This document shows positions 1 through 41,162 of a stretch of 41,162 bases of DNA, one piece after another. Each line of letters starts with the position of its first letter. Position 1 is the stretch's first letter. The stretch is from an uncultured Bacteroidales bacterium (GTDB lineage: Bacteria > Bacteroidota > Bacteroidia > Bacteroidales > Paludibacteraceae), in NCBI GenBank assembly GCA_903830915.1, contig CAIKVR010000006.1, positions 1-41,162 of the forward strand. The letters run 5' to 3'. Made by a program: the position numbers and the translations under genes. The notes under the pieces were generated by a model, which was not told the DNA's origin, searched no databases, and was given only the letters and a program-made list of their open reading frames with translations.

Positions 1-133
1 ACCACAGCTCATGTAATCTTATAATGTTGATTAAAACTCACAAGATAAAAATCAATTAATACTGTTTAGTAAAATCATATTCAATAGTTAATATAAACAA
101 CTAAACATTCATTTTCCTAAAATTTGAGAGAGC

Positions 134-167
134 TTTGAGTTGAAGTGTTTCAAATAAATTATCTTTG
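134..167 (+). promoter_or_regulatory. Candidate Bacteroidetes-type promoter for the OmpH-like gene
   Basis: TTTG at 134-137 is followed after 22 bases by TATCTTTG at 160-167. This resembles the Bacteroidetes -33 TTTG / -7 TAnnTTTG pattern. Transcription would start near 174, about 60 bases before the ATG at 237. The rest of 1-230 is AT-rich and shows no gene. Confidence 0.4.
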
Positions 168-236
168 TATTTCAAATAGCGAAAGTTCGTTGAAGATACA
201 ACTATCTATTTAACAACAAAATAAGAAAAATTGCGG

Positions 237-833
237 ATGAAAAATATTTCATTTATAACATGTACTGCATTAGCTGTCACAGTTTTATTCAGCTCATGTA
301 ATAAGAAAGCTACTAAAACAGATGAAGTAGCTGTAAACACAAAAAACACCAACAGTAACATCAAGTTACCAATTGCTTATATCAATGTTGATTCGTTGCT
401 GTTACATTATCAGTTTGCCAAAGATGCTAATGAATCGTTAATCCGCAAACAAGAAGATTCAAGACTCAAAATCAATACCATGGCTCGTCAATTACAGGGA
501 GAAATGGCTGATTTTCAGCACAAACTCGAAAATAATGCGTTCTTAAGCCGTGACCGTGCTCAACAAGAACAAACCCGGTTACAGAAAAAACAGCAGGATT
601 TGCAGGAAATGGACGCCAATCTGAGTAAACAACTTGTTCAAATTCAACAAAAACTGAATGAACAACTTCGGGATACCATTAACAAGTTCCTGAAAGAATA
701 TAATAAGGACAAAAAATATGGTTTGATTTTCAGTAATACCTCAAATGACAATATTTTATTCGCTGACAAGTCGTATGATATTACTGAGGAAGTAACTAAA
801 ATATTGAACGAACGGTTCAATTCAAAAAAATAA
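237..833 (+). CDS. OmpH/Skp-family periplasmic chaperone-like lipoprotein
   Basis: The protein starts with a short positively charged, hydrophobic signal peptide ending in FSSC, so residue Cys21 is a likely lipidation site. Residues of about 55-160 are charged, rich in Gln, Lys and Glu, and have heptad character expected of the Skp/OmpH coiled-coil arms. A segment like IAYINVDSLLLHY resembles the conserved beta-strand start of OmpH proteins. Family members hold unfolded outer-membrane proteins in the periplasm; a lipidated version would be membrane-tethered. I chose the ATG at 237 because the frame otherwise opens with TTG at 231 only two codons earlier. The gene is followed by a strong hairpin terminator, so it appears to be a single transcription unit. 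Its exact client proteins cannot be told from sequence. Confidence 0.85.
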   Translation: MKNISFITCTALAVTVLFSSCNKKATKTDEVAVNTKNTNSNIKLPIAYINVDSLLLHYQFAKDANESLIRKQEDSRLKINTMARQLQGEMADFQHKLENNAFLSRDRAQQEQTRLQKKQQDLQEMDANLSKQLVQIQQKLNEQLRDTINKFLKEYNKDKKYGLIFSNTSNDNILFADKSYDITEEVTKILNERFNSKK

Positions 834-853
834 TAGGTTTCTCCTATTACCAT

Positions 854-887
854 AAAAGCCCGATAAACAACTGTTTATCGGGCTTTT
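854..887. terminator. Bidirectional hairpin terminator
   Basis: A perfect 15-bp stem (854-868 with 873-887) encloses a 4-base loop, with AAAA at the left edge and TTTT at the right edge. It lies between two convergent genes and can work as an intrinsic terminator on both strands. Confidence 0.85.
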
Positions 888-904
888 ATAGTAATTAATG
901 AGGT

Positions 905-1246
905 TTATTTTGTTGAACTGCTATTGTTTCTGTAGGATAAATAAAAAGTTGACAAAGCATAAATCAAAACTGTAACAACCCATGAATTTGAATCAGTAAA
1001 CATGAAATAAACTCCTATTCCAAGAAACAAACTATAAATCAAACCCATACGGGCCATTCTTTGTTCGCGCTTATCTGTTTTGCTTTTATCAAAAACATTC
1101 TGTCCATGTAGAAAAATTATCAAAACTACTCCCACAGCAAATATGTATGGAGCAAAACTGACTTTGAAGAGCTGTAAAAATGATCCGATAACAGTTAGAC
1201 TTGCGCCAACGAGAAAGAGAGTTTGTGAGAGCTGGTTTTGTTTCAT
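905..1246 (-). CDS. Small integral membrane protein, unknown function
   Basis: The 113-residue product has about four hydrophobic helices (near residues 8-26, 31-47, 68-83 and 88-106). A hydrophilic, charged loop of about 20 residues containing FDKSKTDKREQRMARM separates the second and third. No lipobox or catalytic motif is visible and I do not recognise the family. It overlaps the upstream FtsB/DivIC-like gene by four bases (ATGA type), so the two are almost certainly co-transcribed and translationally coupled. That pairing hints at a cell-envelope role, but this is inference from position only. Confidence 0.7.
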   Translation of the reverse strand: MKQNQLSQTLFLVGASLTVIGSFLQLFKVSFAPYIFAVGVVLIIFLHGQNVFDKSKTDKREQRMARMGLIYSLFLGIGVYFMFTDSNSWVVTVLIYALSTFYLSYRNNSSSTK

Positions 1247-1548
1247 TCTTTGACAATAAAAATTTCTTCTGATTCCTTTTTCATATAGAAATGCTCGCGC
1301 GCAAATTTCTCAAGATTTTCTTTATCAGACCGAAGTTCGTTATTTTTTTGTTTTGTATCCTTAATTTCATTCTGATAGTAATTTAACTCCTTTTCCATTT
1401 CTACAATCCTACGGTGAGTTTCCCAACGGTGAATAAGACTGTGGTTATCAAAAAAAGTAACTAAAACAGCAAAAACAACAAATACAATAGTGTACTTATT
1501 TAAAAGTAACTTGCGTATCTTTAAACGTTTCTGTAGCGGATTGGTCAT
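1243..1548 (-). CDS. FtsB/DivIC-like septum formation protein
   Basis: This is a bitopic membrane protein of about 101 residues: a short basic cytoplasmic start, one transmembrane helix (roughly residues 18-36), then a periplasmic coiled coil rich in Glu, Lys and Asn. The conserved tail reads LEKFAREHFYMKKESEEIF, which matches the REhFymkkpgEeif signature of DivIC/FtsB proteins. These bind the FtsL and FtsQ partners in the divisome. The frame is open further upstream to 1593, but I prefer the ATG at 1546-1548 because it gives the usual short basic N-terminus. It overlaps the following membrane gene by four bases. The FtsB/DivIC assignment is firm at family level, while the precise name is not. 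Confidence 0.8.
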   Translation of the reverse strand: MTNPLQKRLKIRKLLLNKYTIVFVVFAVLVTFFDNHSLIHRWETHRRIVEMEKELNYYQNEIKDTKQKNNELRSDKENLEKFAREHFYMKKESEEIFIVKE

Positions 1549-1658
1549 TTTAAGATAAGAAATTAAATCATTATTGACAACAAAGGTAAGCATTTTTTGT
1601 GATTATGTTTTTTTTTCAGAAATCTTTTTTGGAATGAAAATGAACGGATGAATTTGAT

Positions 1659-1666
1659 TATATTTG
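1659..1666 (+). promoter_or_regulatory. -7-like element upstream of dnaX
   Basis: TATATTTG fits the Bacteroidetes TAnnTTTG element and lies 30 bases before the dnaX ATG. No well-spaced TTTG partner is visible; the nearest ends 27 bases upstream. Confidence 0.35.
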
Positions 1667-1695
1667 CACACTAAAGACGAAAAAAATTTCAGTTT

Positions 1696-3441
1696 ATGGA
1701 AAATTTTATAGTTTCAGCACGTAAATACCGCCCTGCCACATTTAACTCGGTAGTTGGTCAGTCCTCTCTTACCACCACTTTGAAGAATGCCATTAAAAGC
1801 AATCATTTAGCTCATGCTTATCTGTTTTGCGGACCACGTGGCGTTGGTAAAACTACCTGTGCACGTATTTTTGCCAAAACCATAAACTGTTTAAATCTTA
1901 CAGCCGATTACGAAGCCTGTAATGAGTGTGAATCCTGTAAATCGTTCAACGAACAACGATCGTATAACATTCACGAACTGGATGCTGCTTCAAATAATGG
2001 AACCGATGACATAAAGTATCTGATTGAACAGGTACGCATTCCACCCCAAATTGGTAAATACAGTGTATATATTGTAGATGAGGTTCACATGCTTTCTACT
2101 GCTGCGTTCAATTCTTTTCTGAAAACACTTGAAGAACCACCTGCACATGCCATTTTCATTTTGGCAACAACAGAAAAACACAAAATAATTCCTACGATTC
2201 TTTCACGTTGTCAGATATACGATTTTAACCGAATTACGGTTTCCGACACTGTGAAACATCTTCAAATGGTAGCCGAAAAAGAAGGTGTGACTGTGGATGT
2301 GAATGGACTGAACGTGGTAGCTCAGAAAAGTGATGGCGGTATGCGTGATGCATTATCCATTTTCGACCAGTTAGTTAGTTTCTGTGGTAACACAATAACC
2401 TATCAGGGAGTTATCGAAAATTTGAACGTACTGGATTATGAATATTATTTCCGGTTGGTTGAAGCTTTCTTAAAAGGCGATGTTTCCAGCACATTATTAA
2501 TCTTCAACGATGTACTGAACAAAGGCTTTGACGCTCACCATTTTATTACCGGATTGAGTTCGCATCTCCGCGATGTACTTGTAAGCAAAGATCCGCAAAC
2601 AATTGAATTACTTGAAGTTGGACACGATATTGGCGAACGGTATAAATCTCAGGCTCAAATTTGTTCACCTGACTTTTTGTTTCAGGCATTGAAAATAAGT
2701 AATGACTGCGATATAAATTATCGTCAAAGCAAGAACAAGCGACTGCTGGTTGAACTTACATTAATTCGTCTCTGTCAGTTGACGGATGAAAAAAAAAACT
2801 CTAATCTGATTGAAGATAAAATTTCTCCGATTCAGAAAATTCAATCTGAAAATTCAGCAGTTACTACATCAACTACTTCTTCTATACAACCAAAGACCAT
2901 AGAAGCACTTAAACAAGTTCCGCATGTAAGTCTGAAAACAAAACCGGAAGTGCATGAGGTTAAACCAACATCACAAAGACCGGGTAGTATTTCTATTTCT
3001 ACTCCAATTGTAACTTCATCTCCAACTCCTATATACGAGACCAAACCAAGCTCCACTTCCCAACCTGAAGTTATTTTGGATGTGAAATTCACAAACGACG
3101 AATTAGAAATTGCCTGGTTACAGTTTTCGGATATTATTCAGGATCAGGTGCGTATGAAAAGTTTTATACTTAATACCAAACCTGAATTAATTTCAGAAAA
3201 TAAGTTTGAAATAAAAGTGAGTAATCAATCACAAGAAAAGGAACTCCTGAAGCTTGAAAAAGATCTTATTCCATTTCTTCGGGCGCATCTGAAAAACTCT
3301 AATGTGGAAATGCAAATAACTATGGCCGTAGAAAGCGAATCACAACGCAATAACTCACCTGAAGATAGGTATAGAATTTTAGCCGAACAAAATCCAGCAT
3401 TAGATATTTTGAAAAATGGATTGATGCTTGAAATAGACTAA
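1696..3441 (+). CDS. dnaX: DNA polymerase III subunit gamma/tau
   Basis: The 581-residue AAA+ clamp-loader subunit loads the sliding clamp in replication. Residues 46-53 are the Walker A motif GPRGVGKT. Cys65, Cys75, Cys78 and Cys81 form the zinc module. DEVH at 128-131 is the Walker B box, and SRC at 170-172 is the sensor/arginine-finger motif. Domains I-III run to about residue 360. A Ser/Thr/Pro-rich linker follows, then a C-terminal tau-type domain from about 460. Codons 365-368 contain ten consecutive A bases (2789-2798). In both other frames this run is followed by a stop within five codons, which would give a gamma-sized product of about 369 residues. That programmed form is inference. 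The gene stands alone, with a convergent neighbour downstream. Confidence 0.97.
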   Translation: MENFIVSARKYRPATFNSVVGQSSLTTTLKNAIKSNHLAHAYLFCGPRGVGKTTCARIFAKTINCLNLTADYEACNECESCKSFNEQRSYNIHELDAASNNGTDDIKYLIEQVRIPPQIGKYSVYIVDEVHMLSTAAFNSFLKTLEEPPAHAIFILATTEKHKIIPTILSRCQIYDFNRITVSDTVKHLQMVAEKEGVTVDVNGLNVVAQKSDGGMRDALSIFDQLVSFCGNTITYQGVIENLNVLDYEYYFRLVEAFLKGDVSSTLLIFNDVLNKGFDAHHFITGLSSHLRDVLVSKDPQTIELLEVGHDIGERYKSQAQICSPDFLFQALKISNDCDINYRQSKNKRLLVELTLIRLCQLTDEKKNSNLIEDKISPIQKIQSENSAVTTSTTSSIQPKTIEALKQVPHVSLKTKPEVHEVKPTSQRPGSISISTPIVTSSPTPIYETKPSSTSQPEVILDVKFTNDELEIAWLQFSDIIQDQVRMKSFILNTKPELISENKFEIKVSNQSQEKELLKLEKDLIPFLRAHLKNSNVEMQITMAVESESQRNNSPEDRYRILAEQNPALDILKNGLMLEID

Positions 3442-3496
3442 TAGTATTTACTTAGATAGGCTTGTTTTAGGAATTAAAAAATAAGTATTCTGAGTT

Positions 3497-4231
3497 TTAA
3501 TCTACATATTCCAACCGGAAATTTTCACCATCGAAAACTCCGTACGAGAAAACAGATACAAAATCTCCGAGGATAACCACCCTCTTCTGATTTTTCAGCT
3601 GTAAATCTAATGCTATATGACGGTGACCAAAAACCAGAAAATCAACATCATGATTTTCAAGGTATTTCTTGGCATACACTACTAGATACTCTTTGTCTTC
3701 ACCTTCAAATTTATTCTCTTTAGGCAAGTTTTTAATCCGGTTATTTTTTGACCAGTTATATCCAAATTCTTGTCCCAACTGAATTGGGAAGTACCTGAAT
3801 AACTTCTGAGCTGTTTCACTGTGAAATATTTTTCGGATAAATTTAAATCCGTTATCTACGGCATAAAGTCCATCACCATGAGCCAAATAAAAGGTTTTTG
3901 AACCAAGTTGCACAACCTCAGGCTCTTTATGAACTATCAATCCAACTTCTTTTTCCAGATAACCAAACGTCCAGATATCGTGATTTCCTATGAAAAAATG
4001 AATTTCAATTCCGGCATCAGTCAATTCTGCAAGCTTACCCAGAAAACGTACAAATCCCTTTGGAACAACTGTTTTATATTCGAACCAGAAATCAAAAATA
4101 TCACCCATTAAATAAATGGCAGTGGCATCTACTCTGACCTTTTCAAGCCAGTCGACCAGTTTTTTCTCGTGAGCACGATTATCTTTTACAAGTAAAGAGC
4201 CTAAATGAGCGTCGGAAACAAAATATATCAT
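3497..4231 (-). CDS. lpxH: UDP-2,3-diacylglucosamine diphosphatase
   Basis: This 244-residue calcineurin-like metallophosphoesterase hydrolyses UDP-2,3-diacylglucosamine to lipid X in lipid A synthesis, on the cytoplasmic face of the inner membrane. The metal-binding motifs are all present: DAHLG (Asp7, His9), GDIFDFW (Asp44), GNHD (Asn83, His84), HGD (His118) and GHRH (His203, His205). GDIFDFWFEY is typical of the LpxH branch rather than general phosphoesterases. Length fits the family. It is the last gene of a leftward run starting with the M16 peptidase. The upstream spacer holds a heptamer repeat array and a decayed S23 gene, so its link to the original operon may have been altered. The branch assignment (LpxH versus a close paralogue) is likely but not proven. 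Confidence 0.88.
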   Translation of the reverse strand: MIYFVSDAHLGSLLVKDNRAHEKKLVDWLEKVRVDATAIYLMGDIFDFWFEYKTVVPKGFVRFLGKLAELTDAGIEIHFFIGNHDIWTFGYLEKEVGLIVHKEPEVVQLGSKTFYLAHGDGLYAVDNGFKFIRKIFHSETAQKLFRYFPIQLGQEFGYNWSKNNRIKNLPKENKFEGEDKEYLVVYAKKYLENHDVDFLVFGHRHIALDLQLKNQKRVVILGDFVSVFSYGVFDGENFRLEYVD

Positions 4232-4232
4232 A

Positions 4233-4269
4233 AATAGTCAGTAGTTTGTAGTCGGTAGTTAGTAGTTGG
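4233..4269. repeat. Heptamer tandem array, left side
   Basis: Four consecutive 7-bp units of consensus GTAGTYD start at 4241, 4248, 4255 and 4262, preceded by a partial unit. The same heptamers recur in inverted orientation at 4684-4732, so the two arrays bracket the S23-like gene remnant. This array begins two bases beyond the ancestral stop of the S23 frame and ends at the LpxH start codon region. Confidence 0.8.
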
Positions 4270-4270
4270 C

Positions 4271-4657
4271 TCAGAGTGGTGAAACACCAAATTTATCGGG
4301 GTTGGTATACATTTACATTAAAAGCCGACCAATTTATCCGTTTAACTCAATATTTGTATTATGTATATTGTCAGAAATATAGCCACAATTGAGAGCGAAA
4401 TCAAGCCAAACAAGTGTTTCGCTATTTTCACCCAAACAATCAATAATCTTTAATAGAAAGTGCTTATGGTAGTCACGTTTTCGATAAGCTTCAGCCATAT
4501 TTGCACAAACAGAACGTGGTGAGCGGCGAATTTGATCAGTCAATGAATACTTTTCCTCTTTCGGGAAGTTCAATGTAATTCTAAATATTTCAGTGGCTTG
4601 TAAAAAAGCCTTTTGATAAGCCAATAAATCCTTAAAACCTTGTGCTTTACTATTCAT
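4271..4657 (-). pseudogene. S23-type four-helix-bundle protein, decayed at the C-terminus
   Basis: The frame encodes a S23/four-helix-bundle family protein (first described from intervening sequences in 23S rRNA genes; related to Avd). Hallmarks are FKDLLAYQKA, then SLTDQIRRSPRSVCANMAEAYRKR and WLDFALNCGYIS. Translation stops at TAA 4334-4336, about 108 residues from the preferred ATG at 4657 (the frame opens at 4672). Reading on in the same frame gives IGRLLM, a second TAA at 4313-4315, then MYTNPDKFGVSPL and TGA at 4271-4273. The NPDKFG ending is what complete family members carry, so two nonsense codons seem to have removed the last helix. A shortened protein could still be made. Inverted heptamer arrays flank it on both sides, suggesting the gene and arrays moved as a unit between the MIP18-like and lpxH genes. 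Confidence 0.75.
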
Positions 4658-4683
4658 TCTACTATCAACCATTATTTACCATT

Positions 4684-4732
4684 ACCAACTACAAACTACC
4701 GACTACTGACTACCGTCTACAAACTACCTACT
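4684..4732. repeat. Heptamer tandem array, right side (inverted relative to left)
   Basis: Read on the minus strand, this stretch is six 7-bp units of the GTAGTYD type plus a partial one. It runs to 27 bases before the preferred S23 start codon. It is the inverted counterpart of the array at 4233-4269 and differs from it in copy number and in unit order. Confidence 0.8.
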
Positions 4733-4742
4733 AAAAACTTTC

Positions 4743-5057
4743 TTAAAGAAATCCCAGTTCTAATTGAGCTTCTTCGCTCATCATGCTTTTATCCCATGCA
4801 GGTTCAAAAACGATATTGACATCTACCTCTGTAACACCTTCAACACTTGCCACTTTCATTCGCACATCTTCCACAATAAAATCAACTGCCGGACAATTAG
4901 GTGCTGTAAGAGTCATATCTATGTTCAAATGACCATCATCAGCCAGATCAATTTTATATATCAATCCCAAATCGTATATATTAACCGGTATTTCGGGGTC
5001 AAACACTGTTTTCAGCATTCGAACTATTTGTTCTTCTTTTTCTAAAAATTCGTTCAT
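4743..5057 (-). CDS. MIP18/DUF59-family Fe-S cluster assembly protein (SufT-like)
   Basis: The 104-residue protein matches the MIP18 (DUF59) fold. It has the DPEIPVNIYDLGLIY block (residues 20-34), then TAPNCPAVDF with the conserved reactive Cys55, and the ending FEPAWDKSMMSEEAQLELG. Members work in Fe-S cluster assembly or delivery (SufT, PaaD and CIA2 relatives), in the cytosol. No suf genes are adjacent, so the partner system is unknown. It sits in a leftward run downstream of the thioesterase gene, with about 77 bases between them. A PaaD role is unlikely because no phenylacetate genes are nearby. Confidence 0.88.
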   Translation of the reverse strand: MNEFLEKEEQIVRMLKTVFDPEIPVNIYDLGLIYKIDLADDGHLNIDMTLTAPNCPAVDFIVEDVRMKVASVEGVTEVDVNIVFEPAWDKSMMSEEAQLELGFL

Positions 5058-5134
5058 TTCAATTATAATTTAAATTGTCCGCTCGGCTTACCAAGAAATC
5101 TCAATGAGATAAACACCAAAAAACATAAAATAGT

Positions 5135-5545
5135 TTATTCAGCTTTTACTTCACTACGAGTCACCAGTTCATCAAACTCAGGAAGTGCTGCTGCCAGTTT
5201 GCCATCAATCACCACAACTGCATGCACTTTTGCTTTGATAGCCAATTTATTATCGGATTTTCGCAGGATAATCTGATGAAAAATATAGCGTACACCCTCT
5301 TTTGAAACATATAATTTGGAAATAAAATTGTCTCCTGGTCGTAAAGGAGTTTTATAAGCAATTTCAATACTCGAAACCATGGGGTCAATACCCCGGTCGT
5401 GCAGTTCGGCAAAACTAATATTATTTGCTTCCAAAAACTCATGGCGCGTATGTTCCAAGTAGTTTTGATATACTGAATTATTTACAACTCCTTGAATATC
5501 GCACTCATAATCACGCACTTTCATTTCTAATTCGAATATGTACAT
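5135..5545 (-). CDS. Acyl-CoA thioesterase, hotdog fold (YbgC/FadM-like)
   Basis: The 136-residue protein is a single 4HBT-type hotdog domain. The N-terminal signature RDYECDIQGVVNNSVYQNYL includes Asp16, which lines up with the catalytic aspartate of 4-hydroxybenzoyl-CoA thioesterases. The next helix (LEHTRHEFL) and the strand segment containing SSIEIAYKTPLRPGD are also typical. Members cleave acyl-CoA thioesters in the cytosol; the chain preferred here cannot be read from sequence. The gene follows the O-methyltransferase in a leftward run, with an AT-rich spacer holding three TTTACAAT repeats. No lipid-synthesis genes other than the more distant lpxH lie nearby. Confidence 0.88.
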   Translation of the reverse strand: MYIFELEMKVRDYECDIQGVVNNSVYQNYLEHTRHEFLEANNISFAELHDRGIDPMVSSIEIAYKTPLRPGDNFISKLYVSKEGVRYIFHQIILRKSDNKLAIKAKVHAVVVIDGKLAAALPEFDELVTRSEVKAE

Positions 5546-5550
5546 CTTTT

Positions 5551-5586
5551 CAATTTACAATTTTTTCATTTACAATTTACAATTAT
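5551..5586. repeat. Short AT-rich direct repeats in spacer
   Basis: TTTACAAT occurs three times between the O-methyltransferase and thioesterase genes. The repeats are short and may just be AT-rich spacer sequence. Confidence 0.4.
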
Positions 5587-5601
5587 TAACCAATCAACCA
5601 A

Positions 5602-6231
5602 TTAATCATTTTTTCTTATTATCGTCAATCCATCCCGTAGCGGCAACATCACTTTTTCAACCCTGCTATCTGATGTGATAAAATCATTAAACTTCATTAT
5701 TTCAATGGTTTGTTTGTCGTTATCGTGAACAGGTTTCAGAACTTTTCCATCCCAAAGTGTATTGTCGGCCAAAATAAAGCCACCTGCCCTGAGCTTTGGT
5801 AAAACTGCCTCATAATAAGCCTGATATTCGCGTTTATCGGCATCAATAAACACCAAATCAAAAGTTTCATCCAACAATTCAATAACTGACAAGGCATCGC
5901 CAATATGTAACTTAATTTTGTCGTTATATTCTGACCCTTCAAAATTTTGTCGGATAAATTCTTCCAATTCATCATCTATCTCAATAGTGTGAATAATTCC
6001 TTCATCCGTCAATGCTTCCGCCATGCAAAGTGCTGAATATCCGGTAAATGTACCAATTTCCAAAATACGTTTTGGCTGAATCATGTGACAAAACATACTC
6101 AGCACACGCCCCTGCAAATGGCCTGAACACATACGAGGATTAATTAACCTGATATGTGTGTCACGGTTAACTTTAGCCAGATATTCAGGTTCTTTATCCG
6201 AGTGTAATATAATGTAATCTTCCAAATTCAT
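5602..6231 (-). CDS. Class I SAM-dependent O-methyltransferase
   Basis: The 209-residue protein belongs to the cation-dependent O-methyltransferase family (caffeoyl-CoA OMT/YrrM type). The SAM-binding glycine loop is ILEIGTFTGYSA. An acidic loop HTIEIDDELE follows, then the FIDADKREYQAYY metal-binding segment and ADNTLWDGKV, which carries the second metal-ligand Asp-Asn pair. Its substrate is unknown; bacterial members methylate catechol-like or hydroxyl groups. An upstream TTG at 6261 would add ten residues, but I prefer the ATG at 6229-6231. A GAGAGG purine stretch just before that ATG is a good ribosome binding site, in a genome where such sites are usually weak. The gene is downstream of the M16 protease gene and probably in the same leftward operon. 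Confidence 0.88.
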   Translation of the reverse strand: MNLEDYIILHSDKEPEYLAKVNRDTHIRLINPRMCSGHLQGRVLSMFCHMIQPKRILEIGTFTGYSALCMAEALTDEGIIHTIEIDDELEEFIRQNFEGSEYNDKIKLHIGDALSVIELLDETFDLVFIDADKREYQAYYEAVLPKLRAGGFILADNTLWDGKVLKPVHDNDKQTIEIMKFNDFITSDSRVEKVMLPLRDGLTIIRKND

Positions 6232-6282
6232 AAGCCTCTCATCTTTCCAAAAGGGAAACAATAAATATCAAAGGTTCACTTT

Positions 6283-6306
6283 TCCCCCTTCTGGGGGTTA
6301 GGGGGC
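6283..6306. repeat. C-run/G-run hairpin motif
   Basis: CCCCC and GGGGG are separated by four bases, followed by TTA and another run of five G. The motif abuts the stop codon of the M16 protease gene. Degenerate relatives appear near 16983-17008 and 17083-17098, which suggests a dispersed intergenic element. Confidence 0.45.
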
Positions 6307-6307
6307 A

Positions 6308-7528
6308 TCAAATATATTTCAATATCGATAATTGTTCAACATTAAATACTTCATTGGCAATTTCCTGAAGCTTTTCGGCAGTAACATTTTCAATATGTTC
6401 ACGAATTAACGACATATCATCAATTTTACCATACCTCAAATAACTCTTGCCTAAACTCAATGCCAGATTTTCCTTTTGTTCGTTGGCTATTGCCATTTGT
6501 CCCATCAGCTGAAGTTTGTATTTTTTCAGAGCTGATTCATTAATTTTTTGCTCACGAAGTTTTTGTAACTCATTATATACCAGCTGTTCGCAACGTTTTG
6601 CATTTTCTGCATCGCACCCGAAATAAACACTCCACATACCTGTATCAGTAAACGGTTGATAACTCGATTCCACATTGTAAACCAATCCGTTACGTTCACG
6701 CAAAGATAGATTCAGCAAACTATTCATACCCGGACCGCCCAGGATATTATTCAGCAAATACATTCCCATTCGGCTGGGGTGATACAAATCGTACGCCCGA
6801 TTGCCCAACATAAAATGAACCTGATGCGTATTTTTTACAACTTCCCTTCGTTGTGGCTTATAGTCAGTAGGTGTAATGCGTTCCCGTTTTGTGTCCGAAC
6901 TTGTTTTTGTAAGTAAATATTTCTCAGCATGACGTATCAATTGGTTGAAATTCAAATCACCCACAACAAAGAAAACCATTTCATCCGGGCGATATTGTTT
7001 ACTCACAAATTCTAAGGCATCCTGAGTACTGAATTTTTCAAGCAATTCGGGTCTGCCCAGAATATTATGACCAATGGAATGACTATCGAAAAGCATTTCT
7101 TCAAAATCATCAAAAATCAATTCGGATGGGCTATCATTGTACGACTGAATTTCGTCCAGTATGATAACAATCTCTTTATCGATTTCTTTCTGCGGAAAAG
7201 TAGAATTCAGCACTATATCACCAATCAACTCCAATGCTCGTTCGAAATATTCATTTAAAACTACAGCATAAACCACAGTTTCTTCTTTTGAAGTAAATGC
7301 ATTCAACTCGCCACCTACATTCTCCAGACGGTTGATAATATGTCCCGAGCGACGCTTTTCCGTTCCCTTAAAAAGCATGTGTTCTACAAAGTGAGCCATA
7401 CCTTCCTCATTTTCAGACTCATCGCGCGAACCGGTATTTACTACCATGCCGCAATAGGTTACAGTTGAATTTTCGGGTTTATAAATTAGCGAAATGCCGT
7501 TTGAGAGTTTATGTGTTTGATATGTCAT
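6308..7528 (-). CDS. M16-family zinc metalloprotease (insulinase/processing-peptidase type)
   Basis: The 406-residue protein is a compact M16 peptidase. It has the inverted zinc motif HFVEH (His46, Glu49, His50) followed by MLFKGT. The third metal ligand lies in the EIVIILDEI segment, with Glu119 and Glu126 as candidates. An inactive-like C-terminal M16 domain with PGMNSLLNLSLRERNGLVYNV-type sequence follows from about residue 225, giving the normal two-domain layout. There is no signal peptide, so it is probably cytosolic. Known bacterial members degrade or process peptides; the substrate here is unknown. It is the first gene of the leftward run. TACTTTTG on the minus strand at 7553-7560 could be its -7 element. 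Confidence 0.92.
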   Translation of the reverse strand: MTYQTHKLSNGISLIYKPENSTVTYCGMVVNTGSRDESENEEGMAHFVEHMLFKGTEKRRSGHIINRLENVGGELNAFTSKEETVVYAVVLNEYFERALELIGDIVLNSTFPQKEIDKEIVIILDEIQSYNDSPSELIFDDFEEMLFDSHSIGHNILGRPELLEKFSTQDALEFVSKQYRPDEMVFFVVGDLNFNQLIRHAEKYLLTKTSSDTKRERITPTDYKPQRREVVKNTHQVHFMLGNRAYDLYHPSRMGMYLLNNILGGPGMNSLLNLSLRERNGLVYNVESSYQPFTDTGMWSVYFGCDAENAKRCEQLVYNELQKLREQKINESALKKYKLQLMGQMAIANEQKENLALSLGKSYLRYGKIDDMSLIREHIENVTAEKLQEIANEVFNVEQLSILKYI

Positions 7529-7552
7529 TAATTACCGGTTATAAAAGGAGTA

Positions 7553-7560
7553 CAAAAGTA
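7553..7560 (-). promoter_or_regulatory. -7-like element for the M16 protease run
   Basis: On the minus strand this reads TACTTTTG, matching TAnnTTTG, 25 bases before the protease ATG. No convincing -33 partner is visible. Confidence 0.3.
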
Positions 7561-7613
7561 GTAAATTCAGTTGATAATATGTATTTTGACTAAGATTTTA
7601 CAAATATGAATAC

Positions 7614-7621
7614 TACTTTTG
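7614..7621 (+). promoter_or_regulatory. -7-like element for the GH28 gene
   Basis: TACTTTTG matches the TAnnTTTG pattern. A TTTG lies at 7585-7588, but the 25-base gap is longer than usual. The ATG is 86 bases downstream, leaving room for a leader. Confidence 0.35.
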
Positions 7622-7706
7622 TGATGTCAATATCAGTCGAATTGGATAACATATTACAGAATTGGTAGAAAATAATTGACATATAACTATTTAAAACATA
7701 TTCAAT

Positions 7707-9029
7707 ATGAAAACACATTCTTTTTTTTCAATAGTTCCTGTACTTTTTCTTTTGACATTTCAATCTGTAAAAGCACAAACACAGGATTATACAGCTCCAA
7801 TTCTACCTTCAATACCCGATAAAGTATTCAACATTAAAACTTTCGGAGCAATAAGCGATTATTCAACTGATAACACTAAAGCCATTCAGAGTGCTATTGA
7901 TGATGCCAATAAAGTAGGTGGTGGCATTGTATTAATTCCATCGGGTGTTTATCTGAGTGGACCTTTGAAATTTTGTAACAATTTGAACCTTAAAATTGAT
8001 TCTGCGGCAACACTTCGGTTTCTGCCTTTCGACAGGTATCCCGGTGGAATTAAAGAAGGTAATAGTTTTATCAGTGGAACTGGACTACATGATGTTGCCA
8101 TTACAGGCAAAGGAACGATCGATGGTCAGGGAAGTCCGTGGTGGCCTTATGCAAAATCCGATAAAGATGCTAAGCGGCCACGTATGATTGTGCTACGTGA
8201 CTGCAATAAAATTCTGATTCAGCAGGTTAAACTTACAAACTCTCCAATGTTTCATATTGCTATTGGTGGAAAAACAACGAATGTTACGGTTGATGCTATA
8301 ACTGTTCGTGCACCCGCTTCGGATGATCCTGTAAATCCAAGTCATAACACAGATGCATGTAATGTAACGGGCAAAAATATAGTAATCAAAAACTGTGATA
8401 TTAGTACCGGTGATGATAATTATACATGCGGAGGTGGCACTTCTAATGTACTGATTACCAATAATAAATACGGTTACGGACATGGTGTATCAATTGGCAG
8501 CCCTACAAGTGGTGGCGTTTCGAATATTACCGTTGAAAATTGCACTTTTACCAATACTGAATGTGGAATCCGAATAAAATCTGACAGAGATCGTGGAGGA
8601 ACAGTTCAAAATCTGACTTATAAAAACCTGAAAATGACCAATGTACAATTCCCCATTTTAATTTATGCTGCTTATGGTACAAAAGAAAAAGAATTCAGGG
8701 ATCTTAGAAAGCTAAAACCTGAAACAGCAACTAACTATGCATCAGCACCAATAGCTGAAAAAACTCCAATTTATAAAAATATCACTTTCAGCAATATCAC
8801 TGCCACAACACTACCCGGAAATCGTGCAGGGCTTATTTGGGGTTTACCGGAAGTTCCTATTGAAAACTTATTGTTACAAAACATTACAATTACAGCCGAT
8901 TTTCCCTTTGGAATCTTTTTTGCAAAGAATGTAAAAATGGAAAACTGCAAAATTATCACCAAAGAAGGCAAAAATAAAATTGCTGTAACTGATGCTGAAG
9001 TAACGTTGGATGGAAAAGAGATAAAATAA
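7707..9029 (+). CDS. Secreted glycoside hydrolase family 28 enzyme (polygalacturonase-like)
   Basis: The product has a cleavable signal peptide (residues 1 to about 23, ending VKAQ), so it is exported. The rest is a right-handed beta-helix of the GH28 type. The four family motifs are present: NTD at 214-216, GDD at 235-237, GHG at 258-260 and RIK at 289-291. Asp216, Asp236 and Asp237 are the expected catalytic acids and His259 the supporting histidine. Members cleave galacturonan or rhamnogalacturonan chains in pectin; exo or endo action cannot be decided here. The 440-residue length fits single-domain bacterial GH28. No susC/susD pair or other pectin enzyme is adjacent, so it is an orphan rather than part of a visible utilisation locus. 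No T9SS tail is seen. Confidence 0.93.
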   Translation: MKTHSFFSIVPVLFLLTFQSVKAQTQDYTAPILPSIPDKVFNIKTFGAISDYSTDNTKAIQSAIDDANKVGGGIVLIPSGVYLSGPLKFCNNLNLKIDSAATLRFLPFDRYPGGIKEGNSFISGTGLHDVAITGKGTIDGQGSPWWPYAKSDKDAKRPRMIVLRDCNKILIQQVKLTNSPMFHIAIGGKTTNVTVDAITVRAPASDDPVNPSHNTDACNVTGKNIVIKNCDISTGDDNYTCGGGTSNVLITNNKYGYGHGVSIGSPTSGGVSNITVENCTFTNTECGIRIKSDRDRGGTVQNLTYKNLKMTNVQFPILIYAAYGTKEKEFRDLRKLKPETATNYASAPIAEKTPIYKNITFSNITATTLPGNRAGLIWGLPEVPIENLLLQNITITADFPFGIFFAKNVKMENCKIITKEGKNKIAVTDAEVTLDGKEIK

Positions 9030-9073
9030 TCGAAAATACTTGTAATTAGTTGAAAATCGTTTAAGTCGCTTAT

Positions 9074-11002
9074 TCAAAACGGCTTTCGGTATGTACAGCC
9101 ATTTTTCCATTCGCTGCAACCGTAAGCAGTTTTGCCTTTTAGAAGAATGCCTTTCCCGCAAAGTGGACAAATTTTACCTTCTATTGAAGGCTTCACTTCG
9201 AGTGAAACCTTCAATTCTTGTTCACCCGGACGCCGATTATCACTTTTTACATTAAAAACAATTTCTGTAACCATTGCCTTTAGTTCGTCCAGAAAATCTT
9301 TAGCCTGATATTCACCACGTTCCACCTGCCGGAGTTTTTTTTCCCAACGTCCGGTCAATTCTGCCGATTTGAGTAAATCTTCCTGAATAACCTGTATCAG
9401 TTCAACTCCTGTGTTGGTAGCAATCAAATTTTTCTTTTCACGCCGGATATAATCCCTTTTGAAAAGTGTTTCAATTATGGCAGCTCGTGTGGATGGTCTT
9501 CCAATGCCGTTCTCTTTCAGTGCATCCCTAAGTTCGTCATCATCAACCAGCTTTCCGGCTGTTTCCATGGCTCGAAGCAAGGTGGCTTCGGTGTATGGTT
9601 TAGGTGGTGAAGTCCATTTTTCTGCCAATGTAGGCTCGTGATGACCATTTTCGCCTTTTTCGAAAAGCGGCAAAGTCCATTCTTCCTCTTCTTCACCCTC
9701 TTTTTCTTCTTCCTGTACTTTGGCAAAAACCACACGCCAACCTTGTTCCAGAATTTGTTTTCCTGTGACTTTAAATTCAACTTTTTCTACCTCTCCAAGT
9801 ACGGTGGTAGTCGAGATTTTACATTCGGGATAAAAATTAGCAATAAATCTACGTGCAACTAAGTCAAAAACCTTTTTCTCAGGGTCAGATAAAGCAGTGG
9901 GATGTATTCCGGTAGGTATAATAGCGTGGTGATCAGTCACTTTTGAGTTATCAAAAACCTTTTTTGATTTCGTAATTTTGCTTTCAAGCAAGGGTTTTGT
10001 AAGTAGTTCGTAATCCTTAATTCCTTTCAGAATATCAGGTATTTTCGGATATATATCGTCACTCAGATAAGTGGTATCCACACGTGGATAAGTAGTTACT
10101 TTTTTCTCGTACAAACTTTGGATAATTTTCAAAGTTTCATCGGCCGAATAACCGAATTTCTTATTACATTCCACCTGCAAGGATGTGAGGTCGAACAAGC
10201 GTGGAGCAGATTCTGTTCCTTTTTTGGTAGAAATATCTGTTACAAAAAAATCAGCAGTACGAACCGTTTCGAGAAAGTTGTTACCTTCTTCCACACTGGA
10301 AAAACGACCCTTCGAAGCTGAAAAAACAGTATTTCGGTAAACGGTTTTTAATTCCCAATAAGCTTCAGGTTTAAAGTTTTCAATTTCCAACTGACGGTTT
10401 ACAATCAATGCCAGCGTGGGAGTTTGAACACGACCAATAGAAAGAACCTGACGGTTTTTGCCGTATTTCAGTGTGTAAAGTCGGGTGGCATTCATACCAA
10501 GCAGCCAATCACCGATGGCACGCGAAAGTCCGGCCTCGTAAAGTCGCTGATAGTCAGATTGGTCTTTTAGCTTTTTAAAACCCTCACGGATAGCATCTTC
10601 GGTAAGTGACGAAATCCACAATCGTTTCACCGGACATTTACATAATGCTTTTTGCATCACCCAGCGTTGTATCAATTCGCCTTCCTGCCCGGCATCACCG
10701 CAGTTCACTACTTCATCGGCACTGGCCATCAACGTTTCAATCACCTTAAATTGTTTTTGAATACCGCTGTCGTTCATCACCTTAATACCAAACCGTTGCG
10801 GAATCATTGGTAACTGACTTAGTGCCCAGGCTTTCCATTCGGGAGCATAATCATGCGGTTCAAGAAGTCCACACAAATGCCCAAAAGTCCATGTTACCTG
10901 GTATCCGTTACCTTCCATATAGCCATCCTTACGGGTTTTAGCTCCCAGAATTTCTGCAATATCTCGTGCCACGCTTGGTTTTTCGGCAATACAAACTATC
11001 AT
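9074..11002 (-). CDS. topB: DNA topoisomerase III
   Basis: The 642-residue type IA topoisomerase relaxes or decatenates DNA through a transient phosphotyrosine link. The N-terminal Toprim domain starts with EKPSVARDIA, and its acidic motif appears as CGDAGQEGE (residues 101-109), the variant common in TopB-like enzymes. SIGRVQTPTLALIVNRQ is the conserved domain-IV segment. TYPRVDTTYL carries the catalytic Tyr305. The C-terminus has one four-cysteine zinc ribbon (CPLCGKGILLKGKTAYGC and a following Cys). The Bacteroidetes TopB-like enzymes include chromosomal and mobile-element versions; nothing around this copy suggests a mobile element. It is convergent with the GH28 gene and transcribed alone. 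Confidence 0.95.
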   Translation of the reverse strand: MIVCIAEKPSVARDIAEILGAKTRKDGYMEGNGYQVTWTFGHLCGLLEPHDYAPEWKAWALSQLPMIPQRFGIKVMNDSGIQKQFKVIETLMASADEVVNCGDAGQEGELIQRWVMQKALCKCPVKRLWISSLTEDAIREGFKKLKDQSDYQRLYEAGLSRAIGDWLLGMNATRLYTLKYGKNRQVLSIGRVQTPTLALIVNRQLEIENFKPEAYWELKTVYRNTVFSASKGRFSSVEEGNNFLETVRTADFFVTDISTKKGTESAPRLFDLTSLQVECNKKFGYSADETLKIIQSLYEKKVTTYPRVDTTYLSDDIYPKIPDILKGIKDYELLTKPLLESKITKSKKVFDNSKVTDHHAIIPTGIHPTALSDPEKKVFDLVARRFIANFYPECKISTTTVLGEVEKVEFKVTGKQILEQGWRVVFAKVQEEEKEGEEEEEWTLPLFEKGENGHHEPTLAEKWTSPPKPYTEATLLRAMETAGKLVDDDELRDALKENGIGRPSTRAAIIETLFKRDYIRREKKNLIATNTGVELIQVIQEDLLKSAELTGRWEKKLRQVERGEYQAKDFLDELKAMVTEIVFNVKSDNRRPGEQELKVSLEVKPSIEGKICPLCGKGILLKGKTAYGCSEWKNGCTYRKPF

Positions 11003-11180
11003 GGTTTCGTTATTGTTTAACTGGTTTTATTGAGGGTCACAAAAATACAGAAAAAACTTTGATTTTTCAGCCGCAATAATCTGATGGTTTTTAAAAAAGC
11101 AAATCTGTTATAGAGCAAATCTATTCCGTTATATTAAATAGACGCTAATTTTATTACTGAAAAATTTCCATAATTTTCGT

Positions 11181-11188
11181 ATCTTTGC
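11181..11188 (+). promoter_or_regulatory. -7-like element upstream of the flavodiiron gene
   Basis: TATCTTTG fits TAnnTTTG and lies 68 bases before the ATG at 11256. I see no clear -33 TTTG at the usual distance. The rest of the 253-base spacer 11003-11255 shows nothing else. Confidence 0.4.
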
Positions 11189-11255
11189 TCACGATAAAAA
11201 AAGATTGAAATTTTAAGGATTTTAGGGTATAAACGTTTATTAATTTTTTAGTTAT

Positions 11256-12473
11256 ATGTTTAAAAATCAAGAAATTACTGAAGGAATTTATTACGTCGGA
11301 ATAAACGACCGTCAGAAGCATAAGTTTGAAAATATGATTCCTATACCTGATGGGGTTTCATATAATGCCTATTTAATTGTTGATGAAAAAACTGCACTGG
11401 TTGATACAGTTGAGGTTCAATTTGGTGATGTTTTTATCAACAAAATTCAATCGCAATTGGGTGATAAAACGCTCGATTATGTGATAATCAACCACATGGA
11501 ACCCGATCATTCAGGATCTATTCGTTTACTACGGCAGTATTACCCTGATGTAATTATTGTAGGAAACAGTAAAACATTGAGTATGGTGGAAGGATTTTAT
11601 GGTGTAACGGATAAAACCTTAGAAATTAAGGATGCAGAGATTCTTTCATTAGGTATACATCAGCTTCAGTTTTACCTCACACCAATGGTTCACTGGCCTG
11701 AAACCATGATGACTTTCGAAACAACTCAAAAAATTCTGTTTTCGGGTGATGCTTTTGGTGCTTTTGGTACTTTAAACGGCAATGTAATTGATGAAAATAT
11801 AGATATTGAACCTTTTTGGGATAGCACGGCTTTATATTATTCCAATATTGTTGGAAAATATGGAAATCCGGTTCAAAAGGCATTGTCAAAACTGTCTGTT
11901 CTGGAAATAAAATACATTGGAAGTACTCATGGTCCTGTTTGGAAAAAATATATTACGGAAATTATTGATAAATATGACCAATACAGCCGTTATCATGGTG
12001 AAGATGGAGTAGTAATTGTTTATGGTTCGATGTATGGTAATACGGAGTTGATGGCCGAAATTGTTGCTCAGGGTCTTTCAGAAGCAGGTGTTCAGAAAAT
12101 TATAATTCATAATGCTTCGAAATCCGACTCAACTATAATTATACGTGACATATTCAAATACAAAGGTTTAATTGTTGGGAGTCCTACTTATTGCAATGAA
12201 TTATATCCAGATATTGATTCATTGCTTCGTAAAATAGAAATTCGTGGCATAAAAAATCGTGTATTTGGGAGTTTTGGATCATATACATGGGCTGGTGTAG
12301 CCATTAAGCGGTTGACTACTTTTGTGGAAACAATGAAATGGACTTCGGCAGAACTTAATGTTGAAGAAAAACAGGGTTTGAAAAAAGATAAATACGAAGA
12401 ATGTTTGGAACTTGGACATCAGGTTGCCGAATTAATGAAAAATCATGTTGACGATCTTCCACATTGTGTATAA
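11256..12473 (+). CDS. Flavodiiron protein (FprA-type oxygen/NO reductase)
   Basis: The 405-residue cytosolic protein has a metallo-beta-lactamase-like diiron domain (about 1-245) joined to a flavodoxin domain (from about 250). All expected diiron ligands are visible: His80, Glu82, Asp84 and His85 in NHMEPDHSG, His146 in MVHWPE, Asp165 in SGDAFG, and His225 in STHGPVW. The FMN phosphate loop is YGSMYGNTE. Class A flavodiiron proteins reduce O2 to water or NO to N2O and protect anaerobes, which suits an anaerobic or microaerophilic host. No rubredoxin domain is fused, so an external electron donor is needed. It is followed three bases after its stop by a small membrane gene, implying co-transcription. 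Confidence 0.94.
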   Translation: MFKNQEITEGIYYVGINDRQKHKFENMIPIPDGVSYNAYLIVDEKTALVDTVEVQFGDVFINKIQSQLGDKTLDYVIINHMEPDHSGSIRLLRQYYPDVIIVGNSKTLSMVEGFYGVTDKTLEIKDAEILSLGIHQLQFYLTPMVHWPETMMTFETTQKILFSGDAFGAFGTLNGNVIDENIDIEPFWDSTALYYSNIVGKYGNPVQKALSKLSVLEIKYIGSTHGPVWKKYITEIIDKYDQYSRYHGEDGVVIVYGSMYGNTELMAEIVAQGLSEAGVQKIIIHNASKSDSTIIIRDIFKYKGLIVGSPTYCNELYPDIDSLLRKIEIRGIKNRVFGSFGSYTWAGVAIKRLTTFVETMKWTSAELNVEEKQGLKKDKYEECLELGHQVAELMKNHVDDLPHCV

Positions 12474-12476
12474 ACC

Positions 12477-12875
12477 ATGGAAAAACTTACTCTAATTACA
12501 CCAACATTCTTATTTTCTGCAATTTCGTTGATATTGTTGGCTTATACCAATCGATTCTTGTCGTATGCACAGTTGGTGCGCACGCTGAAGGATCGCTACA
12601 TGGAAGACCATTCGGCTTTGACTCATGCTCAAATTGTAAATTTACGTAAAAGATTGCATCTGACGCGAAGTATGCAGTTATTTGGAGTAGGCAGTCTGTT
12701 ACTTTGTGTTGCAACTATGTTTCTGATTTACATAGGATTACAAATTATATCAGCGTATGTTTTTGGAATTGCTTTGATATTTCTGATAATTTCACTTTCT
12801 TTGTCGGTGTGGGAAATTCAAATTTCTGCCAAATCGCTTGAAATATATCTGAGTGATATGGAGAACAAAAAATAG
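12477..12875 (+). CDS. DUF2721-like small membrane protein
   Basis: The 132-residue protein has three hydrophobic segments: an N-terminal helix (about 8-24) ending AYTNRF, and two in the second half (about 64-86 and 90-110). Between them is a basic stretch with NLRKRLHLTR. The layout (ISLILLAYTNRF, then arginine-rich cytosolic loop) resembles DUF2721 proteins, whose function is not established. The ATG starts three bases after the flavodiiron stop, so the pair is probably one operon. A link to oxygen defence would be inference from that position only. Confidence 0.75.
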   Translation: MEKLTLITPTFLFSAISLILLAYTNRFLSYAQLVRTLKDRYMEDHSALTHAQIVNLRKRLHLTRSMQLFGVGSLLLCVATMFLIYIGLQIISAYVFGIALIFLIISLSLSVWEIQISAKSLEIYLSDMENKK

Positions 12876-12934
12876 TTGGAAAGTTCATAAAGTCAAAAAT
12901 TACAGATTATCAAACTTTCCACTTTAAAAACTAA

Positions 12935-13159
12935 GAAACTGTTTAAAAATGAATCTTAAATTGTTTTTCAATTATTTTTTAGGCTAGTTGTGGCTTTGTT
13001 TATCGAAAAATAGCGGGCTATTTGAGAGAAATAAAGGTGCAAATAGACAAAAAAGAATGAAAAACAATAAGATAGTTTTAGTCTCTAAAAAATTAGAATT
13101 TTATATCCGGCTGAAAACCAGTTGAAATGCTTTATCAACGTTTATTTTTAAACAGTTAC
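12935..13159. mobile_element. MITE-like 225-bp element with nested inverted repeats
   Basis: Terminal inverted repeats lie at 12935-12953 and 13141-13159; AACTGTTTAAAAATGAA matches its partner at 16 of 17 positions. A direct TAA flanks both ends (12932-12934 and 13160-13162), a possible 3-bp target duplication. Inside, TTGTTTTTCA (12961-12970) pairs with its exact complement at 13059-13068, and AAATAGC/GCTATTT (13008-13023) forms a central hairpin. No transposase is encoded. The right end lies 5 bp before the nadE ATG, so it has displaced whatever leader that gene had. The termini and TAA duplication are reminiscent of IS5-superfamily derivatives, but the parent element is not present to compare. 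Confidence 0.65.
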
Positions 13160-13164
13160 TAAAT

Positions 13165-15063
13165 ATGAATAACGGATTTGTACGTGTTGCTGCTGCTATA
13201 CCTGAACTTCGGGTGGCTGATTGCGCTTTCAATACAGCGCAAATGGCTGAGCTGGTGCGAAAAGCAGAAGCCGAAAAAGTACAGGTTATATGTTTTCCTG
13301 AACTTTCGGTGACTGCATATACTTGTGCAGATTTGTTTTTCCAGCAACAATTGCTCGACGATGCACTGAAAGCTTTAAATGAATTACAGTTACTTAGTTT
13401 TACGACCACAGCAGTAATTATTGTCGGTGCACCAATTCGAGTTCAAAATCAATTGTTTAATGCTGCAGTGGTAATACAGGGGGGTCATATACTGGGAGTT
13501 GTACCCAAAACTCACCTACCGAATAACAACGAATTCTACGAAAAACGCTGGTTTTCCTCCTCAAAATCAACAGATATTCAAACCATTTCAATTTCAGGCG
13601 AAGAAGTTCCATTCGGTGCTAATTTGCTTTTTAGTGACGGAAAATTCTCTTATGCCATAGAACTTTGCGAAGATTTGTGGGTACCTATTCCACCAAGCTC
13701 ACAACATGCCATTCATGGTGCTGATGTGATTTTCAACCTCTCTGCCACCAATGAACTGACTGGCAAACATCAATATCTCCGCCAACTAATTGAACAGCAA
13801 TCGGCACGCTGCATTGCCGGATATGTATATGCTTCGGCTGGAGCAGGCGAATCAACTACCGATGTGGTTTATTCCGGTAACGGAATTATTGCTGAAAACG
13901 GTAAAATAATTGCGAATTCTGAACGATTCTCATTTGATTCACAATTGATTATAAGCGAAATAGATATTGATAGATTGCGGGCTGACCGAATGCGAAACAG
14001 CAATTACAGTAATGATAAATCTGCTGAAAAATACCGAACTATAATAATTGAAGATGCTCATTTCAATAATTTTGAACTGAATCGCAAATTCGACAAACAT
14101 CCTTTTGTGCCTTCCCTTGCCAACCGTGATGCCAATTGCGAGGAGATTTTCTCTATTCAGGTGGGTGGTCTTGCCAAACGTTGGAAACATACAAATTCCG
14201 AAACTGTTGTGATAGGAATTTCTGGTGGTTTGGATTCAACATTGGCCTTGTTAGTAAGTGTGAAAACAGCTGACAAACTCGGATACGACCGTAAACGTAT
14301 CATCGGAATAACTATGCCTGGTTTCGGTACCACCGACCGAACCTATAATAATGCAGTGAATTTGATGAAAACGCTTGGCATTACTCAACTTGAGATTTCT
14401 ATCAAAGAAGCTTCGCTCCAGCATTTCAAAGATATCAATCACGACCCGAATCAACATGACGTAACCTATGAAAATACACAGGCACGGGAGCGAACACAAA
14501 TCCTGATGGATATTGCCAATAAGCACAACGGACTGGTAATTGGCACAGGCGATTTATCAGAATTGGCACTCGGATGGGCGACTTATAACGGCGATCACAT
14601 GTCGATGTATGCTGTGAATTCTGGTGTGCCTAAAACACTGGTTCGTTATTTAGTGGGCTGGGCAGCACATCAGCTCGATAAAAACTCGGAGGAAATACTG
14701 AATGATGTGCTCGACACACCAGTCAGTCCTGAACTTTTGCCTGCCGACGAAAACGGTGACATTGCTCAAAAAACAGAAGATATTGTCGGACCTTATGAAC
14801 TTCATGATTTCTTTTTATATTATTTTGTTCGCTTTGGATTTAGTCCCGATAAGATATTTTTTCTTGCAAAAAATGCTTTTGGAAGAGATTATGATGAGGA
14901 TACCATCAAAAAATGGTTGAAAATTTTTATTAAACGTTTTTTTAATCAACAATTCAAACGTTCGTGCATGCCCGATGGACCCAAAGTAGGTTCAATAAAT
15001 CTCTCACCACGGGGCGATTGGCGTATGCCGAGTGATGCGATTGCTTTTGAATTTGACAAATAA
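13165..15063 (+). CDS. nadE: Glutamine-dependent NAD+ synthetase
   Basis: The 632-residue protein makes NAD+ from deamido-NAD+, ATP and glutamine. The N-terminal nitrilase-like glutaminase domain (about 1-275) has the Glu46-Lys115-Cys168 triad, in FPELSVTAYT, VVPKTHLPN and ELCEDLWVP. The synthetase domain begins near 325. Its ATP pyrophosphatase loop is SGGLDST (353-359), and GTGDLSELALGWATYNGDH follows. The start at 13165 gives MNNGFVRVAAAIPE, the usual N-terminus, so the 225-bp inserted element ends immediately before the coding region. There is no purine-rich ribosome binding site between them. An MscS-type channel gene follows after 14 bases and is probably co-transcribed. Confidence 0.96.
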   Translation: MNNGFVRVAAAIPELRVADCAFNTAQMAELVRKAEAEKVQVICFPELSVTAYTCADLFFQQQLLDDALKALNELQLLSFTTTAVIIVGAPIRVQNQLFNAAVVIQGGHILGVVPKTHLPNNNEFYEKRWFSSSKSTDIQTISISGEEVPFGANLLFSDGKFSYAIELCEDLWVPIPPSSQHAIHGADVIFNLSATNELTGKHQYLRQLIEQQSARCIAGYVYASAGAGESTTDVVYSGNGIIAENGKIIANSERFSFDSQLIISEIDIDRLRADRMRNSNYSNDKSAEKYRTIIIEDAHFNNFELNRKFDKHPFVPSLANRDANCEEIFSIQVGGLAKRWKHTNSETVVIGISGGLDSTLALLVSVKTADKLGYDRKRIIGITMPGFGTTDRTYNNAVNLMKTLGITQLEISIKEASLQHFKDINHDPNQHDVTYENTQARERTQILMDIANKHNGLVIGTGDLSELALGWATYNGDHMSMYAVNSGVPKTLVRYLVGWAAHQLDKNSEEILNDVLDTPVSPELLPADENGDIAQKTEDIVGPYELHDFFLYYFVRFGFSPDKIFFLAKNAFGRDYDEDTIKKWLKIFIKRFFNQQFKRSCMPDGPKVGSINLSPRGDWRMPSDAIAFEFDK

Positions 15064-15077
15064 TTTAATCAAAAAAT

Positions 15078-16139
15078 ATGTTTTTATCAGTACTACAGGA
15101 CACATTCTACGGCAACAAAGTTAGTGATTGGTTGATTTCACTTGGAATTATTTTAGGGGCACTTATTCTAAACAAAATCATAATGCTACTAAACAAGTAT
15201 GTGATTCAAAAACTAACCGGAAAAACGAAAAGCCGATTGGACGACATTCTGTTCCAAATGCTGGAATCGCCGGTATTACTTGGAATAGTTTTGTTTGCCA
15301 TCTGGGTAGCCGCTAAACGTCTGGACTTGGGTGTTCATGTTGAAACCATTATTGCCAAATCATATAAAATACTTACAGTTATCAATATTACCTGGTTTGT
15401 CTCCCGACTTGTCAATGCCTTGATTGAAGAATACTGGGTTCCAAAAGCCGGTTCAGGAAAAAGTAAAATTCTTGATACCCATCTTATTTCAATTTTACGA
15501 CGCACTATTCTTGCCTTAATCTGGGCACTTGGTATCGTTATGGCACTCAACAATGTAGGGGTAAATGTAGGAGCATTACTTGGGACATTGGGTATTGGAG
15601 GTTTAGCTTTTGCACTGGCAGCTCAGGATACTATTAAGAACATTTTCGGTGGTGTTACCATTTTCACCGACCGTCCGTTCCGTATAGGCGACAGAATTAA
15701 AGTTGATAAATTTGAAGGGTTTGTTGAAGATATAGGTATTCGAAGTACAAGAATACGTACATTGGAAAAACGACTGGTTACCATTCCGAATTATAAAATG
15801 GTGGATGCACCCATTGAAAATATCACCGAAGAGCCTATGCGACGTGTTCTTATGAAACTAGGACTGACTTATCAAACCACTCCTGAGAAAATGAATGAAG
15901 CTTTAGCCATTCTGAAAGACATTCCGAACCGCATAAAACACGTTGACCAAAAGGAAATTGTTGCGGCTTTTACTGATTTTACTGACTATGCATTGGTAAT
16001 AACCTTTGTGTATTTTATCAGGAAGCAAGGCGATGTAATGGAGACACCATCCGAGATAAATTCTGAAATTCTCACAGCTTTCAAAATAGCAAAAATCAAT
16101 TTCGCTTACCCAACTCAGATTATTTATATTGATAAATAA
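15078..16139 (+). CDS. MscS-family mechanosensitive ion channel
   Basis: The 353-residue inner-membrane protein has about four hydrophobic helices in the first half. The Gly/Ala-rich pore helix with VGALLGTLGIGGLAFALAAQ matches TM3 of MscS channels. It is followed by DTIKNIFGG and TIFTDRPFRIGDRIKV, the conserved start of the cytoplasmic beta domain, then a mixed alpha/beta C-terminus. Such channels open under membrane tension to release solutes in hypo-osmotic shock. The gene starts 14 bases after nadE and ends 44 bases from a convergent PAS-LuxR gene. No obvious terminator separates the convergent pair. Confidence 0.93.
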   Translation: MFLSVLQDTFYGNKVSDWLISLGIILGALILNKIIMLLNKYVIQKLTGKTKSRLDDILFQMLESPVLLGIVLFAIWVAAKRLDLGVHVETIIAKSYKILTVINITWFVSRLVNALIEEYWVPKAGSGKSKILDTHLISILRRTILALIWALGIVMALNNVGVNVGALLGTLGIGGLAFALAAQDTIKNIFGGVTIFTDRPFRIGDRIKVDKFEGFVEDIGIRSTRIRTLEKRLVTIPNYKMVDAPIENITEEPMRRVLMKLGLTYQTTPEKMNEALAILKDIPNRIKHVDQKEIVAAFTDFTDYALVITFVYFIRKQGDVMETPSEINSEILTAFKIAKINFAYPTQIIYIDK

Positions 16140-16183
16140 TTGATTGTTGACATATTGTGCCATTTCTTGATTTTTGGATCTAT

Positions 16184-16954
16184 TTACACCCATCCTTCCT
16201 GAATGGCCTTTGCAATCAGTTCTGCAATGGTTGAAGTATTAGTTTTAGTCATAATATTGCGTCGGTGATTCAGCACAGTAAACCTGCTCAGGAAAAGAAT
16301 TTCAGCTATTTCCTTGCTTTGTCTGCCATGTACAATATAATATAAAACCTCTTTTTCTCTACGGGTCAGAAATTCAGTTGTGGGCGTAAATTTGCTTGAA
16401 AGATCCACGTTCAGATAAGATGGTCTGCCTTCCAGACCCACAAATGACAGTACCGGATTTCCTTCAGTTTTAATATGACTAATATCGGTATGAATGCCTA
16501 AAGTTTTGTTTATTCCTCCTGTTTCGGTAGTCTGCATAGTTACAACCTGTTGCAATACACGAATATAATCGCCCGTTTTTTTTCGAATACGGAAATCGAA
16601 GCGTACTTTATACCTGAAAATATCTTTAGGAGCTATCGCATTAAAGAATTCTACTGACTTTTTTCCAAAACCAATAAAGGCAGGTGCATCATCAGGGTGA
16701 ATAATCTGAAAGAAGAATTCCGGAGTAAACTGTTCTGGATTGTATCCAAGCACTTGGGTGATACTTGGGCTTACAAATTGTATTAGTCCATTTTGTAAAT
16801 CAAAAATATAATAATAAAACGGCCCCACGCTCACAATATTCAACAACTTCCGATAGGCTTCCAAATCAATATTCATATTAATTTCTTTACCCGCTTTAAT
16901 GGCTGCCTGCCATGCTTTTTGGGCCTGAATTATGGGGAGTAAATTTTCAGGCAT
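16184..16954 (-). CDS. PAS-LuxR transcription regulator, copy 1
   Basis: The 256-residue protein has an N-terminal helical lead, one PAS domain (about 35-165) and a C-terminal LuxR-type helix-turn-helix (about 194-256). The PAS part has the PAS_3-like pattern SITQVLGYNPEQFTPEFF, IHPDD and GDYIRVLQQV. The HTH carries TRREKEVLYYIVHG and the recognition-helix region SRFTVLNHRRNI. No receiver domain or kinase is present, so it is a one-component sensor; the ligand is unknown. It is the most divergent of three paralogues here and lacks the dyad-promoter region found upstream of the other two. The 148-base spacer to copy 2 contains two degenerate G/C-run motifs. Confidence 0.88.
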   Translation of the reverse strand: MPENLLPIIQAQKAWQAAIKAGKEINMNIDLEAYRKLLNIVSVGPFYYYIFDLQNGLIQFVSPSITQVLGYNPEQFTPEFFFQIIHPDDAPAFIGFGKKSVEFFNAIAPKDIFRYKVRFDFRIRKKTGDYIRVLQQVVTMQTTETGGINKTLGIHTDISHIKTEGNPVLSFVGLEGRPSYLNVDLSSKFTPTTEFLTRREKEVLYYIVHGRQSKEIAEILFLSRFTVLNHRRNIMTKTNTSTIAELIAKAIQEGWV

Positions 16955-16982
16955 AATAGTAAAGTGTTAGATATTAGCATTA

Positions 16983-17098
16983 TGACCCCCGGCTACCAAA
17001 TGGGGAGTTAAGACGCAATATTTTAAAATTAAAATGTATATTGACATAACTAAAATAAATCAGTACTAATCAAAATCCCCCTTTAGGTAGTTTGGTGG
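16983..17098. repeat. Two degenerate C/G-run motifs
   Basis: Positions 16983-17008 contain CCCCC followed by GGGG, and 17083-17098 contain CCCCCTTTAGG. They resemble the better-preserved hairpin at 6283-6306 and lie in the spacer between two PAS-LuxR genes. Low conservation leaves this tentative. Confidence 0.3.
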
Positions 17099-17102
17099 CA
17101 AA

Positions 17103-17876
17103 TTACACCCAACCTTCCTGAATTGTTTTCACTGTCAAATCAGCTGTAGATTTAGCTCCTGTTTTTGCCAGTATGTTTCGGCGATGGTTGAGTATTGTAT
17201 GTTTGCTCAGACCAAGTATTTCTGCAATTTCGTTGCTATGTTTACCGTGAATAATATGAAACAATACCTCTTTTTCCCTGTCAGACAACAGTGATTTTGA
17301 TGGAATAAACACTTCCTCTGCTTCTATATTCAGATACGATGGTTCACCATTCATGCCAATAATGGAAAGAGATGGCGTTCCTTCAGATTTTATATCGCTA
17401 ATATCGGTATGAATACCCAATGATTTATTAACGCCTCCTGTCTCGGTAGTCTCCAGGGTTACAACTTGTTGTAATACTCTAATATATTCTCCGCTAGTTT
17501 TTCGCACCCGAAAATCGTATTGTACTTTGTAGTTAAATATATTTTCAACAGTAAGTTTATTAAAAAACTCAGCCACTTTGTTTTCGAAGTTTACATAATA
17601 TTGTACATCCTCCGGATGAATTACCTGTGTAAAGAAAAATTCGGGAGTAAACTCCTCAGGTGTATAACCTAAAATATCGGTAATACTGTCACTCACAAAG
17701 GGAAGAGTCATGTTTTGAATATCAAAAATATAGTAGTAAAAGTTCCCAATGTGAATAATATTCAGCAGTCTTTTGTGAATATCCAGTTCAAGTTCCAGCC
17801 TGATTTCTTTACCATCGCGGATAACATCTTCCCAAATATGTCGGGCTTGATCGAAAGGAAGTATTTTTTTAGCCAT
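17103..17876 (-). CDS. PAS-LuxR transcription regulator, copy 2
   Basis: The 257-residue protein has the same layout as copy 1: PAS domain at about 35-166 with ITDILGYTPEEFTPEFFF, IHPEDV and GEYIRVLQQVV, then a LuxR HTH with SDREKEVLFHIIHGKHSNE and SKHTILNHRRNI, ending IQEGWV. It is a close relative of copy 3, and similarity extends through both upstream regions to about 18191. The minus strand at 17956-17963 reads TATTTTTG, a possible -7 element for this gene. A dyad at 17983-18000 lies between it and a rightward promoter, which would let one bound regulator act on both. Auto-regulation is inference. Confidence 0.9.
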   Translation of the reverse strand: MAKKILPFDQARHIWEDVIRDGKEIRLELELDIHKRLLNIIHIGNFYYYIFDIQNMTLPFVSDSITDILGYTPEEFTPEFFFTQVIHPEDVQYYVNFENKVAEFFNKLTVENIFNYKVQYDFRVRKTSGEYIRVLQQVVTLETTETGGVNKSLGIHTDISDIKSEGTPSLSIIGMNGEPSYLNIEAEEVFIPSKSLLSDREKEVLFHIIHGKHSNEIAEILGLSKHTILNHRRNILAKTGAKSTADLTVKTIQEGWV

Positions 17877-17982
17877 AATGTTACGATTTTATGAATTTTA
17901 TCAGAATTACAAGTCAAATAGAAAGAATAAAAATCGAATAACTAAACAAATTTGGCAAAAATAAGCGAAAATAACCCCAAAA

Positions 17983-18000
17983 ATGACATAAAGTAGTCAT
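17983..18000. promoter_or_regulatory. Candidate operator dyad, copy A
   Basis: ATGAC and GTCAT are separated by eight bases. The 18-bp sequence is identical at 23436-23453, although the flanking sequence has drifted. It directly abuts the -33 element of a rightward promoter, where LuxR-type activators usually bind. Confidence 0.6.
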
Positions 18001-18030
18001 TGTTTTTAGAGAAATGAGTTTGTATTTTTA
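18000..18030 (+). promoter_or_regulatory. Rightward promoter, copy A
   Basis: TTG at 18000-18002, 20 bases, then TATTTTTA at 18023-18030. The spacing equals that of copy B at 23453-23483, where the last base is G and the -7 element is a full match. It would give a leader of about 200 bases in front of the ATG at 18237. Within that leader, 18062-18080 is a 19-bp palindrome with nine-base arms. Confidence 0.5.
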
Positions 18031-18236
18031 CCGCCGTAATCTAATATGTCTAATTGGGAAGCTTTCATACTGTATGAAAGACCTTAAAAAGCATATACAT
18101 TATTGACCCAAAAATATAGAATTTTTCTCTTTTATCACAAATGAATACTACAAACATGATAGTATTTATGGTTATTTAATAATTAAGCAAAAATAAATAA
18201 CTTAGAAAGATTGTAAAAGAAGGGAAATACATAAAA

Positions 18237-18509
18237 ATGAATGAATTATACAGTGTAATATTTGAGAATAAACCTGCAATTCATAAAATGATAAAATCGA
18301 ATGACATACAATCAATTATACAGGAGTTTAGAGGGAAAAAGTGCAAACTAAAACTATTGACTGGTGAACTTATTACTGGAACTCTGAGTGAAATACAACA
18401 TATCAGTTCATTGTATGAAAGTGTACAAGTGACTGAAACAGTAAATAACGAACTGATAAATGCCAAAACAATCCTTCTATCTCAAATCGAGGCATTAGGA
18501 TTAGCATAA
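18237..18509 (+). CDS. Small soluble protein, possible Sm-like core
   Basis: The 90-residue product has no signal peptide or membrane helix. I do not recognise it with certainty. The middle, FRGKKCKLKLLTGELITGTL, followed by a variable loop and VQVTETVNNELINAKTILLS, has the strand pattern of Sm/LSm-type barrels (a short N-terminal helix, then K-x-K-L-x-x-G-x-x-x-x-G-T-L). That is a resemblance only. It is the first gene after the dyad-controlled rightward promoter opposite PAS-LuxR copy 2, so it is the likeliest direct target. A stem of eight GC-rich pairs follows at 18579-18605. Confidence 0.7.
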   Translation: MNELYSVIFENKPAIHKMIKSNDIQSIIQEFRGKKCKLKLLTGELITGTLSEIQHISSLYESVQVTETVNNELINAKTILLSQIEALGLA

Positions 18510-18578
18510 ATTATTAAACGAATCAGGAAAAAATCTATGAGAATAGAGTTTGTTTACATTTTGTTTCAATGGGGCATA

Positions 18579-18615
18579 AGGCGCAGTTTGATGGATGCTG
18601 CGCCTGCCTGCTTTT
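18579..18615 (+). terminator. Weak hairpin terminator candidate
   Basis: AGGCGCAG pairs exactly with CTGCGCCT across an 11-base loop, and a short TTTT follows after a few bases. It lies about 70 bases after the small gene at 18237. The U-run is poor, so termination may be partial. Confidence 0.4.
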
Positions 18616-18618
18616 CAA

Positions 18619-18651
18619 AGTCATAGTCTCACTCCAAGTGAAACTATGACT
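18619..18651. repeat. 33-bp palindromic repeat, copy 1
   Basis: Outer arms AGTCAT/ATGACT and inner arms TCACT/AGTGA enclose CCA. It is the reverse-complement orientation of copies 2 and 3, whose centre is TGG. It ends 17 bases before a 36-codon open frame at 18669. Confidence 0.75.
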
Positions 18652-18668
18652 AAAACACTAAGTCAACA

Positions 18669-18779
18669 ATGAAAGACCTAAAACAAAAAGTAAAAGAATT
18701 TGCCGAAGTGTATATCAAACCTTTCTCAAGAAAGTGTTGTATTTATCAACTCAAAACCAATTCTGGTCTGCAAAAGTAA
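18669..18779 (+). CDS. Short open frame of uncertain reality (36 aa)
   Basis: The frame encodes a lysine-rich peptide beginning MKDLKQKVKEFAEVY, with two adjacent cysteines. I do not recognise it. It is reported because it starts 17 bases after a 33-bp palindrome, as the two large genes downstream do at longer distances. No ribosome binding site is visible. It could be a remnant of a longer gene. The surrounding 18510-18918 gap otherwise contains two small hairpins and a repeated ACGGGCTGA, and no other credible gene. Confidence 0.25.
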   Translation: MKDLKQKVKEFAEVYIKPFSRKCCIYQLKTNSGLQK

Positions 18780-18918
18780 ACGGGCTGACCACCCTACCCA
18801 ATGTGATAAGAAAATAAAGTGGTGAACAGAAACCACATAAACCCGAAGGATAAACTTCCAACGGGCTGAAATAAACGGGGCATAACAAAAAGCCTTACGA
18901 ATAAGAAAATTTTAAAAA

Positions 18919-19305
18919 ATGAAAAAAATGGAACAGAAAAAATTAATCAACAGTATTCGCTGGACAGCCAGCATTATCGGAACATTAATAGTTGCGCTTA
19001 CTCTATTCTTTTTGATTGGCTATATGATTGAAGGCAGAGACAAACCTGCTCCCAGTTTTGACAGTTCTACAATACTAACATTTATAGTATGGGGCATTGG
19101 ACTTGCAGGACTATTAGTTGCCTTATGGAAACCGGGTTTAGGCGGGCTAATCTCCACGCTTAGTTTTATTGTTTTTAACGTCATGGTTGCAATTAGCCCT
19201 AATCCGGATTCACATTACTCTTTTGTGCTCCTGGCATTCTTGTTTCCCTCAATTTTATTTTTAATATTTTGGTGGTTAAAAAGCAATCAAAACAGGAATT
19301 CCTAG
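18919..19305 (+). CDS. Four-helix integral membrane protein, unknown function
   Basis: The 128-residue protein has about four transmembrane helices (near 13-35, 48-65, 72-94 and 101-120). A short soluble loop with EGRDKPAPSFDSS separates the first two, and the tail is basic. No catalytic motif is visible and the family is not identified here. A second ATG three codons in (18928) is an alternative start. It lies 63 bases before a lipoprotein gene in the same direction, so the two may share a transcript. The upstream 139 bases show no clear promoter. Confidence 0.65.
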   Translation: MKKMEQKKLINSIRWTASIIGTLIVALTLFFLIGYMIEGRDKPAPSFDSSTILTFIVWGIGLAGLLVALWKPGLGGLISTLSFIVFNVMVAISPNPDSHYSFVLLAFLFPSILFLIFWWLKSNQNRNS

Positions 19306-19367
19306 CAGTTAAATAAATAGACGTTTCAATCAAAAAACCATGTTTATTTCGAGTCCAAAATAATCGT

Positions 19368-20057
19368 ATGAAAGCATTTAAAACATTGATTCCGTTTCTT
19401 TTGATGTTGACATCATCTTGTATTGTTGTCAATAATTTGTATGTAAATGATCCGGTTCCGTTAGAGAAAGACAGTATAAGAACATATATCGGTGTGGGAA
19501 GTGGATTTGAACCAAAAATTGATTCTATTTCTGCGAATGGAACTGTTCATCATCAGAACAAGTACGAACTTGCACCCAATCTGTGTTTTGGCGGACAATT
19601 TGGTTTAGGAAACCAAACCGATTTGAGGATTGCAGTAAACCTACCATATATAATTACCGGTTTCGGGATTCGTGCCGGAGTGCAACATAGTTTCTTTAAA
19701 AAAGAGACAGCATTCAATATGGCTATAGGTGCAGATGCCGGAGTTGTATTCACTAAAGATTCACTGTTTGGTAGTAAACTGAATGTTCCTATGGAGAGCA
19801 CCTTAAATGCAGATGTTTTTCTGCCACTGTCTTATAGTTTTAATCCGAAGTATCGGATTATTCTTACCCCCCGAATAAGTTTCAATGCAATTTATGTGAA
19901 AGATAATATTTATCTAAACAGAACAACTGTTTATACACCCTATATTCCATCCATCACCCTGGGTGTAAAACTTCACAGGATATATATTGAATCTGGTATT
20001 CATTCTGTAAATCATGTTTTGTTTCCAAATGTTGGAATTGTTTATGTGTTAAAATAA
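19368..20057 (+). CDS. Lipoprotein with outer-membrane beta-strand character
   Basis: The signal peptide ends LTSSC, giving a lipidation site at Cys18. After it, the 229-residue protein alternates hydrophobic and polar residues in many short strands (for example DLRIAVNLPYIITGFGIRAG and YIPSITLGVKL), and it finishes with GIVYVLK. That pattern suggests a beta-barrel or beta-sandwich at the outer membrane. I do not recognise a named family. It follows the four-helix membrane protein gene by 62 bases. A 210-base spacer then separates it from the BNR-repeat gene. Confidence 0.65.
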   Translation: MKAFKTLIPFLLMLTSSCIVVNNLYVNDPVPLEKDSIRTYIGVGSGFEPKIDSISANGTVHHQNKYELAPNLCFGGQFGLGNQTDLRIAVNLPYIITGFGIRAGVQHSFFKKETAFNMAIGADAGVVFTKDSLFGSKLNVPMESTLNADVFLPLSYSFNPKYRIILTPRISFNAIYVKDNIYLNRTTVYTPYIPSITLGVKLHRIYIESGIHSVNHVLFPNVGIVYVLK

Positions 20058-20190
20058 ATAAGCAGGTATGATATAGAATTTCAACTATAAATTACAAGCA
20101 AAAAACTTTGCTGCAAAGAGAAAAAATATTACTTTATTTTAACGGGATAAAATGAGTTGAAAAAATAGCATATTGAATGAAATAAATGAT

Positions 20191-20198
20191 TAGTTTTG
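20191..20198 (+). promoter_or_regulatory. -7-like element upstream of the BNR-repeat gene
   Basis: TAGTTTTG matches TAnnTTTG, 70 bases before the ATG at 20268. A TTG lies only 15 bases upstream, so the -33 match is poor. Confidence 0.3.
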
Positions 20199-20267
20199 TA
20201 ATATTAAACCGGAATATGCTGAAAATCCAAAAAAGAGTAAGCGCAACTATCATTAACAATTCGATTT

Positions 20268-22274
20268 ATGAAGAAAGGTTTAACAATATTAGTAGTTATC
20301 ATTTTTTTAGTTTTACCATTGAAAGCACAATGGAAACAATCACTTACCGGACAAAGTTCCTTAATGGATGCTGTGTGTACCGTAAATGACACTGTAATAT
20401 GGATTAAAGATCAACTGGGAGATAAGTTCTCCATCACCAAAAATGCAGGTAAAACATGGACAACAAAAAACTTTCCTGCAGGAATAGCTGCAAACAGAAT
20501 GTGCGGAAGTCTTGCTGCTGTGAGTGATAAAGTGGCTTATGTTATTGTAAGTCAGCCATCGGCAACAGACAAACAAGGAGTTTATAAAACTACCGATGGA
20601 GGAGATACCTGGACAAGACAGGAGACTGCATTTAGTTCGGCAAATTCATTTCCCGATTTGGTTTATTTTTGGAACGAAAACGAGGGAGTAGTGATTGGTG
20701 ATGGTATTAGCACAACAAATGGTATTCTTGAAATATATACCACAACCAATGGTGGAGCTCAATGGAATGCAGTTCCGGCAGCTAATATGCCTACAGCCAC
20801 CTCAACCGATTGGAGTACAAATACGAATAGTTTTATAAGGGTGAGAGGAAACAATATTTATTTAATCGGTGGAACAAATTACATTTATAAGTCTACAAAT
20901 AAGGGATTTAACTGGACTGCAATAAAAACACCTGCAACTAACGGTAATTCTGTACGATTTGATTTTAAAGATGAAAATAACGGGCTTTTATCTAATTACG
21001 ATGGCACAAAGAAAGTTTATTCACTTTATTCTACAGTTAACGGAGGCACAAACTGGAGTAAAATTGATTCAACCTCAACGATAAGTGAAGTAAAATTTGT
21101 TCCATCGCTTAATACATATTTTAGTACCGGTTCAACAGGCTTATTTTATTCTACTAATAATGGCATTTCGTGGACAAAGCATCCATCATTTGCCAATGTA
21201 GGTTTACAACCACTTAATGTTACTCCATCGGGAAACATTTTTATCGGAGGTTGGAGCTACGTATATAACAGTTCGAACTTTGCTGGAACTAATCTGGCAT
21301 TAATTAAAAGCAAATTAACCGGTTTGAAAAATATAGATCTTACTTTTAGCAATAATGTAGCTATTGCAAGCGCACAGGATACAATAAATTATATACTTAG
21401 TTACAGACAAAATAATGTTGTAACCAACACTAAAATAACACTCTCATCTGCAACTGTTGATGCAACAAACAACGCAGTGGTTCATCTGGTTAGTAGTGTT
21501 GATTTGCCGTTCGACACATGTTATATAAACGTGATAAATATAAAAGACGTTAATGGTATTTCTCTTATTAATTACAGTGCTTCAACTTATTCAAGTTTTA
21601 TTCATACTACTTTGAAAGATTATTCAACTGTAAGATATGGATTAATAGGAAGTAGCTATTTCCTTAATAATGACCCAAACAACATAAAAGCTCAATGGAA
21701 TTTCTGTTGGAGAGATGCGTTGAATAATACACAAGCAACGTTTCCTACAGTAAGTGGGAATAATAAAATTTTCACTTGGAGTTTCCCTTCTGTATTAATG
21801 TTTAGTGGCATAAGTCAGGGCGATGGCATGTTCAAATTCTGTATTCCTAACAGCGACAACAACCCCGATTGGTCTGTTGAACCTATAGGTTATCCTCAAA
21901 CAAATCTGTATACAGGTATTTCAATTGCCGAAGTTGACAAAACGACCGATGTTGGTGGAGCTTTTACCATACTTACTTCTGGATTGACTAAAAAATACAA
22001 TATTAAATTGATAATTGATCAAACTCCAGGAGTTGACCAAATAATATTGGATATAAATGGAGTAAATACAGCTATAAATTCTGTGAATATAAATGATGCA
22101 ACAATTATTAGCTATAAAATCTATAATGAGTCTGGAAAACTTTTAGTATCGAATGAAGTTGCAAATGGTTTAAAGTTGCAAACTATTAGAAAAACTTTAA
22201 ACAAAGGGCTGTATTTGATAAATGCAGTTTTAAATTCAGGAGAAGTTCAAAATTACAAATTTGTTGTACAGTAG
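20268..22274 (+). CDS. Secreted BNR/YCF48-like propeller protein with T9SS sorting tail
   Basis: The 668-residue protein has a signal peptide ending LKAQ. Residues of about 20-340 contain at least five BNR/Asp-box-like repeats: TTDGGDTWT, TTNGGAQWN, STNKGFNWT, TVNGGTNWS and STNNGISWT. These form a beta-propeller of the YCF48/sialidase-fold type. No sialidase active-site pattern is recognised. A second beta domain (about 345-450) begins LIKSKLTGLKNIDLTFSNN. A region around 450-600 with WNFCWRD and GDGMFKFCI resembles SusE/F-like binding domains. The last 65 residues fit a type A T9SS tail: YKIYNESGKLLVS, then KGLYLINAVLNSG and the ending YKFVVQ. It is the only gene here with that tail at the true C-terminus. 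It should be secreted to or across the cell surface. Confidence 0.82.
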   Translation: MKKGLTILVVIIFLVLPLKAQWKQSLTGQSSLMDAVCTVNDTVIWIKDQLGDKFSITKNAGKTWTTKNFPAGIAANRMCGSLAAVSDKVAYVIVSQPSATDKQGVYKTTDGGDTWTRQETAFSSANSFPDLVYFWNENEGVVIGDGISTTNGILEIYTTTNGGAQWNAVPAANMPTATSTDWSTNTNSFIRVRGNNIYLIGGTNYIYKSTNKGFNWTAIKTPATNGNSVRFDFKDENNGLLSNYDGTKKVYSLYSTVNGGTNWSKIDSTSTISEVKFVPSLNTYFSTGSTGLFYSTNNGISWTKHPSFANVGLQPLNVTPSGNIFIGGWSYVYNSSNFAGTNLALIKSKLTGLKNIDLTFSNNVAIASAQDTINYILSYRQNNVVTNTKITLSSATVDATNNAVVHLVSSVDLPFDTCYINVINIKDVNGISLINYSASTYSSFIHTTLKDYSTVRYGLIGSSYFLNNDPNNIKAQWNFCWRDALNNTQATFPTVSGNNKIFTWSFPSVLMFSGISQGDGMFKFCIPNSDNNPDWSVEPIGYPQTNLYTGISIAEVDKTTDVGGAFTILTSGLTKKYNIKLIIDQTPGVDQIILDINGVNTAINSVNINDATIISYKIYNESGKLLVSNEVANGLKLQTIRKTLNKGLYLINAVLNSGEVQNYKFVVQ

Positions 22275-22313
22275 AGTTAATTGGTTTAGTTGAAAAAAAC
22301 TATCAATAATTTA

Positions 22314-22358
22314 AATCCGGTCGAATTTCGCTTGAAATTCAACCGGATTACTTTTTTT
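22314..22358 (+). terminator. Intrinsic terminator after the BNR-repeat gene
   Basis: A 16-bp stem with one mismatch (22314-22329 with 22334-22349) and a GCTT loop is followed by ACTTTTTTT. It lies 40 bases past the stop codon. Confidence 0.88.
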
Positions 22359-22514
22359 GGCAGATTGAAAGTATCTGTGGGTTTTCGAAACTGTTTTATT
22401 TAGTTTTTTTTCTACTCAGCACCCAACTAAATATAATTGTTTGATTTTCATTTCGACTAATCGAACTGAAAATCATTTATACAAAAAAGCAGAAGGGTCG
22501 ACTTCAAATACTGC

Positions 22515-22547
22515 ACTCATTCGATGACTTAAAGTCATTTGATGAGT
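22515..22547. terminator. Hairpin between convergent genes
   Basis: ATGACTT/AAGTCAT form the inner stem and ACTCAT/ATGAGT the outer stem, with a few mismatches between them. It lies 14 bases past the stop of PAS-LuxR copy 3 on the minus strand. There is no U-run, so it may be only an RNA 3' end structure. Confidence 0.4.
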
Positions 22548-22560
22548 AATAGAAAAGTGG

Positions 22561-23331
22561 TCACATCCACCCTTCCTGAATCGTTTTTATAGTTAATTCA
22601 GCAGTTGATTTTGTTCCTGTTTTTGCCAAAATATTCCGGCGGTGATTGAGAACCGTGTGTTTACTCAGTCCCAGTAATTCAGCAATTTCGCTGCTGTGTT
22701 TACCGTGAATAATATGAAACAACACCTCTTTTTCCCTATCGGACAACAGTGATTTAGTGGGTTCAAACACCTTTTCCACTTCGATATTCAGATACGATGG
22801 TTCACCATCCATGCCAATAATGGATAAGGTGGGTGTGCCTTCGGGTTTCAATTCTGTAATGTCGGTATGAATGCCAAACGATTTGGTAACACCTCCGTTT
22901 TCAGTGGTTTGGAGAGTAATTACATGATGTAAAATACGAATATATTCACCATTTTTCTTGCGTAATCTGTAATCCGAACGAACTTTATACTTGAAAATCC
23001 GTACAATATCCAACGAAAAAAAGAATTCAGCAACTTTGTTTTCGAAATTAATAAAGTAGCTTACATCATCCGGATGTATTATTTGAAAAAAAAGATTCAT
23101 CATAAATTCTTCGGGAGTATAACCCAGCACATTAGCAATATCGGGACTTGTAAATTTAATTGTTGTAGATGCAACATCTAAAATCCAATAGTAGAAATTG
23201 CCAACATGAACGATATTAAGAATTTTCTTGTAAATTTCTAAATCCAATTCCAGGTTAATTTCTTTACCAACCCGAATGTCTCGTTCCCATATTTGCTGAA
23301 CCTGATCGAAAGGAAGTACTTTTTTTGCAAT
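22561..23331 (-). CDS. PAS-LuxR transcription regulator, copy 3, apparent ATT start
   Basis: Layout and motifs follow copy 2: ANVLGYTPEEFMMNLFF, IHPDDV and GEYIRILHHV in the PAS domain, SDREKEVLFHIIHGKHSSE and SKHTVLNHRRNI in the HTH, ending IQEGWM. Homology to copy 2 continues upstream of the first TTG (23247) without break: AKKVLPFDQVQQIWERDIRVG matches AKKILPFDQARHIWEDVIRDG. Exactly where copy 2 has ATG, this copy has ATT (23329-23331). No ATG occurs in frame between the upstream stop and there. ATT is a rare but known start. If it is used, the protein has 256 residues. If not, a TTG or CTG near codon 29 could give a version lacking the N-terminal helix. Silencing by loss of the start codon is the alternative. 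Confidence 0.82.
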   Translation of the reverse strand: MAKKVLPFDQVQQIWERDIRVGKEINLELDLEIYKKILNIVHVGNFYYWILDVASTTIKFTSPDIANVLGYTPEEFMMNLFFQIIHPDDVSYFINFENKVAEFFFSLDIVRIFKYKVRSDYRLRKKNGEYIRILHHVITLQTTENGGVTKSFGIHTDITELKPEGTPTLSIIGMDGEPSYLNIEVEKVFEPTKSLLSDREKEVLFHIIHGKHSSEIAELLGLSKHTVLNHRRNILAKTGTKSTAELTIKTIQEGWM

Positions 23332-23435
23332 AATGTTACAATTGTATGAATTTTATCAAAATTAAAAATCAATTTGAAAGACTGAAATCAAAATAATAAC
23401 ATAATTCAACGAAAAACAGCGAAAATAATCGAAAA

Positions 23436-23453
23436 ATGACATAAAGTAGTCAT
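23436..23453. promoter_or_regulatory. Candidate operator dyad, copy B
   Basis: The 18-bp dyad (ATGAC, eight bases, GTCAT) is identical to 17983-18000 and again abuts the -33 element of a rightward promoter. It lies 105 bases upstream of the PAS-LuxR copy 3 start. Confidence 0.6.
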
Positions 23454-23483
23454 TGTTTTTTGAGAAATGGTTTAGTATTTTTG
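23453..23483 (+). promoter_or_regulatory. Rightward promoter, copy B
   Basis: TTG at 23453-23455, 20 bases, then TATTTTTG at 23476-23483, a full match to TAnnTTTG. It would give a leader of about 330 bases before the ATG at 23819. The leader contains a block conserved with copy A up to 23643 and then a 33-bp palindrome. No gene is seen in 23332-23818. Confidence 0.6.
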
Positions 23484-23740
23484 CCAACTAAATACATTAG
23501 GTTAAATCACGAAACTCGAATAATGCATGAAAAACCTTAAAAACACAACCAAAAACGACCCAAAAATATAAAAATATCCTCTTTTTTTATAGTCATATCC
23601 TATAAAAACGATAGTATTTAGAGTTATTTAATAATTAAGCAAAGAGAAACTTGGATAATAAGTTGAATATAGGACTTTTTATTGTAAGATTAGGGGAACT
23701 GATTAAAAAGTGGTGGTGGAATAAAAACATTTAAATAAAA

Positions 23741-23773
23741 AGTCATAGTCTCACTTGGAGTGAGGCCATGACT
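23741..23773. repeat. 33-bp palindromic repeat, copy 2
   Basis: Outer arms AGTCAT/ATGACT, inner arms CTCACT/AGTGAG and centre TGG. It ends 45 bases before the ATG of the FISUMP-SusD gene. Confidence 0.75.
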
Positions 23774-23818
23774 AAAAGTAAGAACAACAAACAAAACAAC
23801 TCATAAAAAATTACGATT

Positions 23819-26800
23819 ATGAAAAAACTAATCATTATTGCCTTAGTGGCAATTTCAACAGCAGCTCTTCCTTATAACAATACTTTTATTTTTTCGGGTA
23901 TTGGAGCCAGTAACACTGTAGATTCTGTAGTTGTGCAAAATATCACACAACTGATAACCCTAACTGTTCCGGCGGGTAATTCTCTGAATCTGACGGATAC
24001 GCCCAGTGCAATTGAACAACTAAGTGCAACCGACGAAACAATTCGGATTTATCCCAATGAGTCTGATGGGAAATACACTGTTCAATTCAATACAAAAAAC
24101 GATGGCAGCACTCAAATCAATGCATATAGTGTAGATGGTCGAAAAATTGTAGGTTTAACTCAGCAGCTCTCGGAAGGCATCAATTCATTTCAGCTTAGCT
24201 TGCCAAAGGGAGCCTATATTATTCAGGTTAATGGGAAAGGATTTAATTATGCTGCGAAAATGATTAGCCAAACCAAAACCCAAAGTCAGGCTGCAATTGC
24301 TTTTAAAGCCAACCAAAAGTCTGCAACCAAAAGTCTACAGAAAGCTAAAAGTGATGTGGGTGTAACTACCATGGTTTGTAAAAACAATGATTTTATCGTA
24401 TTTAAAGCCTATTCGGGTAATTTTATTTCCTATCGAACAGTCAGTTTTTGGACTTATAATTCAACTTATAATTGGTCTTTTTACTTTGTAGATTGTCATG
24501 ACACCAACGGAACTAACTACGCCACAGTATTTATTGGCAATCAGCTATGGATGGCTGAGAACCTGAAAACTACTAAATACCGCACAGGTGAAAACATAAG
24601 TAATGTAACCAGTAATACTTCCTGGGCTGCTTTGACCGGTGGAGCCTGGTGCGATTACAACAACGATGCTGCTAACGGCACGAAATACGGACACCTTTAC
24701 AACTGGTTTACTGCAAACGACAACCGCAATATAGCTCCCGCAGGTTGGCATATACCTTCCAATGCCGAATGGGCAGCACTGATAAAAAATTACAGTCATT
24801 TTGGAACAGGTAACGTTCTGGATAGTTTGACTGCCGGAAAAGCTTTAAAAGAAACGGGCACTGCCAATTGGGCAGCTGCCAATTCTGCTACCAACGAATT
24901 CGCTTTCTCGGCATTACCCGGAGGATATCGTACCACCAATCTTTTTGATTCATTGGGTTACTTAGGTGCCTGGTGGACAGCCACGTTGGGAGATAATGCC
25001 AATGCACTGAGCCGACAAATGAGATATAATTCTGATGGAGTTTCGACGGTTAATTCATTAAAGAATAGTGGTTTTTCAATTCGTTGTACGCTTGATTTTG
25101 GATTTCCAATAATTACAGGCGACTCGGTTGTTGACATAAAAGAAACATCAGCAACCATTTGGTGGTATTTTTCTAATTATGTAGGATCATCAATTACCGA
25201 ACAAGGCGTTTGTTATAGCACCTCGCCTATGCCTACAAAAGACAATAACAAATCCAGCGGTAAAATTACCGGTCTGAACCCCAATACAAAATATTATGCA
25301 AGAGCTTATGCAACCAATAGTTTTGGAACATCTTATGGCAAAGAAATCAGTTTTACAACATTGCCATTTAATGTCGATGCAAATTTTGCAAAAATTTATT
25401 CCAGTTTAGGGTTAACAGGAAATCAACAACCTGCCGGAGACCCCGATATTCCAGCAGTCGATGAAAGTTTTATTGATTTTGTGCGTGGAATTTGGAATAT
25501 GAATGAACTTTCTACAGACGAGGCAATTTGTGCTTGGAATGATTATTTTATCCCTGAATTAAATTTCAATAACTGGACAAGCCAAAACGCACAAGTACGT
25601 GGTATATATAATCGATTGCTATTTAATGTTTCTGTTTGCAATTACTTCATTTCTCAAACTTCGACCAAAACCGATGATATTTCATTAAAACAGCGGGCTG
25701 AAGCACGTTTTATCCGCGCATTAAATTATTACTATTTGCTGGATATGTTTGGAAAAGTGCCATTTACCGAAGGAAATTCGTTTGCAAATACCACTCAACT
25801 AAGCAGAACCGAACTATTCAATTATATTGATACTGAACTGGCACAATGTGAAACAAATCTATCGAATCCACTTCAAGCACCTTACGGACGGGCTGATAAA
25901 GCAGCTAACTGGTTATTACATTCCAGATTATTGTTGAATGCCGAAGTGTACACAGGTTCGCAACGATGGGCGGATGCTGCTACATACTCCAAAAAAGTAA
26001 TGGATTCGGGATATAGCTTGTGTCCAACTTTCAAACAGCTTTTTATGGCCGATAATGATGGTTCAGGTACTGTGAACAAAGCACGACAGGAAATTATTTT
26101 ACCCATTGTTGCCGATGGTATTACTGCTAAAAGCTGGGGATCGTCTAACTTTCTGATTGCTTCAACTCGCACAAGTGGAATGGTAAACTGGGGTACAAAT
26201 CAGGGCTGGGCAGGTAATCGTGCCCGTGCCACATTAGTCAAAAAATTCTTTCCTACAGGGTCTAGCTTCTTTTCAAATAATGCGGATTTATCAACTGCGA
26301 TTTTGGCTTCACTAAAAGATAGCCGTGCACTTTTTGATAAAGGTTCTGTAAGTTCCGGATATACTGTTACAACTGCAAGTAATTTCAGGGATGGGTATCA
26401 GGTTATCAAATTCAGTAACCTGCGCGCTGATGGCGCTGCAACCAGTAGCATACAATTTCCTGATATGGATGTGCCATTTTTACGTGCTGCCGAAGCTTAC
26501 TTAACCTATGCCGAAGCGATATACCGAACAGGAAACACTTCAGAAGCACTCACGGTAATCAATCAATTGCGCACAAGAGCTGGTGCTGTAGCGAAAACAA
26601 GTATCGACTTAGCAGGAATACTCGACGAAAAAGCCCGCGAATTCTTCTTTGAAGGACAACGCCGTACTGACCTTATCCGATTTGGAAATTATGGAGGTGG
26701 CAGTTATAACTGGGACTGGAAAGGCGGACTAAGCACCGGTACGGGCTTTGATGCACACTTTAATATTTTCCCAATTCCACAAACAGAACTAAATACAAAT

Positions 26801-26830
26801 CAAAAACTGCTACAAAACCCGGGTTATTGA
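23819..26830 (+). CDS. Secreted FISUMP-Fn3-SusD fusion protein
   Basis: This 1003-residue protein joins modules that are normally separate. A signal peptide (1 to about 17, no lipobox) leads to a beta domain, then a T9SS-tail-like module at about 80-145 (IRIYPNESDGKYTVQF, AYSVDGRKIV, LPKGAYIIQVNG). A FISUMP domain follows at about 224-425 (LWMAENLKTTKYRTGE, NIAPAGWHIPSNAEW, ALPGGYR, FSIRC), then an Fn3-like domain at 428-517. From about 518 to the end it is a SusD/RagB domain: TDEAICAWND, AEARFIRALNYYYLLDMFGK, and the classic ending FPIPQTELNTNQKLLQNPGY. SusD proteins bind glycans on the cell surface with a SusC partner; no susC is nearby. The normal SusD lipobox and first 40-50 residues are replaced by the FISUMP part. 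The frame is intact across the junction. A shared leader with the next gene suggests co-expression. Confidence 0.88.
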   Translation: MKKLIIIALVAISTAALPYNNTFIFSGIGASNTVDSVVVQNITQLITLTVPAGNSLNLTDTPSAIEQLSATDETIRIYPNESDGKYTVQFNTKNDGSTQINAYSVDGRKIVGLTQQLSEGINSFQLSLPKGAYIIQVNGKGFNYAAKMISQTKTQSQAAIAFKANQKSATKSLQKAKSDVGVTTMVCKNNDFIVFKAYSGNFISYRTVSFWTYNSTYNWSFYFVDCHDTNGTNYATVFIGNQLWMAENLKTTKYRTGENISNVTSNTSWAALTGGAWCDYNNDAANGTKYGHLYNWFTANDNRNIAPAGWHIPSNAEWAALIKNYSHFGTGNVLDSLTAGKALKETGTANWAAANSATNEFAFSALPGGYRTTNLFDSLGYLGAWWTATLGDNANALSRQMRYNSDGVSTVNSLKNSGFSIRCTLDFGFPIITGDSVVDIKETSATIWWYFSNYVGSSITEQGVCYSTSPMPTKDNNKSSGKITGLNPNTKYYARAYATNSFGTSYGKEISFTTLPFNVDANFAKIYSSLGLTGNQQPAGDPDIPAVDESFIDFVRGIWNMNELSTDEAICAWNDYFIPELNFNNWTSQNAQVRGIYNRLLFNVSVCNYFISQTSTKTDDISLKQRAEARFIRALNYYYLLDMFGKVPFTEGNSFANTTQLSRTELFNYIDTELAQCETNLSNPLQAPYGRADKAANWLLHSRLLLNAEVYTGSQRWADAATYSKKVMDSGYSLCPTFKQLFMADNDGSGTVNKARQEIILPIVADGITAKSWGSSNFLIASTRTSGMVNWGTNQGWAGNRARATLVKKFFPTGSSFFSNNADLSTAILASLKDSRALFDKGSVSSGYTVTTASNFRDGYQVIKFSNLRADGAATSSIQFPDMDVPFLRAAEAYLTYAEAIYRTGNTSEALTVINQLRTRAGAVAKTSIDLAGILDEKAREFFFEGQRRTDLIRFGNYGGGSYNWDWKGGLSTGTGFDAHFNIFPIPQTELNTNQKLLQNPGY

Positions 26831-26840
26831 GCATAGAGAT

Positions 26841-26873
26841 AGTGATAGTCTCACTTGGAGTGAGGCAATCGCT
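26841..26873. repeat. 33-bp palindromic repeat, copy 3
   Basis: Outer arms AGTGAT/ATCGCT show a compensatory C-G to G-C change relative to copy 2, plus a G-T wobble. The inner arms CTCACT/AGTGAG and centre TGG are unchanged. It sits in the 93-base spacer between the two large genes, 50 bases before the next ATG. Confidence 0.75.
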
Positions 26874-26923
26874 AGGAATACGAAAATCAAACAAAACATC
26901 AACAACAAATAAAAATTACAATC

Positions 26924-29900
26924 ATGAAACTATTAAAATTTAAAACTCTCCTTCTAATCGTTAGCATTGTACTGGGAAGTTCAACAATTAATGGACAAAC
27001 TCTTGCCGGTTGGGATTTTAGCACTCAGGCTGGTGGAGCAGGTAATTTTGGAACAAGTCCGTTAGCTGCAACTACAAGTGTGGCAAACGCATCAATTGGC
27101 AGCCTTACGCGTGGGTCAGGTTTTGGCACTTTATCCGGTGCGGGTGTTGTAGGGGCCTGGGGTTCAACAAACTATACCGTTTCCGGTACGTTGGCAGGAG
27201 AAATTACTGCTAATAAGTTTTTCAGCTTTACAATATCACCTAATGTCGGCTTTAAAGTATCATTATTGGGTATCAGTGCCTATAATATACGGAGGTCAAA
27301 CACGGGTCCCACAACAGGGCAATGGCAATATCAAATTGGAAGTGGAACGTTTCAAAATATTGGTACAGCCATAACCTGGGGCACAAATACCACATCTACC
27401 GGTAATGCTCAATTAGCTATTGATTTAAGCGCATTAGCTGATTTGCAAAATGTAACTTCGACCATAACCATTCGATTAGTTAATTACGGTGCGACTGGTT
27501 CTGGAGGAACGTGTTACATTAAAGATTTAGGAAATACAACCAGTAATGATTTAGTTGTTAATGGTATAGTTAGTTCTGCCTATGTTGCACCTAGCATATC
27601 GTCATTTTCACCAACTTCAGGAGCCACGGGATCAACTGTAACTATAACGGGCTCAAACTTTACGGGTGGTACAGCAGTGAGTATTGGTGGTACAGCTGTA
27701 ACGTCGTTTGTAGTAAATTCTGATACGCAGATAACAGCAGTTGTAGCTTCTGGTTCTACAGGTGCAATTAGTGTTATGAATTCCTATGGTTTAGTTTGTA
27801 ATAGTTCAGGCACATTTACCTATATTCCCGCACCAACCATTACAAGCTTCACGCCAACAAACGGATGCAACGGTTCTAGCATTACCATATCCGGTACAGG
27901 TTTTAATGGTGCAACAGCTGTTAGCTTTGGCGGAACAGCAGCAAGTTCATTTATTGTCAATTCTGACACTCAAATCTCAGCAGTGTATGGAAGTGGTTCT
28001 ACTGGTAATATTGCTGTTACCACACCGGGTGGTTCGGTAAGCAGTAATACAAATTTTACTGAGGGTGCAGCTATTACAAGCTATGCATACGTTTCAAATC
28101 AAGGTAATAATACCGTGAGTGTAATCAATACAGCTACCAGTACGGTTACAGCAACCGTAAATGTTGGCAACACACCTTCCGGAGTATGCATAAGTCCCGA
28201 TGGAAAAAAAGTTTATGTATCAAATGGGGGTAGCAATACTGTGAGTGTAATCAATACAGCTACCAATACCGTGACATCTACTATAGCTGTAGGTACCAGT
28301 CCGTATGGAATATGCATTAGCCCCGACGGAAGCAAAGTATATGTGGCCAATGAAATGAGCTCAAATGTGAGCGTGATAAATACCGTTACCAATACTGTTT
28401 CAGCCACCGTTTCAGCAGGTTCACATCCCAATGGAATAAGTATTAGCCCCGATGGCAGTAAGGTTTACGTGGTGAATTGGGGTAATAATAATGTGAATGT
28501 GATTAATACGGCTACCAATACTGTTACAGCAACCATTACGGTAGGCAATGGACCATTTGGAGTTTGCGTTAGCCCCGATGGCAGTAAGGCCTATGTAACA
28601 AATAGGAATAGTAATAATGTGAGTGTAATCAATATAGCAACCAACACTGTAACTGCTACTGTGGCAGTTGGTACATTTCCATTCGGCATAAGTGTAAGTC
28701 CAGATGGTAGCAAAGTTTATGTGGCAAATCAGAGCAGCAATACAGTGAGTGTGATTAGTACGACAATAAATACTGTAACAGCTACTGTAGCAGTGGGTAC
28801 TAATCCATTTGGAACAAGTGTTAGCCCGGATGGAACTAAAGTATATGTGTCGAATATAAATAGTAATAATGTGAGTGTGATAAATGCGGGTAGCAATACC
28901 GTTACATCTACGGTGGCCATAGGAACTCATCCCTATTCATTTGGGAATTTGATAGGAGATGTGGTTTCTGAGTGTATCCCACTACCTACCATTACAAGCT
29001 TTACGCCAACAAGTGGAGGTGCAGGTACAATCGTTACTATTACAGGTACAAACCTAATAGCCGGAGGAACATTAGTAAATATTGGAGGGGCATCAACTAT
29101 GAGTAATAACGTTGTAAATGCAACAACGGTTACAGCAGTCGTGGTAAGTGGAGCAACAGGAACGATTAGCGTTACAACTACGGGTGGAAAGGCTGTTAGT
29201 TCAGATACATTTACATTTATTCCTGCTCCAATCATTACCGGCTTTACACCAACCAACGGAAGTAACGGAAATACAGTAGTTATTACCGGAACAAATCTGA
29301 GCACTACCACCGCAGTAAGCATTGGTGGAACAGCGGCAACTTCATTTACTGTAAATTCGGATACGCAGGTAACGGCAACAATAGGAACAGGAAAAACGGG
29401 AACCATTAGCTTAACCACTTTAGGTGGAACAGCTACAAGCACAGGTACATTTACCTATAATATTGTATCTACCGCCGGAGGATTAGCCGCAGCCATTACT
29501 GCCGCAGGTTATAACCTCAGCACCATGACCAACCTGACATTTACAGGCACCATTGATGCACGAGATTTTAAAACCATGCGCGACGATATGCCACTGCTAG
29601 CAGTGCTCGATATGAGTGGAGCAACCATAAGTGCTTATACTGGAACATTGGGTACGGGGGGTACAGGCAGTATTGTTTATCCGGCTAATGAAATACCGCA
29701 AAATGCATTCTTTAACTCTAGTTATGTTGGGAAAGTTTCTCTGATCTCAGTAGCCATGCCTACTTCGGTTACTTCGATTGGAATAGCAGCTTTTACTGGT
29801 TGTAGCGGTCTGACCGGTAGTCTAACTATACCTACATCCGTTACAAACATAGGAAGTAATGCTTTTTTTGGTTGTAGTGGTCTGACAGGCAATCTAACAA

Positions 29901-32900
29901 TTGGTAATTCGGTAATTACAATCGGAGATTTTGCTTTTGCTTATTGTAGTGGTCTAACAGGTAGTCTTACAATACCAAATTCAATAAGTAACATTGGAAA
30001 CGAAGCTTTTTCTAATTGCAGTGGTCTAACTGGCAATTTAATTATTGGGAATGGTGTGACAATTATTGGGAATAAAGCTTTTGCAAGTTGCAGTGGTCTG
30101 ACAGGTAATTTATCGATGCCAAATTTAGTGACGACTATAGGACATTATGCTTTTACTGGTTGTAGTGGTCTGACAGGCAATCTAACAATTGGTAATTCCG
30201 TAACGACAATCGGAGATTATGCTTTTGCTTATTGCAGTGGTCTAACAGGTAGTCTTACAATACCAAATTTTGTAACAAACATTGGAGCAATGGCTTTTTA
30301 TAAATGTAGCGGTTTTAAGGGAAGTCTGACTATAGGCAATGCACTAACTATTATTGGAGAAGGAGCATTTTTTGATTGCAGTGGTCTTGTTGGTAGTCTG
30401 ACTATTCCTAATTTGGCAACAACCATAGGTGCAAATGCATTTTATGGTTGTAATGGTCTAACTGGCAGTATAATAATTGGAAGTTCTGTGACTAATATTG
30501 GAACAGGAGCATTTTATTTTTGCAGCAATATTACTTCTGTTTCAATACCTAGCTCCGTCAGCGTTATTGGTAGTAATGCTTTTGTAAATTGCACCAATCT
30601 TGGGTCAATTTATGCACATCCTATCACACCTATAAATCTAACAAACTCAGCAATTGTGTTTTCTGGAGTCAACAAAACAACTTGTAAATTACATGTTCCT
30701 TCTGGTTCTGGTTCGCTGTATGCCGCTGCTAATCAATGGATGGATTTTACGAATATATCTGAAGGATTTATAACTCCTACTGTAACTACCGAAGCGGTAA
30801 GCACCATAACAGGAACTACCGCTACAGGGAATGGAACGATAACCAACTTAGGTGATGTAAACCCAACCCAATACGGCGTGGTGTGGAGTACATCTACTAA
30901 TCCGGATATTTCGTTAAGTACCAAAACTACACAAGGAGCAAAATCTGCGACAGGTGCATTTACGTCTGCAATCACCGGCTTATCACCTAATACACAGTAT
31001 TATGTAAAAGCCTATGCCACCAACGGTGCAGGAACAAGTTATGGAAGTGAAGTGACGTTTACAACCTTGCCTGCCCCAACCATTACCAGTTTTACGCCAA
31101 CAAATGGATGTACCGGCACAACGGTTACCATTACTGGTACCGATTTTACAGGTGCAACGGCGGTAAGTTTTGGTGGAACTCCTGCTACTTCCTTCACTGT
31201 AGTAAATCCAACTACCATTACAGCAGTATTTGGTAACGTTACAACAGGAAAAATTACAGTGACTACTGCAGGTGGTTCGGTAAATAGTACTACTAGTTTT
31301 ATAGAAGGTAGCAGTTATGTCACTTATGCATATATAGCAAGTTCAGGTAGTAATTCCGTAAGAGTAATTAATACAATTACCAATGCTTTAACAGCTACCG
31401 TGACCGTAGGTACATATCCTTACGGAGTAAGCGTTAGCCCCGATGGCAGCAAGGTCTATGTCACAAATTGGAAAAGCAATACAGTAAGCGTTATCAATAC
31501 GGCTACCAATGCTGTAATAGCCACTATAACAGTAGGTAATGGTCCTGAAGGTATAAGTGTTAGCCCTGATTGTAGCAGGGTCTATGTAACAAATAATGGT
31601 AGCAATACCGTGAGCGTTATTAATACGGCTACCAATGCCGTAACAGCTACTGTGGCGGTAGGTAGTGCTCCTTCTGGAGTAAGCATTAGTCCCGATGGCA
31701 GCAAAGTTTATGTGGCAAATGCAAATAGTAGTAGTAATAACGTGAGTGTTATCAATACGGCTACTAATTCGGTTGTAGCTACTGTAGTTGTAGGTACTAA
31801 TCCTGATCAATTAAGCGTTAGTCCCGATGGAAGCAAGGTCTATGTGGTGAATGCAGGTAATGATAATTCAGTCAGTGTTATCAATACTGCTACCAATTCA
31901 GTAACAGCTACTGTGGCAGTAGGTATTTATCCTCAAGGAGTTTGCATAAGCCCCGATGGAAGCAAAGTTTATGTGGCAAATCACAATAGTACTACCGTGA
32001 GCGTTATCAATACTGCTACTAATACAGTAACCTCCACAGTCTTGGTAGGTACTTTTTCTTCAGGCATAAGCGTTAGCCCTGATGGAAACAAAGTCTATGT
32101 GGTAGATTCTCAGCGGGATATTGTAAATATAATCAATACAACTACCAATACTGTAACAAGCACAATACCAATTGGAAGTTTGTCTTATTCGCTTGGTAAT
32201 TTTATTGCCAATGTGGTAACGCCTTGTATTCCTGCACCAACTATTACAAGCTTTACTCCTACAAGTGGAGGTATAGGTGCAACGGTTACCATTACCGGTA
32301 CAGACCTAACCGGAGCATCGGCAGTAAGTATAGGTGGTACTTCGGCAAGCTCAGTTACTGTGGTAAATGCAACTACCGTTACGGCAGTGGTGGGAAGTGG
32401 AACAACTGGAACTATTAGCTTAACCACTCCGGGTGGTACGGCTGTAAGTTCGGGTACATTTAGCTTTGTTCCTGCTCCAACGATAACTTCATTTACTCCA
32501 ACAACTTCCGGAGTTGGCGCAATTGTAACCATTAGCGGTACAAACCTGACCGGAACTTCGGCAGTAAGCATAGGTGGGACTTCGGCAAGTTCAGTCACCG
32601 TAGTGGATGCAAATACTGTTACGGCAATAGTTGGAAATGGCACAACCGGGACAATCAGCATCACAACTCCGGGTGGTACGGCTGTAAGTGCAGATACATA
32701 CAACTTTATTCCCGCTCCAACCATTAGCAGTTTTACGCCTACAAATGGAGGTACTGGAAATACAGTAATCATTTCGGGAACAAATCTGCTCACTACCACG
32801 GGAGTAAGCATAGGCTTTACATTAGCAAGTTCATTTATCGTAAATTCAGACACACAAATAACCGCAACTTTAGGAAGCGGAGCAACTGGAGCTATTGGCG

Positions 32901-35900
32901 TAAATACGTTGGGTGGAACAGCAATTAGTTCGGGTATCTTTACTTTTACTCCAGCTCCAACCATAACTTCATTTAGTCCAACGAGTGGTCTTATTGGAAG
33001 TAGTGTAACAATTACAGGAACAGGTTTTAATGCCATTGCGGCCCAGAATATTGTTTACTTTGGTGGAGCAAAAGCTACAGTAACATCTGCTACTGCAACA
33101 TCGCTAAACGTAACAGTACCTAATGGTTCAACGTATGAACCTATTTCTGTAACGTCTTCAATAAGTGGATTAACTGCATATTCTGCTAAAGCATTTGATG
33201 TTTCTTTCATTTCATCAGGAATAATTGATTCAAACTCTTTTGATTCAAAAGTTGATTTTGCAACAGGTGTACAACCTTATGGAATCGTTTCCGCTGACCT
33301 TGATTTAGATGGTAAATCTGATTTGGTTATTCCAAATACAAATTCATCAAATACTGTCTCTGTTTTACGAAACAATGCTACTGTTGGATCAATCAACAGT
33401 TCTTCGTTGAATTCCAATGTCACATTTACAAGCGGAAACAATGTAGGTTCGGCAAGATTAGCAGATATAGATGGCGATGGAAAAAAAGATATAATTGAAT
33501 CAAACTATTCTGATAATACATTCTCTGTTTTGTTAAACACAAGCAGCCCCGGTTCAGTTACATCTTCTTCGTTTGCAACAAGAGTTAGTTTCACAACCGG
33601 TTCAAATCCAGTAGGTATTGCAGTAAATGATATTGATATGGATGGTAAGCCGGATGTGATTGTTGTGAACTGTCAGGGTGACAATATCTCTGTATTCAGA
33701 AATACATCTACATTAGGTAATATTTCATTCGCTCCCAAAGTTGATTTTCCTATTGGTGGTCAATCATTTTATGTAATGTTACGGGATTTGGACGGCGATG
33801 GAAAACCTGAAATGATTGTAAATGTAAGTGGAAGCTTTAAAATTTTTAGAAATATCAGTACACAAGGTATTATTGATTCATCGTCTTTTGCAAGTGAGAC
33901 ATTTATTTCGATTGGTGGTTCTCCGCGCGATTTTGATGTTGCAGATATAGATGGCGATGGGAAAGTGGATATACTAGTTCCAAATCAGAAAAGTGCAAAT
34001 TTTTCGGTATTTAAAAATTTAAGTACATCTGGCAATATTTTATTCAACTCTGCTGTAAACTTTGCTTCTGTTACCTCACCAGTAAGTGCAAAAATAGGAG
34101 ATATTGATGGTGATGGAAAACCTGATGTAGTTATTGTAGGAAGTAACAATGCGCAGGTATTTAAAAATACAAGTACCTCTGGAAACATTTCTTTTAATTC
34201 GGGCATATCTTATGCCGTGGGAAATGCACCTATGAACTCAGCAATTGTTGATATTGACGGGGATGGAAAGCCTGAGATTTGCGTGGCTAACTTTAGTGAT
34301 AATAACATATCCATTCTTCGTAATAAAATTTCTAATGCACCAACCATCAGCAGCTTCACTCCAACAACTGGAGCATTAGTAACAATTACCGGAACAAACC
34401 TAAGCACTGCCACTACAGTGAGTATTGGCGGAACTGCGGTCAGCTCATTTACTGTAATTTCTGATACTCAGATTTCAGCTGTAGCAGCTACCGGTTCAAA
34501 CGGAACGATAAGTGTAACCACTCCGGGTGGAACGGCAAGAAGCGCAGGAACGTTTACAGTTAGTGGTGTAAATTACTTTGTAACTGTACCTGAGGGCACA
34601 AATGCCTGTTATATTTCCGGTTCAATGAACGGATGGACATTTACTGCCCTAACCAAAATAGATGCAACGCATTACACGGTAAATATTCCTACAGCCACAC
34701 TTAGCGATACGTATAAGTACTGTTCGGGGTCAATCTGGGCGTATGAAGAAACAGATATTTCGGGAAATCTGATTGCTGACAGAACTTATCATGCCAGCGA
34801 TGTAGTTGTTAGATGGCTTAATATCTACGACCCTGCTATTAATCCTACATCAATGACCTACACAGTTGCAGTTCCTGTCGGCACACAAACATGCTATATA
34901 TCGGGCGATTGGGATAATTATGTACAATTTATAGCTATGACACGGGTGGATGCCACGCATTACACGGTTACTATTCCTTCGTTACCCATCTATCGATATA
35001 AGTATTTATCAGGTACTGATTGGGCGTACGAAGAATTGGATGCAAATAATAGCAGTAATTTCCATAGAGTATATTCCGCATCAGATGTGGTTGTAAAATG
35101 GAAATCAGTATTTACTCCTGCACCAACAATAACTTCTTTCACTCCAACATCAGGAGGGGAGAGTTGTGCAATAACAATTACCGGAACTCATCTGACCGGA
35201 GCAACTGCTGTAAGTGTAGGTGGAATTCCTGTTTATTCCTTTGGCAATTATTCTGATACTCAGCTGGGAGCTAATGTAGGAACAGGAGCAACCGGAACAG
35301 TAAGTATAACAACTCCGGGTGGAACAGTTGTAAGTTCAGACACATTTACGTTTATTCCGCTACCGGTTATTAGTTCGTTTAGTCCAATATCAGGGCCAAC
35401 GGGTACTAAAGTAACGATAAAAGGTAAAAACTTTACCGGAGCTACTTTTGTGGGCATTGGAACTTCTAACATGAATTTACAATATACCGTAGAATCAGAT
35501 ACTATCATTACCTTTTATTCGGGAAGTACAAGCGGAAATATCCGAATTGACACCCCTGGTGGTATAGGCGGTGGAGATGTATTCACCACTTTGTGGCCAC
35601 CAACTATATCATGGGTTACACCAAACATAGGAGGAAGCGGAACAACGATTACAATTAACGGAACAAATTTAATCGGAACTTCATCTGTAACCATAGGTGG
35701 TACAGCAGTAAGCTCATTTACAGTTGTGGATAAAACTGCCATTATTGCAACAGTAGGAAATGGTGCTACAGGGACAATTAGTGTAACCACACCTGATGGT
35801 ACAGCCACAAGTGGAGATACATTTACTTTTATTCCTGCACCAATTATTAGTTCCTTCAGTCCAATATTCGGTCCAACGGGAACTGAAATTACGATAAAAG

Positions 35901-38900
35901 GAAAATACTTGACAGGAACTAGTTTTGTGAGTTTTGGAAGTCCTGATATGGGTCTGCCATTTACTGTAATTTCAGATACAACAATTACCGTCAACTCTGG
36001 CTTATCAAGTGGTACTATATTTTTAAGAACACCTGGTGGCTCAACGATAGCTGGTAGTATGTTTACAATTACTTATCCACCAACCATAACCTGGTTTACA
36101 CCAAGCACAGGTGGAAATGGAACTACGATTACTATTTACGGAACAAATTTTAATGGAACATCATCAGTTTCCATAGGTGCTACAGCCGCAAGTTCATTTA
36201 CAGTTGTGGATAATACTACCATTACAGCAACAGTGGCTAATGGAAGTACCGGAACAATCAGCGTTACGAATCAAGATGGTACTGCCACTAGTGGAGATAC
36301 ATTTACTTATGTTCCTGTACCAATTATTAGTTCATTCTCTCCAACATCGGGGATGACAGGAACTGAAATAACACTGAAAGGAAAGCATCTGACCGGAACT
36401 TCGTTTGTTACTATTGGAAATTCGGATATGAGTCTGCCATTTACGGTAACTTCGGATACAACCATCACCTTATATTCAGGTGGTATAAGCGGAAATATCC
36501 GATTAACTACTCCGGGAGGTGTAACCTCAATTGGCGATATATTCACCATTATTGTACCTCCAACTATAACCGGATTTAATCCATCTACCGGAACAACCGG
36601 ATCGACTGTATATATTACGGGTTATTACCTGACAGGAACAACAGCAGTAAGTATAGGCGGGACTTCGGCAAGCTCAGTCACCGTAGTGGATGCAAATAAT
36701 GTTACGGCAATAGTTGGAAATGGCACTACCGGAACAATCAGTATTACTAATCCGGCAGGTACGGCTACCAGTTCTGATACATTCACCTATATTCCTCCTG
36801 TAAGTGGTGTGACTTATAGTGTGACTGTTCCGATTGGAACAAATGCTTGTTATGTGGCTGGAACTATGAATGGCTGGACATTTACTGCCATGAATAAAGT
36901 AGATGATACGCATTATACTCTAAATATTCCTTCAGCTACTGTAAACGACACCTATAAGTATTGTTCGGGTCCGGGCTGGGGATATCAGGAAAAGGATGCA
37001 AATGGTTATGACATCAGCGACAGAAACTATGCAGCAAATGATGTAGTGGCAAAATGGGCAATTGTTTATAGTCCTGCTATAGTACCGGTTAATGTGGTTT
37101 ATACTGTTACAGTGCCATCCGGAACGAACACTTGTTACATAAACGGTGCAGCTACCAACTGGCAATTTACGGCTATGACAAAATTGGACGATACGCATTA
37201 TGCAATTACAATAAATACTGCAACTCCAAATAGTTATCAGTATTGTTCTGGTGCCGACTGGACATATAGGGAACTTGATATCAATAATAACCGTATAGCA
37301 GACAGAAACTATGCAATAAACGATGTGGTTATTAAATGGGCTTCGGTTTTTGCTCCTGTTTATGGTTCGAATTATACAATTACATTCTCTGGCAGCGGTG
37401 CAACATCATCGGCTGGCGATGTACTTGTTGAGAATCTCACACAGGGTACTTCGGTAACCGTTCCACTTGGCAATAAGTTGTATTTATACGATACAATGGC
37501 AACACAAACCGACCAGCCAGGTATGGAAAACGATAATATTGTAATTTATCCAAACGGTACATTGGGAAATAACATCTTATCTTTCTATTCAAAACAAGCC
37601 GGTAACACACAGGTAAATGTTTATGGAATTGATGGACGCATGGTGGTTGACATAAATCAACAACTACAAGTAGGACAAAATTCATTCCGTCTATCGTTGA
37701 AAAAAGGTGCATATATTGTTCAGGTTATTGGAAGCGGTTACAGTTATTCAACCAAAATGCTGAATCCAAACGGAACAGACATTAATAGTTCGATTGAATA
37801 TTCAGGCAATGAAAAACGGACAGAAATCATTCCGCAAAAAATAAAAAGCGATGCAGGAATAACTTCCATGTTGTATTATGCCCATGATCAGTTATTGTTT
37901 AAAGCTGTTTCAGGAAACTATAGCACTATCATACCCGACATACCGTATGAAAATAAAAATGTCAATTTTAATTTCATTGCTTGTCAGGATGCCGATGGAA
38001 ATAACTATAGTGTAGTCACCATTGGTTCGCAAACCTGGATGGCCGAAAATCTGAAAACAACCAAATACCGAACCGGTGATAATGTTCCTAATGTAACGGA
38101 TGATACAAACTGGTCTGTATTGTTCTCTGGAGCATGGTGCGATAACGCTAACAATCCTTTAATTGGTGCTCGTTTTGGACACTTTTATAATTTTGCTTCA
38201 GTGTATGATCCCCGGAATATTGCACCGGTTGGTTGGCATGTGGCTACCGACAATGAATGGTCAACACTCAGCATGTATCTGGGTGGAGAAAATGTGGCCG
38301 GAGGAAAACTGAAGGAAACAGGCACAACCAATTGGACATATCCGAATGCAGGTAGTACCAACGAAAGTGGTTTTACGGCACTTGCCGCCGGAGGTCGAAG
38401 CTACGATGGTACTTTCGGACAACCGGGTTATGGGAGTGGATGGTGGAGTTCAACACCGATAGATATGACTACTGCATGGGGCTGGAAAGTAGTTTTCAAT
38501 GATGCCACTATGCTAAAATATCCTACTCCAATGTCAATAGGAGTTTCGGTACGTTGCGTGAAAGATGCTGTAGCAAATCTTCAAACTATTCCAACTCTTA
38601 GCACTGAAACCGTTACTGCTATTACAGCTAATACTGCAAGCAGTGGCGGAAATATTAGCAGTGATGGTGGTGCAGCGGTAACAGCCCGTGGTATTTGTTG
38701 GAGTACAAGTCCTGCTCCAGACATTACACTCACTACCAAAACATCCGACAATAATGGCATTGGTGCATTTTCAAGTTCAATAACCGGATTAAGTGCCAAC
38801 GCTACGTATTATGTACGGGCGTATGCTACCAATAGCGTAGGTACGGCGTATGGTAACGAAATCAGTTTTACAACACATGCAGCTCAATTATTCAGTACTG

Positions 38901-40780
38901 TTACCGATATTGACGGAAACGTTTATCATGAAGTTACTATTGGCACACAAACCTGGATGGTGGAAAATCTGAAAACGACCAAGTATAGGAATGGTGATGC
39001 AATACCTTATGTAGCCGATAATGCGACTTGGAGTGCATTGACCTCTGGAGCACAAGCTGCTTACAACAACGATGCTGCAAATGCAACCAAATATGGTCTA
39101 CTCTACAACTGGTATGCCGTAGCAGATAGTCGCAACATAGCTCCTACAGGTTGGCATGTACCTACTGATGCTGAGTGGACAACGCTCGAAAACTACCTGA
39201 TTGCAAATGGATATAATTTCGATGGCAGAACCACTTATAATAATATAGCCAAATCCTTAGCTGCTACTACCGACTGGTATACTTCTACTGGCATAGGCAA
39301 TATTGGCAATGATTTAACTCAAAATAACACTTCTGGCTTTTCTGCCCTTCCTGGTGGTTACCGTTACCTAAATGGTCAGTTCTACTACTTATTATCCTTC
39401 AGTAACTGGTGGAGTTCGAGCGCAAGCAGTGCCACGACCGCCTGGTATAGAAACTTGGCATCCTACGAAGCCAGCTCGTATTATAGCACCGAAGGTAAGG
39501 CGAATGGATTCTCAGTGCGATGTATAAAAGATGCAGTCACTGCCTCATTACCAACACTTACTACCTCTAGTATTATATCACTTAGTTCCACCTCCGCATC
39601 AAGTGGAGGAAATTTAACCAGCGATGGTGGTTCAGTAGTAACTGAACGTGGAATTGTTTGGAGTACAACTATCAATCCGGTTATTGATGGGATAGGTGTT
39701 TTTAAATCAATGTCTGGTGCATCGGGTACCGGTTCATTTACCTGTTCAATGGATGCATTAATATTTGGTCAAACTTATTATGTACGTGCTTATGCCACTA
39801 ATAGTGTGGGTACTGCTTATGGTAATGAAGTAATGTGCACCATATCAATGCCACACTCTCCTGTAATTAGCACCGCGGATATAACTTTAATAACCAATAA
39901 TTCCGCCACCAGTGGTGGAAATGTAGTAAGTGATGGTTTTCCTGTGATGGGTCGTGGAATTTGCTGGAGCACATCTCCCAGCCCAACCATCTATGATAGT
40001 CATACTTCCGATGGAACAGGCATTGGTGCTTATTTGAGTTCGCTTACAGGATTAACTGCAGGTACTACTTATTATGTAAGGGCTTTTGTGATAAGTGATA
40101 AATCCGGATATGGAATTAATAATCCAGCCGATGCAGTTGATTATGGTAATGTTGTAAGTTTTACAACTTCTATACCCATTACAGATATTGATGGTAATGT
40201 TTATAAAACAGTAATTATTGGTACGCAAACATGGATGGTAGAAAATCTGAAAACAACTAAATATAGGAACGGTGAAAATATTGCCAACGTAACAGATAAT
40301 ACTGCATGGGCAGCTTTATCCACAGGTGCCTGGTGCGATTACTCCAACTCAGTTGCCAATGGCACCAAATACGGACATCTCTACAATTGGTATGCAGTAG
40401 CAGATAGCCGCAATATTGCTCCTACAGGTTGGCATGTGCCCTCCGATGCAGAATGGACAACTCTTACCAACTATCTTGGTGGCGAGAGTGTAGCAGGAGG
40501 AAAATTAAAAGAAGCAGGCACACTTAATTGGCAGACCCCTAACACCGCTGCTACTAACTCCACCGGCTTTTCGGCTCTTCCGGGTGGCTGTCGTAATGAT
40601 TATGCTGTTGGTGCAATCTACATGCTCACCAGCGTAGGCCACGGCTATTGGTGGACATCAAGCCAAAGCTCTGCCACAACTGCCTGGAACATATCCATGC
40701 ACTTCGACATCAGCGATGTGGGCCGGGACAATGGAATGTCTAAATTCGTTGGATGCTCTGTGCGATGTGTAAAAGATTAA
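26924..40780 (+). CDS. Giant mosaic surface protein (4618 aa)
   Basis: Modules in order (approximate residues): signal peptide 1-25; N-terminal beta domain (AGWDFSTQAGG) 26-217; two IPT/TIG 223-385; seven-blade YVTN propeller 386-685; two TIG 687-846; cap plus 12 BspA-type LRRs 941-1228; Fn3 1285-1385; TIG 1386-1463; second seven-blade YVTN propeller 1465-1770; four TIG 1772-2097; seven FG-GAP/VCBS repeats with DxDGDGKPD 2098-2471; TIG 2473-2546; two CBM-like units 2548-2734; seven TIG 2735-3292; two CBM-like units 3293-3480; T9SS-tail-like module 3481-3616; FISUMP 3688-3884; Fn3; FISUMP 3989-4206; two Fn3; FISUMP 4417-4618. All are extracellular adhesion or glycan-binding folds. No catalytic domain, lipobox, LPXTG or terminal T9SS tail is seen. 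It probably acts as a surface adhesin; how it is anchored is unclear. The frame is unbroken for 13.9 kb. Confidence 0.9.
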   Translation: MKLLKFKTLLLIVSIVLGSSTINGQTLAGWDFSTQAGGAGNFGTSPLAATTSVANASIGSLTRGSGFGTLSGAGVVGAWGSTNYTVSGTLAGEITANKFFSFTISPNVGFKVSLLGISAYNIRRSNTGPTTGQWQYQIGSGTFQNIGTAITWGTNTTSTGNAQLAIDLSALADLQNVTSTITIRLVNYGATGSGGTCYIKDLGNTTSNDLVVNGIVSSAYVAPSISSFSPTSGATGSTVTITGSNFTGGTAVSIGGTAVTSFVVNSDTQITAVVASGSTGAISVMNSYGLVCNSSGTFTYIPAPTITSFTPTNGCNGSSITISGTGFNGATAVSFGGTAASSFIVNSDTQISAVYGSGSTGNIAVTTPGGSVSSNTNFTEGAAITSYAYVSNQGNNTVSVINTATSTVTATVNVGNTPSGVCISPDGKKVYVSNGGSNTVSVINTATNTVTSTIAVGTSPYGICISPDGSKVYVANEMSSNVSVINTVTNTVSATVSAGSHPNGISISPDGSKVYVVNWGNNNVNVINTATNTVTATITVGNGPFGVCVSPDGSKAYVTNRNSNNVSVINIATNTVTATVAVGTFPFGISVSPDGSKVYVANQSSNTVSVISTTINTVTATVAVGTNPFGTSVSPDGTKVYVSNINSNNVSVINAGSNTVTSTVAIGTHPYSFGNLIGDVVSECIPLPTITSFTPTSGGAGTIVTITGTNLIAGGTLVNIGGASTMSNNVVNATTVTAVVVSGATGTISVTTTGGKAVSSDTFTFIPAPIITGFTPTNGSNGNTVVITGTNLSTTTAVSIGGTAATSFTVNSDTQVTATIGTGKTGTISLTTLGGTATSTGTFTYNIVSTAGGLAAAITAAGYNLSTMTNLTFTGTIDARDFKTMRDDMPLLAVLDMSGATISAYTGTLGTGGTGSIVYPANEIPQNAFFNSSYVGKVSLISVAMPTSVTSIGIAAFTGCSGLTGSLTIPTSVTNIGSNAFFGCSGLTGNLTIGNSVITIGDFAFAYCSGLTGSLTIPNSISNIGNEAFSNCSGLTGNLIIGNGVTIIGNKAFASCSGLTGNLSMPNLVTTIGHYAFTGCSGLTGNLTIGNSVTTIGDYAFAYCSGLTGSLTIPNFVTNIGAMAFYKCSGFKGSLTIGNALTIIGEGAFFDCSGLVGSLTIPNLATTIGANAFYGCNGLTGSIIIGSSVTNIGTGAFYFCSNITSVSIPSSVSVIGSNAFVNCTNLGSIYAHPITPINLTNSAIVFSGVNKTTCKLHVPSGSGSLYAAANQWMDFTNISEGFITPTVTTEAVSTITGTTATGNGTITNLGDVNPTQYGVVWSTSTNPDISLSTKTTQGAKSATGAFTSAITGLSPNTQYYVKAYATNGAGTSYGSEVTFTTLPAPTITSFTPTNGCTGTTVTITGTDFTGATAVSFGGTPATSFTVVNPTTITAVFGNVTTGKITVTTAGGSVNSTTSFIEGSSYVTYAYIASSGSNSVRVINTITNALTATVTVGTYPYGVSVSPDGSKVYVTNWKSNTVSVINTATNAVIATITVGNGPEGISVSPDCSRVYVTNNGSNTVSVINTATNAVTATVAVGSAPSGVSISPDGSKVYVANANSSSNNVSVINTATNSVVATVVVGTNPDQLSVSPDGSKVYVVNAGNDNSVSVINTATNSVTATVAVGIYPQGVCISPDGSKVYVANHNSTTVSVINTATNTVTSTVLVGTFSSGISVSPDGNKVYVVDSQRDIVNIINTTTNTVTSTIPIGSLSYSLGNFIANVVTPCIPAPTITSFTPTSGGIGATVTITGTDLTGASAVSIGGTSASSVTVVNATTVTAVVGSGTTGTISLTTPGGTAVSSGTFSFVPAPTITSFTPTTSGVGAIVTISGTNLTGTSAVSIGGTSASSVTVVDANTVTAIVGNGTTGTISITTPGGTAVSADTYNFIPAPTISSFTPTNGGTGNTVIISGTNLLTTTGVSIGFTLASSFIVNSDTQITATLGSGATGAIGVNTLGGTAISSGIFTFTPAPTITSFSPTSGLIGSSVTITGTGFNAIAAQNIVYFGGAKATVTSATATSLNVTVPNGSTYEPISVTSSISGLTAYSAKAFDVSFISSGIIDSNSFDSKVDFATGVQPYGIVSADLDLDGKSDLVIPNTNSSNTVSVLRNNATVGSINSSSLNSNVTFTSGNNVGSARLADIDGDGKKDIIESNYSDNTFSVLLNTSSPGSVTSSSFATRVSFTTGSNPVGIAVNDIDMDGKPDVIVVNCQGDNISVFRNTSTLGNISFAPKVDFPIGGQSFYVMLRDLDGDGKPEMIVNVSGSFKIFRNISTQGIIDSSSFASETFISIGGSPRDFDVADIDGDGKVDILVPNQKSANFSVFKNLSTSGNILFNSAVNFASVTSPVSAKIGDIDGDGKPDVVIVGSNNAQVFKNTSTSGNISFNSGISYAVGNAPMNSAIVDIDGDGKPEICVANFSDNNISILRNKISNAPTISSFTPTTGALVTITGTNLSTATTVSIGGTAVSSFTVISDTQISAVAATGSNGTISVTTPGGTARSAGTFTVSGVNYFVTVPEGTNACYISGSMNGWTFTALTKIDATHYTVNIPTATLSDTYKYCSGSIWAYEETDISGNLIADRTYHASDVVVRWLNIYDPAINPTSMTYTVAVPVGTQTCYISGDWDNYVQFIAMTRVDATHYTVTIPSLPIYRYKYLSGTDWAYEELDANNSSNFHRVYSASDVVVKWKSVFTPAPTITSFTPTSGGESCAITITGTHLTGATAVSVGGIPVYSFGNYSDTQLGANVGTGATGTVSITTPGGTVVSSDTFTFIPLPVISSFSPISGPTGTKVTIKGKNFTGATFVGIGTSNMNLQYTVESDTIITFYSGSTSGNIRIDTPGGIGGGDVFTTLWPPTISWVTPNIGGSGTTITINGTNLIGTSSVTIGGTAVSSFTVVDKTAIIATVGNGATGTISVTTPDGTATSGDTFTFIPAPIISSFSPIFGPTGTEITIKGKYLTGTSFVSFGSPDMGLPFTVISDTTITVNSGLSSGTIFLRTPGGSTIAGSMFTITYPPTITWFTPSTGGNGTTITIYGTNFNGTSSVSIGATAASSFTVVDNTTITATVANGSTGTISVTNQDGTATSGDTFTYVPVPIISSFSPTSGMTGTEITLKGKHLTGTSFVTIGNSDMSLPFTVTSDTTITLYSGGISGNIRLTTPGGVTSIGDIFTIIVPPTITGFNPSTGTTGSTVYITGYYLTGTTAVSIGGTSASSVTVVDANNVTAIVGNGTTGTISITNPAGTATSSDTFTYIPPVSGVTYSVTVPIGTNACYVAGTMNGWTFTAMNKVDDTHYTLNIPSATVNDTYKYCSGPGWGYQEKDANGYDISDRNYAANDVVAKWAIVYSPAIVPVNVVYTVTVPSGTNTCYINGAATNWQFTAMTKLDDTHYAITINTATPNSYQYCSGADWTYRELDINNNRIADRNYAINDVVIKWASVFAPVYGSNYTITFSGSGATSSAGDVLVENLTQGTSVTVPLGNKLYLYDTMATQTDQPGMENDNIVIYPNGTLGNNILSFYSKQAGNTQVNVYGIDGRMVVDINQQLQVGQNSFRLSLKKGAYIVQVIGSGYSYSTKMLNPNGTDINSSIEYSGNEKRTEIIPQKIKSDAGITSMLYYAHDQLLFKAVSGNYSTIIPDIPYENKNVNFNFIACQDADGNNYSVVTIGSQTWMAENLKTTKYRTGDNVPNVTDDTNWSVLFSGAWCDNANNPLIGARFGHFYNFASVYDPRNIAPVGWHVATDNEWSTLSMYLGGENVAGGKLKETGTTNWTYPNAGSTNESGFTALAAGGRSYDGTFGQPGYGSGWWSSTPIDMTTAWGWKVVFNDATMLKYPTPMSIGVSVRCVKDAVANLQTIPTLSTETVTAITANTASSGGNISSDGGAAVTARGICWSTSPAPDITLTTKTSDNNGIGAFSSSITGLSANATYYVRAYATNSVGTAYGNEISFTTHAAQLFSTVTDIDGNVYHEVTIGTQTWMVENLKTTKYRNGDAIPYVADNATWSALTSGAQAAYNNDAANATKYGLLYNWYAVADSRNIAPTGWHVPTDAEWTTLENYLIANGYNFDGRTTYNNIAKSLAATTDWYTSTGIGNIGNDLTQNNTSGFSALPGGYRYLNGQFYYLLSFSNWWSSSASSATTAWYRNLASYEASSYYSTEGKANGFSVRCIKDAVTASLPTLTTSSIISLSSTSASSGGNLTSDGGSVVTERGIVWSTTINPVIDGIGVFKSMSGASGTGSFTCSMDALIFGQTYYVRAYATNSVGTAYGNEVMCTISMPHSPVISTADITLITNNSATSGGNVVSDGFPVMGRGICWSTSPSPTIYDSHTSDGTGIGAYLSSLTGLTAGTTYYVRAFVISDKSGYGINNPADAVDYGNVVSFTTSIPITDIDGNVYKTVIIGTQTWMVENLKTTKYRNGENIANVTDNTAWAALSTGAWCDYSNSVANGTKYGHLYNWYAVADSRNIAPTGWHVPSDAEWTTLTNYLGGESVAGGKLKEAGTLNWQTPNTAATNSTGFSALPGGCRNDYAVGAIYMLTSVGHGYWWTSSQSSATTAWNISMHFDISDVGRDNGMSKFVGCSVRCVKD
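28080..28970 (+). repeat. YVTN propeller repeats, block 1 (seven units)
   Basis: Seven units of about 42 residues carry NTVSVINTATNTV and SPDGSKVYV. One is the incomplete first strand set and six have the full SPDG motif, matching a closed seven-blade propeller. DNA identity among units is high. Confidence 0.85.
29746..30605 (+). repeat. BspA-type LRR repeats (12 units, 72 bp period)
   Basis: Twelve units of about 24 residues follow GSLTIPNSVTNIGxxAFxxC-SGLT. Alternate units start LTIP or LTIG. A block of four units (288 bp) is repeated: sequence from 29870 recurs from 30158 with few changes over about 130 bp. Confidence 0.85.
31318..32228 (+). repeat. YVTN propeller repeats, block 2 (seven units)
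   Basis: Seven further YVTN units with the same motif, again flanked by TIG domains. One unit has SPDCSRVYV in place of SPDGSKVYV. The first and last units match those of block 1, so the whole cassette was copied. Confidence 0.85.
33215..34335 (+). repeat. FG-GAP/VCBS repeats (seven units)
   Basis: Seven calcium-loop motifs of the type DIDGDGKPD recur every 45-60 residues, as expected for an integrin-like seven-blade propeller. Confidence 0.85.
35361..36555 (+). repeat. Alternating TIG pair, tandemly amplified
   Basis: Five TIG domains alternate between two subtypes. One (from about 35361, 35836 and 36316) has GTEITIKGK-like and DMxLPFTV sequence. The other (from about 35600 and 36080) has GTTITINGTN-like sequence. 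The period of a pair is about 480 bp. Confidence 0.75.
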
Positions 40781-40900
40781 GAGTTTAAAGCTATTATTTT
40801 ATTCAAATGCTAGTCTCTTTGGAATAGGGTTAGCACTAAAATAGAAACAAACCGAGAATGTAGAAAAGCGAAAAGAATAAGTAAGTAAAAGCAACTGAAG

Positions 40901-41162
40901 ACAAAACCAATTGGAATTAGAACAAATTCAACTGGAAGTGAAACAATACCAATTGGAATAAGAACAAATCCAACTGGTATTGAAACAAAACCAATTGGAA
41001 TTGAAACAAAACCAACTGGAATTAGAACAAAACCAATTGGAATTAGAATAAAACCAATTGGAATTGAAACAAAACCAATTGGAATTGAAACAAAACCAAC
41101 TGGAATTAGAACAAAACCAATTGGAATTAGAATAAAACCAATTGGAATTGAAACAAAACCAA
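40901..41162. repeat. 21-bp tandem array in 84-bp higher-order units, cut by the window end
   Basis: Twelve complete 21-bp units and a thirteenth partial one follow the pattern ACAAAACCAATTGGAATTGAA with C/T, A/G and T/C variants. Units 5-8 (40985-41068) are identical to units 9-12 (41069-41152), an 84-bp higher-order repeat. Units 1-4 are more divergent, as at an old array edge. Each unit contains CCAATTGG or CCAACTGG. The plus frame reads as TKPIGIE-type heptapeptides without an ATG, and two minus frames are also open. The preceding 40781-40900 stretch shows no terminator or gene. Confidence 0.92.

Follow-up and report, generated by a model that had tools for sequence, protein, structure and literature searches.

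Does the dnaX gene of an uncultured Bacteroidales bacterium (Paludibacteraceae) encode one clamp-loader protein or two? The window, by which we mean the whole stretch of 41,162 nucleotides that was analysed (contig CAIKVR010000006.1 of assembly GCA_903830915.1), carries a dnaX gene with ten consecutive A's near the boundary between gamma and tau, and an earlier reading of the letters alone (here called the sequence-only reading) had taken this run to be a slippage site. That view is supported by conservation of the run within the genus, by stops that close the other frames, and by relatives in which tau is displaced from the frame of the core. The A10 run is probably (we would put this at about 0.78) a programmed slippage site by which two clamp-loader proteins are made from one gene, most likely through RNA polymerase.

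The run and the two predicted products

The gene matches NF011531 (DNA polymerase III gamma/tau) with 822.8 bits against a cut-off of 685. Nucleotides 2788-2799 are G-A10-C, read as GAA AAA AAA AAC (E365 K366 K367 N368). The run and a stop in each of the other two frames are seen directly in the letters, at the positions where the sequence-only reading had placed them (Table 1). With one extra A the message would read ...KKKL and then TAA (369 aa), and with one A fewer ...KKTLI and then TGA (370 aa); two extra A's would give 371 aa, and three extra would bring back tau with one added Lys. These predicted lengths agree with the gamma form of about 370 residues that had been proposed.

The run had also been placed just past the clamp-loader core, and this holds up, as the TIGR02397 match ends before it, at 2775. 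The best PDB matches of the core are chains of the E. coli clamp loader, and the Pfam match to domain III spans residues 245-371. In the predicted structure of the whole protein (mean pLDDT 78.7, pTM 0.57) the last long core helix ends at residue 360 and is, a three-residue turn apart, the final helix ahead of the disordered linker, so that a stop at the A10 run would, in this model, leave the core without the tail. The tau C-terminal region has no PDB matches at E 0.001 or better. Weak matches at E of about 0.05, with the SirA:DnaA domain I complex and with DciA, hint at a fold akin to that of replication-initiation proteins, and should be taken as a lead only. Elsewhere in the window there is a short ORF on the minus strand (4334-4672), which by eye we take to resemble the four-helix-bundle proteins of 23S rRNA intervening sequences.

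Table 1. Features of the dnaX gene in the window (positions are those of the window)
Feature	Position	Strand	Basis or comment
dnaX, tau as zero-frame product, 581 aa	1696..3441	+	ORF; NF011531 match
Clamp-loader core, domains I-III, common to tau and gamma	1711..2775	+	TIGR02397; PF13177, PF22608, PF12169
Putative A10 slippery run, codons 365-368	2789..2798	+	Direct reading; genus conservation
Linker, residues 369-457, predicted disordered (pLDDT <50)	2800..3066	+	Predicted structure
TAA	2802..2804	+	Would end the frame after gain of one A or after the ribosome shifts by -1; gamma of 369 aa
TGA	2807..2809	+	Would end the frame after loss of one A (gamma of 370 aa) or gain of two (371 aa)
C-terminal region confined to tau, residues 467-581; a folded domain is predicted for most of it	3094..3438	+	Predicted structure

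Conservation of the run among relatives

Within the genus, an A9-A11 run is observed in 42 of 42 unique loci that have a visible linker (at least 120 nt); as the sequence-only reading implied for close relatives, it is neither absent nor interrupted. These loci come from 48 genomes searched, the window's included, leaving out three with no convincing dnaX match (G003, G007, G024), one that ends before the site (G034), one duplicate (L031), and one locus with A11 and a short linker (L044). The stops are conserved as well, both alternative frames being closed within 30 nt in all 33 intact genus loci.

Across the Bacteroidota, A9 or longer is found in 192 of 270 unique loci (27 of the 28 same-class loci), and for 58 of the 84 genus codes sampled at least one locus has such a run at the boundary. 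The run length is A10-A11 in 169 of the 270 loci and A7-A8 in 20. The linker lacks an A9 run in 78 loci, including 32 of 84 from the same family, and gamma made by an A run is therefore not universal. On a core-protein tree of the 270 loci (FastTree; the core translations of two rows, L173 and L176, contain a stop) there are 27 changes of run presence, gains and losses pooled. Loci without A9 include L051, L054, L056, L062, L064, L081-L083, L085, L088-L090 and L093, among others; they are possible natural losses and could reveal what gamma is used for. Of the 78, 17 carry A7-A8 and an in-frame heptamer instead. In a group of mostly Pedobacter loci (L106, L111, L113, L115-L118, L120, L122-L124, L127, L128) an A10 run lies 42-63 nt past the core end, compared with 1 nt in the window; judged from these loci, the position of the run appears to drift and its length to be kept.

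The 270 loci were assembled from several searches. One search for relatives, with at least 590 loci to choose from, contributed the 80 best. In a second set 99 of 111 genomes were above the cut-off; 92 of them were taken, the other seven being that of the window or of same-genus relatives whose loci were already included. In the phylum set 116 of 118 were above the cut-off, one being the window's own; 68 were taken and 47 left out, the 68 consisting of the 30 best-scoring, 26 others of the same class, and 12 chosen manually, several of which have short open frames. Three loci that end before the site (L046, L109, L244), six duplicates and seven loci with less than 120 nt past the core were left out. 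One locus (L049) is identical to the same-genus L019 over the 500 nt compared.

Chance, composition and stops

The simplest objection is that a Lys-rich linker, encoded by an AT-rich genome, has given rise to the run by accident, and that tau is the sole product here. Runs of A10/T10 or longer occur at 28 distinct places in the 4.74 Mb genome (36 overlapping matches), dnaX included. Around the 27 others, ORFs of at least 100 aa were examined over ~800 nt on either side. Three have a sense-strand A run inside such an ORF with more than 200 nt on either side (L302, L303, L304), and two further runs lie 11 nt (L299) and 24 nt (L297) before the stop of an ORF. Judged by reading of the translations, L302 looks like folP (dihydropteroate synthase), L304 like feoB (ferrous iron transporter), and L303 like a secreted protein with a sorting-tail-like end; in each the A10 sits at a KKK, which counts in favour of an accident. 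The feoB and folP genes also serve as a matched control (30 loci each), and here the outcome is against an accident: A9 or longer is present at the feoB site in 0 of 29 genus relatives and at the folP site in 0 of 29, compared with 42 of 42 at dnaX. The longest runs are A8 in two feoB relatives and A7 in three folP relatives. For feoB, 18 of the 29 relatives are no more than 59-64% identical and may be paralogues, and A9 is found in 0 of the 11 closer ones. The sequence-only reading had argued that a run exactly at this boundary is not chance, and this comparison bears it out; a chance origin of the dnaX run appears unlikely.

The protein itself accounts for some of the conservation. When codons were resampled synonymously, given the protein and the codon usage, an A9 run was expected in 61.8 of 205 intact loci and seen in 128, more often than the protein would explain, and for intact genus loci it was expected in 21.6 of 33 and seen in 33. 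The genus contrast is weak, as the E-K-K-K/N of the protein is in itself favourable to A runs, a point on the side of an accident, and since the protein alone predicts so many runs, the run by itself is weaker evidence in this AT-rich genus than are the stops and the displaced genes. The amino acids thus seem to carry part of the conservation of the run, and those residues may themselves be selected for the run.

The stops stand out against control positions. Both other frames stop within 30 nt of the run in 95% of intact genes that have it (n=128), compared with 27% at downstream control positions, and the phylum subset gives the same picture (86% versus 29%, n=29). Counting one locus per genus code, 54 of 58 have both non-tau frames closed over that distance of 30 nt, compared with 22% for the control. 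In the 63 frame-displaced genes described below, the third frame is also closed within 30 nt. For a ribosomal shift in one direction a single stop would suffice. With both frames closed and with displaced relatives in existence, we regard an accident as very unlikely.

Relatives with tau in another frame

In 63 of the 270 Bacteroidota loci tau lies out of the frame of the core, and in all 63 there is an A9-A11 run in the overlap; the way in which loci of the phylum set were picked probably inflates their displaced fraction; all 28 same-class genomes are included. Joining core and tail takes a -1 shift (or one extra A) in 46 of the 63 and the opposite in 17. Within the genus the tail is displaced in 8 of 42 loci (8 of 41 relatives), with the break at the A run, and one more locus is too short for a verdict. 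Of the eight, seven call for a -1 shift, or for one extra A, and one for the opposite. Since tau sits in another frame in these eight relatives, slippage would be needed there to make it at all. A genus tree of core DNA (46 rows, 45 with a state) has five tau-frame changes, one of them in an outgroup row, so that the frame of tau seems to have flipped about four times within the genus, on a tree with SH-aLRT support only and many open forks. On the core-protein tree (268 rows with a state) there are 28 tau-frame changes. A MAG labelled Bacteroides fragilis, a label that may be wrong, carries a frame-displaced locus (L057) with a core 72% identical to the window's.

It could be argued that such genes are assembly errors, or gene fissions in which the tail is a separate protein made by internal initiation. 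Errors come easily in homopolymers, and many of these genomes are drafts split over numerous contigs. Displaced genes are nevertheless present in genomes of one contig (L266, L269, L278, L280), which argues against assembly error, and five displaced species form a supported clade in the genus core DNA tree. The tails of displaced genes have dN/dS of 0.06-0.30 in 13 of 24 pairs, the other 11 being saturated and not computable and several of the 13 having dS >1.3; by this measure the out-of-frame tails look selected, which suggests that they are translated. As for internal initiation, an in-frame ATG within the first 15 codons past the run is found in just 3 of the 63 (counting ATG only), and fission would in any case leave the intact genes unexplained. 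Errors or fissions as a general account of the displaced genes are highly improbable.

Homopolymer tracts mutate readily, and dnaX is essential in the bacteria in which it has been studied. The first of these facts, together with the frame flips between species, might suggest phase variation at the DNA level, in which the run differs in length between cells and toggles tau. The second makes a tau-off state lethal unless it is rescued by slippage in expression, and the five-species clade is displaced as a whole. Argued mainly from essentiality, phase variation was rated low, and we consider it the least probable of the explanations weighed here.

Polymerase or ribosome

For the window we propose that RNA polymerase would realign on the A run, adding or dropping A's, and so produce a mixed population of mRNAs; the run would be as long as the RNA-DNA hybrid within the polymerase. 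Transcripts with 10+3n A's would give tau, with core, flexible linker and C-terminal domain. In the remaining transcripts TAA or TGA would follow no more than 11 bases from the run, and the product would be gamma, the clamp-loading core alone. We infer that this organism does slip at the run, chiefly during transcription, and that gamma is of use to the cell.

The main rival is that the ribosome makes gamma at this site, by frameshifting or by sliding on poly(A), as in E. coli dnaX. The window run contains in-frame A_AAA_AAA and A_AAA_AAC, a -1 shift would serve the 46 displaced genes mentioned above, and in 20 of the 192 loci with a run the downstream fold has z below -2 (a fraction computed for run sites alone). 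Folding downstream is slightly stronger over the 192 loci (mean z -0.41) than at control positions (-0.20), and in the window the downstream hairpin is weak (z -1.02). Against the ribosome stand the 17 genes that require the opposite direction, since a shift direction that is not conserved is given as a criterion for transcriptional realignment in the available text of PMC3711429. The run also begins in each of the three codon positions (110, 43 and 39 of the 192 loci), and its length peak at 10-11 exceeds what a heptamer needs; this peak fits the polymerase hybrid, described as 9-10 bp in the accessible part of PMC5009743. Visual inspection of the 20 nt before the run in the window shows no Shine-Dalgarno (SD) stimulator, and over the 192 loci there is no excess of SD-like motifs upstream, whether of five bases (8 loci, 4.2%, versus 4.7% at control positions) or of four (22 loci, 11.5%, versus 10.8%). 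An E. coli-type ribosomal signal was accordingly rated low. The anti-SD is described as sequestered in Bacteroidia ribosomes (PMC9976891), and inefficient prfB frameshifting is reported for Flavobacterium johnsoniae (PMC12421855), as far as the available portions of these two papers go. The sequence-only reading had named both mechanisms and chosen neither. Taken together, the two directions, the codon positions, the length, the lack of SD excess and the hidden anti-SD favour RNA polymerase over the ribosome. As the main source of gamma the ribosome is thus unlikely, with a ribosomal contribution possible because any A10 contains slippery heptamers.

A broader reading can be put forward tentatively, and we hold it somewhat more doubtful than not: that slippage of RNA polymerase is the general way to make gamma in Bacteroidota, where the ribosomes of Bacteroidia hide the anti-SD tail, and that the frame of dnaX is free to drift, with tau and gamma repeatedly swapping as the templated product and both being kept. 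Under this broader reading, single-base DNA indels in the run would be nearly neutral because slippage supplies all three frames, and repeated swaps would follow.

Comparison with known systems

The slippage mechanism is already published, and so are two-ORF dnaX genes with A10 (available text of PMC3711429); the additions made here are breadth in Bacteroidota and frame-flipping. Within the literature searched, PMC3711429 is the one paper that brings dnaX, Bacteroidetes and transcriptional slippage together. In the portions available of the literature searched, none shows the phylum-wide extent, both directions in dnaX, or repeated change of frame within one genus; the nine A10 species of PMC3711429 may include Bacteroidota. 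A review from 2012, in the part available, holds that most other bacteria keep no dnaX frameshift signatures and may not make gamma (PMC3290774), and the 58 of 84 genus codes with a run contrast with this view. The disputed role of gamma can thereby be put to the test, by setting lineages that have kept the run against sister lineages from which it is missing. It is also worth noting that annotations of species with a displaced frame may show dnaX as a broken gene or split it in two.

In E. coli, dnaX uses -1 programmed ribosomal frameshifting. The likeness to the window lies in an A-rich slip site and in one gene for both gamma and tau (predicted here). The window has neither the A_AAA_AAG heptamer nor an SD-like stimulator, its hairpin is weak, its run is longer than a heptamer, and both alternative frames are closed. 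At 431 residues (8giy), the gamma chain of E. coli is longer than the products predicted for the window.

The model system for transcriptional slippage is Thermus thermophilus dnaX (Larsen et al. 2000, as presented in the available parts of PMC1088944 and PMC5009743). The window gene resembles it in having a sense-strand run of at least 9 A's with tau in the zero frame, and nearby stops in both other frames that would give a truncated gamma. Slippage is known in T. thermophilus, whereas the likeness of the window rests on sequence. The run is A10 here and A9 there. The sequence-only reading had called the site equivalent in position to those of E. coli and T. thermophilus; this stands for function and not for location, because the window site directly follows domain III, at 63% of the way along the gene, and the T. 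thermophilus run lies about seven-eighths of the way through, according to the accessible text of PMC1088944.

The closest parallel to the displaced genes is the GeneTack set of two-ORF dnaX genes from 2013, with 17 genes in 12 genera, nine of them with 10 A's, described as -1 frameshifts in the available part of the paper (PMC3711429). They share with the window an A run at the tau/gamma boundary, and their arrangement is that of the eight displaced same-genus relatives. In the window itself tau is in frame and no recoding is needed to make it. The GeneTack set is described as -1, whereas the Bacteroidota loci here go in both directions, with the state changing within one genus.
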